Positions 1-46,366 of a stretch of DNA of 46,366 bases are shown one piece after another. Each line of letters opens with the position of its first letter. Within the stretch, counting starts at the first letter, position 1. The position numbers were made by a program, and so were the translations under genes. The notes under the pieces were generated by a model. That model was given only the letters and a program-made list of their open reading frames with translations. It was not told the DNA's origin and did no database searches. The DNA comes from Bdellovibrio sp. (lineage in GTDB: Bacteria; Myxococcota; SpSt-1050), in the NCBI GenBank assembly GCA_020725805.1, contig DYEF01000069.1, positions 1 to 46,366 on the forward strand, in the 5' to 3' direction.

Positions 1-133
1 TAAGGAGATAATCTTAAGGCCGGGATTCAGGAAAACCTATATTGGATGAGGCTGAAAAAGACCGAAAACACACCAAAACTACCCATAACTACCCATTATG
101 CCTGGCACCAGACACAACACCAGCCACCCGATG

Positions 134-175
134 CCTGGCACTGGTATTCCCCTGGCACTGGTATTCCGGTATTCC
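134..175. repeat. 17-bp tandem repeat, two full copies plus a partial one
   Basis: The unit CCTGGCACTGGTATTCC occurs at 134-150 and 151-167 without a mismatch, and GGTATTCC follows at 168-175. A related CCTGGCACCAG lies at 101-111 and forms a small dyad (CTGG-CA-CCAG). The CTGGCAC word recurs near 14.1 and 14.3 kb. The 1-203 stretch has no convincing gene; the first 48 bases could be the last codons of a gene entering from the left, but nothing identifies it. The repeat lies just downstream of the DUF4139 gene stop. Such GGCAC-rich intergenic repeats resemble REP-type elements, which is inference. Confidence 0.85.
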
Positions 176-203
176 ATTTATCTAACCCCGATACAGTAAA
201 ATT

Positions 204-2093
204 CTACTGAGCGTCGATAATCTTTATCTGTTTCTTTGTCTCATCGAATCTCACCTTGAGTTCACTGATTCTCATCTGAATCTCAATAAGTTCCTTGCTG
301 ATTATCTGAAGTCTTGCGGCATTCTTATCCAGCCTTTCCGTAAGCTTTACTCTCAGGTCCTGAGCCTGAGGATTCTTTTCGATCGCCTTCAGATTTGACC
401 TCGTCTCGTTCTGTGCCTTTTCAAGTTCATTCTGCTCCTGATACAGTTTGTCGCGTTTCACAAAAGACTTTTTTAGCTGTTCCCTGATTTCGAGGAGCTG
501 TGACAGGAGTTTTATATTTTCATTATCAGCCTTGTTCTTGTTTATATAGTCTTTAACAGCCTCTTCAGCCACATCAGACATCCAGTCAACGGACTGGGGG
601 TATGACTTTACCTCTTCAACTTTCAGAATATCCGTTGTAAATTTTGCAATCTCTGTTTTAACAAGCGCGGTATTTGTGCCGACATTATCTTCAACTCCCT
701 TTTCCGGTTTTATGAGTTTCGAACCCGAATTTCTCTGATGCCTGACGATAAAACTGACAGGTTTATCCAGCCCGTTCTTTATTTTATATTCGGTCTGATA
801 GATATAGTCCTTCTCAACCATAAGATTTCCGGATTCAATTTTATAGAGTCTCCCGCCCCTTTCCGTATTACTCTTCTTTACCTCTACTGCTATACCTCTC
901 TCCAGTGAAAACGGAACAGTCGTTGTGGCCTCTGCGGGAAGCATACTGAGCATTCCCTGACCAAGAAATGAACCGGCTTCATAGATTGCAAGCGGACCTT
1001 TCTCGAGAAGCCCGCCGGTCGTATTTTTGAATCTCGCAACCCTGAAAGGGTGTGACGAAGAATCGGGTACTCCGTAATCCGGTGAAAAAAGATAGGATAA
1101 CTCTCCTTCTACTTTCTTGCTGAAAATCAAAACCATAGTGGAATTTTCATCCGGAACCGTTACTCTCTGCGGTATATCGTACCTCGTCTGTCCGCCTTCG
1201 ACCACGACAGAGGCCATCTGCATAGTCTCTTTGGGGATCATACTCCCCGAAAAATCGCTGTCATAGGCACTTTTACCATAACCACCACCAATCGCTACTG
1301 ATTTGGACCTTTGCATCTTTCCCTCTTTCTTCATCGGCGGAGAAGAAGGGGCTGCCATACTCTTTGCCGGCTGCGGAGATGATACTTCATATGATTTATC
1401 TTCGGCATAGTATTCAGGCGATGGTGCCATTGGCGGTTCTTCGGCGAGTGTAGTATCAGATACAGGTACAGAAGAAATAACCTCACCATAATCAGATATT
1501 ACCGGTCTTTGGGGGATATAGGTATATGAAAGATTTGTTTCAAATGATATCGGAGAACCTGCAACAAGGGAGAGTTTGATATTCTTCCAGTCTTCACCGG
1601 AAATATTCTGAATTATTCCCCAGGCCTGAAGATACAGCTTTCCATTCTCCTGAACGAGTCTGTACGACGGACGCCAGACCGGGGTCTCACCTATATATCC
1701 AACCCTGACAGTATCGAAATCTTCCGAGAGTTCGAGCGTGACCTTCATAAGACCGCTCTTCTTCTGCAGTTCCTTGCATTTTTCGGGTTTCATCTTCACA
1801 GGACACTGTATAGGTTCTTCCTCTATCTTTGTAGGAAATGAGACACCCTTGATAGAAGTACCTCCCTCCTGTAAAACCGCAAGTGATGCGAGAAAATCGG
1901 ATACCTTATTCGTCCTCACTCTGAAATATATCTTCGGGGAATCTATTTCTCCCTCCCTCTCAAAATACCCTACTCCATTGCGGTAAATTACAGCCTTTTT
2001 GACAGGCAAACCTTCGACTGCCATATCAGGTCTCTTCGGACACGCAGCAAGAATAATGACAGAGACCATAAATAACAAAATCAGATTTTTCAT
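204..2093 (-). CDS. DUF4139-family lipoprotein
   Basis: Predicted 629-aa envelope lipoprotein. The N-terminus is a signal peptide ending in a lipobox (VIILAAC, Cys18). The region around residues 35-50 (VIYRNGVGYFEREGEI) and 130-200 (GETPVWRPSYRL, then LQAWGIIQNISGEDWKN) are hallmarks of the DUF4139 / mucoidy-inhibitor-A-like family. The middle, about 205-285, is low-complexity, rich in Pro, Ser, Glu and Met-Lys, and probably an extended linker. The last 100 residues are charged and heptad-like (EQLKKSFVKRDKLYQEQNELEKAQ), so a C-terminal coiled coil is likely. The biochemical role of the family is unknown. The next gene upstream on the same strand is an acyl-CoA ligase 85 bp away, so co-transcription is possible. 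The family call is firm; function is not. Confidence 0.85.
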   Translation of the reverse strand: MKNLILLFMVSVIILAACPKRPDMAVEGLPVKKAVIYRNGVGYFEREGEIDSPKIYFRVRTNKVSDFLASLAVLQEGGTSIKGVSFPTKIEEEPIQCPVKMKPEKCKELQKKSGLMKVTLELSEDFDTVRVGYIGETPVWRPSYRLVQENGKLYLQAWGIIQNISGEDWKNIKLSLVAGSPISFETNLSYTYIPQRPVISDYGEVISSVPVSDTTLAEEPPMAPSPEYYAEDKSYEVSSPQPAKSMAAPSSPPMKKEGKMQRSKSVAIGGGYGKSAYDSDFSGSMIPKETMQMASVVVEGGQTRYDIPQRVTVPDENSTMVLIFSKKVEGELSYLFSPDYGVPDSSSHPFRVARFKNTTGGLLEKGPLAIYEAGSFLGQGMLSMLPAEATTTVPFSLERGIAVEVKKSNTERGGRLYKIESGNLMVEKDYIYQTEYKIKNGLDKPVSFIVRHQRNSGSKLIKPEKGVEDNVGTNTALVKTEIAKFTTDILKVEEVKSYPQSVDWMSDVAEEAVKDYINKNKADNENIKLLSQLLEIREQLKKSFVKRDKLYQEQNELEKAQNETRSNLKAIEKNPQAQDLRVKLTERLDKNAARLQIISKELIEIQMRISELKVRFDETKKQIKIIDAQ

Positions 2094-2178
2094 AAACCCT
2101 CCTTGTTTTGATATAGTATTTCTTCTCTCTTTGTCGGGTCAATCCTTACAGGAAAGAATATTCTGTATCCCGTCATCT

Positions 2179-3876
2179 CTACCTGTCCCACTTGTTTTCA
2201 CTTCTGAGCTTTTCGACCAGTTCCTTTACTGTCTCCTTTAGTTTCAGATAATCGGTCTTTGCAACCCGGTTCAGCGGGAGTTCACCCGGCTTAAGGATGA
2301 CCACATGAGTCGGCCTCGAATAGGAGGCTATATCCTTACAGGCATCATAGACATCATTCTCTGTCAGATTCACACCATCTTTTCCCTCAACGAAAGCAAT
2401 TATCGCCTCTGAATAGACTGCATGCTCTGCACCCACACAGGCGACAGCACTGATTCTGTCTTTAAGCCGCTCCATAATGTGGTTTTCGATATCCTCCGGA
2501 TAGACCTGATAACCCTTTGGCTTAATAACAAGCTTTGCCCTGCCGGAAAAATGCAGACCTTTCTCGTCGTAATATCCCATATCTCCGGTATAACATATTC
2601 CTTCTTTCGAAATCGTCTTTCTTGTACTCTCTTCATCTCCCAGATATCCGAGGAATATCTGCGGACCTGAGAAACATATCTCCCCAACCTCACCCTCCTT
2701 TTTGATCTCACCTGCCGAGCCATCCTGCTTCATCGGCTCCCTGACAGAAATGGGAGTTATCGGCATATCATATCCGATTCCCTGTGCGAGCTCATCCACA
2801 TCCGCGTTCACATCAGTATAGGTACAGAATCCTGCCGTCTCGGTAAGACCAAGTCCGGTCCCTATGCGCGGAGCCATCTCCTTCATCTTCACCAGAAACT
2901 CCCTCGATACAGCCTGACCTCCGTATATGGCAAATCTCAGTGAAGACAAATCCGTCTCTTTGTACCTTGAGAGCCTCCATTCCATATTATACAGGGCCGG
3001 GATCTGTCCTAAAATCGTAACTCTGTATTTTTGTATCGCATCGAGACTCTTTGCGGCATCAAATATGTGCAGAATGACTGACTTTGCCCCCGCATAGATA
3101 GTAGTAATAAGTTGTTCGGTAACACAACCGACATGGGAAGGCGGAAGGTTTACCATCATAACATCATCTTTTGTGAGTTCAAAGGCTACTTTCAGACCTA
3201 TATTCTGGACGAGAATATTCTCGTGACACAGAAGCGCCGGCTTCGGAGAACCCGTAGAACCGGTTGTAAAAATTATAAGACAGGGGTCTCTCTTACCGAC
3301 CTGACTTCTCGCCTTTCTGACGGCACCTGTCAGAAGGCTCTTTATATACTGCCATTTTATATCCTTTACAAACTCCTTTACGGGAATTGCACCTTTAGCC
3401 GGCTCACCTTCTTTGATAAACTGAACCCAGTGTTTTACGTACGGGCATTCGGGCATCAGTTCCTCTGTCATCTTTCCGAAATCCATGAGTGGTGTTTTAC
3501 CCAGAAAGAAGTAAATTGCAGGTTTTATCTTGTCGAGTGAGTATTTTATCTCCTTCTTCTTGAGCCTCAGGTCCAGCGGAGCAATTACTGCACCAATCCT
3601 GAAGCAGGCAAACATCAGATAGACATGCTCCTTTAAGAGCGGAAGACTCGTTGCCACAATATCGCCCTTTTTGATTCCGATTGAGAGTAATTTTGCAGCA
3701 AATGCGTTGACAGAAGTATTGAACTTCTTCCAGTTCACAACCTCCTCCGTATTGTATTCAATAATAGCCGTCCCGTCAGGCATATTTTTTGAATGAATCT
3801 CAACATAATCGGCAATATTGGGCCTGAGTTCGGAATATAATCTGGTTACCAGTTCATCTTTCTGTTTATCCTTCAT
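2179..3876 (-). CDS. AMP-forming acyl-CoA ligase / acyl-AMP synthetase
   Basis: A 565-aa class I adenylate-forming enzyme of usual length. It should activate a carboxylic acid with ATP to an acyl-adenylate and then, most likely, transfer it to CoA. Visible motifs are the phosphate-binding loop TTGSTGSPK (204-212), the adenine-site motif GLGLTETAG (341-349), the YTGDMGYYDEKG signature, the hinge FSGRAKLVIKPKGYQVYPED, and the C-terminal catalytic lysine in PLNRVAKTDYLK (Lys540). No signal peptide or membrane segment is visible, so it is cytosolic. The substrate cannot be read from sequence; fatty or aryl acid are both possible, and an acyl-ACP or polyketide-type role is an alternative. The gene is divergent from the CpaC operon, with 242 bp between them. 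Confidence 0.88.
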   Translation of the reverse strand: MKDKQKDELVTRLYSELRPNIADYVEIHSKNMPDGTAIIEYNTEEVVNWKKFNTSVNAFAAKLLSIGIKKGDIVATSLPLLKEHVYLMFACFRIGAVIAPLDLRLKKKEIKYSLDKIKPAIYFFLGKTPLMDFGKMTEELMPECPYVKHWVQFIKEGEPAKGAIPVKEFVKDIKWQYIKSLLTGAVRKARSQVGKRDPCLIIFTTGSTGSPKPALLCHENILVQNIGLKVAFELTKDDVMMVNLPPSHVGCVTEQLITTIYAGAKSVILHIFDAAKSLDAIQKYRVTILGQIPALYNMEWRLSRYKETDLSSLRFAIYGGQAVSREFLVKMKEMAPRIGTGLGLTETAGFCTYTDVNADVDELAQGIGYDMPITPISVREPMKQDGSAGEIKKEGEVGEICFSGPQIFLGYLGDEESTRKTISKEGICYTGDMGYYDEKGLHFSGRAKLVIKPKGYQVYPEDIENHIMERLKDRISAVACVGAEHAVYSEAIIAFVEGKDGVNLTENDVYDACKDIASYSRPTHVVILKPGELPLNRVAKTDYLKLKETVKELVEKLRSENKWDR

Positions 3877-4065
3877 AAAAAGCCTCCGTCAGATTCCAGT
3901 CCTGTATATCCTCAAAATACCATAAAATCAAATCAGAAAATGAAGATAAATGTCTGTGTTTATTCAAGCCACAACGGCCGGGAAGAAAAACCAAAGAGTA
4001 TCCGCGGCTACATTACTGAACAAATAACCAGCAATAAAAATTACTGCCCGACCACATTATTACAA

Positions 4066-4095
4066 TTGACAATCACCAACACTTAAATATATTAT
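4066..4095 (+). promoter_or_regulatory. Sigma70-type promoter of the CpaC-CpaF operon
   Basis: A perfect TTGACA (-35, 4066-4071) is followed 18 bases later by TATTAT (-10, 4090-4095) in an AT-rich tract ending about 24 bases before the first start codon. It faces the cpaC-like gene and nothing comparable is visible elsewhere in this divergent intergenic region. Prediction from consensus only. Confidence 0.65.
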
Positions 4096-4118
4096 ATTGC
4101 ATATTTTCGGGAGATTAT

Positions 4119-5582
4119 ATGATGAAAAAAACATTTTTTATCCTTTTTCTGGCATTTCTGGCCTCGAATACGGCCTTTGCCGCCGACGAACCTGTCCCCG
4201 GTTCGACCAATCAGATTATCCTCGGCGTAGGTCAGCAGAGAGTACTCTCTGTTCCGGGTGCAACCAAGGTGGTGGAGGGAGATTCGGCAGTCGCATCTGT
4301 CTCGGCAGTCGGCAATCAGATAATCATCAGGGCAGTTGGTCCCGGTGAGACAAACGTCGTAGTCTTCAAGGGCAACAAGCAGATTGATTTTGCCATCAAA
4401 GTAACGCCCTCCTCTCAGAAGGCGACTATTGCCGATGTAAAACGTCTTCTTGGCGACCGTGAGGGAATCAAGGTCAATCAGGCAGGCGAACAGGTTATTA
4501 TCGAAGGGAATGCCATTACTACCGAAGATTACGACAGGGTGGTACAGCTTACCAAGCTCTACGGCAATGTCTCGAATATGGTAAAACTCAATCCCAACGC
4601 GAAGAGACTTTCTGCCAATGCCCTGATAGAGACCCTGAAGAGAAACGGGATAAAGGATGTAAATGCCAATGTGGTCGGCAATACCGCATATCTCGAAGGC
4701 TCGGTTGAGTCTCCCGAAGATATGAAGAAGATGGACCTCATAATCAGGGCGGTGGGCGAGCAGGTGGAGAATCTGGTTACGGTCGGAATAAAGAGAATGG
4801 TCCTTCTGGAGGTCCAGTTCGTAGAGATAAAGAGGGGTTCATTCGACAAGATAGGTATCAAATATCCAACGGATATCACAGGGAATCTGCAGGGGAGCAT
4901 ACAGTATCAGGATATCAACGTAATCAAAGGTTCAGGCGAATCATCGAGACAGATCAGTACAAACGGGATTGCATCAGCCGGGGCAGATTTTGCATTCGGC
5001 TTTCAGTTCAATGACGGTTATTCGAGAGTGCTCGCACAGCCAAAACTGATATCCGCCAGCGGTGAAAAGGCGAGTTTTCTCTCAGGCGGACAGATACCGA
5101 TACCTCTCATTACAAGGGACTCTGCAAGCGTGGAATACAAGGACTTCGGCGTGAAACTCGAAATAACACCAAACGCAGATTCGCTCGGCAATATCCAGAC
5201 AAGTATCGATGCCGAGGTCAGCGATGTGGACAGGTCGCTCTCGATAATGCTCCCGAATTCCGGTGTCTCGATTCCGGGATTCAAGATGAGAAAAATCTCC
5301 ACAAAGGTAACGGTCAAACACGGGGAGACGATTATATTGTCAGGATTATTTCACAATGATGAATCCAAGGACGTGAGCAAGCTTCCTCTTCTGGGACATA
5401 TCCCGATTATCGGTGAACTGTTCAAGTCCAGAAACTTTCAGGAAAAAAAGACAGACCTTGCAATCTTTGTAACACCCAGAATAGTCTCACCGAACACTCC
5501 GAGGGTTAAAGAGATGATCGACGACATAAAGGCCAGATACAAGAAGGCAAAGGGAGAGGTGAAATTCAACATCTTTGACTGA
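4119..5582 (+). CDS. cpaC: CpaC/RcpA-like secretin of a Tad-type system
   Basis: A 487-aa outer-membrane secretin. A signal peptide (about residues 1-22, cut after AFA) is followed by the short domain typical of CpaC/type III pilot regions (about 30-98, LGVGQQRVLSVPGATKVV), one or two BON-like segments (about 100-220) and a C-terminal secretin domain (about 240-475; ILSGLFHNDESKDVSKLPLLG then a conserved IPIIGELFKS and a TDLAIFVTPRIV end). It should oligomerise into the outer-membrane gate for a secreted or assembled substrate. Two adjacent ATGs at 4119 and 4122 compete; GGGAGA lies upstream of both. It is the first gene of a tight operon with an FHA-CpaF ATPase 17 bp downstream. A T2SS GspD identity is less likely because the N0-N3 domains are missing. 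Confidence 0.88.
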   Translation: MMKKTFFILFLAFLASNTAFAADEPVPGSTNQIILGVGQQRVLSVPGATKVVEGDSAVASVSAVGNQIIIRAVGPGETNVVVFKGNKQIDFAIKVTPSSQKATIADVKRLLGDREGIKVNQAGEQVIIEGNAITTEDYDRVVQLTKLYGNVSNMVKLNPNAKRLSANALIETLKRNGIKDVNANVVGNTAYLEGSVESPEDMKKMDLIIRAVGEQVENLVTVGIKRMVLLEVQFVEIKRGSFDKIGIKYPTDITGNLQGSIQYQDINVIKGSGESSRQISTNGIASAGADFAFGFQFNDGYSRVLAQPKLISASGEKASFLSGGQIPIPLITRDSASVEYKDFGVKLEITPNADSLGNIQTSIDAEVSDVDRSLSIMLPNSGVSIPGFKMRKISTKVTVKHGETIILSGLFHNDESKDVSKLPLLGHIPIIGELFKSRNFQEKKTDLAIFVTPRIVSPNTPRVKEMIDDIKARYKKAKGEVKFNIFD

Positions 5583-5599
5583 GACGGTATGAGGTTTAT

Positions 5600-7294
5600 A
5601 TGTTCAGGCTGAAAATTACAGGTCAGGGGAGCGAAAAGATTCAGGAATTCAACAAGCAGACAATATTCATAGGGAGGTCTCAGGATAACGACCTGATACT
5701 CCCAGTTCCGAGCGTAAGCAAGAGACACGCGCGTTTGCTGATAAAGGACGGCCGCTATGTAATTATGGACCTTGGAAGTACGAACGGCACATTCGTCAAC
5801 GGCAAACAGATAAACGGACCTGTGGTAGTAAAACCAAATGACATCATAAATATCGGCGAATACGAACTAACCCTTCTGAGCGGGGCACCAAAACCTGTAA
5901 CCGCAGAGATAAAGCAGAAGACACCGCCGCCTCCTCCTCCGCCCCAGAATCAGCCGGCACCAAAGGCCACAAGACCACCCTCTCCTCAGGTGACACAGAG
6001 GCCGTCGGCGAGAAACCAGAATCAGGAAATTATATCGGCATTCAAGAGAGAGGTTCATTCGAGGCTCATCGAGGCTATGGACCTGAGACGTCTTGATATA
6101 AGCAAGCTGGGAGAGAGCGAACTTTATGAACGGACGAGGGAGAAGATAACAGAGATAGTAGAGCATCTTCAGTCAGAAGGTCAGTTCCCCGCCGGAGCAG
6201 ACAAGGCACAGATAATCTCGGAGATAGTGGATGAGGCACTTGGTCTCGGACCTCTCGAGGAATTTATTGCCGACAAATCTGTAACAGAGATAATGGTAAA
6301 CGGTGCACGGCAGATCTATATAGAACGTGAAGGCAAACTCTATCTGACTGACAAGACCTTCTCGTCGGACCACGCAGTAATGGGGGCAATAGAGAGAATC
6401 ATTGCACCGCTCGGAAGACGAATAGACGAATCGAGCCCGCTCGTCGATGCAAGGCTGAAGGACGGTTCCCGAGTAAACGCCATTATACCACCGCTTGCAA
6501 TAAAAGGCCCGACAATCACCATCAGAAAGTTCAGAAAAGATAAACTGACTATGGACGACCTCATCAGGTCAAACACCATAAGTGCAGAGATGGTGGAATT
6601 TCTGAAGGTCTGTGTCTTCTACCGCAAGAACATCCTCATATCAGGAGGTACCGGCTCCGGTAAGACCACGACCCTAAACGCACTGAGCGAATTCATATCG
6701 AACGACGAACGTATCATCACCGTTGAAGATGCGGCAGAACTTCAGCTCAAACAGGAGCACTGGGTTCAGCTCGAATCCCGTCCTCCCAATATAGAAGGAA
6801 AGGGACAGATTACGATAAGAGACCTCGTCAGAAACTGCCTCAGAATGAGACCCGACCGCATAATCGTCGGTGAGTGCCGTGGCGGAGAGGCCCTCGATAT
6901 GCTTCAGGCAATGAACACGGGACACGACGGTTCTCTCACGACCGTTCACGCCAATTCCCCGCGAGATGCCTTATCAAGGCTAGAGACGATGGTTCTTATG
7001 GCAGGGATTGAACTGCCGGTCAAGGCAATCAGGGAGCAGGTCTCGTCTGCAATAAATATAATTCTTCACCAGTCCCGTTTCTCCGACGGTTCAAGGAAGG
7101 TGACTCACATATCCGAGATAACCGGGATGGAAGGAGATATAATAACCATGCAGGACATCTTTGTTTTCAGGCAGCAGGGCTACGATGAAAACGGTAAGGT
7201 GCTCGGCGAGTTCGTGCCGACGGGATTTATTCCCAAATTCTACGATGAACTGAGACAGAGAGGAATCGAACTGGACCTCTCCATATTCAAGTAA
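5600..7294 (+). CDS. cpaF: FHA-domain CpaF/TadA-type secretion ATPase
   Basis: A 564-aa fusion. Residues 1-95 form an FHA phosphothreonine-binding domain (GRS at 25-27, SVSKRH at 38-43, GSTNGTFVNG at 59-68). A proline-rich linker spans about 108-137. The rest is a CpaF/TadA hexameric ATPase: Walker A GGTGSGKT (349-356), Walker B with catalytic acid RIIVGECRGGE (420-430) and the His box GHDGSLTTVHAN (441-452). CpaF enzymes power Tad pilus or secretion machines at the inner membrane, and the secretin partner is directly upstream. The FHA domain suggests that the motor responds to Ser/Thr phosphorylation of itself or a partner. No Ser/Thr kinase gene and no TadB/TadC platform gene is present in the window. 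Confidence 0.92.
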   Translation: MFRLKITGQGSEKIQEFNKQTIFIGRSQDNDLILPVPSVSKRHARLLIKDGRYVIMDLGSTNGTFVNGKQINGPVVVKPNDIINIGEYELTLLSGAPKPVTAEIKQKTPPPPPPPQNQPAPKATRPPSPQVTQRPSARNQNQEIISAFKREVHSRLIEAMDLRRLDISKLGESELYERTREKITEIVEHLQSEGQFPAGADKAQIISEIVDEALGLGPLEEFIADKSVTEIMVNGARQIYIEREGKLYLTDKTFSSDHAVMGAIERIIAPLGRRIDESSPLVDARLKDGSRVNAIIPPLAIKGPTITIRKFRKDKLTMDDLIRSNTISAEMVEFLKVCVFYRKNILISGGTGSGKTTTLNALSEFISNDERIITVEDAAELQLKQEHWVQLESRPPNIEGKGQITIRDLVRNCLRMRPDRIIVGECRGGEALDMLQAMNTGHDGSLTTVHANSPRDALSRLETMVLMAGIELPVKAIREQVSSAINIILHQSRFSDGSRKVTHISEITGMEGDIITMQDIFVFRQQGYDENGKVLGEFVPTGFIPKFYDELRQRGIELDLSIFK

Positions 7295-7314
7295 TACCTC
7301 TTTAAGGAAAGTTT

Positions 7315-9264
7315 ATGGAAGAATTACTGGTTACATACCCTGACGGAAGTCACAAGAAGTTTTCTCTCTCAAAAGGAGAACTCCTCATCGGCAGAGACTC
7401 CGATAATGATGTGGTTCTGGCTTCTCCTGCCGTCTCCAGAAGACACGCCCGCATCTATATGTGGGATTCGCAGGTCTTTATAGAAGACCTTGGAAGTTCA
7501 AACGGTATCTACGTGCAGAGCAAAAGGATAAACGAGGCAGCACTGGTCAAGCCGGGCGAACCCATACACATAGGTGAATTCACCCTCAATGTAATATATT
7601 CGGACGAAGAGGAGACGGAGGAAAAACCTCCCAGATTCTATCTCAAAGGCAGGATGCCGCCGTTCAAGAATGAAGTCATTCCCCTCGAAGAAGACGAGAT
7701 ATTTGTAGGAAGAGTAGACGAAAACCATCTTGTCATTACACACAACTCGATATCACGCAGACATTCGGTAATCAAGATCGATACGAGTCAGGAAATCGTA
7801 AAGATTTCGGACCTCGAATCCTCGAACGGGACATTCGTTGACGGCAAACGGATAAAGGATGCCATTCTTCAGAACGGTAATATTGTAAGGTTCGGCGACG
7901 TGGAATTCGAATTTATCGACACACAGGCACCAAAGACAAAGGTCAAGAAGGATGTAAGCCTCGGTGGTCTGAAATTCTCAAAAAATATGATAATCCTCGT
8001 GACCGCCGTATTTGCCCTTCTCTTCATACTCGTAATTGCAGGCTCACTCAAGAAGAGGGCAAATCAGAAGAAGATGATATCCGCGACAAACAGTACCGAA
8101 CAGACACAGAAGGCCTCCAGCACTGAGACCAGACTGAGTGAACTCGCAGAGAAGATAAGACAGAATATAGAAAAGGGAGACCTTTCATCGGCAAAACTAT
8201 ATCTCAAAGAACTTCTGGACCTCGACCCTATCAATGAAGAAGGTCTGAAAATAAAAGGCAAACTGGAAAACGAGACCAGATATAAGGACATGCTGGAATC
8301 GGGTGATATGAAATATTCCATCGGGAGACTTGATGAGGCAAAGGAAATTCTCTCCAAAATCCCGTCAGATTCGATCTTCTTCGAAAGCGCCTCCCAGAAA
8401 CTCAAAGACATCAATACAAAACTCTTTTCCCAGACTTTCTCTGATATGCTCAAGGCCAAGAGACAGAAGAAATATAAAGAGGCCTACGAAATGATTCCCA
8501 AACTTGCGAAAATCAACCCTTCTTCATCCGACCTCATAAGTGAAATGCGTGAACTCGAGAGAATAATGAAACAGAAGAAGATCAAGTTTACGCCTATAGA
8601 CCTTTCACAATATGTCGAGAAGGGCTCGCAGTCAGGCACACTCAAAAAGGACCCGTTCACTCTGATAAATCCTATGTACAACGACGAAGAGATAACAAGG
8701 GCAATAGTATATTATTACATTGGCAAACCCGACAACGCCCTTCTGGAACTCTCCAAACTTCTGAAGAAGAAGGAATACCTGAAACAGAAGGACCGCATAG
8801 AGGAGATTCAGTTAAGGATATTCAAGATAAAGGGCAAGTACAGGGAGGGACAGAGTGCAATGTTGCAGGGAGACATCAGACAGGCAGACAATGCATTCAA
8901 GGAAGTGCTCGAAAACGATACCAAGATTGTCCCCTCTGACCCGCCATCGGCATTCAGGGAAGATATAGAGAAGCAGCTCATTGATGTCTATCTGAAAATC
9001 GGCTACCAGAATTATGACAAGGGGCTTTATGAAGAGGCATTTACCTCCTTTCTCTCTGCATACAGGATAAATCAGAAACACCCCGATGTCCTCAAGGCAT
9101 TCACAAAACTTGAAAAAGTGGCACAGGAGGAATACGAAAATATTGTTCTGAACAAGTCCGATGTCCAGAGCACCGTCAAGAGACTGAATTTTATCAAAGC
9201 AATAACACTTCCATCCTCGGATATTTACAGACTTGCCGATGAAAAACTCAGGTCACTTAAATAG
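7315..9264 (+). CDS. Membrane protein with two FHA domains and TPR-like repeats
   Basis: A 649-aa protein with two N-terminal FHA domains (about 1-95: GRDSDNDVVL, SRRHAR, GSSNG; and about 108-200: GRVDENHLV, SRRHSV, ESSNGTFVDG). One membrane span follows at about 225-245, then a long helical region (250-649) with TPR-like spacing, including YYIGKPDNALLELSKLL and GYQNYDKGLYEEAFTSFLSA. With cytosolic FHA domains the repeats would be periplasmic. It lies 20 bp after the FHA-CpaF ATPase and was probably made to work with it, tying phospho-signalling to the envelope apparatus. The FHA calls are firm. The TPR assignment is from helix and aromatic spacing by eye, and the exact function is unknown. 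Confidence 0.85.
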   Translation: MEELLVTYPDGSHKKFSLSKGELLIGRDSDNDVVLASPAVSRRHARIYMWDSQVFIEDLGSSNGIYVQSKRINEAALVKPGEPIHIGEFTLNVIYSDEEETEEKPPRFYLKGRMPPFKNEVIPLEEDEIFVGRVDENHLVITHNSISRRHSVIKIDTSQEIVKISDLESSNGTFVDGKRIKDAILQNGNIVRFGDVEFEFIDTQAPKTKVKKDVSLGGLKFSKNMIILVTAVFALLFILVIAGSLKKRANQKKMISATNSTEQTQKASSTETRLSELAEKIRQNIEKGDLSSAKLYLKELLDLDPINEEGLKIKGKLENETRYKDMLESGDMKYSIGRLDEAKEILSKIPSDSIFFESASQKLKDINTKLFSQTFSDMLKAKRQKKYKEAYEMIPKLAKINPSSSDLISEMRELERIMKQKKIKFTPIDLSQYVEKGSQSGTLKKDPFTLINPMYNDEEITRAIVYYYIGKPDNALLELSKLLKKKEYLKQKDRIEEIQLRIFKIKGKYREGQSAMLQGDIRQADNAFKEVLENDTKIVPSDPPSAFREDIEKQLIDVYLKIGYQNYDKGLYEEAFTSFLSAYRINQKHPDVLKAFTKLEKVAQEEYENIVLNKSDVQSTVKRLNFIKAITLPSSDIYRLADEKLRSLK

Positions 9265-9284
9265 GAACCTTCCGGAGAGAAAAA

Positions 9285-11753
9285 ATGAAAATTACCGAAT
9301 CAATGAAATCAAGGCTTGTTTGGTACAGCGATTTTATCTTCAGGAACCCGGCGAAAGTCATTCTGGTATTCATCATCCTGACTGCCTTATCAGTCTTCTT
9401 TACGTCAAAACTCAGACTCGTCAGCGATTTTGTTGACCTCCTTCCGGAACATTTCAGGTCGGTATCAGACCTCAAAAAAATTCTCGAACGGGTCGGCGGA
9501 ACCGGAAATCTCTTCATTGCCATAGAATCACCCGATGTCAGAGCCTCCCAGAAATTTGCCGACGATGTTGTAAAACTGCTGAAAGAGAAATATTCGGACA
9601 GATTCAGGTATATCGACTATAAGGTTGATGACATAAAGGAGTTTTACGAAAAGAATGCTGCCCTTTATATGAGTCTTGATGAACTCGAGGATATCTCTGA
9701 CAGACTGCACAGAAAGTTAAATGCCCTGAAGATGAAGAACAATCCCCTATTTGTGGATATCTCCGGTTCGGTTGAAGAGGACTCGAAGATTAAATTCGAT
9801 GACATCGAGGAAAAATACAAGAAGAAGACCAGCTCTTTCGAGAAATATATCGACGGATATTATACGGGTGAAGACGGAAGACTGCTTGCAATCATTGCCA
9901 AACCCACCGGCAAATCGATGGATATGAAGGAGTCCAAGAGACTCCTCAATCAGATCGAAACAGATATTTTGGCGCTCGGCCCTTCAAAGTATCACAGCGA
10001 CCTCAGATTTGCGTTCAGCGGTTCATACAAGATAGGCCTCGAGGAGTATGAGACACTTAAAAAGGATATTTTCGGAACCGCCCTCCTCTGCCTGACACTC
10101 ATAGGGCTCATAATATTTGTTTTCTTCAGAAATATCATTACCGTATTGCTGATAGGTATAAATATTACTTCTGCGGTCTTTTTCACATTTGCCGTGACAT
10201 ACTTTGCAATAGGGTATGTGAATACCGTTACAGCTTTTATGGGAGCAATAATTGCAGGAACGGGGATAAATTACGGCATCATTATGCTTGCGCGGTTTTA
10301 TGAAGAGCGGAGGCTCGGAAACGATATTCAGCAGTCTCTCAGAAATACCATTACCGAGACAATGATCGGTACAATCGGGGCATCAGGGACTACGGCGATT
10401 GCATTCGGGATATTCCTCTTTGCAGAGGTCAGGTCATTTACCCAGTTCGGTTTCATAGGGCTTGTCGGAATATTCTTTGCATGGCTCTTCTCTTATACAC
10501 TCCTTGCCGCAATGCTCGTAATTGTAGAGAATATATTTCCTTCCCGAAAGACAGGAGAGGTATTTTCAAAAGAGTATAAAATAAAATTCCTGTCATATCT
10601 CGACCGCATAAAGGTTCCCTTCCTTCTGGTATGTGTTGTTATTACAGTCATATCACTTGTACTTCTGATAAAATTCATACCGAACGCACTTGAATATGAT
10701 ATGTCCAATCTCAGGACCAAGTCATCTATGGAATCCGGTACAGCAGTGCTTGACCACCGTGTCAGTAAAATTATGGGGACATCTCTCACACCATCAGTGA
10801 TTCTTGCAGAGTCCGTTGAGGAAGGCAGGCTCATATGCGATGCCCTCTACAAGAAGAAGAAGGAACAGGGAGCAAACTACGGAATCAACGACTGTAAATC
10901 GATTCTCTCCTACATACCCGAGGACCAGGATGAAAAACTCGACATAGTTAAGGACATACGCAAACTGCTCAAAGATGATACAATCAGCCTTCTGAATGAA
11001 GAAGACAAAAAAAAGGTCATGGATTTCAAAAAATACCTCAGTCCCGAAAGAGTCGGAATCGAAGACCTGCCCGAGAAAATCAGAAGACAATACACGGATA
11101 AAAACGGCGAAATCGGGAAGTTCGTCTATGTTACACCGGCTGCCGGAAAGAATCTCTGGAATGCCGTAAACCTTTTCAGATTTACAGACACAATAAGGGA
11201 GGTAAAACTCGACAGCGGCAAAATTGTCACCTCGAGCGGAGATTCGATTGTATTTGCAGACCTCTTAAGACTTATCGAGAAGGACGGACCTATCTCGACT
11301 GCCGCATCCCTGATAGGGGTCCTCCTCTTTGTACTGCTCTTACTGAGGTCCCTCAGATATTTCATGCTCGTGTTTTCAGCCTTAATATTCGGAGTAATGT
11401 GGATGCTCGGGGCAATTGCCTTATTCGACATGAAACTCAATTTCTTCAATTTTGTCGTGTTGCCTATGACCTTTGGTGTAGCGGTAGATTACGCATTTAA
11501 TATCGTGCAGCGCTACCGTCAGGAGGGAAAGGGAAGTATCGAGAAGGTAATATCCAGAATAGGCATTGCGGTCCTCCTATGCTCACTCACCACACAGATA
11601 GGTTACGGGGTTTTGCTGACCGGGGATTCCCTTGCGCTGAGAGGATTCGGGAAGATTGCACTCATCGGCGAACTTACCTGCATATTCAATGCCCTGATAG
11701 TCCTTCCCGCCATTATTCTGTTCCTTGAAAGGAAGAGAGATGAAGTTAAGTGA
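9285..11753 (+). CDS. RND-superfamily (MMPL/hopanoid-type) exporter
   Basis: An 822-aa inner-membrane protein with the MMPL/SSD-like RND layout: one N-terminal span (about 26-44), a large periplasmic loop, a five-span block (about 255-420, GAIIAGTGINYGIIMLARFYEE), a second span (about 440-465), a second loop, and a second five-span block (about 665-815, FGVAVDYAFNIVQRYRQEG). This class moves lipids or other hydrophobic molecules using the proton gradient. It starts 20 bp after the FHA-TPR gene, and its end overlaps the start of pgpA, so it belongs to the same operon. The substrate is unknown; the pairing with a phospholipid enzyme makes lipid or lipid-linked cargo attractive, as inference. 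Confidence 0.88.
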   Translation: MKITESMKSRLVWYSDFIFRNPAKVILVFIILTALSVFFTSKLRLVSDFVDLLPEHFRSVSDLKKILERVGGTGNLFIAIESPDVRASQKFADDVVKLLKEKYSDRFRYIDYKVDDIKEFYEKNAALYMSLDELEDISDRLHRKLNALKMKNNPLFVDISGSVEEDSKIKFDDIEEKYKKKTSSFEKYIDGYYTGEDGRLLAIIAKPTGKSMDMKESKRLLNQIETDILALGPSKYHSDLRFAFSGSYKIGLEEYETLKKDIFGTALLCLTLIGLIIFVFFRNIITVLLIGINITSAVFFTFAVTYFAIGYVNTVTAFMGAIIAGTGINYGIIMLARFYEERRLGNDIQQSLRNTITETMIGTIGASGTTAIAFGIFLFAEVRSFTQFGFIGLVGIFFAWLFSYTLLAAMLVIVENIFPSRKTGEVFSKEYKIKFLSYLDRIKVPFLLVCVVITVISLVLLIKFIPNALEYDMSNLRTKSSMESGTAVLDHRVSKIMGTSLTPSVILAESVEEGRLICDALYKKKKEQGANYGINDCKSILSYIPEDQDEKLDIVKDIRKLLKDDTISLLNEEDKKKVMDFKKYLSPERVGIEDLPEKIRRQYTDKNGEIGKFVYVTPAAGKNLWNAVNLFRFTDTIREVKLDSGKIVTSSGDSIVFADLLRLIEKDGPISTAASLIGVLLFVLLLLRSLRYFMLVFSALIFGVMWMLGAIALFDMKLNFFNFVVLPMTFGVAVDYAFNIVQRYRQEGKGSIEKVISRIGIAVLLCSLTTQIGYGVLLTGDSLALRGFGKIALIGELTCIFNALIVLPAIILFLERKRDEVK

Positions 11754-12213
11754 ACGAACCGCTCTATTATTTGCAACCGGTTTCGGGACCGGTTATTCAC
11801 CTGTAGCACCGGGGACCGCAGGCTCACTTCTGGCAGTGCCGGTTTTTCTGGGACTGTCATACCTAAACATTTATCTTTATCTTCTGACTCTCACTGTAAT
11901 CTTTTTCATCGGGATATGGGCATCGGCATTTACAGGCGAACATTACAATGACGCCGATTCACCCAGAATCGTAATAGATGAAATACTCGGAATTCTTATA
12001 ACATACATCCCCTTATATTTTTACGACAAAACCCCGATAAATCTTGCAGCGGGATTCATACTGTTCAGACTCTTCGATATCCTGAAACCCTTTCCGGCGA
12101 ACCGGGCAAACAAAATCAAAAAACCCCTCTATGTCCTTCTAGACGATATCATTGCAGCAGTCTATGCGGCAGCAGTGATTATCATACTCAATTTATTTAT
12201 CATCCGATACTGA
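11740..12213 (+). CDS. pgpA: Phosphatidylglycerophosphatase A
   Basis: A 157-aa polytopic membrane enzyme of the PgpA family that dephosphorylates phosphatidylglycerol phosphate to phosphatidylglycerol. Family marks are the N-terminal ATGFGTGYSPVAPGTAGSL, the IVIDEILG motif with acidic residues, and the FRLFDILKPFP segment, ending in LLDDIIAAVYA. I start it at the ATG at 11740, preceded by AAGGAAGAG, rather than at an in-frame TTG at 11725. The 14-bp overlap with the upstream RND gene implies translational coupling. A weak 6-bp hairpin (CTGATT-TTAC-AATCAG, 12210-12225) spans its stop but lacks a U-tract, so a terminator is not claimed. It ends convergently with a sensor kinase gene. Confidence 0.92.
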   Translation: MKLSERTALLFATGFGTGYSPVAPGTAGSLLAVPVFLGLSYLNIYLYLLTLTVIFFIGIWASAFTGEHYNDADSPRIVIDEILGILITYIPLYFYDKTPINLAAGFILFRLFDILKPFPANRANKIKKPLYVLLDDIIAAVYAAAVIIILNLFIIRY

Positions 12214-12288
12214 TTTTACAATCAGGCTGTCAAACAAGAAAAACCGGTATAAAACTGTAATATAAAAAAGAACGGATTTCGGGAAAAA

Positions 12289-13851
12289 TCACTTCTTCTC
12301 TTTATCCCCGAAGATGAAATTTCGTACCTCTTTCATCAGTACTTCCCTCGCGACAGGTTTACGGATGAATACGGAGTTGTCAAAATTCATTATCTCTCCG
12401 CTCTCGTCCGAAAAGCCCGAAATAAAGACCACCTTGAGATTTGCATACTGCTTCCTGATCTCACGGGCAAGCTCAAGACCGTTCATCTTCGGCATAATAA
12501 CATCAGTAACAAGGGCTACAAGGTCAGAAGGTTTCTTTCTCTGCAACATAACAAGGGCACCCAGTCCATCTATGGCATCTATCACACTGAATCCCTCTTC
12601 ACCGAATATTCTTAAGAGTACATTCTTGACATCCTCATCATCCTCAACTATCAGGACAGTCCCTCTGGGAACCGGCAAATATTCGGATGCCCTCGGGAGA
12701 AGAATCTCCTTCGAATCCTTCTTATAAACCGGCAGATAAATCATAAATTTTGTCCCCGAACCTTTGCTGCTTACAACGTCTATAATTCCGTTATGCTCCC
12801 AGATAATGCCAAAACTTACAGAGAGCCCCAGACTGGCACCCTGCCAGACTCCCGATTCTGAATAATAAGGTTCGAATATATGCTCGAGTAACTCCGGGGA
12901 TATCCCTTTATCAGAACCGCTAACTTCTATCATTAAATATTCACCCTCCTTCAAACCTCCTGCCTTCCTTAAATTATTTCCATCGTCAAGAGACAACACA
13001 TCAGTCCTAATATTAATGACGCCCCCATCCGTTCTATCCTTCAGAAAGAGAACAATATGACGAAATGCCTCTGACAGAAGATGCTCATCACCTTTTACTT
13101 CTTTTGAAACCCCTGATCTTTCAATATTCATCTCCACATTGTATCCGGTAAGGCGTTTGACATTATTAACAATAGTCTGCACAAGCGAATTAATTTCAAA
13201 TATTCCGGAATTCATAACGCTTGCACTCGCCACCATCAGAAGATTCTGTATGAGGTCCTGTCCCTTCCTCACGGTCTGAATAATATGTTCGATATCCTCT
13301 CTCTGCCGCTGCGATAATCCCTTTTCATCAGAGAGAAATACGGCGGTGTTAATAATAACCATCAGCATATTATTGACCGAATGAGATACATTTCCGGCAA
13401 ATCTCTTTATCATCTCAAATTTTTTGATATTTTCCCTTAAAAGCCTGTATCTGTTTTCCTCCTTCACAAATCTGGCATCATTGAGCTCGTCTATTACAAC
13501 ATTATAGAGTCTTTCGAGGTCTTTTCTTTTTACATAATTGTTTAGTCCGTCTTTCATCAAATAAACAAGTTCTTCAGGTCCGATTCTCTCCGAGAGCAGA
13601 ATAGTACGTGTAAATGTCTTACAATCTGTAATACAACGCAGTATTTCGGAAATATCAAATCCGGTATTATCATCGTCAATGAATATTATATCCCACAGCT
13701 TTTCATTTAAAGACTGACAAAGCTTATCTTTATCCGTTATCTGCCTGAAAACGGGATATATGAATTTTTTTTCAAAATAAGTCTGAATGTCATTGAGGTA
13801 ACCTGTATCATTGCCGCAGAAAAGGTATTCAAAACTTTTTATCTGCTGCAT
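12289..13851 (-). CDS. Hybrid histidine kinase, REC-like / HisKA / HATPase / REC
   Basis: A 520-aa soluble signalling protein. Residues 1-125 resemble a receiver domain with an acidic cluster at IDDD (58-61). The dimerisation helix carries FAGNVSHSVNNML (phospho-acceptor His157). The ATPase region runs about 215-376, with SDKGIS (313-318) in place of a normal DxGxG and a G2 region GASLGLSVSFGI (338-349). Residues 397-515 form a canonical receiver (DD404-405, acceptor Asp450, Lys498). The N-box is unusual: EAFRHIVLFLKD has neither of the expected asparagines, so Mg-ATP binding may be lost. No membrane span is visible. There is no partner output regulator next to it. It is convergent with pgpA, and its promoter must lie in the adjacent 13.85-14.3 kb gap. 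Confidence 0.85.
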   Translation of the reverse strand: MQQIKSFEYLFCGNDTGYLNDIQTYFEKKFIYPVFRQITDKDKLCQSLNEKLWDIIFIDDDNTGFDISEILRCITDCKTFTRTILLSERIGPEELVYLMKDGLNNYVKRKDLERLYNVVIDELNDARFVKEENRYRLLRENIKKFEMIKRFAGNVSHSVNNMLMVIINTAVFLSDEKGLSQRQREDIEHIIQTVRKGQDLIQNLLMVASASVMNSGIFEINSLVQTIVNNVKRLTGYNVEMNIERSGVSKEVKGDEHLLSEAFRHIVLFLKDRTDGGVINIRTDVLSLDDGNNLRKAGGLKEGEYLMIEVSGSDKGISPELLEHIFEPYYSESGVWQGASLGLSVSFGIIWEHNGIIDVVSSKGSGTKFMIYLPVYKKDSKEILLPRASEYLPVPRGTVLIVEDDEDVKNVLLRIFGEEGFSVIDAIDGLGALVMLQRKKPSDLVALVTDVIMPKMNGLELAREIRKQYANLKVVFISGFSDESGEIMNFDNSVFIRKPVAREVLMKEVRNFIFGDKEKK

Positions 13852-14076
13852 TCATAACTCCCGAAAAAGCAATTCCTGAGAATAATACACAAAAATCCTG
13901 TTTGTGTTACAAGATTTTGGTAAATTTTTACATACAGGCTGCATTTCTGTTGAGTACTGATTCATAATCTTACACAAAAATTACATATGTCAAGTTATTT
14001 TCTCTCTCATAAAAACCATATATTACATTACACCACATTATAGAACTTTAAAAAAGGAAATAAGCAATTAGTTTTA

Positions 14077-14107
14077 TAAATAATCTATAAATAATCTAAC
14101 TGGCACC
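14077..14107. repeat. 11-bp tandem duplication followed by AACTGGCACC
   Basis: TAAATAATCTA occurs at 14077-14087 and again at 14088-14098, and the word AACTGGCACC starts on the last base. The same word follows another duplication about 175 bp away and resembles the CCTGGCAC repeats at the left end of the window. Confidence 0.8.
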
Positions 14108-14261
14108 AATAAATAAAAAGACAGATCCGACAGGCCATCAGGAATTATGATAACTTTCAAACCCCACTTCCGAGAAAAATCTACAGAATATCAATTAGTT
14201 AACACAAAAACTGGTCACGGGTTTATATTAATATATAGCTGGAACCTTAATTACGGTATAA

Positions 14262-14291
14262 GAGAATGTGTGAGAATGTGTAACTGGCACC
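14262..14291. repeat. 10-bp tandem duplication followed by AACTGGCACC
   Basis: GAGAATGTGT is repeated exactly at 14262-14271 and 14272-14281 and is followed at once by AACTGGCACC (14282-14291), the same decamer as at 14098-14107. Confidence 0.8.
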
Positions 14292-14337
14292 TTTGACAGC
14301 AATTCCCCGTATTATTAGGATCTGATAGCACACCTTA

Positions 14338-14373
14338 AAAAGAAAAAAGCCTGCCCTTAAATCAGGCAGGCTT
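14338..14373 (-). terminator. Rho-independent terminator of ald
   Basis: A perfect 9-bp stem (AAGCCTGCC at 14347-14355 pairing with GGCAGGCTT at 14365-14373) with a 9-base loop is followed, read on the minus strand, by TTTTTTCTTTTT. It sits 31 bp after the alanine dehydrogenase stop and closes the operon. Confidence 0.92.
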
Positions 14374-14403
14374 CCTAATTAATCTTACGTAACTGGTGTT
14401 GTA

Positions 14404-15516
14404 TTACATTACATCTTTGAGCGGAGTATACTGTAACCCGAGTGAGTCTGCAACCGCCTTATAAACAAGGGCACCTTTGTAGCAGTTAATACCGAGTTCA
14501 AGCGGTTTATACTTCTTTGCTGCCTTTTCGACTCCAAGGTTGGCAAGGATTACTCCCCAGTTTGTCGTTGCATTGGTCAATGCAAAGGTCGAGGTCCTTG
14601 CCACTGCACCCGGCATATTTGCAACACAGTAATGGACCACGCCGTGTTTCTTGAAAGTCGGGTTCTCGTGGGTTGTAGGCTTTACTGTCTCGATACATCC
14701 GCCCTGATCCACGGCCACATCAACTATTACGGACCCTTCACTCATCTTCTTAACCATCGATTCAGGTACAAGTATCGGTGCCCTGGCTCCGGCAACCAGA
14801 ACCGCACCAATTACGAGATCGGAAGAGAGGACCGATTCTTCGATATTTGTTGAGTTGGAATAGAGTGTCTGGACTCTTGCACCGAATATATCGTCCAGAT
14901 ATACAAGTCTCATCAGGTTCGTATCCAGAATCGTAACCTCTGCACCAAGTCCTATAGCCATTTTTGCTGCATTGGTACCGACTGTCCCGCCGCCTATTAT
15001 TGTAACCTTTGCCTTCTTCACGCCCGGGACACCACCCAGCAGAACTCCCTTACCTTCGTGCTCTTTCTGGAGTGACAATGCACCGACCTGAATAGACATT
15101 CTGCCGGCTATCTCACTCATTGGTCTCAAAAGAGGCAGACTGTGGTCTTCAAGCTCTATTGTCTCATAAGCAACTGCTATCACCTTTGATTTAAGCAATG
15201 CCTTCGTAAGTGTCGGTTCGGCAGCAAGGTGAAAATAGGTATAAATCAAAAGACCTTCCCTGAAGAATTTGTATTCACTCTCCTGAGGTTCCTTGACCTT
15301 AACAATCATCTCTGCCTTCTCCCAGACTTCCTTTGCCGTATCAAGGATCTTTGCACCGGCTGCGACATACTGCTCATCGGATATACCGCTTCCCTCTCCG
15401 GCACCTTTCTGAACAAATACCTTGTGTCCTGCCTCTACAAACTGCTTTACACCCGCAGGCACCATTCCCACTCTGAATTCCTTTACCTTAATTTCCTTCG
15501 GTACTCCTATTATCAT
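14404..15516 (-). CDS. ald: Alanine dehydrogenase
   Basis: A 370-aa NAD-dependent enzyme that interconverts L-alanine and pyruvate plus ammonia in the cytosol. Length and motifs are those of the family: start [20 protein letters not shown] with substrate Arg15, Lys75 in VKVKEP, His96 in YTYFHLAAE, the NAD-binding GGGTVG (175-180), and catalytic Asp270 in DVAVDQGG. It is the last gene of a minus-strand run after a sodium:solute symporter and a 73-aa membrane protein, 58 bp downstream of the latter. The set suggests uptake of a small substrate such as alanine and its deamination, which is inference. A strong terminator follows. Confidence 0.96.
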
Positions 15517-15574
15517 TGATACCTCCTTTGAAATAGGCGAAAAAAGATAAGCACACTAAAAAATCAGAGTCAAC

Positions 15575-15796
15575 CTAATTAGATTCTTTTTTAATTCTGC
15601 CCAAAAACATAAAGATAACCCCCACAACCAGCATAATAATACCCCACCACAGGTTGGGATTCGTCCATTTAGCCGCATAGCTTTGGGGTGGATTTATAAG
15701 GTAGTAAATACCGGCTCCTGTTACCAGAATACCGTAAATAAGCATCATAATTCCTACCCAGAACCAGACCGGAATCATCTGTTTTGTATTTTCCAT
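15575..15796 (-). CDS. 73-aa two-span membrane protein, probable symporter accessory
   Basis: A small protein with two clear hydrophobic segments (about 9-32, VWFWVGIMMLIYGILVTGAGIY minus the ends, and 48-67, LWWGIIMLVVGVIFMFLG) joined by a polar, Pro- and Trp-containing loop. It begins 8 bp after the sodium:solute symporter stop, so the two are almost certainly co-translated. Small membrane subunits accompany several secondary transporters, and this is the most likely role. I do not recognise a named family. Confidence 0.72.
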   Translation of the reverse strand: MENTKQMIPVWFWVGIMMLIYGILVTGAGIYYLINPPQSYAAKWTNPNLWWGIIMLVVGVIFMFLGRIKKESN

Positions 15797-15804
15797 AAAT
15801 CACC

Positions 15805-17499
15805 TCACCAGAAATAAATGTTAAGGAAAATAAGAACAGCCAGTGATACAACAGCCCATGTAAGTGGTCTCTTGTAGAGCGGCACTTTCTCCAGATCGGG
15901 GTCAGGAGTCAGACCTTTTACCAGCCCCTGAAGTTCCTCATCACTCTTTGGTTTTGTGAAGAGTGAAATTACAATCGTCAGAATAAAGCAGACAATCCAC
16001 GCCCAGGCCGCCTGCCAGAGATTCAGGGTCATATCAGAGGGAACCTGAGGGCACAAAGCCTTTGAGGAAGGCATAAATGTAAGGTAATAATACCATTCAC
16101 AGGAGAACCACTTGAACTTGAATGCCAGAAAGAGCGAAAATGAGGCGAGCATACCCGCTATGAGTCCCCAGAATGCACCCGCCGAAGTTGTCCTCTTCCA
16201 GAACATACCGAGCAGCATAGTTGCAAATAGCGGTGCATTTACCCAGCTGAATATTGCCTGAATATAATCCATAATCGTCGGGAAAGACTTGGCTACATAT
16301 GCGGTTACGACACTCAGCAGAATCCCTACAATAGTAATGAGTCTTCCTACGAATACCAGATGACTGTCAGTTGCATCCTTCTTTATTGCTGCCTTGTAGA
16401 TATCGTATGTAAAGACTGTATTGAATGCGGAGGTATTCCCTGCCTGCCCTGCCATAAAACCGGCAAGCAGTGCCGTTATCCCGAGACCAACCAGCCCCGA
16501 CGGATAATATCTCGCAATCAGAAGCGGCAATGCCGAATCGGCATTAGTGATATTCCCTGCAGCATCCCTTTCAAGAGCGAGATTCCCTGCTGCCGTGAGC
16601 TTGTATGCCACAAGACCTGCAACGACCACAATGAAAGGGAGCGCCATTTTAAAGAATGATGCAACTATAGGTGTAAGACGCGCTGTCTGAAGATTCTTGG
16701 CCGTAAATGCCCTCTGGACAATCAGAAAGTCTGTGGTCCAGTAACCAAAAGAGAGAACAAACCCAAGACCTATCGCAATTCCGTACCAGGTCACTCCCAT
16801 CGGGTTATTACCCGGATTTCCGGCCGTTGCCCAGAGTGAGGTCATTCTCTCCGGAAGCCCTTCAAAGAGACCACCGAAGCCTCCCACATCGATAATTCCG
16901 AGAATCGAGACAAGAAAGAGTCCGAACCAGATCAGAAAGAACTGCAATGTCTCAGTCAAAATCGCAGAAAGCAATCCTCCGAGTGCAATATAGGAAGCGA
17001 CGGCGGCTGCCGAGACCCACATACATAGATCCCAGTTCCAGCCGAGTATTGTATGGAATACCAGTGCCATAAGATACAGATTTATACCGGACATCAGAAC
17101 GGTCATAACCGCAAACGAGACGGCATTCAGCAATCTCGTCTTTTCATCAAATCTCAGAAGGAGATATCCCGGAATAGAGTGTATTCTTGAAGAGTAGTAA
17201 AACGGCATCATATAAAGACCAAGAAATATCATTGCAGGAATTGCACCAATCCAGTAGAAATGAGAGACAAACATCCCGTATTTAACTGTTCCGCCTGTCC
17301 ATCCCAGAATCTCGAGTGCCCCCAGATTTGCAGAGACAAATGCTATCGAGCATACCCATATCGAATTCCTTCGCCCTGCCAGAAAGAAGTCCTCCTTGGT
17401 GTCCGCAAACTTCTTCAGATACCACCCGAGACCTATCACAAAACCAAAGTAGAGAATAATAATTACCCAGTCCAGAAGACTAAGATGAATCACTTCCAT
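15805..17499 (-). CDS. Sodium:solute symporter (SSS family)
   Basis: A 564-aa inner-membrane transporter with about 14 hydrophobic segments. The N-terminus (DWVIIILYFGFVIGLGWYLK, then TKEDFFLAGRR) and the adjacent SANLGALEILGWTGG segment are typical of the SGLT-like branch of the SSS family, as is the later GLLSAILTETLQFFLIWFG. It should couple solute uptake to sodium entry. The substrate is not evident: the branch carries sugars or organic acids, while the downstream ald gene suggests an amino acid. It is 73 bp after the beta-barrel gene upstream, so it may be transcribed with the GH5-like pair. Confidence 0.9.
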   Translation of the reverse strand: MEVIHLSLLDWVIIILYFGFVIGLGWYLKKFADTKEDFFLAGRRNSIWVCSIAFVSANLGALEILGWTGGTVKYGMFVSHFYWIGAIPAMIFLGLYMMPFYYSSRIHSIPGYLLLRFDEKTRLLNAVSFAVMTVLMSGINLYLMALVFHTILGWNWDLCMWVSAAAVASYIALGGLLSAILTETLQFFLIWFGLFLVSILGIIDVGGFGGLFEGLPERMTSLWATAGNPGNNPMGVTWYGIAIGLGFVLSFGYWTTDFLIVQRAFTAKNLQTARLTPIVASFFKMALPFIVVVAGLVAYKLTAAGNLALERDAAGNITNADSALPLLIARYYPSGLVGLGITALLAGFMAGQAGNTSAFNTVFTYDIYKAAIKKDATDSHLVFVGRLITIVGILLSVVTAYVAKSFPTIMDYIQAIFSWVNAPLFATMLLGMFWKRTTSAGAFWGLIAGMLASFSLFLAFKFKWFSCEWYYYLTFMPSSKALCPQVPSDMTLNLWQAAWAWIVCFILTIVISLFTKPKSDEELQGLVKGLTPDPDLEKVPLYKRPLTWAVVSLAVLIFLNIYFW

Positions 17500-17572
17500 A
17501 AAAACTCCTTTCTCAAAAGAGAGTCAAAAAACCAAATATAAAAAATCAAATCAGCATTTGTCAGAAAAAATC

Positions 17573-18889
17573 TTAATATCTGTAATTTATGTGTATCTGT
17601 CCGACGTACTGTGTATCGGTGCGGTCAATATCATACATATTCACATAGGCAGATGCCGCCTTTCCGGGCAATAACATCCCCATTACACCAGTGATATCCC
17701 ATCCTCTTGATATATCTACCTTGAGAATAAGATCCGTTTCAACACCAGCAAAGGAATTCTCATTTGCATTATTGCTATTCGTAACGAATGCCGCACCTGC
17801 AACCAGCGCCGGAACAAGAACACCCCAATCAGTATATTCAGCCTTGACATCCAGCAAAAACAGTCCCGCCCTCATAACATAAAAAGGGCCATCCGAAACA
17901 GATATTCTTTCATCAATGTTATTGTACTGGTCCCTGAACTCATCCTCGGAGAGAAGAACCGTGCTGCTCCTGTTCTTCCCCGAATAGTAAAAGCCGCCGT
18001 TGTATGTATTATTTATATATTTGTCATCTGCCGAGAGATATAACCCGTTCAGTACAAGATTGAATCCCGCAATGCGGTCCGATATGTTGAGGTTCAGTCC
18101 GTATGATAACTCCTCCACATCTTTCCCTTCGATTGCGGCATTCTGCATCACACCAAACTGGATGATTGCATCGAAAATTATCTTAAGGGATTCATTGTAA
18201 TAGAGATATGACAAAAGAGGCGAATGGATAAGATTCGAACGTCTTATTATAGAATCATCGTAGTATGAATACCAGCCAATGGTCAGTATATCTTTACCTG
18301 TCAGACCGAGACTTGAAGAGAGGGCAAAGAGCCATCTGTCATTTGCGAAATTGTTCGTCCGGGAGGTCAGACCTTCATAATTGAAATCGGGCAGCTGTGC
18401 AAGTATCAGATAGTTTTTTATGTTACTTATATCAAATCCGAGCTGAAATGCCCCTATCCAGTGATTTATAAAAAGACCCGTTGGGTCGATAATCCGCATA
18501 TACCCCGACCTGATTCTTGCCTGATTCCCGAAAAATTCAGCGCTTCCGTAAATCTGTCTGTGCTTCAGAACGAATATATCCTCCGATACCGGGTCGATAA
18601 TGTCGGGATTGTTCTTGCTCCAGATATTTGCGCCGAGTTCAGCCTCATAGAAGATATAGACATCACTTGTAATATTGAACGTCAGCTGTGAATTCAGATA
18701 AGTCCCGAGTAATCCTTCCGAGTTCCCCTGCGGCTGATAGAGACGTTTCGAATTGTCAAAATCAGAATCGTTCTTATAGTAAAAGAAATTGTCCAGATTC
18801 AGATCCAGAATCAGAGAACGTGAAATCTGCTCGGCATTCAATGATACTGAGACAGTAAACAGCAAGCTTATTAAAAGAATTCTTTTCAT
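17573..18889 (-). CDS. Predicted outer-membrane beta-barrel protein
   Basis: A 438-aa protein with a signal peptide (cut after about SVSLNA, residue 19) and alternating hydrophobic-polar strands throughout, ending in IHINYRY with the terminal aromatic typical of barrels inserted by BamA. Strand-like stretches include SDVYIFYEAELGANIW and ILTIGWYSYYDD. I do not recognise a named porin family. It starts 11 bp after the GH5-like lipoprotein gene, so the two are an operon pair. A channel for the products of that enzyme, or a surface anchor, would fit, as inference. Confidence 0.7.
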   Translation of the reverse strand: MKRILLISLLFTVSVSLNAEQISRSLILDLNLDNFFYYKNDSDFDNSKRLYQPQGNSEGLLGTYLNSQLTFNITSDVYIFYEAELGANIWSKNNPDIIDPVSEDIFVLKHRQIYGSAEFFGNQARIRSGYMRIIDPTGLFINHWIGAFQLGFDISNIKNYLILAQLPDFNYEGLTSRTNNFANDRWLFALSSSLGLTGKDILTIGWYSYYDDSIIRRSNLIHSPLLSYLYYNESLKIIFDAIIQFGVMQNAAIEGKDVEELSYGLNLNISDRIAGFNLVLNGLYLSADDKYINNTYNGGFYYSGKNRSSTVLLSEDEFRDQYNNIDERISVSDGPFYVMRAGLFLLDVKAEYTDWGVLVPALVAGAAFVTNSNNANENSFAGVETDLILKVDISRGWDITGVMGMLLPGKAASAYVNMYDIDRTDTQYVGQIHINYRY

Positions 18890-18900
18890 CTCTTCACTCC

Positions 18901-21303
18901 TTATCTTGCGATTACTTTATATCCGTTTTCATCAACGATAATATGATACTTATAACCTGCAGGGTCAAACCCTTTAACAGGTGGTCTTATTATCAAGTAG
19001 TGAATCCACTCGGGCTCATCTCTGAAAGGATAGTAATAGATCTTATTCTCCGCCCTTAAATAGTAGATACTTCCGTCCGATATCCATACATAGAATTCAT
19101 ATCTGAACTTCTCCTTACCCTCCTCGCAGGGTTTACACTCTTCACTATGTGCATAGCAGATGGCATCTTTACAGAGTTTGTACTGTTCGAGCGGGACAAA
19201 TATCTCTGTAGGTGCATCTGTCTCCTTAGACTTAAATCTCAAAAGATATTCGTGAAGCATATTTGGAACGCCCTTGTCAGGGTCAAAGTAGTGATAACTC
19301 GAATAAAAGTGAGTCTCGAGCGGCTTACCGCTTATCGCAATCGCTGTAGGTCTTGAGAATGCCGAATAACCTCTGAGTTTCTGTTCGGGGTCAAGCACAG
19401 AGAAGTCCTCCTTATTCCACTTGTCCCCGTAGCGATAATCATTATCGGTTGTAAAACACCACTGAATCTTCGGGAGAAAGAGATTTTCAAAGGCCTCATA
19501 ATAGTTGTCGAGAATCTCGGTCGATATTCTGTATTCTGACTCCTTCGATGCCTCGATCCCGCCAAAGTTGAAATATGTCCCGAATTCGCCGAATACAACG
19601 GGGATATTATCAAGAGCCCTGCTGGATATCTCGAGCTTCTTCTTCAGTTCGGGTGTATAATCCTTGTATCTCACCTCAGATAACTTGAGGTCACGCGGAT
19701 TGACATTTATTCCCGGAAACGGATAGATATCGGGGTACCAGTGAGGGGTAAAGACAACCTGTTTCAGACCTTCGGGCCTTAGCATCTCCTGAACCCACTG
19801 TCCGCCTATTCCTCCAGAACCAAGAACAGTATCAATAGAGACCGATTCCTCAATCCAGATGATTGCATCCGGGTCAATCTCCAGAATCCCCTTGCCAATC
19901 CTCTCATAGAGCGGCTGCAGATAGGTCCTCCCGAATCCGACATTCATAGAGATTGCCGTCATCATATCCATATCCGATAGTCCCCACTCAGCAATCACCT
20001 TCTCCCGTTCGGATTTTATGTTACTGCATTCCTCCTTCTGGTCCTCAGACGGCTTTGCACAGTAATCAGGCAGTTCCGGAAGATCCGGAATGATCTTGAG
20101 TTTTGTTATGATATTTTTGATTTGTGTAGCCTTGACCTCACCAATCAGGTCCACAAGAAACTTTGTAAGGCCATTATCGAGACCGAGCTGAACGTAGGCT
20201 GCGAGAGCCGAGAGCACAATAAAAGCCCCCGGCGGCTCGTTGAGAAGGTCATAACCTATTATATTCTTATGATTTCTTCCTTTTTCTGCAATCTTTTTCC
20301 ATACATTCACAAGCGAATCCTGCAGATAATCCTTTATATTGTATTCCTCTCCGTTATAGAGCACCTTCATCTTCGGGAAGACCTTATCACCTGCAAAGAG
20401 TGCGGCATAACCTCTCTGGGCATCAAGGGAGAGAACCATATTCAGACCCCACATAGTCCACGGGAGAAAATCAGAGCTCTCTTTAACTGTCTGAGGTGTA
20501 AAACCACACTGATTGGAATATGCAATCGAGTTTAATATCTTTGTAATCTCCTCATCAGATAATCCGCCCGTCCCGCTGTCTCCAAGGAGTCCTGCCAGAT
20601 CTCCGGCAACATCCGGAATGAATTTTAAGGACTTAAAAGTTCCCCAGCTCTTGCCTCCGATATAAGGTGCCTTCTCGGGGAGTGCTGCCTTAACCGCCCA
20701 GAGCGGTGCGCCGTCTCCTGCGACCACATCCGAGAACGGATTCATCTCACAGGGTTTTGTTGCCTTCGAAAAATCCCTCGGAAAGAGTGAGCCAATCATC
20801 CCCATCAGCTCTCCCTTCTTTCCGAATATCGGGGTCTCGTTGTATTTGACAAAGAGGTGTCTCGAGAAGAGATTCTCGTGCATATTTATCAGGACATAAA
20901 TACCGTGCTGCTCCGCCTTGCCGATTATTTTATCAAAATAATCGAGAAACTCTTCATCATATACGCCCTTCTCGTTTGGTTCAACCGCCTCCCATATAAA
21001 GAGTAACCTGATTGTATTGAACCCTGCATCCTTGATCATCTGAAAATATTTGTCCGCATCTTCGAGTGCAAAAGGCCTTCCGATATAAGTAAAGGAACCG
21101 TCTTCCTTCCTAAGAGGGACCTTCGTACTACCTCCGAGATTAACTCCGGTAAAGTTCAGATACCTTCCGTGCCCGTCCTTAATATATGTAAGATCGACGT
21201 AAGGTCGCGTCATTGAAGGTGGCTTAAAATCCGGTTTCTCCTCTATACAACCCCAGAAAGAAAGAATCAGAATGACAGGTAAAAAAGAAAAGCATTGTTT
21301 CAT
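18901..21303 (-). CDS. GH5 / endoglycoceramidase-like glycoside hydrolase lipoprotein
   Basis: An 800-aa predicted exported enzyme. The N-terminus is a signal peptide ending near Cys19 in a weak lipobox (LSFWGC). The catalytic core is GH5-like: FTGVNLGGS (51-59), a helix then GFNTIRLLFIWEAVEP (94-109), GIYVLINMHENLFSR (134-148), acid/base Glu356 in YDLLNEPPG, HWYPD with His521, and nucleophile Glu573 in VVFGEFGTYF. The WEAVEP and MHENLFSRH wording points to endoglycoceramidase-like members, which cut glycans from glycolipids. A large insertion (about 150-340) and a C-terminal region of about 130 residues distinguish it from plain cellulases; the latter may be a beta-sandwich. It is the first gene of a run with an outer-membrane barrel. 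The substrate is unproven. Confidence 0.85.
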   Translation of the reverse strand: MKQCFSFLPVILILSFWGCIEEKPDFKPPSMTRPYVDLTYIKDGHGRYLNFTGVNLGGSTKVPLRKEDGSFTYIGRPFALEDADKYFQMIKDAGFNTIRLLFIWEAVEPNEKGVYDEEFLDYFDKIIGKAEQHGIYVLINMHENLFSRHLFVKYNETPIFGKKGELMGMIGSLFPRDFSKATKPCEMNPFSDVVAGDGAPLWAVKAALPEKAPYIGGKSWGTFKSLKFIPDVAGDLAGLLGDSGTGGLSDEEITKILNSIAYSNQCGFTPQTVKESSDFLPWTMWGLNMVLSLDAQRGYAALFAGDKVFPKMKVLYNGEEYNIKDYLQDSLVNVWKKIAEKGRNHKNIIGYDLLNEPPGAFIVLSALAAYVQLGLDNGLTKFLVDLIGEVKATQIKNIITKLKIIPDLPELPDYCAKPSEDQKEECSNIKSEREKVIAEWGLSDMDMMTAISMNVGFGRTYLQPLYERIGKGILEIDPDAIIWIEESVSIDTVLGSGGIGGQWVQEMLRPEGLKQVVFTPHWYPDIYPFPGINVNPRDLKLSEVRYKDYTPELKKKLEISSRALDNIPVVFGEFGTYFNFGGIEASKESEYRISTEILDNYYEAFENLFLPKIQWCFTTDNDYRYGDKWNKEDFSVLDPEQKLRGYSAFSRPTAIAISGKPLETHFYSSYHYFDPDKGVPNMLHEYLLRFKSKETDAPTEIFVPLEQYKLCKDAICYAHSEECKPCEEGKEKFRYEFYVWISDGSIYYLRAENKIYYYPFRDEPEWIHYLIIRPPVKGFDPAGYKYHIIVDENGYKVIAR

Positions 21304-21447
21304 CTCAATCCTCCCTGCAAATATCGTATAATGTTAATTCGTATGTTTTATAATGAAGAAGATTCATCTTAAATCAAAACAGTCAGACAAATTACCAGAC
21401 CGATAAAGTTGAAATTACTTATAACTGCCTATCTCCCATTTATCAAC

Positions 21448-21501
21448 AAAAAAAAGGACTGAGTGCCAGAAGAGACCATCTCTTCTACATTATCCGGCAC
21501 T
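21448..21501 (-). terminator. Rho-independent terminator of the pil operon
   Basis: Two nested inverted repeats: AGTGCC (21462-21467) with GGCACT (21496-21501), enclosing AGAAGAGA (21468-21475) with TCTCTTCT (21479-21486). On the minus strand the hairpin is followed by CAGTCC and eight T residues (A-run at 21448-21455). It begins right at the pilD stop. Confidence 0.85.
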
Positions 21502-22395
21502 TTATAGAAAATGTAATCCGAAAATAGTATGAATCAGGCTGTTTCCCCAGATTATGTACTGATATGCAGCCAGACCGAGAAAAGGACCAAAGGGGATATG
21601 GTGGCTCGTGGGTGTAAACATATCAGACTTATCCTTGAAAACCGAATAAATACCGTTATTGTTCAGAGTCAGGCGTTTCTTCCTGAATTTACTGTATATT
21701 ATCTGAAATATTCCGAAGATAGCGCCCTGCAGTGCTGCCATCAGGAGAACCGGGATAAATGCCTTCCATCCCAGAAAAGCACCTATCATTGCCATAAATT
21801 TTATGTCGCCTCCGCCCAGTGCTTCCTTTCCTATAATTTTTGTCGCAATGAATCCGAGAGAAAACAAGACCGAGAAACCTATAAATGCCCCGGCCAGAGA
21901 TGATTTGATATCTATATAATTTCCTGACGGTAAAACAAATACAAATACCGAGAATATCACACCAAGCAAAACGGACGGTAATGTTATCCTGTCAGGGAGG
22001 AGCCAGTGGTCTATATCTATGAAACTGAGAACTACCACAGCCCCCATAAAATACATCAGGACAAGATAACTGTAAAAATCCGGTGTTCTGACAAAGAGGG
22101 ACAGGGATATCAGTCCCATTATTAATTCTATGACAGCATATCTTGCCGAAAAACTCTGATTGCAGTAATGGCACTTCCCGCCTAAAATCAGGTATCCCAG
22201 AACAGGGAGATTATGATACCATTTTATAGGAGAGAGACACAGAAAGCATCTTGAACCCGGGTATAAGACAGATTTTCTGTAAGGTATTCTGAATATACAG
22301 ACATTAAGAAAAGACCCTATAAATGTTCCGAAAATGAAAACAAATACTTTTACAATAAAGAACAGCGTGGGATTTGAAGATATGGCGTCATGCAT
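21502..22395 (-). CDS. pilD: Prepilin peptidase/N-methyltransferase
   Basis: A 297-aa polytopic inner-membrane enzyme that removes the leader of type IV prepilins and methylates the new N-terminus. The GSFLNVCIFRIPY start and a cytosolic loop with two Cys pairs (SRCFLCLSP and GGKCHYCNQS) are present, as are both catalytic aspartates of the A24 class (DIDHWLLPD and GGGDIKFMAMIGA). About eight membrane spans are visible. It is the last gene of the pil operon, 3 bp after pilR. As the only prepilin peptidase in the window it could also serve the Tad-like system. Confidence 0.95.
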   Translation of the reverse strand: MHDAISSNPTLFFIVKVFVFIFGTFIGSFLNVCIFRIPYRKSVLYPGSRCFLCLSPIKWYHNLPVLGYLILGGKCHYCNQSFSARYAVIELIMGLISLSLFVRTPDFYSYLVLMYFMGAVVVLSFIDIDHWLLPDRITLPSVLLGVIFSVFVFVLPSGNYIDIKSSLAGAFIGFSVLFSLGFIATKIIGKEALGGGDIKFMAMIGAFLGWKAFIPVLLMAALQGAIFGIFQIIYSKFRKKRLTLNNNGIYSVFKDKSDMFTPTSHHIPFGPFLGLAAYQYIIWGNSLIHTIFGLHFL

Positions 22396-22398
22396 ATA

Positions 22399-23790
22399 TT
22401 ACTCTTTCTCTTCTTCCCCCTCGTCTTCAGCAGCAATTCCGTATTTTGCAAGTCGGTACCTGAACGACCTGAATGTAAGACCCAGAAGTTTTGCCGCATG
22501 AATCTTCTTGCCGTTCGCCTCTCTCAGTGCGTCGAGTATTGCCTCTTTCTCTATCTCCTGCAATTTTGCATCAAGGTCGATTCCTCCGTACTGATAAATG
22601 TTCTTTACGGGCTCGCTGGTCTTCCCCTTAATAACATCGGGCAGAACATCAGTATCTATTATTCCCTCTCTGGTAAGAGTCACGGCGCGTTCAATAATAT
22701 TTTCAAGCTGTCTGACATTGCCGGGGAAATCATAATTCATTATCAGCCGGAGTGCTTCCGGGCTTATGCCTTTTATAGCCTTATTCTGCTCTGCCGAATA
22801 TATCCTTATAAAATTATCCAGCAACAAAGGTATATCCTCCTTCCTCTCTTTAAGCGGAGGAATATCAATCTTGATTACATTTATTCTGTAATACAGGTCT
22901 TCCCTGAAACGGCCGCTTTTCACCTCTTCCTCAATATCTTTGTTCGTCGCAACTATTACCCTGATATCTACTTCGTATTCCTCTGTCCCGCCTACCCGCC
23001 TTGCCCTCGAATTCTGCAAAAGTCCTAAAAGTTTCACCTGAAGACTTAGAGGCATCTCGGTTATTTCATCCAGAAACAATGTACCCTTATCGGCTGCCTC
23101 AACAAGGCCCTGCTTGTCAGAGACAGCCCCTGTAAATGCGCCCCTGACATGTCCGAAGAGTTCGGATTCGAAGAGCGATTCAGGGAGTGCCCCGCAATTG
23201 ACAACCACAAATCTTCCTTCCCTTCTTGAGGAGAGATTGTGAATGGCACGTGCAATAACCTCCTTGCCGGTTCCGCTCTGACCGGTCAGCAGGACCGTAG
23301 TCCTTGTATCCGCAATCCTTTTTATAATATCAAAAACCTTCAGCATTTTCGGTGATTTGCCGATCAGATTATCTACAGAATACTGATTCCTGATCTTCTG
23401 CCTCAGCAGAAAATTATCATTGAGAATTCTTGCCTTTTCGATCGCCTTTTTAACTATTGCATTGAGCTCTTCCATTTTGAGTGGCTTTATCAGATAGTGA
23501 TATGCACCGAGTTTCAAAGCGTCGATTGCATTCTCCACAGTAGCGTAAGCCGTCATAAGAATCGTCTGGGCAAACGGCATCTTCTCCTGCTGATAACGTA
23601 ACACATCGAAACCCGACGAACCCTTCAGTCTGTAATCCGTCAGAATTACATCATATCTGTTCTTATCCATCAGTTCCTTTGCCTGCTGAAAGCTTTCAGC
23701 CGCATCTGAGGTATAACCCTCCCTGTTGAAATTGATCTGGAGAACATTTCTGAGACTCTCTTCATCTTCTACAATCAGAATATCCGGCAT
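22399..23790 (-). CDS. pilR: Sigma54-dependent response regulator PilR
   Basis: A 463-aa NtrC-type activator: receiver domain (1-120) with acceptor Asp in [10 protein letters not shown] (about residue 51), AAA+ domain (about 145-370) with Walker A GQSGTGKE, the sigma54-contacting GAFTGA loop, and a Fis-type helix-turn-helix at the C-terminus ([20 protein letters not shown]). The Walker A starts GQSG where many relatives have GESG. It follows the sensor gene pilS by 2 bp. In known systems the pair activates the pilA promoter via RpoN; no pilA lies within this window. Confidence 0.95.
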
Positions 23791-23792
23791 AA

Positions 23793-25421
23793 CTATTCCT
23801 CGCTCTGTCTGACCGGAATAATGACCCTGAACGCCGTACCCTCTCCCACTACTGATTCAAGATCTATTCTCCCTTTGTGTTCTCTGATAATAGTGTGAAT
23901 TATCGAGAGTCCTATACCGATATTCTTCTCTTTCGTGGAGTAGAAGGGGTCAAAGATCTTATTGATCTCAGTCTGAGGGATTCCGGCACCTGTATCCCTA
24001 ACCTCTATCTCTGCAGAATCCTGGTCTTTCAGGTATCGTATTGTTATAATAATTTCCCCGCTTCCCCTTATTGCCTGAACGGAATTCTTTATCAGATTCC
24101 AGAAGACCTGTTTCATCATCGACGGGTCTGCCATTATATCTCTCTTTAATTCATCCCGAACCGCTATTCTGATATTCTCCTTAAAATCCCTGTCGAACCT
24201 GATCATCTCAACGACTTCCGACACAAGCTGTCCTATATTTACAGACGTAAACTTAGGGGGTGCGGGTCTTGCAAACATCAGGAAACGTTCTATAAGCTCA
24301 TTGACCCTTAAAAGTTCCTTTACTATGATATTCATAAGCATATCGTTTTCTTCATCGAATTTTGTAGTCCTTTTTACCAGTTCAATCGAACCGAGTATAG
24401 ACGAGAGCGGATTTCTTATCTCGTGTGCAAAACCTGTTGCAACCTTACCGATAGAGGCAAGCTTCTCGGACCGCACGATCTCTTCCTGCATCCTTCTGCT
24501 CTCTGTAAGGTCGGACACTATATAAATATCATCAGCATCACCGTTTTCATAGGTTCTTCTCTTGTGCCTGACGGTGACAATCTTATTGCTGCCGCCTGAA
24601 AACGATGAAATCTCTCCTCCCGAAGAAAGACTGAGTCTTGAGAGAATTTCCCTGATCTCCGAAGACTTATCAGGCGCATTCATTTTACTGCTGTCTGTTT
24701 CGAAAATGTTTTTGGCAACATCATTTGCATATATAAGCCTGCCGTTTCTGAAAAGCAATACACCATCGGAAAGATTTTCGACTATGGTCTTGTACTGCTC
24801 CGACAGGATATCGAAATCTCTTTTCTGCTCATAATATCTTTCACTTGCAGCCCTCAGCTCAACGGAGAGAAAAGAACTTAGCTGGGCAATTACAAAATAT
24901 GCGAGGACATGAATGAATACCGAATAAATAACCTGATCAACAGATGGTCTTACATTGTCAATAACCATACCGGAGATATAGGGCAGGAACAGAAACTGCC
25001 TGTCGATGGCAAATACCACAATTATTACGGCAGATACCGCCGCTGTAATGTATGCCCCCGCCCTCGAAAAGAGGATTGAGGCTATTATTATGGTAAAGGC
25101 AAAGAATATCGTGAATATCGAGCCGTCCTTCCCCGTAAAATAACAAAGTGCGGATGAGAACAGTATATCCCCGACAATCTGGGCAATTGCCGATACCCTG
25201 TACCAGCTCACCTGCCTCAGCAGATAGAGATAGACAAGCGAAGCAAGATATGCAGCTATTACAATGAGTAATATAAAGGATGAATCAAGTCTTACTACAA
25301 ACTCAAACTCCCTGATATGTCTCATCAGTGTTGCTATCAGAAGCAGCGAAACAACTGCAATTCTGAAAAGCATCACCCATATCAGTCTCTTTCTGAAATT
25401 CTCGGTATATGATGTTTGCAT
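23793..25421 (-). CDS. pilS: Sensor histidine kinase PilS
   Basis: A 542-aa kinase with about six N-terminal membrane spans (15-200), a PAS-like segment (about 215-330, IVENLSDGVLLFRNGRLIYAN), HisKA with acceptor His in TGFAHEIRNPLSSI, N-box NLIKNSVQAI, G1 DTGAGIP and G2 IGIGLSIIHTII. All catalytic motifs are intact. Architecture and position match PilS, which phosphorylates PilR and senses pilin levels in the inner membrane in other bacteria. Confidence 0.93.
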   Translation of the reverse strand: MQTSYTENFRKRLIWVMLFRIAVVSLLLIATLMRHIREFEFVVRLDSSFILLIVIAAYLASLVYLYLLRQVSWYRVSAIAQIVGDILFSSALCYFTGKDGSIFTIFFAFTIIIASILFSRAGAYITAAVSAVIIVVFAIDRQFLFLPYISGMVIDNVRPSVDQVIYSVFIHVLAYFVIAQLSSFLSVELRAASERYYEQKRDFDILSEQYKTIVENLSDGVLLFRNGRLIYANDVAKNIFETDSSKMNAPDKSSEIREILSRLSLSSGGEISSFSGGSNKIVTVRHKRRTYENGDADDIYIVSDLTESRRMQEEIVRSEKLASIGKVATGFAHEIRNPLSSILGSIELVKRTTKFDEENDMLMNIIVKELLRVNELIERFLMFARPAPPKFTSVNIGQLVSEVVEMIRFDRDFKENIRIAVRDELKRDIMADPSMMKQVFWNLIKNSVQAIRGSGEIIITIRYLKDQDSAEIEVRDTGAGIPQTEINKIFDPFYSTKEKNIGIGLSIIHTIIREHKGRIDLESVVGEGTAFRVIIPVRQSEE

Positions 25422-25439
25422 TATCAGATGGAAATTTCT

Positions 25440-26651
25440 TTACTTGATTGCACCTGCAACACTGAATATCGGCAGATACATCGAGACCACGAGACCACCG
25501 GCGACAATGGCAAGGAAAATCATTATTATAGGTTCGAGAAGTGATGTCATTGTTTCGACAGCCGTATCCACTTCATCCTCATAGAAGTCGGCAATCTTCG
25601 ACATCATCGTATCCATAGCACCCGTCGCCTCACCGACTGCAATCATCTGAACCACCATAGGAGGAAAGACCTTGGTCTCCATCATAGGCTCAGCGATGTT
25701 CTTACCTTCACTTATCTTGTCCCGCGTATACATTATCGCCTTCTCGACCACAACATTACCTGCTGCTCTGGCGACAATATTCAGTCCGTCCAGTATCGGA
25801 ACACCGGAGGATATCATTGTACTCATCGTTCTGGTAAATTTTGCGACCGCGGATTTTCTTATGATATCTCCGAATACAGGAGACTGAATCAGAACCCTGT
25901 CAAATATCTCCTTGCCGGGTTTACTCTTGTAAAACATAATAAAACCAACCACGAATGCGACCAGTGAACCCACTATCAGAAATGCATGATTCATAAACGC
26001 ATTCGAGAGGTCAATAACGAACTGCGTCGGTGCCGGAAGCTCACCACCGAAATCCTTGAACATCTTTTCGAACATCGGAATGACCTTCCAGAGCATTCCT
26101 ATAACAAGGACTATAGCAACACCCAGAACGACCAGCGGATAGGTCATAGCACCCTTGACTTTCTTAACTATTTTATCGTTCTTTTCAATGTATGCTGCAA
26201 GTCTGTTCATAATGGTGTCAAGAATACCGCCTATCTCTCCTGCCGCAACAAGGTTTACAAAGAGGTCATCGAAGACTTTGGGGTGTTTTCTTAAGGCGTC
26301 TGCAAACGTAGAGCCTCCCTCGACATCACTCTTGACCTGAAGAAGTATCTTCTTCAAGGCCGGATTATCCGACTGATTACCGAGAATGTCCAGACAGGTG
26401 ACCAGCGGAAGTCCTGCATTGATCATCGTTGCGAACTGTCTTGTAAAGACCACGAGGTCCTTAGTACCCACTCCGGTACCGAAAGAAAGTCCCGACAAAT
26501 CCAGTTTGACCTGTGCCTTCCTCTTTATCGATGTTACCTGAATCTCCTGCTTTTTCAGCAGTGCAATTACAAATTCTTCGTTCAGTCCTTCAGTCTGACC
26601 ACTCTTCTTTTCACCAGTCTTTGTTGTACCTTCCCAAATAAATACCGGCAT
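25440..26651 (-). CDS. pilC: Type IV pilus inner-membrane platform protein PilC
   Basis: A 403-aa GspF/PilC-family protein with two homologous cytosolic helical domains (about 70-195 and 270-395), FTRQFATMINAGLPLVTCLD and its counterpart FTRTMSTMISSGVPILDGLN, and three membrane spans. It couples the PilB/PilT motors to pilus growth and retraction. It sits directly after pilT (20 bp). Confidence 0.96.
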   Translation of the reverse strand: MPVFIWEGTTKTGEKKSGQTEGLNEEFVIALLKKQEIQVTSIKRKAQVKLDLSGLSFGTGVGTKDLVVFTRQFATMINAGLPLVTCLDILGNQSDNPALKKILLQVKSDVEGGSTFADALRKHPKVFDDLFVNLVAAGEIGGILDTIMNRLAAYIEKNDKIVKKVKGAMTYPLVVLGVAIVLVIGMLWKVIPMFEKMFKDFGGELPAPTQFVIDLSNAFMNHAFLIVGSLVAFVVGFIMFYKSKPGKEIFDRVLIQSPVFGDIIRKSAVAKFTRTMSTMISSGVPILDGLNIVARAAGNVVVEKAIMYTRDKISEGKNIAEPMMETKVFPPMVVQMIAVGEATGAMDTMMSKIADFYEDEVDTAVETMTSLLEPIIMIFLAIVAGGLVVSMYLPIFSVAGAIK

Positions 26652-26671
26652 TTATATACCCTCCTTTATCA

Positions 26672-27745
26672 TCATTGACTCACGGTTCCCTTGGAAATTA
26701 TATTTCTCAGTTCCTCGGGGTCGGATGACCTGCCTACCGCCTCTTCAAGTGTAATCTGTTTCTTAAGATAGAGCATGGCAAGCGACTGATTCATAGTCTG
26801 CATACCATACTTGGTCTGACCGACCTGCATAAGTGAATAGATCTGATGGACTTTATCCTCTCTTATCAGGTTTCTGATGGCGGCATTCGGAATCATAATC
26901 TCGAGAGCAAGCACCCTGCCTCCTCCTATTTTGGGAAGCAGCTGCTGCGATAATACGCCTTCCAGAACAAAGGAGAGCTGTGCCCTGACCTGCGGCTGCT
27001 GATAGGGAGGAAAGACATCGATGATTCGGTTGATCGTCTGGACACATGAGTTCGTATGAAGGGTCGCAAATGCAAGGTGGCCTGTTTCCGCAATCGTGAG
27101 AGCCGCCTCAATGGTCTCAAGGTCTCTCATCTCACCGATGAGCACAACATCGGGGTCCTGTCTGAGAATATATTTAAGAGCCTTCTTAAAAGATGCCGTA
27201 TCCGAACCTACTTCTCTCTGATTAACTATACAGTTTTTGTGCGGATGCAGATACTCTATAGGGTCTTCAATAGTAACAATATGCTCGTGCCTTTCGGTAT
27301 TTATCCTGTCTATCACCGACGCAAGGGTAGTTGTCTTTCCCGAACCGGTAGGACCTGTAACAAGGATAAGCCCTCTCGGTTTTCTTGTGAGGTCTACAAC
27401 GACCGGCGGGAGTCCCAGTTCCTGAAATGTCATAATCTTAAACGGAATGACTCTGAATGCACCGGATACCGCACCTCTCTGCATAAAGATATTCGCCCTG
27501 AATCTGGAAAGTCCCTTTATACCAAACGAGAGGTCGAGTTCGTTCTCCTCCTCGAATCTCCTCTTCTGGGCATCCGTAAGAACCGAATAGCAGAGCTCCT
27601 TCGTCTCGGACGGAGTAAGAGGCGGGAGTTTGAGCGGTACAAGCTTTCCGTCTATCCTGAGCTGAGGCGGGGAACCCGTTGTAATGTGCATATCCGAAGC
27701 CCCCTTCTCAATCAGGGCCTTTAGTAGCTGATGTAGATTTGGCAT
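26672..27745 (-). CDS. pilT: Pilus retraction ATPase PilT
   Basis: A 357-aa hexameric ATPase that depolymerises type IV pili. Walker A GPTGSGKT (131-138), Asp box with TIEDPIEYLH, Walker B DPDVVLIGEMRD, His box TGHLAFATLHTN, and the retraction-specific AIRNLIRE motif near the C-terminus. Its presence predicts twitching or DNA-uptake competence. Only 16 bp separate it from the upstream PilB gene. Confidence 0.97.
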   Translation of the reverse strand: MPNLHQLLKALIEKGASDMHITTGSPPQLRIDGKLVPLKLPPLTPSETKELCYSVLTDAQKRRFEEENELDLSFGIKGLSRFRANIFMQRGAVSGAFRVIPFKIMTFQELGLPPVVVDLTRKPRGLILVTGPTGSGKTTTLASVIDRINTERHEHIVTIEDPIEYLHPHKNCIVNQREVGSDTASFKKALKYILRQDPDVVLIGEMRDLETIEAALTIAETGHLAFATLHTNSCVQTINRIIDVFPPYQQPQVRAQLSFVLEGVLSQQLLPKIGGGRVLALEIMIPNAAIRNLIREDKVHQIYSLMQVGQTKYGMQTMNQSLAMLYLKKQITLEEAVGRSSDPEELRNIISKGTVSQ

Positions 27746-27761
27746 ATTTCTCCTCTCTTGA

Positions 27762-29480
27762 TTATCTGATTACTGCTGTCGTCCTGATAACCTCATCAAT
27801 GGTCGTGACACCATCCCCGAGTTTCTTCAGGGCGGCATCCCTAAGGGTAACCATACCGTTTTTGATGGCTATCCTTCTGATCTCGGCCGTTGAATCGCCC
27901 CGCAGAATCGCCTCTCTTATCTCCCTGTTGAACCGCAGATTCTCATAGATACCGATTCTGCCCTTGTAACCGATATTATTGCAGTTTTCACAGCCTTTAC
28001 CTTTGTACACCTTGAAGGTAGGAATCTGCTCCTTGGGTACTCCGAGTCCTTCGAGGATTTCTGGAGATACACTTACCTCTTCCTTACAATTCGGACATAT
28101 CTTTCTCACAAGTCGCTGAGAGACAATGACCAGAACGGCTGATGCAACCAGAAACGGCTCGACGCCCATATTCAGAAGCCTTGTTACAGTAGAAGGTGCA
28201 TCGTTGGTGTGAAGAGTTGACAGAACGAGGTGACCGGTGAGCGCCGATTTAATCGCTATCTCTGCGGTCTCGAGGTCTCTTATCTCGCCGACCATTATCA
28301 CGTCAGGGTCCTGTCTCAGAAATGACCTCAGTGCAGCGGCAAACGTCAGTCCCACCTCCGAACGGACCTGAACCTGATTCATACCTCTGATATTATATTC
28401 AACGGGCTCTTCAACTGTAGAAAGATTTACATCATCTGTATTGAGTTCCATAAGAGCCGAATAAAGAGTGGTAGTCTTTCCCGAACCTGTAGGACCTGTG
28501 ACCAGCACCATTCCGTACGGCTGCGATATAGCCCACTTATAATCCTCGAGCTGTTTCGGTTCGAAGCCGAGTTTTGTCATATCCTGCTGTAATCCGGCCT
28601 TCCTGAGAATTCTGAGCACTATTCTCTCACCAAAAATAGACGGGAGTGTCGAGACTCTGAAATCTATAGGTTCGTCATCTCCCGGGAAGACCATTCTGAT
28701 TCTGCCGTCCTGAGGTAGTCTCCGCTCGGAAATATTCATTCTTGCCATAATCTTGATACGTGAGGAGATTGCCTCCTTGATTGCGAGCGGCGGACGTGAG
28801 ACCTCATAAAGGACGCCGTCTATACGGTATCTGATTCTCATAAACCTTTCATAAGGCTCAATATGAATATCGCTAGCACCCTTATTGATGGCATCGGTTA
28901 TAATTGCGTTGACGAACTTTACTATCGGTGCATCGGATGCACTCTTCTCAAGGTCAGAGACATTGATATCGTGGGCATCCTCCGTCACAACCTCGAGCAC
29001 ATCCAGTGTATCGGAGATTGAGGCGGCCATACCCTCCTGAGTCTGGGGCTTCTGCTCGGAGCCGTAATACTTATCGATAGCGGCCTTTATCTGATTGTAT
29101 GACGCAAGCACCCTCTCGACATTATATCCGGTCAGAAACTTCACATCATCCACCACAAAGATATTCGAAGGGTCGGCAACTGCAACGACGAGTGAATTTC
29201 CTGCCCGGTTGACGGGAATCAGGGTATGTTTGAGGCACATCTCCTTCGGGACTGTCTTGACCAGTTCTGCGTCGATCTGATAGTCGTCCAGATTGACAAC
29301 CGGCAGCCCGTACTGATTCGAGAGAAAATTGGCAAGCTGGTCATCCTTGGCAAATCCGAGTTTGACAAGGTTATCCACAAGTCTCCCGCCTGACTTCTTC
29401 TGCTCCTCCAGCGCTCTCTGAAGCTGGTTTATGGATATCAGCTTCTCTCTGACAAGTAATTCACCAAGTGGTTTTGCCAT
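27762..29480 (-). CDS. pilB: Pilus extension ATPase PilB, second copy
   Basis: A 572-aa GspE/PilB-type ATPase. The N-terminal MshEN-like domain (1-140, LGELLVREKLISINQLQRA), a linker, then the motor with Walker A GPTGSGKT (329-336), Walker B DPDVIMVGEIRD and a four-Cys zinc site (ICPNCKEE and GCENCNNIGYKGR). It drives pilus polymerisation. It is a paralogue of the gene 14 bp upstream, sharing nearly the same domain plan, and both look intact. MshEN domains bind c-di-GMP in some relatives, so second-messenger control is possible. Confidence 0.94.
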   Translation of the reverse strand: MAKPLGELLVREKLISINQLQRALEEQKKSGGRLVDNLVKLGFAKDDQLANFLSNQYGLPVVNLDDYQIDAELVKTVPKEMCLKHTLIPVNRAGNSLVVAVADPSNIFVVDDVKFLTGYNVERVLASYNQIKAAIDKYYGSEQKPQTQEGMAASISDTLDVLEVVTEDAHDINVSDLEKSASDAPIVKFVNAIITDAINKGASDIHIEPYERFMRIRYRIDGVLYEVSRPPLAIKEAISSRIKIMARMNISERRLPQDGRIRMVFPGDDEPIDFRVSTLPSIFGERIVLRILRKAGLQQDMTKLGFEPKQLEDYKWAISQPYGMVLVTGPTGSGKTTTLYSALMELNTDDVNLSTVEEPVEYNIRGMNQVQVRSEVGLTFAAALRSFLRQDPDVIMVGEIRDLETAEIAIKSALTGHLVLSTLHTNDAPSTVTRLLNMGVEPFLVASAVLVIVSQRLVRKICPNCKEEVSVSPEILEGLGVPKEQIPTFKVYKGKGCENCNNIGYKGRIGIYENLRFNREIREAILRGDSTAEIRRIAIKNGMVTLRDAALKKLGDGVTTIDEVIRTTAVIR

Positions 29481-29493
29481 ATTACCTCATAAA

Positions 29494-31209
29494 TTATTCA
29501 TCTGCCAGTGTAACGGCTACTACCTCTTCAACGGTAGTGATACCGCGGGCCATTTTTAAGAGTGCACTCTGTCTGAGTGTCTTCATACCCTTCTTCATTG
29601 CGATATGCTTGATTTCTATGTCAGACATACCGGCAATGATTGCGTTGCGGATATCCTCCGTAATCGGAAGAATCTCATATATACCCATTCTGCCCTTATA
29701 GCCGGAACCCCTGCATTTGTCACACCCCTTACCCTTCATAGGAGTCGCTGCCTCAGCCTCCTCTTCGGTAAGCCCGAGTTCGATCATATATTTTTTATCG
29801 ACGGTAGTCGGCTCCTTACAGTTTTTGCAGATTGTCCTCACAAGACGTTGTGCCTGAATCAGGTTCAGGGAGGATGCCACGAGGAAAGGTTCAATACCCA
29901 TATTAATCAGACGGGTAATCGAGGAAGGGGCATCGTTAGTATGTAATGTGGAGACGACCAGCTGACCTGTGAGAGCCGCCTTAATAGCAATCTCAGCCGT
30001 CTCAAGGTCTCTTATCTCTCCCACAAGAATTACATTCGGGTCCTGACGCAGAAATGACCTCAGTGCCGATGCAAATGTCAGACCGATCTCCTCGTGCATC
30101 TGAATCTGATTGAGTCCTTCGATATTATACTCAACCGGGTCCTCTGCGGTCATAATATTCACTGTAGTCTTGTTCAGTTCTGCAAGTGCCGAATAGAGCG
30201 TTGTGGTCTTGCCGGAACCGGTAGGGCCTGTGACCAGCACCATCCCGTAAGGCTGATAGATGGCCTCCTTAAACTGCTTCAGCTGGAATTCCTCGAATCC
30301 GAGTTTTGTCATATCCAGCTGAAGATTGGACTTGTCGAGTAGTCTCATTACGACCTTTTCACCGAAGACACAGGGGAGTACCGAGACTCTGAAATCCATC
30401 TCCCTGCCGTCCTTGATCTTTATCTTTATTCGTCCGTCCTGCGGAATACGGTGTTCGGCGATATCCAGATTGGCCATAATCTTGAGCCTTGAGATAAGAC
30501 CCATCTTTACCTTCATCGGTGGCTTGACCACTTCCACGAGGTCACCGTCGACCCTGAATCTCACCCTGAACTCCTTCTCATAGCACTCGACATGAATATC
30601 GCTCGCCTTTCTGTCGATGGCATCTATAAGAATCTGGTTGACCAGTCTTATTATAGGTTTTGACGAAGAGGCCTTCTCGAGGTCGATTGTCTCCATCTCC
30701 TCTTCCTCTTCTCCTCCGACCTCGGATATCAGGGCCTCCATTGCGGAACTGAGCTCACCCTCCTGCTTCTGCTTTTCAATTGTTCCGAAAACCTTATTAA
30801 TGGCATCCTTTATGGCAACATCCGAGGCAATGACCGGTTCTACATTATACCCTGTCAGAAACTTGATATCATCGATGGCATAGACATTGGACGGGTCAGA
30901 CATTGCAACTATTATCGAATTGCCTGCCCTGTTTATCGGTATAATGCAATGTTTATCACAGACCTCTCTCGGTATAAGTTTGGCTATCTGCGGGTCCAGT
31001 TCCATTTCGGAGAGCTCAACTGCGGGCGTCCTGTACAACTTGCTAAGGAAATTGGTATATTCCTGTTCCTTTATGAAGCCCTCCTTGACCAGAATGGAGC
31101 CCAGTCTCTCACCGCTTTTGGACTGGGAATCCTTTGCCTTTTTCAGCTGGTCCAGAGATATTAATTTTTCTCTTACAAGGAGTTCACCTAACTTGTCCTG
31201 AGAACCCAC
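29494..31209 (-). CDS. pilB: Pilus extension ATPase PilB, first copy
   Basis: A 571-aa PilB with an MshEN-like N-terminus (8-140, LGELLVREKLISLDQLKKA), an acidic linker with a Glu run (about 160-175), Walker A GPTGSGKT (328-335), Walker B DPNVILVGEIRD (390-401) and zinc ligands C461, C464, C496, C499. The start is GTG at 31209, chosen because AGGAGGT lies 6 bases upstream. It is the first gene of the pil operon; the 121-bp gap before it holds no obvious terminator and is AT-rich, and I cannot fix a promoter there. Confidence 0.94.
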   Translation of the reverse strand: MGSQDKLGELLVREKLISLDQLKKAKDSQSKSGERLGSILVKEGFIKEQEYTNFLSKLYRTPAVELSEMELDPQIAKLIPREVCDKHCIIPINRAGNSIIVAMSDPSNVYAIDDIKFLTGYNVEPVIASDVAIKDAINKVFGTIEKQKQEGELSSAMEALISEVGGEEEEEMETIDLEKASSSKPIIRLVNQILIDAIDRKASDIHVECYEKEFRVRFRVDGDLVEVVKPPMKVKMGLISRLKIMANLDIAEHRIPQDGRIKIKIKDGREMDFRVSVLPCVFGEKVVMRLLDKSNLQLDMTKLGFEEFQLKQFKEAIYQPYGMVLVTGPTGSGKTTTLYSALAELNKTTVNIMTAEDPVEYNIEGLNQIQMHEEIGLTFASALRSFLRQDPNVILVGEIRDLETAEIAIKAALTGQLVVSTLHTNDAPSSITRLINMGIEPFLVASSLNLIQAQRLVRTICKNCKEPTTVDKKYMIELGLTEEEAEAATPMKGKGCDKCRGSGYKGRMGIYEILPITEDIRNAIIAGMSDIEIKHIAMKKGMKTLRQSALLKMARGITTVEEVVAVTLADE

Positions 31210-31330
31210 CTTATACCTCCTGCTAATTTCTAATATAATAACAATGTAAAAAAATCAAATATTTTAATCCGGTCTGAATCAAAAACATATCCTGCTTATC
31301 CAAAAAGCTGAAAATGATTAAAAATATCCG

Positions 31331-32494
31331 TTATGAAAACCATAAACCATAAATCAGCCCGGTTATTGTTGAGAAAAGGATTACAAGCAGTACATAGGCG
31401 GTTGTCTTTTTCGGACCGAGCACACTATTAATAACGAGCATATTGGGTAAAGAGAGGGCCGGTCCGGAGAGGAGGAGTGCAAGAGCAGGCCCCTTCCCCA
31501 TTCCCGAGCCAAGAAGCCCCTGAACAATAGGTACCTCGGTCAGTGTAGCAAAATACATAAATGCCCCGACAACAGATGCAAAGAGATTGGCAAATACAGA
31601 ATTCCCTCCTACGAGAAATTTTACATACTCCGACGGAATGACTCCCTCGTTTCCCGGCCTTCCAAGCAAAAAGCCTGCGGCAAAGACCCCTGCAAAGAGA
31701 AGCGGAAAGATTATTTTTGCATATTCGAAGGAAGATTCCGCCCAGCTCTTAAGTTCATCTCCTGAAAACCACCTTATAATAATTACACCCAGAACGACGA
31801 AAAGGAAGGCACTGATATACCATTTCACCGAATAAATGAGATTGTAGAAGGTGTTCTCCTCATCTTTACCCCAGTTCATAAATACCAGCAGCCCAATGAT
31901 TACAGCAAAAAAGACAACATCTGTAATAAGACTCCTCTTCGACTCTTCACCCTGAAAATTCTCGATATCTGAAAGCCTCTCTGTATCCTCCTTTCTGAAA
32001 AGCAGCGCCATAATAATGCCTATGATTACCGAAAAGAGGACAGAGCCCAAGGCCCTTGCAAGTCCAAGTTCGAACCCCAGAACTCTTGCAGTCAGAATTA
32101 TTGCGAGGACATTAATTGCGGGTCCCGAATACAGAAATGCTATAGCCGGTCCCAGTCCTGCACCCCTCTTGTATATCCCTGCAAAGAGCGGCAGAACCGT
32201 ACACGAGCATACAGCAAGAATAGAGCCGGAGACAGAGGCAACTCCGTATGCAAGTACCCTGTTTGCCTTTGCACCGAGATACCTCATAACCGAATTCTGT
32301 GAGACAAAGACGGAGATCGCCCCCGCGATAAAAAATGCCGGTATCAGGCACAAAATCACATGTTCCCTTGCATACCACTTTGTAAGCGCAAAGGCCTCGA
32401 TTACGGCATTCTGAAAACGCAGACTTTCAACAGGCAGAAACCAGAAGAATAAAAAGACCATAAGAAAAATCAGAAATATCTTTCTGTTACTCAA
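31331..32494 (-). CDS. ArsP/YraQ-like permease (DUF318)
   Basis: A 387-aa protein with about ten membrane spans and the two repeated family signatures: SGSILAVCSCTVLPLFAGIY followed by GPAIAFLYSGPAINVL, and later GKGPALALLLSGPALSLPNM. The family includes ArsP, an efflux permease for trivalent organoarsenicals, and its place as last gene of an ars operon supports that role. The start codon is TTG, and it overlaps the TGA stop of the upstream arsenate reductase gene, so translation is coupled. A generic two-membrane permease with another metal or thiol substrate is the alternative. Confidence 0.85.
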   Translation of the reverse strand: MSNRKIFLIFLMVFLFFWFLPVESLRFQNAVIEAFALTKWYAREHVILCLIPAFFIAGAISVFVSQNSVMRYLGAKANRVLAYGVASVSGSILAVCSCTVLPLFAGIYKRGAGLGPAIAFLYSGPAINVLAIILTARVLGFELGLARALGSVLFSVIIGIIMALLFRKEDTERLSDIENFQGEESKRSLITDVVFFAVIIGLLVFMNWGKDEENTFYNLIYSVKWYISAFLFVVLGVIIIRWFSGDELKSWAESSFEYAKIIFPLLFAGVFAAGFLLGRPGNEGVIPSEYVKFLVGGNSVFANLFASVVGAFMYFATLTEVPIVQGLLGSGMGKGPALALLLSGPALSLPNMLVINSVLGPKKTTAYVLLVILFSTITGLIYGLWFS

Positions 32495-33180
32495 ACCTCA
32501 TCCCTCCTGAATATCAGGGATATCCTCTTTATCAGTTCATCCCGCGTCTTTCTGAAGGCATCGAGCCTCTTTCCTGCATCGACCTCGGACGATGGGTCTG
32601 AAAGTCCCCAGTGAAGCCTTATTGCCTTCCCCAAAAAGACCGGACAGACCTCTTCTGCACACAGAGTGATAACGGCATCGATACCCTTTGAGTCTATATC
32701 CTGAACAGATTTCGAATACAGACCAGCAGTATTTATCCCGATTTCTGATAAAACCTTTAAGACTTCGCTCTTCACACCACCCGGATTCGAACCGGCAGAC
32801 AAGATTTCCACATCAGAAGGGGCAAGGTGTCTGGCTATCCCTTCCGCCAGAATAGAACGGGCGGAATTATGGACACACATAAAGAGAATCTTCTTTGGTT
32901 TAGCTGCCCTCAGAAATGCCGCCTCGACCATATAACGGGGCGGAAACTGATTATCCTGTTCGTATATTCTCTGTTTGCCACTCACTCTCCGTCCGGAAGC
33001 AGGCTCAATATCCTCTCCGTCTATAAGTACTGCCGGCGAACCAGATAGCGTCTTGATATCATTGGTTTTTACAACTGTTATCTGTTCATTTATTCCGAAT
33101 ACAGATTTAACCTCTTCAATTAGCTTCTTTGTCTCCTCAAAACCGCTGCATTCCTCTGAATATATCAGCTCAATTCTCAT
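32491..33180 (-). CDS. arsC: Thioredoxin-like / arsenate reductase (ArsC) fusion
   Basis: A 229-aa two-domain protein. Residues 1-90 look like a small thioredoxin-fold domain with a single Cys11 in YSEECSGF and a cis-Pro-like SPAVLIDGE (48-56). Residues 96-229 are a low-molecular-weight-phosphatase-type ArsC: P-loop CVHNSARS (Cys102 to Arg108) and the redox pair Cys174/Cys179 in LCAEEVCPVF, with a WGLSDPS segment carrying the general acid. It should reduce arsenate to arsenite for export by ACR3, 5 bp upstream. The fused domain may recycle the ArsC disulfide, though a lone Cys makes an ordinary dithiol mechanism doubtful. Confidence 0.88.
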   Translation of the reverse strand: MRIELIYSEECSGFEETKKLIEEVKSVFGINEQITVVKTNDIKTLSGSPAVLIDGEDIEPASGRRVSGKQRIYEQDNQFPPRYMVEAAFLRAAKPKKILFMCVHNSARSILAEGIARHLAPSDVEILSAGSNPGGVKSEVLKVLSEIGINTAGLYSKSVQDIDSKGIDAVITLCAEEVCPVFLGKAIRLHWGLSDPSSEVDAGKRLDAFRKTRDELIKRISLIFRRDEV

Positions 33181-33185
33181 AGATT

Positions 33186-34250
33186 TTAAACTACTTTCCC
33201 CCTGAAATATTTATCCCTGAAAAACAAGGATAGTTTTACAAGTGCAAGCAGCACAGGCACCTCTACAAGAGGACCAATTACTGTTGCAAATGCCTCTCTG
33301 GATGTTATTCCGAATATTGCAATGGCAACCGCAATTGCAAGCTCGAAATCATTGCTCGCCGCTGTAAGAGATACCGTTGTAACCTGAGGATAAGGTGCAC
33401 CCGCCTTCTTCGCAGTAAAAAAAGTAATAAGAAACATAATCACGAAGTAAAGAGTCAGAGGGATAGCAACTCTTAAAACATCAAGCGGAATTTTGAGAAT
33501 ATATTCGCCCTTTAGTGAAAACATTACAACAATAGTAAACAGAAGCGCCACCAGCGTGACAAAGGAAATCTTTGGTATGAATTTACTGTGATACCACTCT
33601 TTATCTCTTATTTTTATCAGGGTATACCGGGTAATTATGCCCAATAGAAAAGGTATCCCGAGATAAATAAATACGGTCTTCGCTATATCACCGATAGTAA
33701 CATCTACAACAGTCCCCTGAAAACCAAACACAGGCAATAAAAATGTCAGGAAGATATAACCATATACCGAGTAGAGCAGAACCTGAAATATTGCATTAAA
33801 GGCCACAAGCCCTGCAGCATACTCCGAATCTCCCTCTGCAAGATGATTCCAGACGAGCACCATTGCAATGCAGCGTGCGAGTCCCACAAGAATAATTCCC
33901 ACCATATAGCCTGTCTGGTCCGGAAGAAGTAATATGGCAAGAGAAAACATAACAAGCGGACCTATAATCCAGTTCATAATCAGAGATAAAACAAGTATCC
34001 GGATATTCCCGAATACTTTAGGCAGTTCCTCATACTTTACCCTTGCAAGGGGCGGATACATCATCAGAATAAGACCAATGGCTATGGGAATATTAGTCGT
34101 CCCGATACTCATCCTGTCAAGAAGCACGGCAACTGAAGGATAGAGATATCCTGTAAAAACCCCGGTTATCATTGCCAGCAAGATCCAGAGCGTCAGATAT
34201 CTGTCCAGAAAAGATAGTCTGGCAGTAATGCCCTTATTCTCCTGTGACAT
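33186..34250 (-). CDS. acr3: ACR3-family arsenite efflux permease
   Basis: A 354-aa inner-membrane carrier with ten predicted spans. The conserved transport Cys lies in [16 protein letters not shown] (Cys127), with the second signature near the C-terminus ([19 protein letters not shown], then [13 protein letters not shown]). ACR3 proteins export arsenite driven by the proton gradient. Its position between the small thioredoxin and the arsenate reductase gives a complete arsenate-to-efflux route. Confidence 0.96.
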
Positions 34251-34277
34251 AAACTTCCTCCAGAAAAGTTAATAAAG

Positions 34278-34529
34278 TTATCCCTGCTTTGCGAGATAAG
34301 TCGTCATCGCGGATGTTATTTCCGATAATGAAGGGAGTCTTCCGGAGATCAGAACCTTGTTGTCAATCGCAAGTCCCGGTGTAATCATAACACCCATCTT
34401 AAGAATATCATTTATCCTGTCTATTTTTTCTATCTCGTATGAAAGTCCCAGATTATCCGCCGCCTGTCTGGCGAGTTCCTCGAGCCTTCTGCACTTTGGA
34501 CAACCCGTCCCCAGAATCTGAATCTTCAT
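34278..34529 (-). CDS. Small redox-active disulfide thioredoxin
   Basis: An 83-aa minimal thioredoxin-fold protein with CPKC (Cys10, Cys13) after ILGTG and the cis-Pro TPGLAIDNKV. It matches the redox-active disulfide protein 2 family. In the ars operon it may supply electrons to ArsC or hand arsenite to the exporter, which is inference. It starts 11 bp after arsR. Confidence 0.92.
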   Translation of the reverse strand: MKIQILGTGCPKCRRLEELARQAADNLGLSYEIEKIDRINDILKMGVMITPGLAIDNKVLISGRLPSLSEITSAMTTYLAKQG

Positions 34530-34540
34530 AAAAACCTCCT

Positions 34541-34870
34541 TTACCTTACAGCTTTGAGTATCCTGTTGTGTATACTTGCATTTTTTACAATAACCCCGTC
34601 CACGCAGTCAAGATACCGTGTCACACAATCACAGACGATACTGTAATAGATTGTATTTTTCTCCTTTCGGGTAGTAAGTATCCCTGCATTCTTCATAACC
34701 GAGAGGTGTTTGGAGACCGTCGAGACGTCCGACCCTATCAGTTCCGTAAGCTCACACACACAGTGTTCCTTCTCCTTAAGTTTATCAATGATAAACAGAC
34801 GGGTCGGGTGTGCCATTGCCTTAAGTATCCTTGCCCTTGTCTCGTATATCTGATTCTCAGTCCTGTTCAT
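34541..34870 (-). CDS. arsR: ArsR-family arsenic-responsive repressor
   Basis: A 109-aa winged-helix repressor. The metal-binding box EHCVCELTELI (Cys37, Cys39) lies in the helix where classic ArsR binds As(III), and the recognition helix is SDVSTVSKHLSVMKNAGIL. A further Cys pair in IVCDC (80, 82) could give a third ligand. AGGAGG lies just before the ATG. It should repress its own operon through the dyad listed next to it and release on arsenite. Confidence 0.95.
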   Translation of the reverse strand: MNRTENQIYETRARILKAMAHPTRLFIIDKLKEKEHCVCELTELIGSDVSTVSKHLSVMKNAGILTTRKEKNTIYYSIVCDCVTRYLDCVDGVIVKNASIHNRILKAVR

Positions 34871-34883
34871 CCTGCCTCCTTAC

Positions 34884-34921
34884 CTATTTGGCAAAATAAC
34901 CAAATAGCCAAAGATTGTCAA
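34884..34921 (-). promoter_or_regulatory. ars promoter with overlapping ArsR operator
   Basis: On the minus strand TTGACA (34921-34916) is separated by 17 bases from TATTTT (34898-34893). A perfect 8-bp inverted repeat, CTATTTGG at 34884-34891 and CCAAATAG at 34900-34907, spans the -10 and the spacer. A repressor bound there would block RNA polymerase, as expected for ArsR. Confidence 0.82.
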
Positions 34922-34952
34922 GAAAAATATCTTATTCCGAACCTGTATGACC

Positions 34953-35864
34953 TTATTTGAGAAGGTCTGTAATCTTTACAACCATTACCCCTATAGCATC
35001 ATTGCTGATTATCAGATTGTCACCGGCAACAATCACCTTGTTGGCAGAATATCCGGTATTGTAATTCTTTATGTGTTTAAGGTTTTTATTCCCTTCGTGG
35101 CTCAAAAGAACAACCCCTGTATTCCCGTCTGCAACGAATACATGCTCTTTATAAAGAGCCACTCCCCTTGCGGTATCCGGGGTATCATAACTGCTATACA
35201 AACTGTATTTTTCACCCTCTTTCTTCAGTATCACCAGTCCGCTCGTATCATTTGCAAGATAGACCAGATTTTTATCAGTCAATATATCCCGGACCTTCCT
35301 AGAGAGAGGAATATTCTGCGAAGGTTTCATATTTTTCAGCTTATACACAAAGAGACCGTCCTGCTCAGTGGAGACAAAGAGGGAATCTCCCACAACTTTC
35401 ACGAATGAACAATAAGACGGTGTCTCAAAGTACCTGACCACTTTCAGATCTTTCTTATTTAGCTGGGCAAATCCTCCGGAGCCCAGTGAAACGAATAATT
35501 TATTTTCATAAATATCACCGTTAATTGCAGAACCAGACAGTCTCGCATTTTCGTTAAGAACCGGCTTCTGGGGGTCTTTTATGTCAACCTTATAGACCCC
35601 GGTATTTCCCGCAAAGAGATAGAGATAATCCTTTTCTATCAGAGAAGATGCCCCGCTGTTTTCTACAACGAGATAGGATATCTGCACAGGTGTATTCTGT
35701 ATCAGTCTGTAAACCGTAATTCCCGCCGTAGATGAGGCAAAGAGATAATCATCCTTTACGGAGATATGATAAGTCCTCCCCAGAAGATCCGAAATCGGAT
35801 TATTCTTATCGGCATATGCAGACACAACAATCAAAAAAACTGAGATAAATATCATTCTTCTCAT
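34953..35864 (-). CDS. Exported LVIVD-like beta-propeller protein
   Basis: About 303 aa with a signal peptide (MRRMIFISVFLIVVSAYA). The rest is a series of roughly 40-residue repeats of the form DYLFASSTAGITVYRL, DYLYLFAGNTGVYKVDI, DSLFVSTEQDGLFVYKL, NLVYLANDTSGLVILK and EHVFVADGNTGVVLLS, the pattern of LVIVD/YncE-type propellers. I prefer the ATG at 35864 (GAGGTG upstream) to a GTG at 35873. It follows the Tim44-like gene by 64 bp. Propellers like this bind partners at the periplasm or cell surface; no catalytic motif is seen. Confidence 0.75.
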   Translation of the reverse strand: MRRMIFISVFLIVVSAYADKNNPISDLLGRTYHISVKDDYLFASSTAGITVYRLIQNTPVQISYLVVENSGASSLIEKDYLYLFAGNTGVYKVDIKDPQKPVLNENARLSGSAINGDIYENKLFVSLGSGGFAQLNKKDLKVVRYFETPSYCSFVKVVGDSLFVSTEQDGLFVYKLKNMKPSQNIPLSRKVRDILTDKNLVYLANDTSGLVILKKEGEKYSLYSSYDTPDTARGVALYKEHVFVADGNTGVVLLSHEGNKNLKHIKNYNTGYSANKVIVAGDNLIISNDAIGVMVVKITDLLK

Positions 35865-35928
35865 ATCCTGCACCTCAAAAATCAGTTATTTACATTAATA
35901 AAAAATATCCACAAACTCAATGACGACA

Positions 35929-37836
35929 TTATTTATACTTCGTGTTCCTTATAAACTCTTTTGCCTCCTGAAAGAGGAGTTTGCGCTGTGTATTGATAAT
36001 AACATCAATATCTGCCTTTTTGTAATTATACTTTGCACCAAAGTTTAGCAGAAGATTATACTCATCCTGTGAAATCTTCCCGTCTGCGAGTGCAACCCTC
36101 GCCATAGACGAGAGCATACCGCGTGCCTCTTCGAGGTTGGACGGACTTGCGAGCAGTTCGCCCCTTTTGGCCGACTCTATCATCTGGTCAACGACATTCT
36201 TTGCAATCCCCCTGTTCTGTGCGGCACTGTAAATCATCTCCCTCTCTTTATCATCAATCACCTTATCCGAAAGCATTGCAGATATCATTGAAGCGAGCAT
36301 CGTTCTGTTCACATCACCGCTCTTTACCACACCGGTCATCTGAGTCTGAAAGGCATAAGGTCTGTAAATATCAACCGAATATAAGACCCAGTCACGGCTT
36401 CCGTCATTAACAACATTTCCACAATATTCACATTTATCTTCTACATTAGACCCAATCGGTGCACCACAACTCCTGCAGGGAATTGTCTTAAAATTAAAAT
36501 TAGTTTTGGTCTGCACATCTGATTTTCTAATAAGCGTATAAGTCTGCGTCCTGATGCTACTACCCTGAATATTTCTAATCTCTTTTGTCTTTCTGTTCCT
36601 TTCACAATATTCGGCTGACCACATAATCATCACATCTACCCTATCATATCCGTCCTGATTATTTACGTTTATTCTCTTTACCTCGACTGCACCAACTGCT
36701 GCATCTCTTAATGACTGATACCATTCATTTACGGGATTAAAAATACCTGTGAGGCTATTGTAAAAATTCGGGTGCGAGACCTCTTTTATATATTTTATAT
36801 CACCAAAATAGTTGGTCTTAAATAATCTGTAAAACAGATACGATACTTTATCTTCAATAACTGCTATGTTAAAGGCGGGGTCTTTTTTTAGCATCTCCTC
36901 GAGCCCGATTACATTATTCTGGACATACGGGGAAGAATACTCCTCCTCCTGCGTAATTTCCGTCAGTATCCAGTCATATTCGCCGCTGAATACGAATGCC
37001 TTACAGTATTCGCAGTGTCCTGATTCAACAATTTTGATTTCACCTCCGCAGTTGGGGCATCTCCCTTCCATCAGGCCGGCCCTGTTCTGTGTTTTTGTCC
37101 CCCTTCTCCGCAAAAATGTCCAGTACTCAACAAATGTCGATTCATTATTCTTTAAAACCTTACCGCTTTTAAGGTCAACATCACTATCATCCATAGATAC
37201 TGAAAATAACACATCTATCCTGTCATAGATATTATCGGAAGTAATACTCTTAATATCTGCTCCATATATCTCAATATTGTCAATTTTATTCCTGAATCCT
37301 TCCAGCTTTTGAATATCTATCTGAATTTCAAACCTTGAATATAGTCCATTTGAGACAAATGGCCTGATTGGTGTAAGATTCTGCTCGGACCAGGCCTTTT
37401 GAATAATAAGAAACGCGTTTTTTGCCCTCTCAAGAAACTTCTCTTCAGAAAATGACGGGTCTATCGCCTTTAGCTTTGCCAGATTCTGGGTCCTGAGGGT
37501 ATTCTCCTGCTGAATACTCAGCGCCCCGGCCTTTCTGATAGTGCTGTTTATTCTGTAATTGTTGGCGCCTCTCCCCATAAAATAGAAGAAGATAATTCCT
37601 CCGACGAGAACGGGGACACCTACATACGGGTACCTGACGAGAAGGATAACCAGATATATCAGGTCTGTAATATCTCCGCCTCCGCCGCCGCTACCACCGC
37701 CGAATCCGCCTGAACCTGAACTACTCCCTCCGCCATAACTGTGACCGCCGCCCGCCCTTGCATCCGCCAAAAGAGGTAATAGCAGAATTACAGCAATTAC
37801 AGCAGAGAGCAGAACCAGACAATAGACCTTTTTCAT
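35929..37836 (-). CDS. Tandem Tim44-like, zinc-ribbon and TerB-like membrane protein
   Basis: About 635 aa from the ATG at 37836, which follows GGAGAT and gives a proper signal peptide (MKKVYCLVLLSAVIAVILLL); an in-frame start 51 bp upstream does not. After it come a Gly/Ser-rich stretch (about 29-54), a membrane span (about 70-87), a Tim44-like domain (about 115-255), a zinc ribbon (C260, C263, C275, C278), a second Tim44-like domain (about 300-440), a second ribbon (C454, C457, C469, C472) and a TerB-like helical domain (about 505-620). The Gly-rich tract plus Tim44 unit is common in bacterial membrane proteins of unknown role. Domain assignments are by pattern; the duplicated Tim44-ribbon unit is clear. 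Confidence 0.75.
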   Translation of the reverse strand: MKKVYCLVLLSAVIAVILLLPLLADARAGGGHSYGGGSSSGSGGFGGGSGGGGGDITDLIYLVILLVRYPYVGVPVLVGGIIFFYFMGRGANNYRINSTIRKAGALSIQQENTLRTQNLAKLKAIDPSFSEEKFLERAKNAFLIIQKAWSEQNLTPIRPFVSNGLYSRFEIQIDIQKLEGFRNKIDNIEIYGADIKSITSDNIYDRIDVLFSVSMDDSDVDLKSGKVLKNNESTFVEYWTFLRRRGTKTQNRAGLMEGRCPNCGGEIKIVESGHCEYCKAFVFSGEYDWILTEITQEEEYSSPYVQNNVIGLEEMLKKDPAFNIAVIEDKVSYLFYRLFKTNYFGDIKYIKEVSHPNFYNSLTGIFNPVNEWYQSLRDAAVGAVEVKRINVNNQDGYDRVDVMIMWSAEYCERNRKTKEIRNIQGSSIRTQTYTLIRKSDVQTKTNFNFKTIPCRSCGAPIGSNVEDKCEYCGNVVNDGSRDWVLYSVDIYRPYAFQTQMTGVVKSGDVNRTMLASMISAMLSDKVIDDKEREMIYSAAQNRGIAKNVVDQMIESAKRGELLASPSNLEEARGMLSSMARVALADGKISQDEYNLLLNFGAKYNYKKADIDVIINTQRKLLFQEAKEFIRNTKYK

Positions 37837-38015
37837 AGAAATATCTCCGGTTGGATTATTTTTAATTGGAAATGAGGTTTTAGTCAATCAGGATTTTTCA
37901 TCGGCAAAAATTATTCTGTCATAACATCTGAACCATTAAAACGGAAATTTATCTGCAAAACCATCTGAAGCAGAAAATCGTTTGAAATTAAATCCAAAAA
38001 TGTTAGGATTAATCT

Positions 38016-39617
38016 GTGACTTATAGATATCTTATAGCAGAAAACCGGAATAACACCTGTTCTGTTCAACTGAATCTTGCATATTACTCCTTATATCGCG
38101 GTGAATTTATCAAAGATATCAGAAAACTGGCTGCCAAAGACCGGTTGATTATTGTTGAAAATGTCTTTCTTGCAAATAAGACATCAGAGAACAATAAGAA
38201 TATTGATATAAAGACATTGCTGTTATTCCTTTCAGACCTATTTTCAATAATGAACAGATACCCACAGAGTCTGTCGATCGGAAGCAAGGCAATAAAATTA
38301 ACTCCTCTAAGTAAAGACAGAATTTCGTCAGAGACTCTGATAAACGCACTGAAACTGATTAAGCTGGCAGATAAAACCGATTTATCAATCCAAAGACAGG
38401 AGCAGGGCGTTGAGAAAGCGGGTCAGAAAGATCCAGAATCCTGCAGTGAGCATATCAGCCAGTCATACCTTGATGCCGAGTATGAACTGATGCAAAAGGG
38501 ATACCGTCGTGCAGGGAAATACGAGTGCAACAGCTATGAAGAGGCAAAAGCTATTAATAAGGTAATGAAAAAAACCTTTCCCTATACACAAATCACAATA
38601 AGCAGGGAAAATCAGATTGACATATACTATTCCCTGCATAAAGAGTACCTCGATAAAATTACAAATTCGGACAATGTATTGTCTGATGAACACATAAAAA
38701 ATTCAGGCTGGCTCTTCGGTTATCCCGAATGCTGTACCAAAGAATATCTGAAAAGCGGATTTCAGTACCTCCCGTCATTTCCCTACAAATGGCTGATCAG
38801 AAGATATCAGACCAGAGGAGAAATTGATCCCCTCTTTAATCCGTTCCTTTCCAATCTCTATTATTTTCCCTGTCATCTGAGATGCAATGAGACACTCAGA
38901 AGACTCAGAATCATCGGCAAGCATATCATTTCCAGAGAGAAATCAGACTTATTATATATGCCGGTTATATTCTTTCTGCCAGAGTCATTAAACCCGTCAA
39001 CGGTCAGAGGCAGTGCAGGTAATATGGAATATGTGCTCATAAATCCTGTATCTGAGAAAGGGGATACAATAAAATACAAACCCGTAGATTACGGCATAAA
39101 AACGGAGAAGACAGAAATTATCAGAAGAGGAGATTCACTTACCTTAAAAGACGGCGTTATGGCAATCAGCAGGGGAGATAAAGTCATTCACAGATTCTCA
39201 CTCGAAGCCGGTATATGGTACTATAAAAAGACTTTCGATAATGATTTCTTTAATATTTTCATCAGATTGCTGCTGAGCGCGGTTAAATACAGACCGGTTA
39301 CAATCAAAAAAGATATTTTTGATGAAGATTTCATTAAGATAAAGAGCTGCCTGCAAAATAACACAGCCATATTCCGGAAGTATAATATAACTATTAACCA
39401 TATAAATATATACAATAACGAAATTACTATTGATATAAAGTTCGGGCGCACAATGAGCAGAAGAGTAATTCTGGCAGTTCAGAGAGCATCGCCGTATTCG
39501 AAATATTTCGTAAGAGGGAAAAAATATATAATCAGTGTCAAGGAATGCAATAACAATACAGAGAATAATGTTCTTTATCCATTATCCTCACTCATACTCA
39601 ACCTGATCGAGAACTGA
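38016..39617 (+). CDS. DUF483-like protein with paired-Cys motif, function unknown
   Basis: A 533-aa protein without signal peptide or membrane spans. The recognisable part is GWLFGYPECCTKEYL (231-245) followed some 45 residues later by YYFPCHLRCNETL (282-294), giving Cys239, Cys240, Cys286 and Cys290, the arrangement I associate with DUF483-type proteins (GYPxCC ... PCxxxC). These four Cys may bind a metal or cofactor. The flanking 230 N-terminal and 240 C-terminal residues match nothing I know. The start is GTG (38016) after AGGAT. Codon use is markedly more A- and T-ending than in neighbours, suggesting transfer or low expression. It stands alone between divergent and downstream genes. Confidence 0.6.
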   Translation: MTYRYLIAENRNNTCSVQLNLAYYSLYRGEFIKDIRKLAAKDRLIIVENVFLANKTSENNKNIDIKTLLLFLSDLFSIMNRYPQSLSIGSKAIKLTPLSKDRISSETLINALKLIKLADKTDLSIQRQEQGVEKAGQKDPESCSEHISQSYLDAEYELMQKGYRRAGKYECNSYEEAKAINKVMKKTFPYTQITISRENQIDIYYSLHKEYLDKITNSDNVLSDEHIKNSGWLFGYPECCTKEYLKSGFQYLPSFPYKWLIRRYQTRGEIDPLFNPFLSNLYYFPCHLRCNETLRRLRIIGKHIISREKSDLLYMPVIFFLPESLNPSTVRGSAGNMEYVLINPVSEKGDTIKYKPVDYGIKTEKTEIIRRGDSLTLKDGVMAISRGDKVIHRFSLEAGIWYYKKTFDNDFFNIFIRLLLSAVKYRPVTIKKDIFDEDFIKIKSCLQNNTAIFRKYNITINHINIYNNEITIDIKFGRTMSRRVILAVQRASPYSKYFVRGKKYIISVKECNNNTENNVLYPLSSLILNLIEN

Positions 39618-39695
39618 GCTTAACAGAAAACTTAAGATTTCATAAACCAGAGTTAACATAAAAGAGAGAGATTTTTTACTGATGCGGGAGATATT

Positions 39696-40976
39696 ATGAA
39701 AAGCAGAAAATCTCTATGTATTTATTTATTTTTCCTTTCACTGTTTGTCCTTTTGGCATCAGAGGGATATGCCGGTCTTTACGAGGAGCTCCAGAAGGAG
39801 GAGATCTACTGGATTCCTCCGCTCAGACCCCCAAAACCCGAACCTGACAATCTGTATGAGAGGATACTCACACCCGACCCGGAGGCTACACTTACCAAAC
39901 TCTATGACGCCAGATTCGAACCGTATATGCTGATAAGGACTTCATTTTCATATACCGAAGAAGACGAATACGAGGTCAGTCTGGAAGACGGAAGAAAACT
40001 CAAACTCAATTCTGCCAATATGGACACCTCCCAGTTCGGACACAAATTCGGACCTGCCCTCGAAAGCGTTGAGATGGGAATGCGCGGCAGATACCAGAGC
40101 AGCGGTTTTCACTATCATATAAAGATGGAACTCGTCCCGAGAGAGAAAGACGGCAACAGGTCGTCGGATTACCTCAAGGATGCCTATGTCGGATGGGACA
40201 AATACACTGTCTTTTCAGTCGATGCTGGCAGAATGAAGGTCCCGTTCTCTCAGGCAAATATGAAATCCACGGATAAAAACAACCTGATATATGCGCCGGT
40301 TCTGGATATCCTTTCATCGAAGAGACAGGTCGGATACAAGTTTGCCCTTCAGGACCCGTGGAGAATGCTAAGATTCACCTACGGGATATTTACCTCGATA
40401 TCATTTGCATCAGAACTCATCAAGCAGAGCGAAGAACTGCTTTATACATACAGGCTCGATATTCAGGGATACAACATCCTTAAAACCTTCAATCTCTTAT
40501 ACAGGGACCTCAGTTTCAATATCGGCCTGAATGCTGCAAAGACGGACAAGAGTTACGACACCCAGTCCGAGGTGCTCTATCTGGGAGCCGACTTCAATCT
40601 TCATCTCTTCCTCTTTACCCTCGAAGGCGAGTATGTAATCAAGAACTTCTATCAGCCCCCGCTGCCTGACGGAACCGCAAAGGCCGACAAGGGCTGGGGA
40701 TGGCATATCGACCTGATAACCCATATATGGCCCAATATCATCGACCTTATTGTCAGAATCGAAGAGATGGACGGAGATGAGGTCATCAGAGGTCAGAGTT
40801 CCGACCTTTCGATCGGAGAGATGTCGAAGCAGAAGAAACACGGGACTACTTTTGGAATAACCGCACATCTCTCAAATCAAGTAAAGTTACAACTAAACTA
40901 TATCCAGAGGGGAGAACTCGAGGGATACAGATTCGACAACAATGTATTTATCGGACTTGTTCAGTTCAATTATTAA
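39696..40976 (+). CDS. OprO/OprP-like outer-membrane porin
   Basis: A 426-aa protein with a signal peptide (to about EGYA, residue 25), a Pro-rich N-terminal segment (WIPPLRPPKPEPDNL) and then barrel strands of a phosphate-selective-porin type, for example DAYVGWDKYTVFSVDAGRMKVPFSQ and the end VFIGLVQFNY with terminal aromatic. It ends 14 bp before a metallophosphoesterase lipoprotein gene, so the pair may take up phosphate released at the cell surface. The porin family is judged from the GRMKVPFS motif and layout; the substrate is inference. Confidence 0.75.
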   Translation: MKSRKSLCIYLFFLSLFVLLASEGYAGLYEELQKEEIYWIPPLRPPKPEPDNLYERILTPDPEATLTKLYDARFEPYMLIRTSFSYTEEDEYEVSLEDGRKLKLNSANMDTSQFGHKFGPALESVEMGMRGRYQSSGFHYHIKMELVPREKDGNRSSDYLKDAYVGWDKYTVFSVDAGRMKVPFSQANMKSTDKNNLIYAPVLDILSSKRQVGYKFALQDPWRMLRFTYGIFTSISFASELIKQSEELLYTYRLDIQGYNILKTFNLLYRDLSFNIGLNAAKTDKSYDTQSEVLYLGADFNLHLFLFTLEGEYVIKNFYQPPLPDGTAKADKGWGWHIDLITHIWPNIIDLIVRIEEMDGDEVIRGQSSDLSIGEMSKQKKHGTTFGITAHLSNQVKLQLNYIQRGELEGYRFDNNVFIGLVQFNY

Positions 40977-40990
40977 ACAGGAGGCAAAAT

Positions 40991-42391
40991 ATGAGGTTTT
41001 TTCAGACAGTAATCCTTTTCTCTGCAATTATTCTTTCACTTACAGCAATTACCGGCTGTGAATTCAGCGACAAGAAGGTATCAGATGATACAGGCAACAA
41101 CAATATAACGGAAGATACAGGGCACATCGAGGAATCTGAAATTGTGGAGGTAAACGAACCTTCGAGCTGGAGCACGGACCCCAAAAAGAATGTAAAGTAT
41201 ATGCACATTACATGGCAGAAAGACCCTGCAACCACTTTGACATTTCAGTGGCAGAGCGATTTCATCAACACAGGTAAATACGTACCGAAAGTCTGGATAG
41301 TCAAGGCGAGTCTGGTCAAGGTCGAAGGAAATAAAATAATAATGCCCTATGCAAAGCAGTTTTCATACTCCGGAGAGGGATTCGTTTATGTAACACAGGA
41401 TATCAGCGGGAATAACGAGAAAAGGGCACAATATACCGTCGAGGTCTTCGGGCTGGAAGAGGATACCGAATACTATTACAGAGTCGGGACATTCGATGAC
41501 TTCGACTTTAACACAAAATCATTTGTAAATCCCGACCTTGCTGAACCAAAGAAGATAAAGACAGGGCTAAAATCAGGCAACAGGAAGCCGTTTTCTGTTT
41601 TTTCCGGAGGAGATTCACAGTCAGGGGCCCCTAATATCAGAAACAATATCGACTGGATAAAGAATATCAAAGCCGATTTCTGGCTCTTCTACGGAGACCT
41701 CAATGAAGTCGGGACCCAGCCCGAATGGGATGCCTATTTCGATGCAATGCAGCCACTCTTCTTCAACAAGGTATTTATGCCTGTTCAGGGAAATCACGAA
41801 ACGGTTGCGGAACTCTTCTACTATCAGTTTGCCCTGCCTAAAATGCCGAATCTCGAAGATGCATACAAGGAACACCACTGGTCATTCGATTACGGAGTTG
41901 CACACTTTGTAGGTCTCAATTCAAATACAGATGCTACTGTCAAAGCAGCTAATGCATTTCTGGAGGCCGACCTGAAAAAGGCGAGAGAGAATAAGGATAT
42001 CCAGTGGATTATAGTAATGCTTCATCATCCTGTATATTCCGCCTGTTCGACCCACGGCTCCACCCAGAGGGTTATAGACAACTGGGTACCGATATTCGAA
42101 AAGTACAATGTAGACCTCGTACTCGGCGGACACGACCATAATTTCGAGCGCACATATCCTGTAAAAAACAACAACAAAGTCAATCAGGGTGAAGGCGTAC
42201 AGTATGTGGTTTGTTCACCGTTTATGTCCCCTAAGTGGTATTCCGCCGGCAAAGACTGGTGGACTTACAAATCCAAAGACGGGAGCGACGGCTGTTTCGG
42301 CATAATAGAAATCAATCAGAACGAACTGACATATACCGCTTATGCTGACGACGGAGTGATAATAATCGATAATTTTACACTTAAAAAATAG
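40991..42391 (+). CDS. Purple-acid-phosphatase-like metallophosphoesterase lipoprotein
   Basis: A 466-aa lipoprotein (lipobox AITGC, Cys23) with an acidic linker, an Ig/fibronectin-like N-terminal domain (about 60-190, EVFGLEEDTEYYYRVGT) and a calcineurin-like catalytic domain. Metal-binding blocks are SGGDSQ (Asp208), YGDLNEV (Asp236), GNHE (Asn268, His269), LHHPVYS (His345-346) and GGHDHNFERTYP (His381, His383). It should hydrolyse phosphomonoesters outside the inner membrane. GDSQ in the first block is a variant of the usual D-x-H or D-x-Q/G. It is the end of the plus-strand pair and meets the thiC relic tail to tail, 2 bp apart. Confidence 0.92.
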   Translation: MRFFQTVILFSAIILSLTAITGCEFSDKKVSDDTGNNNITEDTGHIEESEIVEVNEPSSWSTDPKKNVKYMHITWQKDPATTLTFQWQSDFINTGKYVPKVWIVKASLVKVEGNKIIMPYAKQFSYSGEGFVYVTQDISGNNEKRAQYTVEVFGLEEDTEYYYRVGTFDDFDFNTKSFVNPDLAEPKKIKTGLKSGNRKPFSVFSGGDSQSGAPNIRNNIDWIKNIKADFWLFYGDLNEVGTQPEWDAYFDAMQPLFFNKVFMPVQGNHETVAELFYYQFALPKMPNLEDAYKEHHWSFDYGVAHFVGLNSNTDATVKAANAFLEADLKKARENKDIQWIIVMLHHPVYSACSTHGSTQRVIDNWVPIFEKYNVDLVLGGHDHNFERTYPVKNNNKVNQGEGVQYVVCSPFMSPKWYSAGKDWWTYKSKDGSDGCFGIIEINQNELTYTAYADDGVIIIDNFTLKK

Positions 42392-42393
42392 GT

Positions 42394-42507
42394 CTACTTC
42401 TTCTCTTTCTGAACCTTTATGGCACAATACGGACCGCACATTGTGCAGACGTCCTCTTCTTCCTTAGGGAGTGCCTTCTCCCTGAACATCTTAATCCAAT
42501 TACCAAT
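42394..42507 (-). pseudogene. thiC: Relic of the 3' end of thiC
   Basis: About 37 codons on the minus strand read IGNWIKMFREKALPKEE then EDVCTMCGPYCAIKVQKEKK and a stop at 42394-42396. The Cys cluster near the C-terminus, embedded in CTMCGxxCAIK, is that of the 4Fe-4S radical-SAM site of phosphomethylpyrimidine synthase (ThiC), which makes the HMP part of thiamine. The rest of the gene is absent: an in-frame stop (TAA) lies just upstream, and the end of a Rhs-array gene overlaps the boundary. Cannot be functional. Identification rests on one motif region. Confidence 0.68.
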
Positions 42508-42509
42508 GC

Positions 42510-42941
42510 CTAAAGATTATTCTTATCTATTTCTCTACTTTTTTCCTCTCCTCCACCTACCCCTTCCTTACACTGAACCTCTTCCTCTCTAATTTCGTAT
42601 ATCAAATAAATAAGAGGAAAAATAAAAACTGATGTTAACCCATAAATAAATATATTCTTTCTGCATTTATACGCCAGTACGCTTCCAACAGGTATAAGAA
42701 ACATCCCAAGCATTACTAGCGTATAAACCAGATATTCATATCTACCGCCACTAAAAGTATTAAGTAAGTTCTTATTAAACATAAAACTAAATCTCAAAAA
42801 CTCATAGAATGAGGGATTACCGCCAATCATTCTTGTATAATTTATAAATCCCAGAGTTTGCCCTACAATTACAAACAGGATAAATGGAATAAGATCTTTT
42901 AAGATTCTAAAAAATATTTCTTTATTCCTTATCGAGATCAT
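42510..42941 (-). CDS. Four-span membrane protein, putative immunity protein of Rhs tip 3
   Basis: About 143 aa from the ATG at 42941 (an in-frame ATG at 42998 would overlap the previous gene by 77 bp). Hydrophobic segments lie at about 13-33, 65-80, 85-102 and 106-120, and the C-terminus is polar and charged. No family recognised. It is the second gene after the array's third Rhs tip, and its start overlaps the zinc-ribbon gene's end by 20 bp. AT-rich codon use as in the whole array. Immunity or accessory role is inferred from position only. Confidence 0.6.
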   Translation of the reverse strand: MISIRNKEIFFRILKDLIPFILFVIVGQTLGFINYTRMIGGNPSFYEFLRFSFMFNKNLLNTFSGGRYEYLVYTLVMLGMFLIPVGSVLAYKCRKNIFIYGLTSVFIFPLIYLIYEIREEEVQCKEGVGGGEEKSREIDKNNL

Positions 42942-43269
42942 ATCCACATACCCCACATTTCTTGGATATTTGAAAATTTGTCGGGAACACATAATCAAAT
43001 CCTAAAAATTTCACTTTAGTATAACCTATCAATCTTTTTTTACACTTTGGACACCTCAGCCCTTTCTCCTTAAATTTAGGCGGTAAAAAATATTCCATAG
43101 TATAGTAGGAAGAAATGAAGATACCCAAAACAATTGCAACATATAAGAAGAAATATTCTTCTATAACCGGAATATTGTTAAAAACTAAAAAAAGAATTAT
43201 AAGTGTAACAACTAACCATAAAGGAAAAATTGCAAATTCTTTAATAATGCTTCTTTTCCATAATGTCAT
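42922..43269 (-). CDS. Two-span membrane protein with C-terminal zinc ribbon
   Basis: A 115-aa protein with two membrane spans (about 13-30 and 40-58) and a C-terminal zinc-ribbon pattern RCPKCKKR ... KKCGVCGYDL (two CxxC pairs about 29 residues apart). It begins 17 bp after the stop of Rhs tip 3, the position normally held by the immunity gene. No named family recognised; the ribbon is reminiscent of small regulators or structural zinc sites. Confidence 0.65.
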   Translation of the reverse strand: MTLWKRSIIKEFAIFPLWLVVTLIILFLVFNNIPVIEEYFFLYVAIVLGIFISSYYTMEYFLPPKFKEKGLRCPKCKKRLIGYTKVKFLGFDYVFPTNFQISKKCGVCGYDLDKE

Positions 43270-43286
43270 AGCAAATATTTATTCCC

Positions 43287-43898
43287 TCACTTGAAAAAAT
43301 TAATAATATCCTCAACTGTCAATATTGTCTCCGTATATGAAGCACCAGAAGATGCACCAAAGCCTAATCCTTTTGACCCAGCCACTGTGAAACCTTTATC
43401 ACTACCCACGCCTAAGGTTACAGATGCCCCACTGAAGATAAAAGGCGGAAAATTAATATCAAAATTTTCGCTAAATCCCTCAATATCCTTTGTACAAAGC
43501 CCACCACCCCATCCGATACCTATATTCAGTCCACCGGCTAATGATGCCGTCCTGAAAATACCTGATTCAAAAGGATGGTCTGTATCAATAACCAACCCCA
43601 AAGCACCCTCTGCCCCCAAGAAAGGCACAAAATCAAATTCAAAGAACACAAATATATCTACTAGCCCCAGAGGATCAACTTTATTCACCCCATTATTATT
43701 CACATACATATAAGGATGCAGGAGACTGGGGTCTGCAAAATGAAATCTTTTTGCCTTTCCTTTTGCTATCATATCACTGTATAACGGATCAGGTTGTATA
43801 TACCTCTTTAATATTGTATTGTAAAACCGATTAACATTATACCTTCCTGCACTCACTTTTACTAGGACCAAATACATTAAGCCAAAGACAATCTCCAT
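43287..43898 (-). CDS. Rhs C-terminal tip 3 (core remnant plus variable region)
   Basis: A 203-aa orphan Rhs tip. Residues 16-79 are the conserved core (SAGRYNVNRFYNTILKRY, QPDPLYSDMIA, ADPSLLHPYMYVNNN, ending VNKVDPLGL). The 124 residues beyond the core are Gly-rich and strand-like (GGLNIGIGWGGGL, GASVTLGVGSDKGFTVAG) with no nuclease or protease motif that I can see. The upstream Rhs repeats and an export sequence are absent: the frame opens only 20 bp after the previous gene stop, and the first 15 residues do not match the other copies. The product may be a stored toxin domain that needs recombination into a full-length rhs gene to be delivered. Confidence 0.75.
   Translation of the reverse strand: MEIVFGLMYLVLVKVSAGRYNVNRFYNTILKRYIQPDPLYSDMIAKGKAKRFHFADPSLLHPYMYVNNNGVNKVDPLGLVDIFVFFEFDFVPFLGAEGALGLVIDTDHPFESGIFRTASLAGGLNIGIGWGGGLCTKDIEGFSENFDINFPPFIFSGASVTLGVGSDKGFTVAGSKGLGFGASSGASYTETILTVEDIINFFK
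43662..43853 (-). repeat. Rhs core repeat, copy 3
   Basis: DNA coding the shared Rhs core. The stretch 43691-43739 (49 bases) is identical to 46318-46366 in copy 1, while the DPLGL end diverges from both other copies. Confidence 0.85.
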
Positions 43899-43918
43899 CC
43901 ATTAATACTAGTATTTAT

Positions 43919-44242
43919 TCATTTCCTGTCCTTAACAATGTAAGAAAGTATCAAATAGGCATACAAATTTCCGTAAAAACATATTATTGCCCATATAAAT
44001 GGATTCCTACCTTTTTCCCTTGCCTTGAAAAATCCTAAAACACCGAATAGTGTTAGGCCACCAGATAGAAATACCGGAACAACTAAACGAACAATTAGTG
44101 GTTTTGTTAATTTGGCACCGTTTGATAACTCTATAATTGCAGATCTCAAAATTTTTGAAGATTCAATATAAACAAACAATATCAAATATATTGCTATCGT
44201 TAATACTAATGCTATTGCAATCTTTTTAACAATCGCTCTCAT
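43919..44242 (-). CDS. Three-span membrane protein, second gene after Rhs tip 2
   Basis: A 107-aa protein with three hydrophobic segments (about 8-27, 48-68, 82-100). Its C-terminal half, GFFKAREKGRNPFIWAIICF, parallels GYIKAKKKGYNPWLWFLICI in the 78-aa protein 2 bp upstream, so the two are diverged paralogues. Both follow a Rhs tip, in the place where immunity genes lie. Function beyond that is unknown. Confidence 0.65.
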   Translation of the reverse strand: MRAIVKKIAIALVLTIAIYLILFVYIESSKILRSAIIELSNGAKLTKPLIVRLVVPVFLSGGLTLFGVLGFFKAREKGRNPFIWAIICFYGNLYAYLILSYIVKDRK

Positions 44243-44244
44243 TC

Positions 44245-44481
44245 TTATTTATCCACAATTTTATTTTCCTGTTTTTCAGGAATGTAATATAACAACAAAC
44301 AAGCCATCCAATTACCAAATATACAAATTAAAAACCAAAGCCATGGATTATAACCTTTTTTCTTTGCTTTTATGTAACCATAAATGCCAAAAGGAAATGT
44401 GCCAATCAGCAGCAGAGAAATAACCTGAATAACAGTTATAAAATTAGCATACTCAAAAAAGCTACAAAGTGCGTTCATCAC
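44245..44481 (-). CDS. Two-span membrane protein, first gene after Rhs tip 2
   Basis: A 78-aa protein with two hydrophobic segments (about 15-35 and 47-66) around a basic loop, KAKKKGYNPW. It starts 10 bp after the Rhs tip stop and 2 bp before its paralogue. Candidate immunity protein against a membrane-active toxin, by position and topology. Confidence 0.65.
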   Translation of the reverse strand: MMNALCSFFEYANFITVIQVISLLLIGTFPFGIYGYIKAKKKGYNPWLWFLICIFGNWMACLLLYYIPEKQENKIVDK

Positions 44482-44491
44482 TTTTTATCTC

Positions 44492-45025
44492 CTATCTCTG
44501 ATTACTTGAGGTATAATTAATATAAAACGGGAATAAACTCCAACCAAGCCCGATGTGAGCAGAAAATCCAAACTTCTCCATCATCCCAGACCAATGAGGT
44601 TTAGAAAAAAATACACCAGCCGCAAGAAATCTACTATAACCAACTCCAAATTCAACTGATGCTTCATCTTCATCAGGCAAAAAGCCTATACTTATATCCA
44701 AACAAGCTCCTACACTAGGCGTCGAAGATAATATTTTATAATTACTAACAACACCTCCTCCTTCAACCAGAAATTGATATGAAAATGAAACAGATAAATA
44801 AGTCCGAGGATCCCACCAATCTCCTTTTGCAAGTCCCTCAGGGTCTATCCAATTCACCGCATTATTATTTACATACATATAGGGATGCAAGAGATTTGGG
44901 TCTGCAAAATGAAATCTATTAGCCTTTCTCATTGCTATCATATCACTATACAACGGATCTGGCTGCATATATCTCTTTAACTCACGATTATAAAATCTGT
45001 TTACATTATATATTCCTGCACTCAT
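44492..45025 (-). CDS. Rhs C-terminal tip 2 (core remnant plus variable region)
   Basis: A 177-aa tip starting at an ATG inside the Rhs core (SAGIYNVNRFYNRELKRYM to NAVNWIDPEGL, residues 2-65). The reading frame stays open for a further 57 codons upstream to 45196 and encodes more Rhs-like sequence (GYKVSRYEYQNINSQEINL, then RAPGQVE), with no start codon, so the ancestral protein was longer. The variable part (112 aa) is aromatic and strand-like (YLSVSFSYQFLVEGGG, ASVEFGVGYSRFLAAGVFF, GFSAHIGLGWSLFPFYINY), reminiscent of short barrel or pore strands. No catalytic motif seen. Translation from 45025 would need the weak AGGTAGAG just upstream. Confidence 0.72.
   Translation of the reverse strand: MSAGIYNVNRFYNRELKRYMQPDPLYSDMIAMRKANRFHFADPNLLHPYMYVNNNAVNWIDPEGLAKGDWWDPRTYLSVSFSYQFLVEGGGVVSNYKILSSTPSVGACLDISIGFLPDEDEASVEFGVGYSRFLAAGVFFSKPHWSGMMEKFGFSAHIGLGWSLFPFYINYTSSNQR
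44831..45022 (-). repeat. Rhs core repeat, copy 2
   Basis: Shared Rhs core DNA. The stretch 44830-44869 (40 bases) is identical to 46288-46327 in copy 1, whereas the adjoining bases differ from copies 1 and 3 at several sites. Confidence 0.85.
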
Positions 45026-45196
45026 CTCTACCTGCCCGGGTGCCCTTATTGGCAGATTTATCTCCTGACTATTAATATTCTGATACTCATACCTACTTAC
45101 CTTATATCCATAACTACTACCACTATAATCCGAACCACAACAAACTTCAAGTGAAACAAAACGCTGGAAATATACAACAAATTTCTTTATAAATCC

Positions 45197-45482
45197 TTAA
45201 TAAGCAAAATTAAAATGTTAACAGTGTTTTATTTTCATTATTCTTTTTATTCCCAGAATATATAAAAAAATGAGTTCTTCATTGATTTTTCTTTTGTATC
45301 TTATGTACACTTTTCGACCTCTTTATCAATATTAAACCTTTCCATAGATACCTCTACCTTAAATTTCTTATACCCTTACACAATATCACTGCTTCTATTT
45401 ATATAATAATTTTATCAAATTACTTATCCTCCTATATCCCTTAACATAAAATAGATAGATGTATAAAAACTAAAAGTATCTA
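45197..45482. other. AT-rich spacer within the Rhs array
   Basis: 286 bases with no gene that I can support, between the stop that bounds the open core frame of tip 2 and the end of the HEIGHH-protein gene. Very AT-rich. Minus-strand fragments such as KKFKVEVSMERFN end after about 24 codons and may be debris of an earlier cassette. Confidence 0.5.
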
Positions 45483-45995
45483 TTACGTCTTAATTGGCTG
45501 CTTGTCTTTCCTTGAATAAAAATATAGAGCCAGTTTTACCAATGGATAAAATGGAATTAATAAAATCCCCCAAAGCAAAAATGCTTTTTTTAACAGCTTC
45601 TCTTTATATTTCTCCGCAAAATCCTCTTCATAGTCTCTCTTTATCCCGTGAGTTGAAAATTGACAATGATGTCCTATTTCATGATATAAAACCCCTGCAA
45701 TTAAAATATCTGGTATAAATGGAAGATAAAACAATAAGCGGGGCATTCCTTTGTAAATATCTCCTACAGCAATCATAATCTTTGCCAATCCTCCCCCCTT
45801 TTTTGGAATATAAATCCCCCCTCTTACTTTATTCATTTTGTTATCTCTCGATGATGTATATACTCTATCAACCAATACAATCGTTCCTATTCCAACAAGA
45901 TCCTTCTCTGGAACTTTTAATAAAAGTCTTTTAATTAATCTTTCTAATGATATGGGGAAGTTTTCCTTATACTCTTTCTTAATTATAATATCCAT
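45483..45995 (-). CDS. HEIGHH metallopeptidase-like membrane protein after Rhs tip 1
   Basis: A 170-aa protein with a zincin motif YHEIGHH (His105, Glu106, His109) and, about 15-20 residues on, an acidic helix DYEEDFAEKY that could give the third zinc ligand (Glu124 or Glu128). One or two hydrophobic segments flank it: about 86-103 (LLFYLPFIPDILIAGVLY) and 138-160. It starts 5 bp after the Rhs tip 1 stop. It may be an effector, a processing protease or an immunity protein; the order in the array favours a partner of the tip. No named family recognised. Confidence 0.65.
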   Translation of the reverse strand: MDIIIKKEYKENFPISLERLIKRLLLKVPEKDLVGIGTIVLVDRVYTSSRDNKMNKVRGGIYIPKKGGGLAKIMIAVGDIYKGMPRLLFYLPFIPDILIAGVLYHEIGHHCQFSTHGIKRDYEEDFAEKYKEKLLKKAFLLWGILLIPFYPLVKLALYFYSRKDKQPIKT

Positions 45996-46000
45996 TTTGC

Positions 46001-46366
46001 TTATGCTCTAAATGGATCAAATATTATATCTGACTCATTCTCGGTTGAGATAAAAATTGAACCAAATCCAAGTGACCTAAGCAAAGACGCAATATTTTTT
46101 AAAAGATTTTTCAACAATTCATTCTCTATTAAGGGTCCTTTAGGTGGCCAAGGTTCTATACTAGCTTTAGGGAAAGAAGGAGTCTGCTTAGGCAGACACT
46201 GCGGAGTATATCTTTGACTGGGGGCAAGTCTATTAACACCAGCATAAGGTCTGAAGAAAAAAGGGAGCCTTCCAAAAAGAAATATCTCAAGTCCCTCAGG
46301 GTCTATCCAATTCACCGCATTATTATTCACATACATATAAGGATGCAGGAGACTGGGGTCTGCAAA
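46001..46366 (-). CDS. Rhs C-terminal tip 1, partial at window edge
   Basis: Open at the right edge, so the 5' part is missing. The visible 121 codons begin FADPSLLHPYMYVNNNAVNW then IDPEGL, the end of the Rhs core, followed by a 95-aa variable region. That region has a Pro-rich middle (PKQTPSFPKASIEPWPPKGP) and an amphipathic helix (ENELLKNLLKNIASLLRSLG). No known toxin motif. This may be the tip of a full-length rhs gene or a further orphan tip; the window cannot tell. Confidence 0.75.
   Translation of the reverse strand, partial: FADPSLLHPYMYVNNNAVNWIDPEGLEIFLFGRLPFFFRPYAGVNRLAPSQRYTPQCLPKQTPSFPKASIEPWPPKGPLIENELLKNLLKNIASLLRSLGFGSIFISTENESDIIFDPFRA
46289..46366 (-). repeat. Rhs core repeat, copy 1 (partial)
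   Basis: Shared Rhs core DNA truncated by the window edge. Its left part equals copy 2 and its right part equals copy 3 without mismatch, with the switch inside CATTATTATT (46318-46327). Confidence 0.85.

Follow-up and report, generated by a model that had tools for sequence, protein, structure and literature searches.

A gene of Bdellovibrio sp. (GenBank assembly GCA_020725805.1, contig DYEF01000069.1) raises the question of what a protein with a GYPxCC and CxxxC cysteine motif does when it is encoded on its own. We analysed a stretch of 46,366 nucleotides that contains this gene, hereafter the window. The motif is that of DUF483 (PF04467), on which very little is published: a whole-word literature search returned a single paper, a 2024 study of Thermus phages (PMC11437467); PF04467 as a term was in no paper of the literature searched. 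According to that study, the phages phiMa and Cumys carry a module of a radical SAM protein, a DUF483 protein encoded beside it and a third protein, for which DNA modification is proposed, and fusions of DUF483 with radical SAM or methyltransferase domains are noted (PMC11437467). That DUF483 is linked to radical SAM enzymes is therefore already in the literature. The window gene differs from the phiMa and Cumys genes in that no radical SAM gene adjoins it, and a tblastn search with its product found no match in 50,697 phage records.

Results

A 533-residue reading frame with low GC content

Translation bore out the reading frame of 533 amino acids reported by an earlier note on this DNA. It starts with GTG and has an in-frame TAA at 38010. 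The features to which we refer throughout are as follows:

38005 to 38008, forward strand: AGGA, a possible ribosome-binding site 7 nt 5' of the GTG, read from the sequence
38016 to 39617, forward strand: the 533-aa protein, a stand-alone DUF483-type module preceded by a short N-terminal remnant, from the reading frame, its translation and its relatives
38097 to 38390, forward strand: residues 28-125, probably left over from a radical SAM-like domain (its C-terminal half), from hhalign to columns 276-383 of alignment A5
38448 to 38762, forward strand: residues 145-249, predicted alpha/beta subdomain with a 2guk-like fold that ends in the GYPECC helix, from the domain model
38718 to 38735, forward strand: GYPECC, residues 235-240, with Cys239 and Cys240
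38868 to 38885, forward strand: PCHLRC, residues 285-290, with Cys286 and Cys290
38952 to 39614, forward strand: residues 313-533, beta-rich and alpha/beta C-terminal part, from alignments A1 and A2 and the secondary structure of the model

The gene had also been called AT-rich with codon use unlike its neighbours. The first part stands, as its GC content of 0.376 is the lowest of 26 ORFs that were compared in the part left of 42.4 kb. The second is weak because the codon-usage deviation of the gene (z = 4.8) is exceeded by that of 5600-7294 (6.0) and nearly equalled by those of 7315-9264 (4.7) and the next gene, 39696-40976 (4.4); its GC3 of 0.418 is likewise not the lowest, being undercut in 33186-34250 (0.407). 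With a z value that is not singular among the window ORFs, we rejected odd codon use as sole evidence. Searches of the window for tRNAs and Rfam families returned none of either.

A divergent relative of DUF483

The only Pfam match in the window protein is a weak one to DUF483, with 17.7 bits over residues 222-296 against a gathering cut-off of 25 bits. Relatives in the same alignment score 22.7-31.7 bits in single-protein scans, and the GYPxCC and CxxxC core of DUF483 members is present in the window protein when it is aligned with 27 others. The resemblance to DUF483 that had been noticed by eye was thus confirmed, at a score below threshold. The window protein differs from DUF483 in having about 220 extra C-terminal residues, which its close relatives have too. 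Judged by its sequence, it is a divergent relative of DUF483 that falls outside the family by Pfam's own cut-off.

It is not the orphan that it had been taken for. A protein search of 58 related genomes gave matches in 5, the window's own genome among them, and a search with profile A2, a six-row alignment of the module that begins at residue 150, found relatives in 15 of the 195 genomes searched from the phylum. Matches at E < 1e-40 occur in six of the 195 (G000, G001, G034, G014, G044 and G189), and the window's genome (G000) carries two of them, the window gene and a paralogue on contig C107. Pfam DUF483 itself matches 11 of the 195 genomes, 9 of them above the cut-off, and one of 14 control genomes, that of Methanocaldococcus jannaschii. 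The relatives are distant: the nearest is only 26% identical to the window protein, and the paralogue from the same genome is equally far removed. In a tree of eight module sequences, which has long branches, the window protein groups with that of the congener G001 (88/91), then with its own paralogue (87/88) and then with G034 (100/100). Of the 18 residues that do not vary among the five other module sequences, it keeps 15. Further, an NCBIfam search with the window protein gave one chance match, a sequence search of solved structures gave nothing of use, PHROGs gave no match below E 0.01, and viral contigs held no relative.

Four conserved cysteines

The window protein has nine cysteines (15, 143, 171, 239, 240, 286, 290, 445 and 511), and the four that had been singled out lie exactly at 239, 240, 286 and 290. 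In alignment A7, which holds 28 homologues from bacteria and archaea, Cys239, Cys240 and Cys290 are kept in 28 of 28 sequences and Cys286 in 27, and the conservation of the first motif half is partly selected for since the queries contain GYPxCC: the ten loci L043-L052 were found by short peptide patterns that include it, and the other A7 loci with a protein or with profiles containing it. The CxxxC half is absent from the peptide patterns used to find L043-L052. We left L042 out of this alignment, as its match spans profile positions 319-384 only and not the cysteines, and also L036, which duplicates the L006 locus. Few other residues are invariant, namely Gly235 and Pro237, with Tyr236 nearly so. 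Neither positions 16, 142 and 171 nor the remaining cysteine columns show a conserved cysteine in the alignments examined. The idea of a metal or cofactor site, put forward in the earlier note, survives because the four cysteines are conserved among homologues; that they hold a metal, we infer.

The invariance of the adjacent pair Cys239-Cys240 in all 28 sequences would also suit a thiol redox or peptide-binding module, in which a vicinal disulfide or thiolate acts on a substrate and no metal is held. We consider this improbable, given that Cys286 and Cys290 are about equally conserved and so favor a four-ligand site over a thiol pair. The sole exception at Cys286 is a histidine in one Desulfurococcales archaeon. 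Histidine is a common ligand in zinc sites, and this substitution, together with four cysteines among few other invariant residues, speaks for a zinc site that folds a structural or nucleic-acid-binding domain with no redox role. The DNA modification suggested for the phage module points the same way (PMC11437467). We return to the zinc site below, where the genes beside the relatives are described.

Module architecture and predicted structure

One conserved module extends from about residue 150 to residue 533, and its residues 313-533 are common to close relatives (alignments A1 and A2). The full-length model has a mean pLDDT of 65.8 and a pTM of 0.52; pLDDT falls below 50 in residues 1-30 and 105-145, and the N-terminus is modelled at low confidence; a model of residues 138-335 reaches a pLDDT of 76.0 and a pTM of 0.71. 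For residues 145-249 the best fold match is 2guk_A, a conserved Porphyromonas gingivalis protein of unknown function with a chain of 111 residues (Z 7.7, rmsd 3.5, 103 aligned; next best Z 5.6), and the full model gives Z 6.8 for the same match. With Z under 8, this likeness between model and structure may reflect a common arrangement only. 2guk may belong to DUF3793 and carry a GYP motif of a related kind; a search for DUF3793 gave no match in the 58 genomes or the 14 controls, and the literature offered nothing useful on this point. Foldseek searches of both models against the PDB, and of the domain model against a viral library, gave nothing under E 0.001. No known Fe-S fold was among the matches of the fold searches, which excludes nothing.

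Relatives are fused to or adjoin radical SAM-like domains

In the long proteins of G034, G044, G014, G189, L045 (an Anaeromyxobacter contig) and L046 (an Oligoflexales contig), which are 865 to 977 aa in length, the module forms the C-terminal part and an atypical radical SAM-like domain the N-terminal part. The G001 protein shows the same fusion up to the end of its contig, where it runs off within the radical SAM-like domain. The paralogue in the window's own genome (C107) is split, with a 396-aa radical SAM-like ORF and a 387-aa DUF483 ORF that overlap by 4 bp. In alignment A5, eight rows of the radical SAM-like part, Cys123, Gly148, Cys149, Phe151 and Cys152 are invariant (L006 numbering), so that the pattern is one cysteine, about 25 residues and then GCxFC, with all three cysteines in 8 of 8 rows. 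Pfam Radical_SAM matches only one of the eight members (E 0.036). The A5 profile matches OxsB (5ul2), the B12-dependent radical SAM enzyme of oxetanocin biosynthesis, with E 1.9e-5 over the second motif half and the strands that follow. This likeness belongs to the radical SAM-like part of the fusions; the window protein, unlike OxsB, is without the cysteine half of that domain.

A radical SAM domain is fused to or adjoins the DUF483 gene in 11 of the 16 loci whose neighbors were read (L002, L003, L006, L010, L011, L026, L028, L039, L045, L046 and L052), a count in which L028 and L039 come from the same genome. The five loci with neither are the window, L047, L048, L049 and L050; at L049 a MoaA-like gene lies several genes away. 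The aligned loci L027, L029-L035, L037, L038, L040 and L041 stand outside this count, and L051 was dropped from it and from the alignments because its ORF is unclear. Fe-S sites are usual in radical SAM enzymes, and the fusion or adjacency in 11 of 16 loci tells against the zinc site introduced above, which we regard as rather unlikely.

Several observations were made around these loci. On the two Archaeoglobales contigs L047 (2845-3657) and L049 (9668-10498), the DUF483 gene lies just downstream of two genes that are presumably sulfite-reductase-like, with no adjacent radical SAM gene. In the congener G001, a run of genes (L008, 3421-17665) that by eye are mostly of radical SAM type, several with a B12-type layout, ends in an HxsC-like gene and the DUF483 gene. 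HxsC is the His-Xaa-Ser system maturase, and HxsC-like proteins missed the curated TIGR03977 cut-off of 267.9 bits both in a G001 neighbor (L002:261-1499, 85.6 bits) and in the window's own genome on contig C83 (L059:7027-7956, 91.7 bits). A second copy at L046, 5597-8089, is frame-broken, keeps GYPECC and is without the cysteine half of the radical SAM part, a loss that parallels the window case.

A probable radical SAM remnant at the N-terminus

The N-terminal flank of the window protein appears to carry a trace of the same domain. Residues 28-125 match columns 276-383 of A5 in collinear order with an hhalign score of 26.7 (E 0.0053, probability only 6.8). In controls, 300 shuffles scored 23.5 at most, and 69 pieces taken from other window proteins scored no more than 22.7. 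A genome-wide search with the same radical SAM profile reported C107 and not the window. Judging from the hhalign alignment, residues 28-125 probably derive from a radical SAM domain and are what is left of its second half. The cysteine half is absent, and neither CxxxCxxC nor the interrupted form of the fused relatives occurs among the nine cysteines of the protein. The frame has no upstream extension because the stop at 38010 closes it, and in an alignment with fused relatives the cobalamin-binding-like N-terminal domain has no counterpart in the window protein beyond scattered residues. The flanks, which the earlier note could not assign, are therefore partly assignable now, with residues 28-125 radical SAM-like, 145-249 2guk-like and 313-533 part of the conserved module.

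Relative to the same three fused proteins, the remnant keeps 15 of 37 invariant columns and the module 27 of 55, so that the remnant, where it remains, is not clearly more decayed than the module. Because the G034 protein is fused and that of G001 carries the radical SAM part to its contig end, the simplest reading is that the radical SAM half was lost in the window lineage.

A gene at broken synteny

In the window the gene lies between a Tim44-like gene on its left and a porin gene on its right, with a phosphatase gene also nearby and no adjoining radical SAM gene. The G001 counterparts of the Tim44-like protein (71% identity) and the porin (90%) lie on different contigs, C70 and C50; on C50 the porin and phosphatase genes are adjacent with no DUF483 gene beside them, and none stands beside the Tim44-like gene on C70. 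A functional link to the downstream porin and phosphatase was rejected since the G001 pair stands without a DUF483 gene, and a role with that pair seems unlikely because the window gene sits where synteny with G001 breaks.

This position bears on the most exposed rival explanation, namely that the gene is a duplicate in decay, a truncated radical SAM-DUF483 paralogue whose frame is still open and which has little or no function. Broken synteny would fit, as would the lost N-terminal part, the partner gene missing next door and an identity of 26% to the nearest relative against 71% and 90% for the flanking genes with the congener. However, 533 codons are free of stops, all four cysteines and 15 of the 18 invariant residues are retained, and the paralogue in the same genome has diverged just as far, so that rapid evolution may be usual in this case. 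We regard decay as unlikely.

Two other parts of the window are recorded here. At 31331-34250, genes for an ArsP_1 permease, a protein of the low-molecular-weight phosphatase family and an SBF transporter stand side by side (Pfam assignments), presumably a set of the arsenic-resistance type. The low-GC window end (42510-46366) holds three partial copies of a core end that we take to be Rhs-type (43287-43898, 44492-45025 and 46001-46366), each with a common stretch ending in HPYMYVNNN.VN.IDP.GL and a different tip, with small ORFs between them. Pfam found no match in four of the ORFs of this stretch, which on its sequence resembles a series of orphan Rhs tips that may be toxin/immunity pairs.

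Nitrogenase-like genes in genomes with the fused form

Downstream of the fused gene at L046 come a NifH-like ORF (Pfam Fer4_NifH, 270.7 bits), two ORFs of nitrogenase component-1 type and a gene whose product has two stretches of radical SAM type. The layout over L046, 5597-17727, comprises tandem genes of radical SAM-DUF483 type, the first of them as two ORFs, then the NifH-like gene, the component-1 pair and the double radical SAM gene. The NifD-like protein of L046 has matches at E < 1e-30 in 11 of the 195 genomes, including all six with strong DUF483 modules, a co-occurrence with a hypergeometric probability of about 6e-9 when kinship, which matters here, is ignored. The fused gene and nitrogenase-like genes lie within about 15 kb of each other in three of the six genomes (G189, G044 and G034) and on separate contigs in G000, G001 and G014. 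On contig C23 of G014 a radical SAM paralogue adjoins a NifH-like gene, and the window's own genome has NifH-like (C85), NifD/K-like (C47) and HxsC-like (C83, C91) genes on other contigs. The association is not a strict one, as genomes such as G002, G005, G020 and G030 have the NifD-like gene and no strong DUF483 match. The titles and abstracts searched, with subscription literature mostly outside them, mention no connection between the fused genes and nitrogenase-like ones.

These genes suggest a more far-reaching reading, in which both the radical SAM-DUF483 proteins and the stand-alone form derived from them would belong to an undescribed nitrogenase-like system. The fused protein would build or modify the metal cofactor or the substrate of the nitrogenase-like enzyme, like NifB for nitrogenase, and the window protein would be a carrier or scaffold with a cluster on its four cysteines. 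We consider this highly improbable.

Discussion

The explanation we favor, tentatively and from sequence comparisons, is that the window gene encodes a stand-alone, four-cysteine DUF483-type protein that derived or split from a B12-type radical SAM-DUF483 fusion and serves as a trans subunit for a radical SAM enzyme. We favor it because relatives are fused or adjacent to radical SAM domains in 11 of 16 loci, the cysteines are conserved, residues 28-125 give a remnant signal and 15 of 18 invariant residues are kept. Against it are the lack of an adjoining radical SAM gene, the weakness of the remnant signal and the existence of some DUF483 loci without radical SAM.

In such a scheme the window protein would have arisen by truncation of the fusion or by splitting from it. 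It would carry out no radical chemistry by itself because it is without the SAM-cluster-binding half of the radical SAM domain. Many radical SAM accessory domains contain auxiliary Fe-S clusters, and the four conserved cysteines most likely ligate a metal, probably as an auxiliary [4Fe-4S] cluster. We hypothesize that the protein acts in trans as the substrate-holding or electron-relay subunit of a radical SAM enzyme, for which the best candidate, as a guess, would be the stand-alone radical SAM-like protein encoded beside the second DUF483 protein on C107.

These data tie the four-cysteine DUF483 core to radical SAM enzymes across bacteria and archaea and, in several genomes, further to nitrogenase-like genes. 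They raise the questions of whether the stand-alone form binds a cluster and which enzyme it serves. This form would leave the four-cysteine domain open to study without the large radical SAM enzyme.

Follow-up and report, generated by a model that had tools for sequence, protein, structure and literature searches.

A probable store of three Rhs toxin tips and their likely immunity genes in a tandem array at a contig end

What are three tandem copies of an Rhs core doing in the last 4 kb of a contig, and what do the small genes that follow them encode? The window, by which we mean the whole stretch of DNA analysed, is the entire contig C65 (46366 bp) of a 3.29-Mb draft genome that comprises 115 contigs and is 97.9% complete. 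The array consists of three stored Rhs tips, putative toxins, with likely immunity genes, a kind of store that is already known. More specifically, we consider it very probable that orphan rhs-CT/rhsI modules make up the C65 stretch, their toxin tips and immunity genes being stored in tandem downstream of an Rhs gene that falls in an assembly gap.

Each module has the same layout, a core ending in DPxGL followed by a tip and then by one or two small genes (Table 1), and all cores, tips and partners lie on the minus strand. There are five partner genes in all (p1, p2a, p2b, p3a and p3b), and the first partner starts 5, 10 and 17 nt after the tip stop in modules 1, 2 and 3, respectively. The G+C content of the array is 33.5%, compared with 44% (0.440) for the remaining window, where the minimum among other 3973-bp stretches is 39.1%. 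The first-pass annotation, which described three copies of one core with unrelated C-termini and small genes after them, AT-rich and on the minus strand, was confirmed by matches to the TIGR03696 profile, by identity that stops at DPxGL and by the G+C content. Its left boundary for the array, 42394, is corrected here to ~42510, as the sequence from 42394 to ~42480 is the end of thiC. A promoter scan found no excess over shuffled sequences (14 found, 18.1 expected), and we therefore claim no promoter.

Table 1. Features of the array and its left neighbour; coordinates are positions in the window.
Feature	Coordinates	Strand	Basis and remarks
thiC 3' stub, ~28 codons, ending in EDVCTMCGPYCAIKVQKEKK and the stop	42394..42480	-	Aligns to intact thiC of congener G001; left neighbour, outside the array
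Partner 3b (p3b), about 143-162 aa, three TM segments	42510..42998	-	ORF overlapping p3a; hydropathy
Partner 3a (p3a), 115 aa, two TM segments and a CxxC...CxxC zinc-ribbon-like tail	42922..43269	-	ORF beginning 17 nt past the stop of tip 3; hydropathy
Tip 3, 124 aa, glycine/beta-rich	43287..43661	-	ORF; no family
Rhs core 3, ending DPLGL	43662..43898	-	TIGR03696, 34.5 bits, E 2.2e-8; ORF from ATG 43898
Partner 2b (p2b), 107 aa, three TM segments	43919..44242	-	Starts +2 nt after p2a; hydropathy
Partner 2a (p2a), 78 aa, two TM segments	44245..44481	-	GTG start, 10 nt past the stop of tip 2; GGAG upstream; hydropathy
Tip 2, 112 aa, beta-rich, glycine-rich	44492..44830	-	ORF
Rhs core 2 and upstream remnant (GYKVSRYEYQNIN...DPEGL)	44831..45109	-	TIGR03696, 41.3 bits, E 1.6e-10
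Decayed copy of multicopy repeat, between modules 1 and 2	about 45164..45360	-	74% match to C37, aligned
Partner 1 (p1), 170 aa	45483..45995	-	ORF beginning 5 nt past the stop of tip 1
Tip 1, 95 aa, proline-rich	46001..46288	-	Open frame continuing from core 1
Rhs core 1, 3' end only (FADPSLLHPYMYVNNNAVNWIDPEGL)	46289..46366	-	Cut by contig end; TIGR03696 positions 57-76

Cores 2 and 3 exceed the curated TIGR03696 cut-off of 32.5 bits, and core 1, a copy truncated by the contig end, reached 22 bits (E 1.7e-4) in the profile search. The homologous parts of cores 2 and 3 (45031-44831 and 43862-43662) are 79% identical across 200 nt, core 1 shares 94% identity with core 2 across 79 nt, and the 79-nt stretch common to all three cores is conserved at 80-94% identity, far above chance. 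Similarity stops at the terminal motif, which is DPEGL in cores 1 and 2 and DPLGL in core 3, and beyond it the three tips are mutually unrelated. The published form of this boundary is PxxxxDPxGL; in the C65 cores, the P five residues ahead of the D is A or G. The C65 core has no match in the congener G001.

The observation that the tips lack nuclease, deaminase and ADP-ribosyltransferase motifs holds as far as the Pfam and NCBIfam searches reach, as no curated toxin domain from either collection was found in the C65 tips even at E up to 10. No significant relatives of the tips or partners were found in 195 genomes of the phylum (using a concatenated query, with tip 3 also searched alone), and neither a query comprising core and tip 2 nor a query with p1 returned anything significant from the genomes of 85,000 species. 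Viral contigs and plasmids likewise contained no significant relatives of the queried tips and partners (p1 and tip 2 among them), and searches of phages and of PDB sequences with p1 yielded nothing significant. Tip 3 had weak matches in the 195 phylum genomes (E 0.006 and worse); among the loci inspected, none follows a DPxGL core, and for this reason the matches were treated as chance. Because the C65 tips and partners have no significant relatives in the collections searched, we infer the chemistry of the toxins only indirectly, and no C65 tip or partner can be linked by homology to a proven toxin, which counts against our main reading.

The rest of the genome provides evidence of a different kind. 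TIGR03696 also matches contigs C64 (four cores), C69 (three) and C44 (one), with fragments on C20 and C15. These other Rhs arrays contain a second core type in the same layout, and all are located at or near contig ends. G+C content is low in every array (29-34%, versus 44-48% around them). One tip family, containing HEIAHA, is shared between C44 and C69 (tip 3 of the latter; 45% identity, z=43), and the corresponding partners are related at z=6.5. Another is shared between C64 and tip 1 of C69 (35% identity, z=14), with partners related at z=3.7. These two partner matches are the top non-tandem pairs in a comparison of all partners, the C64/C69 match being weak, as the non-cognate membrane pair p2b/p3a reaches z=3.6. 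Sequence comparison thus supports the view that tips and partners have been inherited together between arrays, which would be a signature of toxin/immunity modules; the co-inheritance is seen in the C44, C64 and C69 arrays, not in C65 itself. The earlier proposal that C65 holds a store of displaced tips and immunity genes is strengthened by these findings, since in at least two further arrays of the genome, homologous tips are accompanied by partners that are themselves homologous.

The tips of the HEIAHA family (L022:292-600 on C44 and L021:5559-5879 on C69) are cysteine-rich, with 11 Cys in 105 aa and a zincin-like motif, and their related partners are 341-350 aa long with a signal-like N-terminus. 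Most tips of the second core type on C64 (L020) and C69 (L021) contain many cysteines (8-13 Cys in 70-126 aa), compared with 1 Cys in each of the C65 tips. At the end of C15 (L026:3871-4383), a glycine-rich tip is accompanied by a 75-aa partner with two TM segments; it is weakly similar to tip 2 (z=3.7) and tip 3 (z=2.7).

In module 1, we propose that tip 1 is a toxin tip or a remnant of one and that p1 is an immunity or accessory protein. The partners had been described as small membrane proteins, and all five indeed have at least one predicted hydrophobic segment (in p1, near residues 87-105 and 139-157 by hydropathy); the description is amended in that p1 also carries a zincin-like motif, HEIGHH...EEDFAE. 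Its only match in Pfam is DUF6782, at an E-value of 0.35, and a peptidase fold is possible, as a guess at the level of the motif. Tentatively, we favour p1 as a membrane-anchored immunity or processing protein, perhaps with a zinc-protease fold, an assignment we regard as slightly less likely than not. In a variant of the main reading, the roles are reversed or shared; p1 would then be the metallopeptidase toxin, or a processing enzyme, and tip 1 no more than a segment for targeting or chaperoning. This arrangement would account for the HExxH in p1, and the zincin-like HEIAHA motifs in genuine tips of C44 and C69 suggest that the lineage uses peptidase-like tips; p1, however, is separate from the core and occupies precisely the place of an immunity gene, it has no match among peptidase families, and its single-sequence structure model failed (pLDDT 45, uninformative), so we consider the role swap unlikely.

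We propose that tips 2 and 3 are membrane-acting toxin tips and that p2a is an immunity protein. Both tips are glycine-rich and beta-rich and contain no enzyme motifs. The partners, with two or three predicted TM segments each, are small integral membrane proteins and would be able to block a toxin within the membrane. These features are the basis for a membrane mode of action, and we give an even chance to the idea that tips 2 and 3 permeabilise or insert into the target membrane. The beta-strand hydrophobic moments are z=2.2 for tip 2 and z=1.4 for tip 3, values that are modest and not proof of strands. Tip 2 has no TM helix and, by hydropathy, a hydrophobic helix of 19 residues, the feature sought for a helical CDI-type ionophore, is absent from tips 1-3. 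Structure prediction for core 3 with tip 3, made without an alignment, was uninformative (pLDDT 31). The two partners of tip 2 are 51% identical over 37 aa (shuffle z=21), making them tandem diverged paralogues behind one tip (43919-44481), which suggests that p2b may be a duplicated immunity gene. A bolder proposal, and in our estimation quite an improbable one, is that tips 2 and 3 and the C15 tip constitute a class of Rhs toxins not described before, rich in beta structure and glycine, which would permeabilise membranes and be neutralised by small helical membrane proteins, and that p1 is a membrane-anchored metallopeptidase that would confer immunity by cleaving tip 1.

The first-pass annotation had also predicted a full-length rhs gene to the right of the array. 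C65 breaks within core 1, in sequence nearly identical to core 3, and a contig end inside a near-identical core copy is expected of a repeat-induced assembly break. Because the contig ends there, the predicted upstream gene cannot be seen, and because all Rhs arrays of this genome sit at contig edges, an assembly gap is the likely location of a full-length rhs gene. RHS_repeat (PF05593) and TEN_YD-shell (PF25023) have no match anywhere in the assembly. The part of the prediction that stands is that displaced tip/partner modules are joined at a common core; the full-length gene was not seen, and the absence of such a gene and of RHS repeats from the assembly, which leaves displacement from a parent gene unobserved, weighs against the displacement reading.

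At the left edge, the array adjoins a gene fragment. The order in congener G001 is porin, phosphatase and then, a few bases away, an intact convergent thiC. In C65, only the thiC stub remains at this spacing from the phosphatase gene, with the array next to it. ThiC (PF01964) is present in G001 and G002 and absent from the source genome, and a DNA search of the source genome with the thiC locus of the congener recovered the stub only. On the far side of thiC, the congener has mfd, secA and glyA; in the source genome these genes are on C83, a contig that stops close to the mfd start, in apparent mobile-element sequence. As thiC is missing from the assembly, displacement or truncation of thiC by the array is likelier than the rest of thiC lying in a gap. 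With only a stub and no other thiC in the genome, the source organism may have no HMP-phosphate synthase for making thiamine.

The decayed repeat between modules 1 and 2 belongs to a multicopy family whose end (AAGGATTTATGAAAAATTTTGGGGTATTTCC) occurs at 35 sites in the genome, compared with 0 for a reversed control pattern. Copies of the repeat, ending ...GGATTTATGAAAAATTTTGGGGTATTTCCAG, are mostly near contig ends (C4, C8, C13, C16, C17, C23, C37, C70 and others), and the copies that were read are usually followed within ~10-30 bp by a TTGAC-like -35 box.

The thiC stub and the decayed repeat, together with the short, motif-poor tip of core 1 and the unseen full-length rhs gene, would also be consistent with decayed rhs debris, i.e., dead 3' fragments left by repeated duplication and insertion, with no active store and no function. 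Every tip and partner frame is open, however, spacing is tight, one partner has a good ribosome site, intact pairs are kept in three arrays, and p2 has been duplicated and has diverged, suggesting selection on immunity; we consider debris very unlikely. Hardly credible is the idea that the Rhs-like cores have ordinary, non-toxic C-termini of surface or adhesion proteins and unrelated downstream genes, for although toxin families match none of the tips, the abrupt divergence at DPxGL, the tandem cores and the co-inheritance of tips and partners are marks of polymorphic toxin modules.

Taken together, the core common to the modules, the divergence at DPxGL, the order of tip and then partner, the further arrays and the co-inheritance of tips and partners argue for a toxin/immunity store. 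Toxicity, immunity, recombination and the presence of a full-length rhs gene are what we infer from this reading, and the mechanism follows the precedent of published orphan rhs-CT/rhsI modules (PMC3150448). Recombination at the common core, just ahead of DPxGL, would transfer a stored tip, along with the immunity gene, to the full-length Rhs protein and so change the toxin that this protein delivers, and the stored immunity genes would protect against siblings still using older tips. The gain from this locus is modest because the arrangement is known. What it adds is a lineage that maintains several stores of Rhs tips although it apparently has no T6SS sheath, and whose tips and immunity genes belong to no described family; should the tips prove toxic, they would represent new toxin families. 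The tip/partner pairs that recur between arrays of this one genome offer ready tests of cognate specificity.

Among known systems, the closest to the membrane mode proposed for tips 2 and 3 are the CDI ionophore toxins, whose immunity proteins are 72-100 residues long with two helices and whose ionophore domains are five-helix bundles (PMC11630599), and Tse5, a pore-forming Rhs toxin (PMC9637101, PMC10684867). The small hydrophobic partners in C65 are a feature in common with both, and p2a (78 aa, two segments) resembles the CDI immunity proteins; unlike the five-helix ionophores, tips 2 and 3 lack TM helices and seem rich in beta structure. Ntox25 is a beta-barrel ionophore (PMC11630599), and homology of tips 2 and 3 to it was not found. 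The orphan cdiA-CT/cdiI arrays of E. coli EC869 and EC93 (PMC3150448) are, like C65, tandem stores of tips and immunity genes, some of them interrupted by mobile elements; the C65 core, in contrast, is Rhs rather than CdiA, and there is no VENN motif. The closest counterparts are the orphan rhs-CT/rhsI modules of Dickeya dadantii 3937 and Yersinia (Poole et al. 2011), which encode functional toxins and specific immunity proteins, and whose common core lets a stored module recombine onto a full-length rhs gene (PMC3150448). C65 differs from them in that no full-length rhs gene is seen, the tips and partners are unrelated to any sequence found, the P of PxxxxDPxGL is replaced, and the genome is without a T6SS sheath gene, a lack that also counts against our main reading (PF05943, sought as a sign of T6SS delivery, is absent from both the source genome, G000, which is 97.9% complete, and G001). 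It nevertheless matches them in its core fragments ending in DPxGL, its variable tips, its small downstream partners, its tandem copies and the divergence of its modules exactly at the motif.
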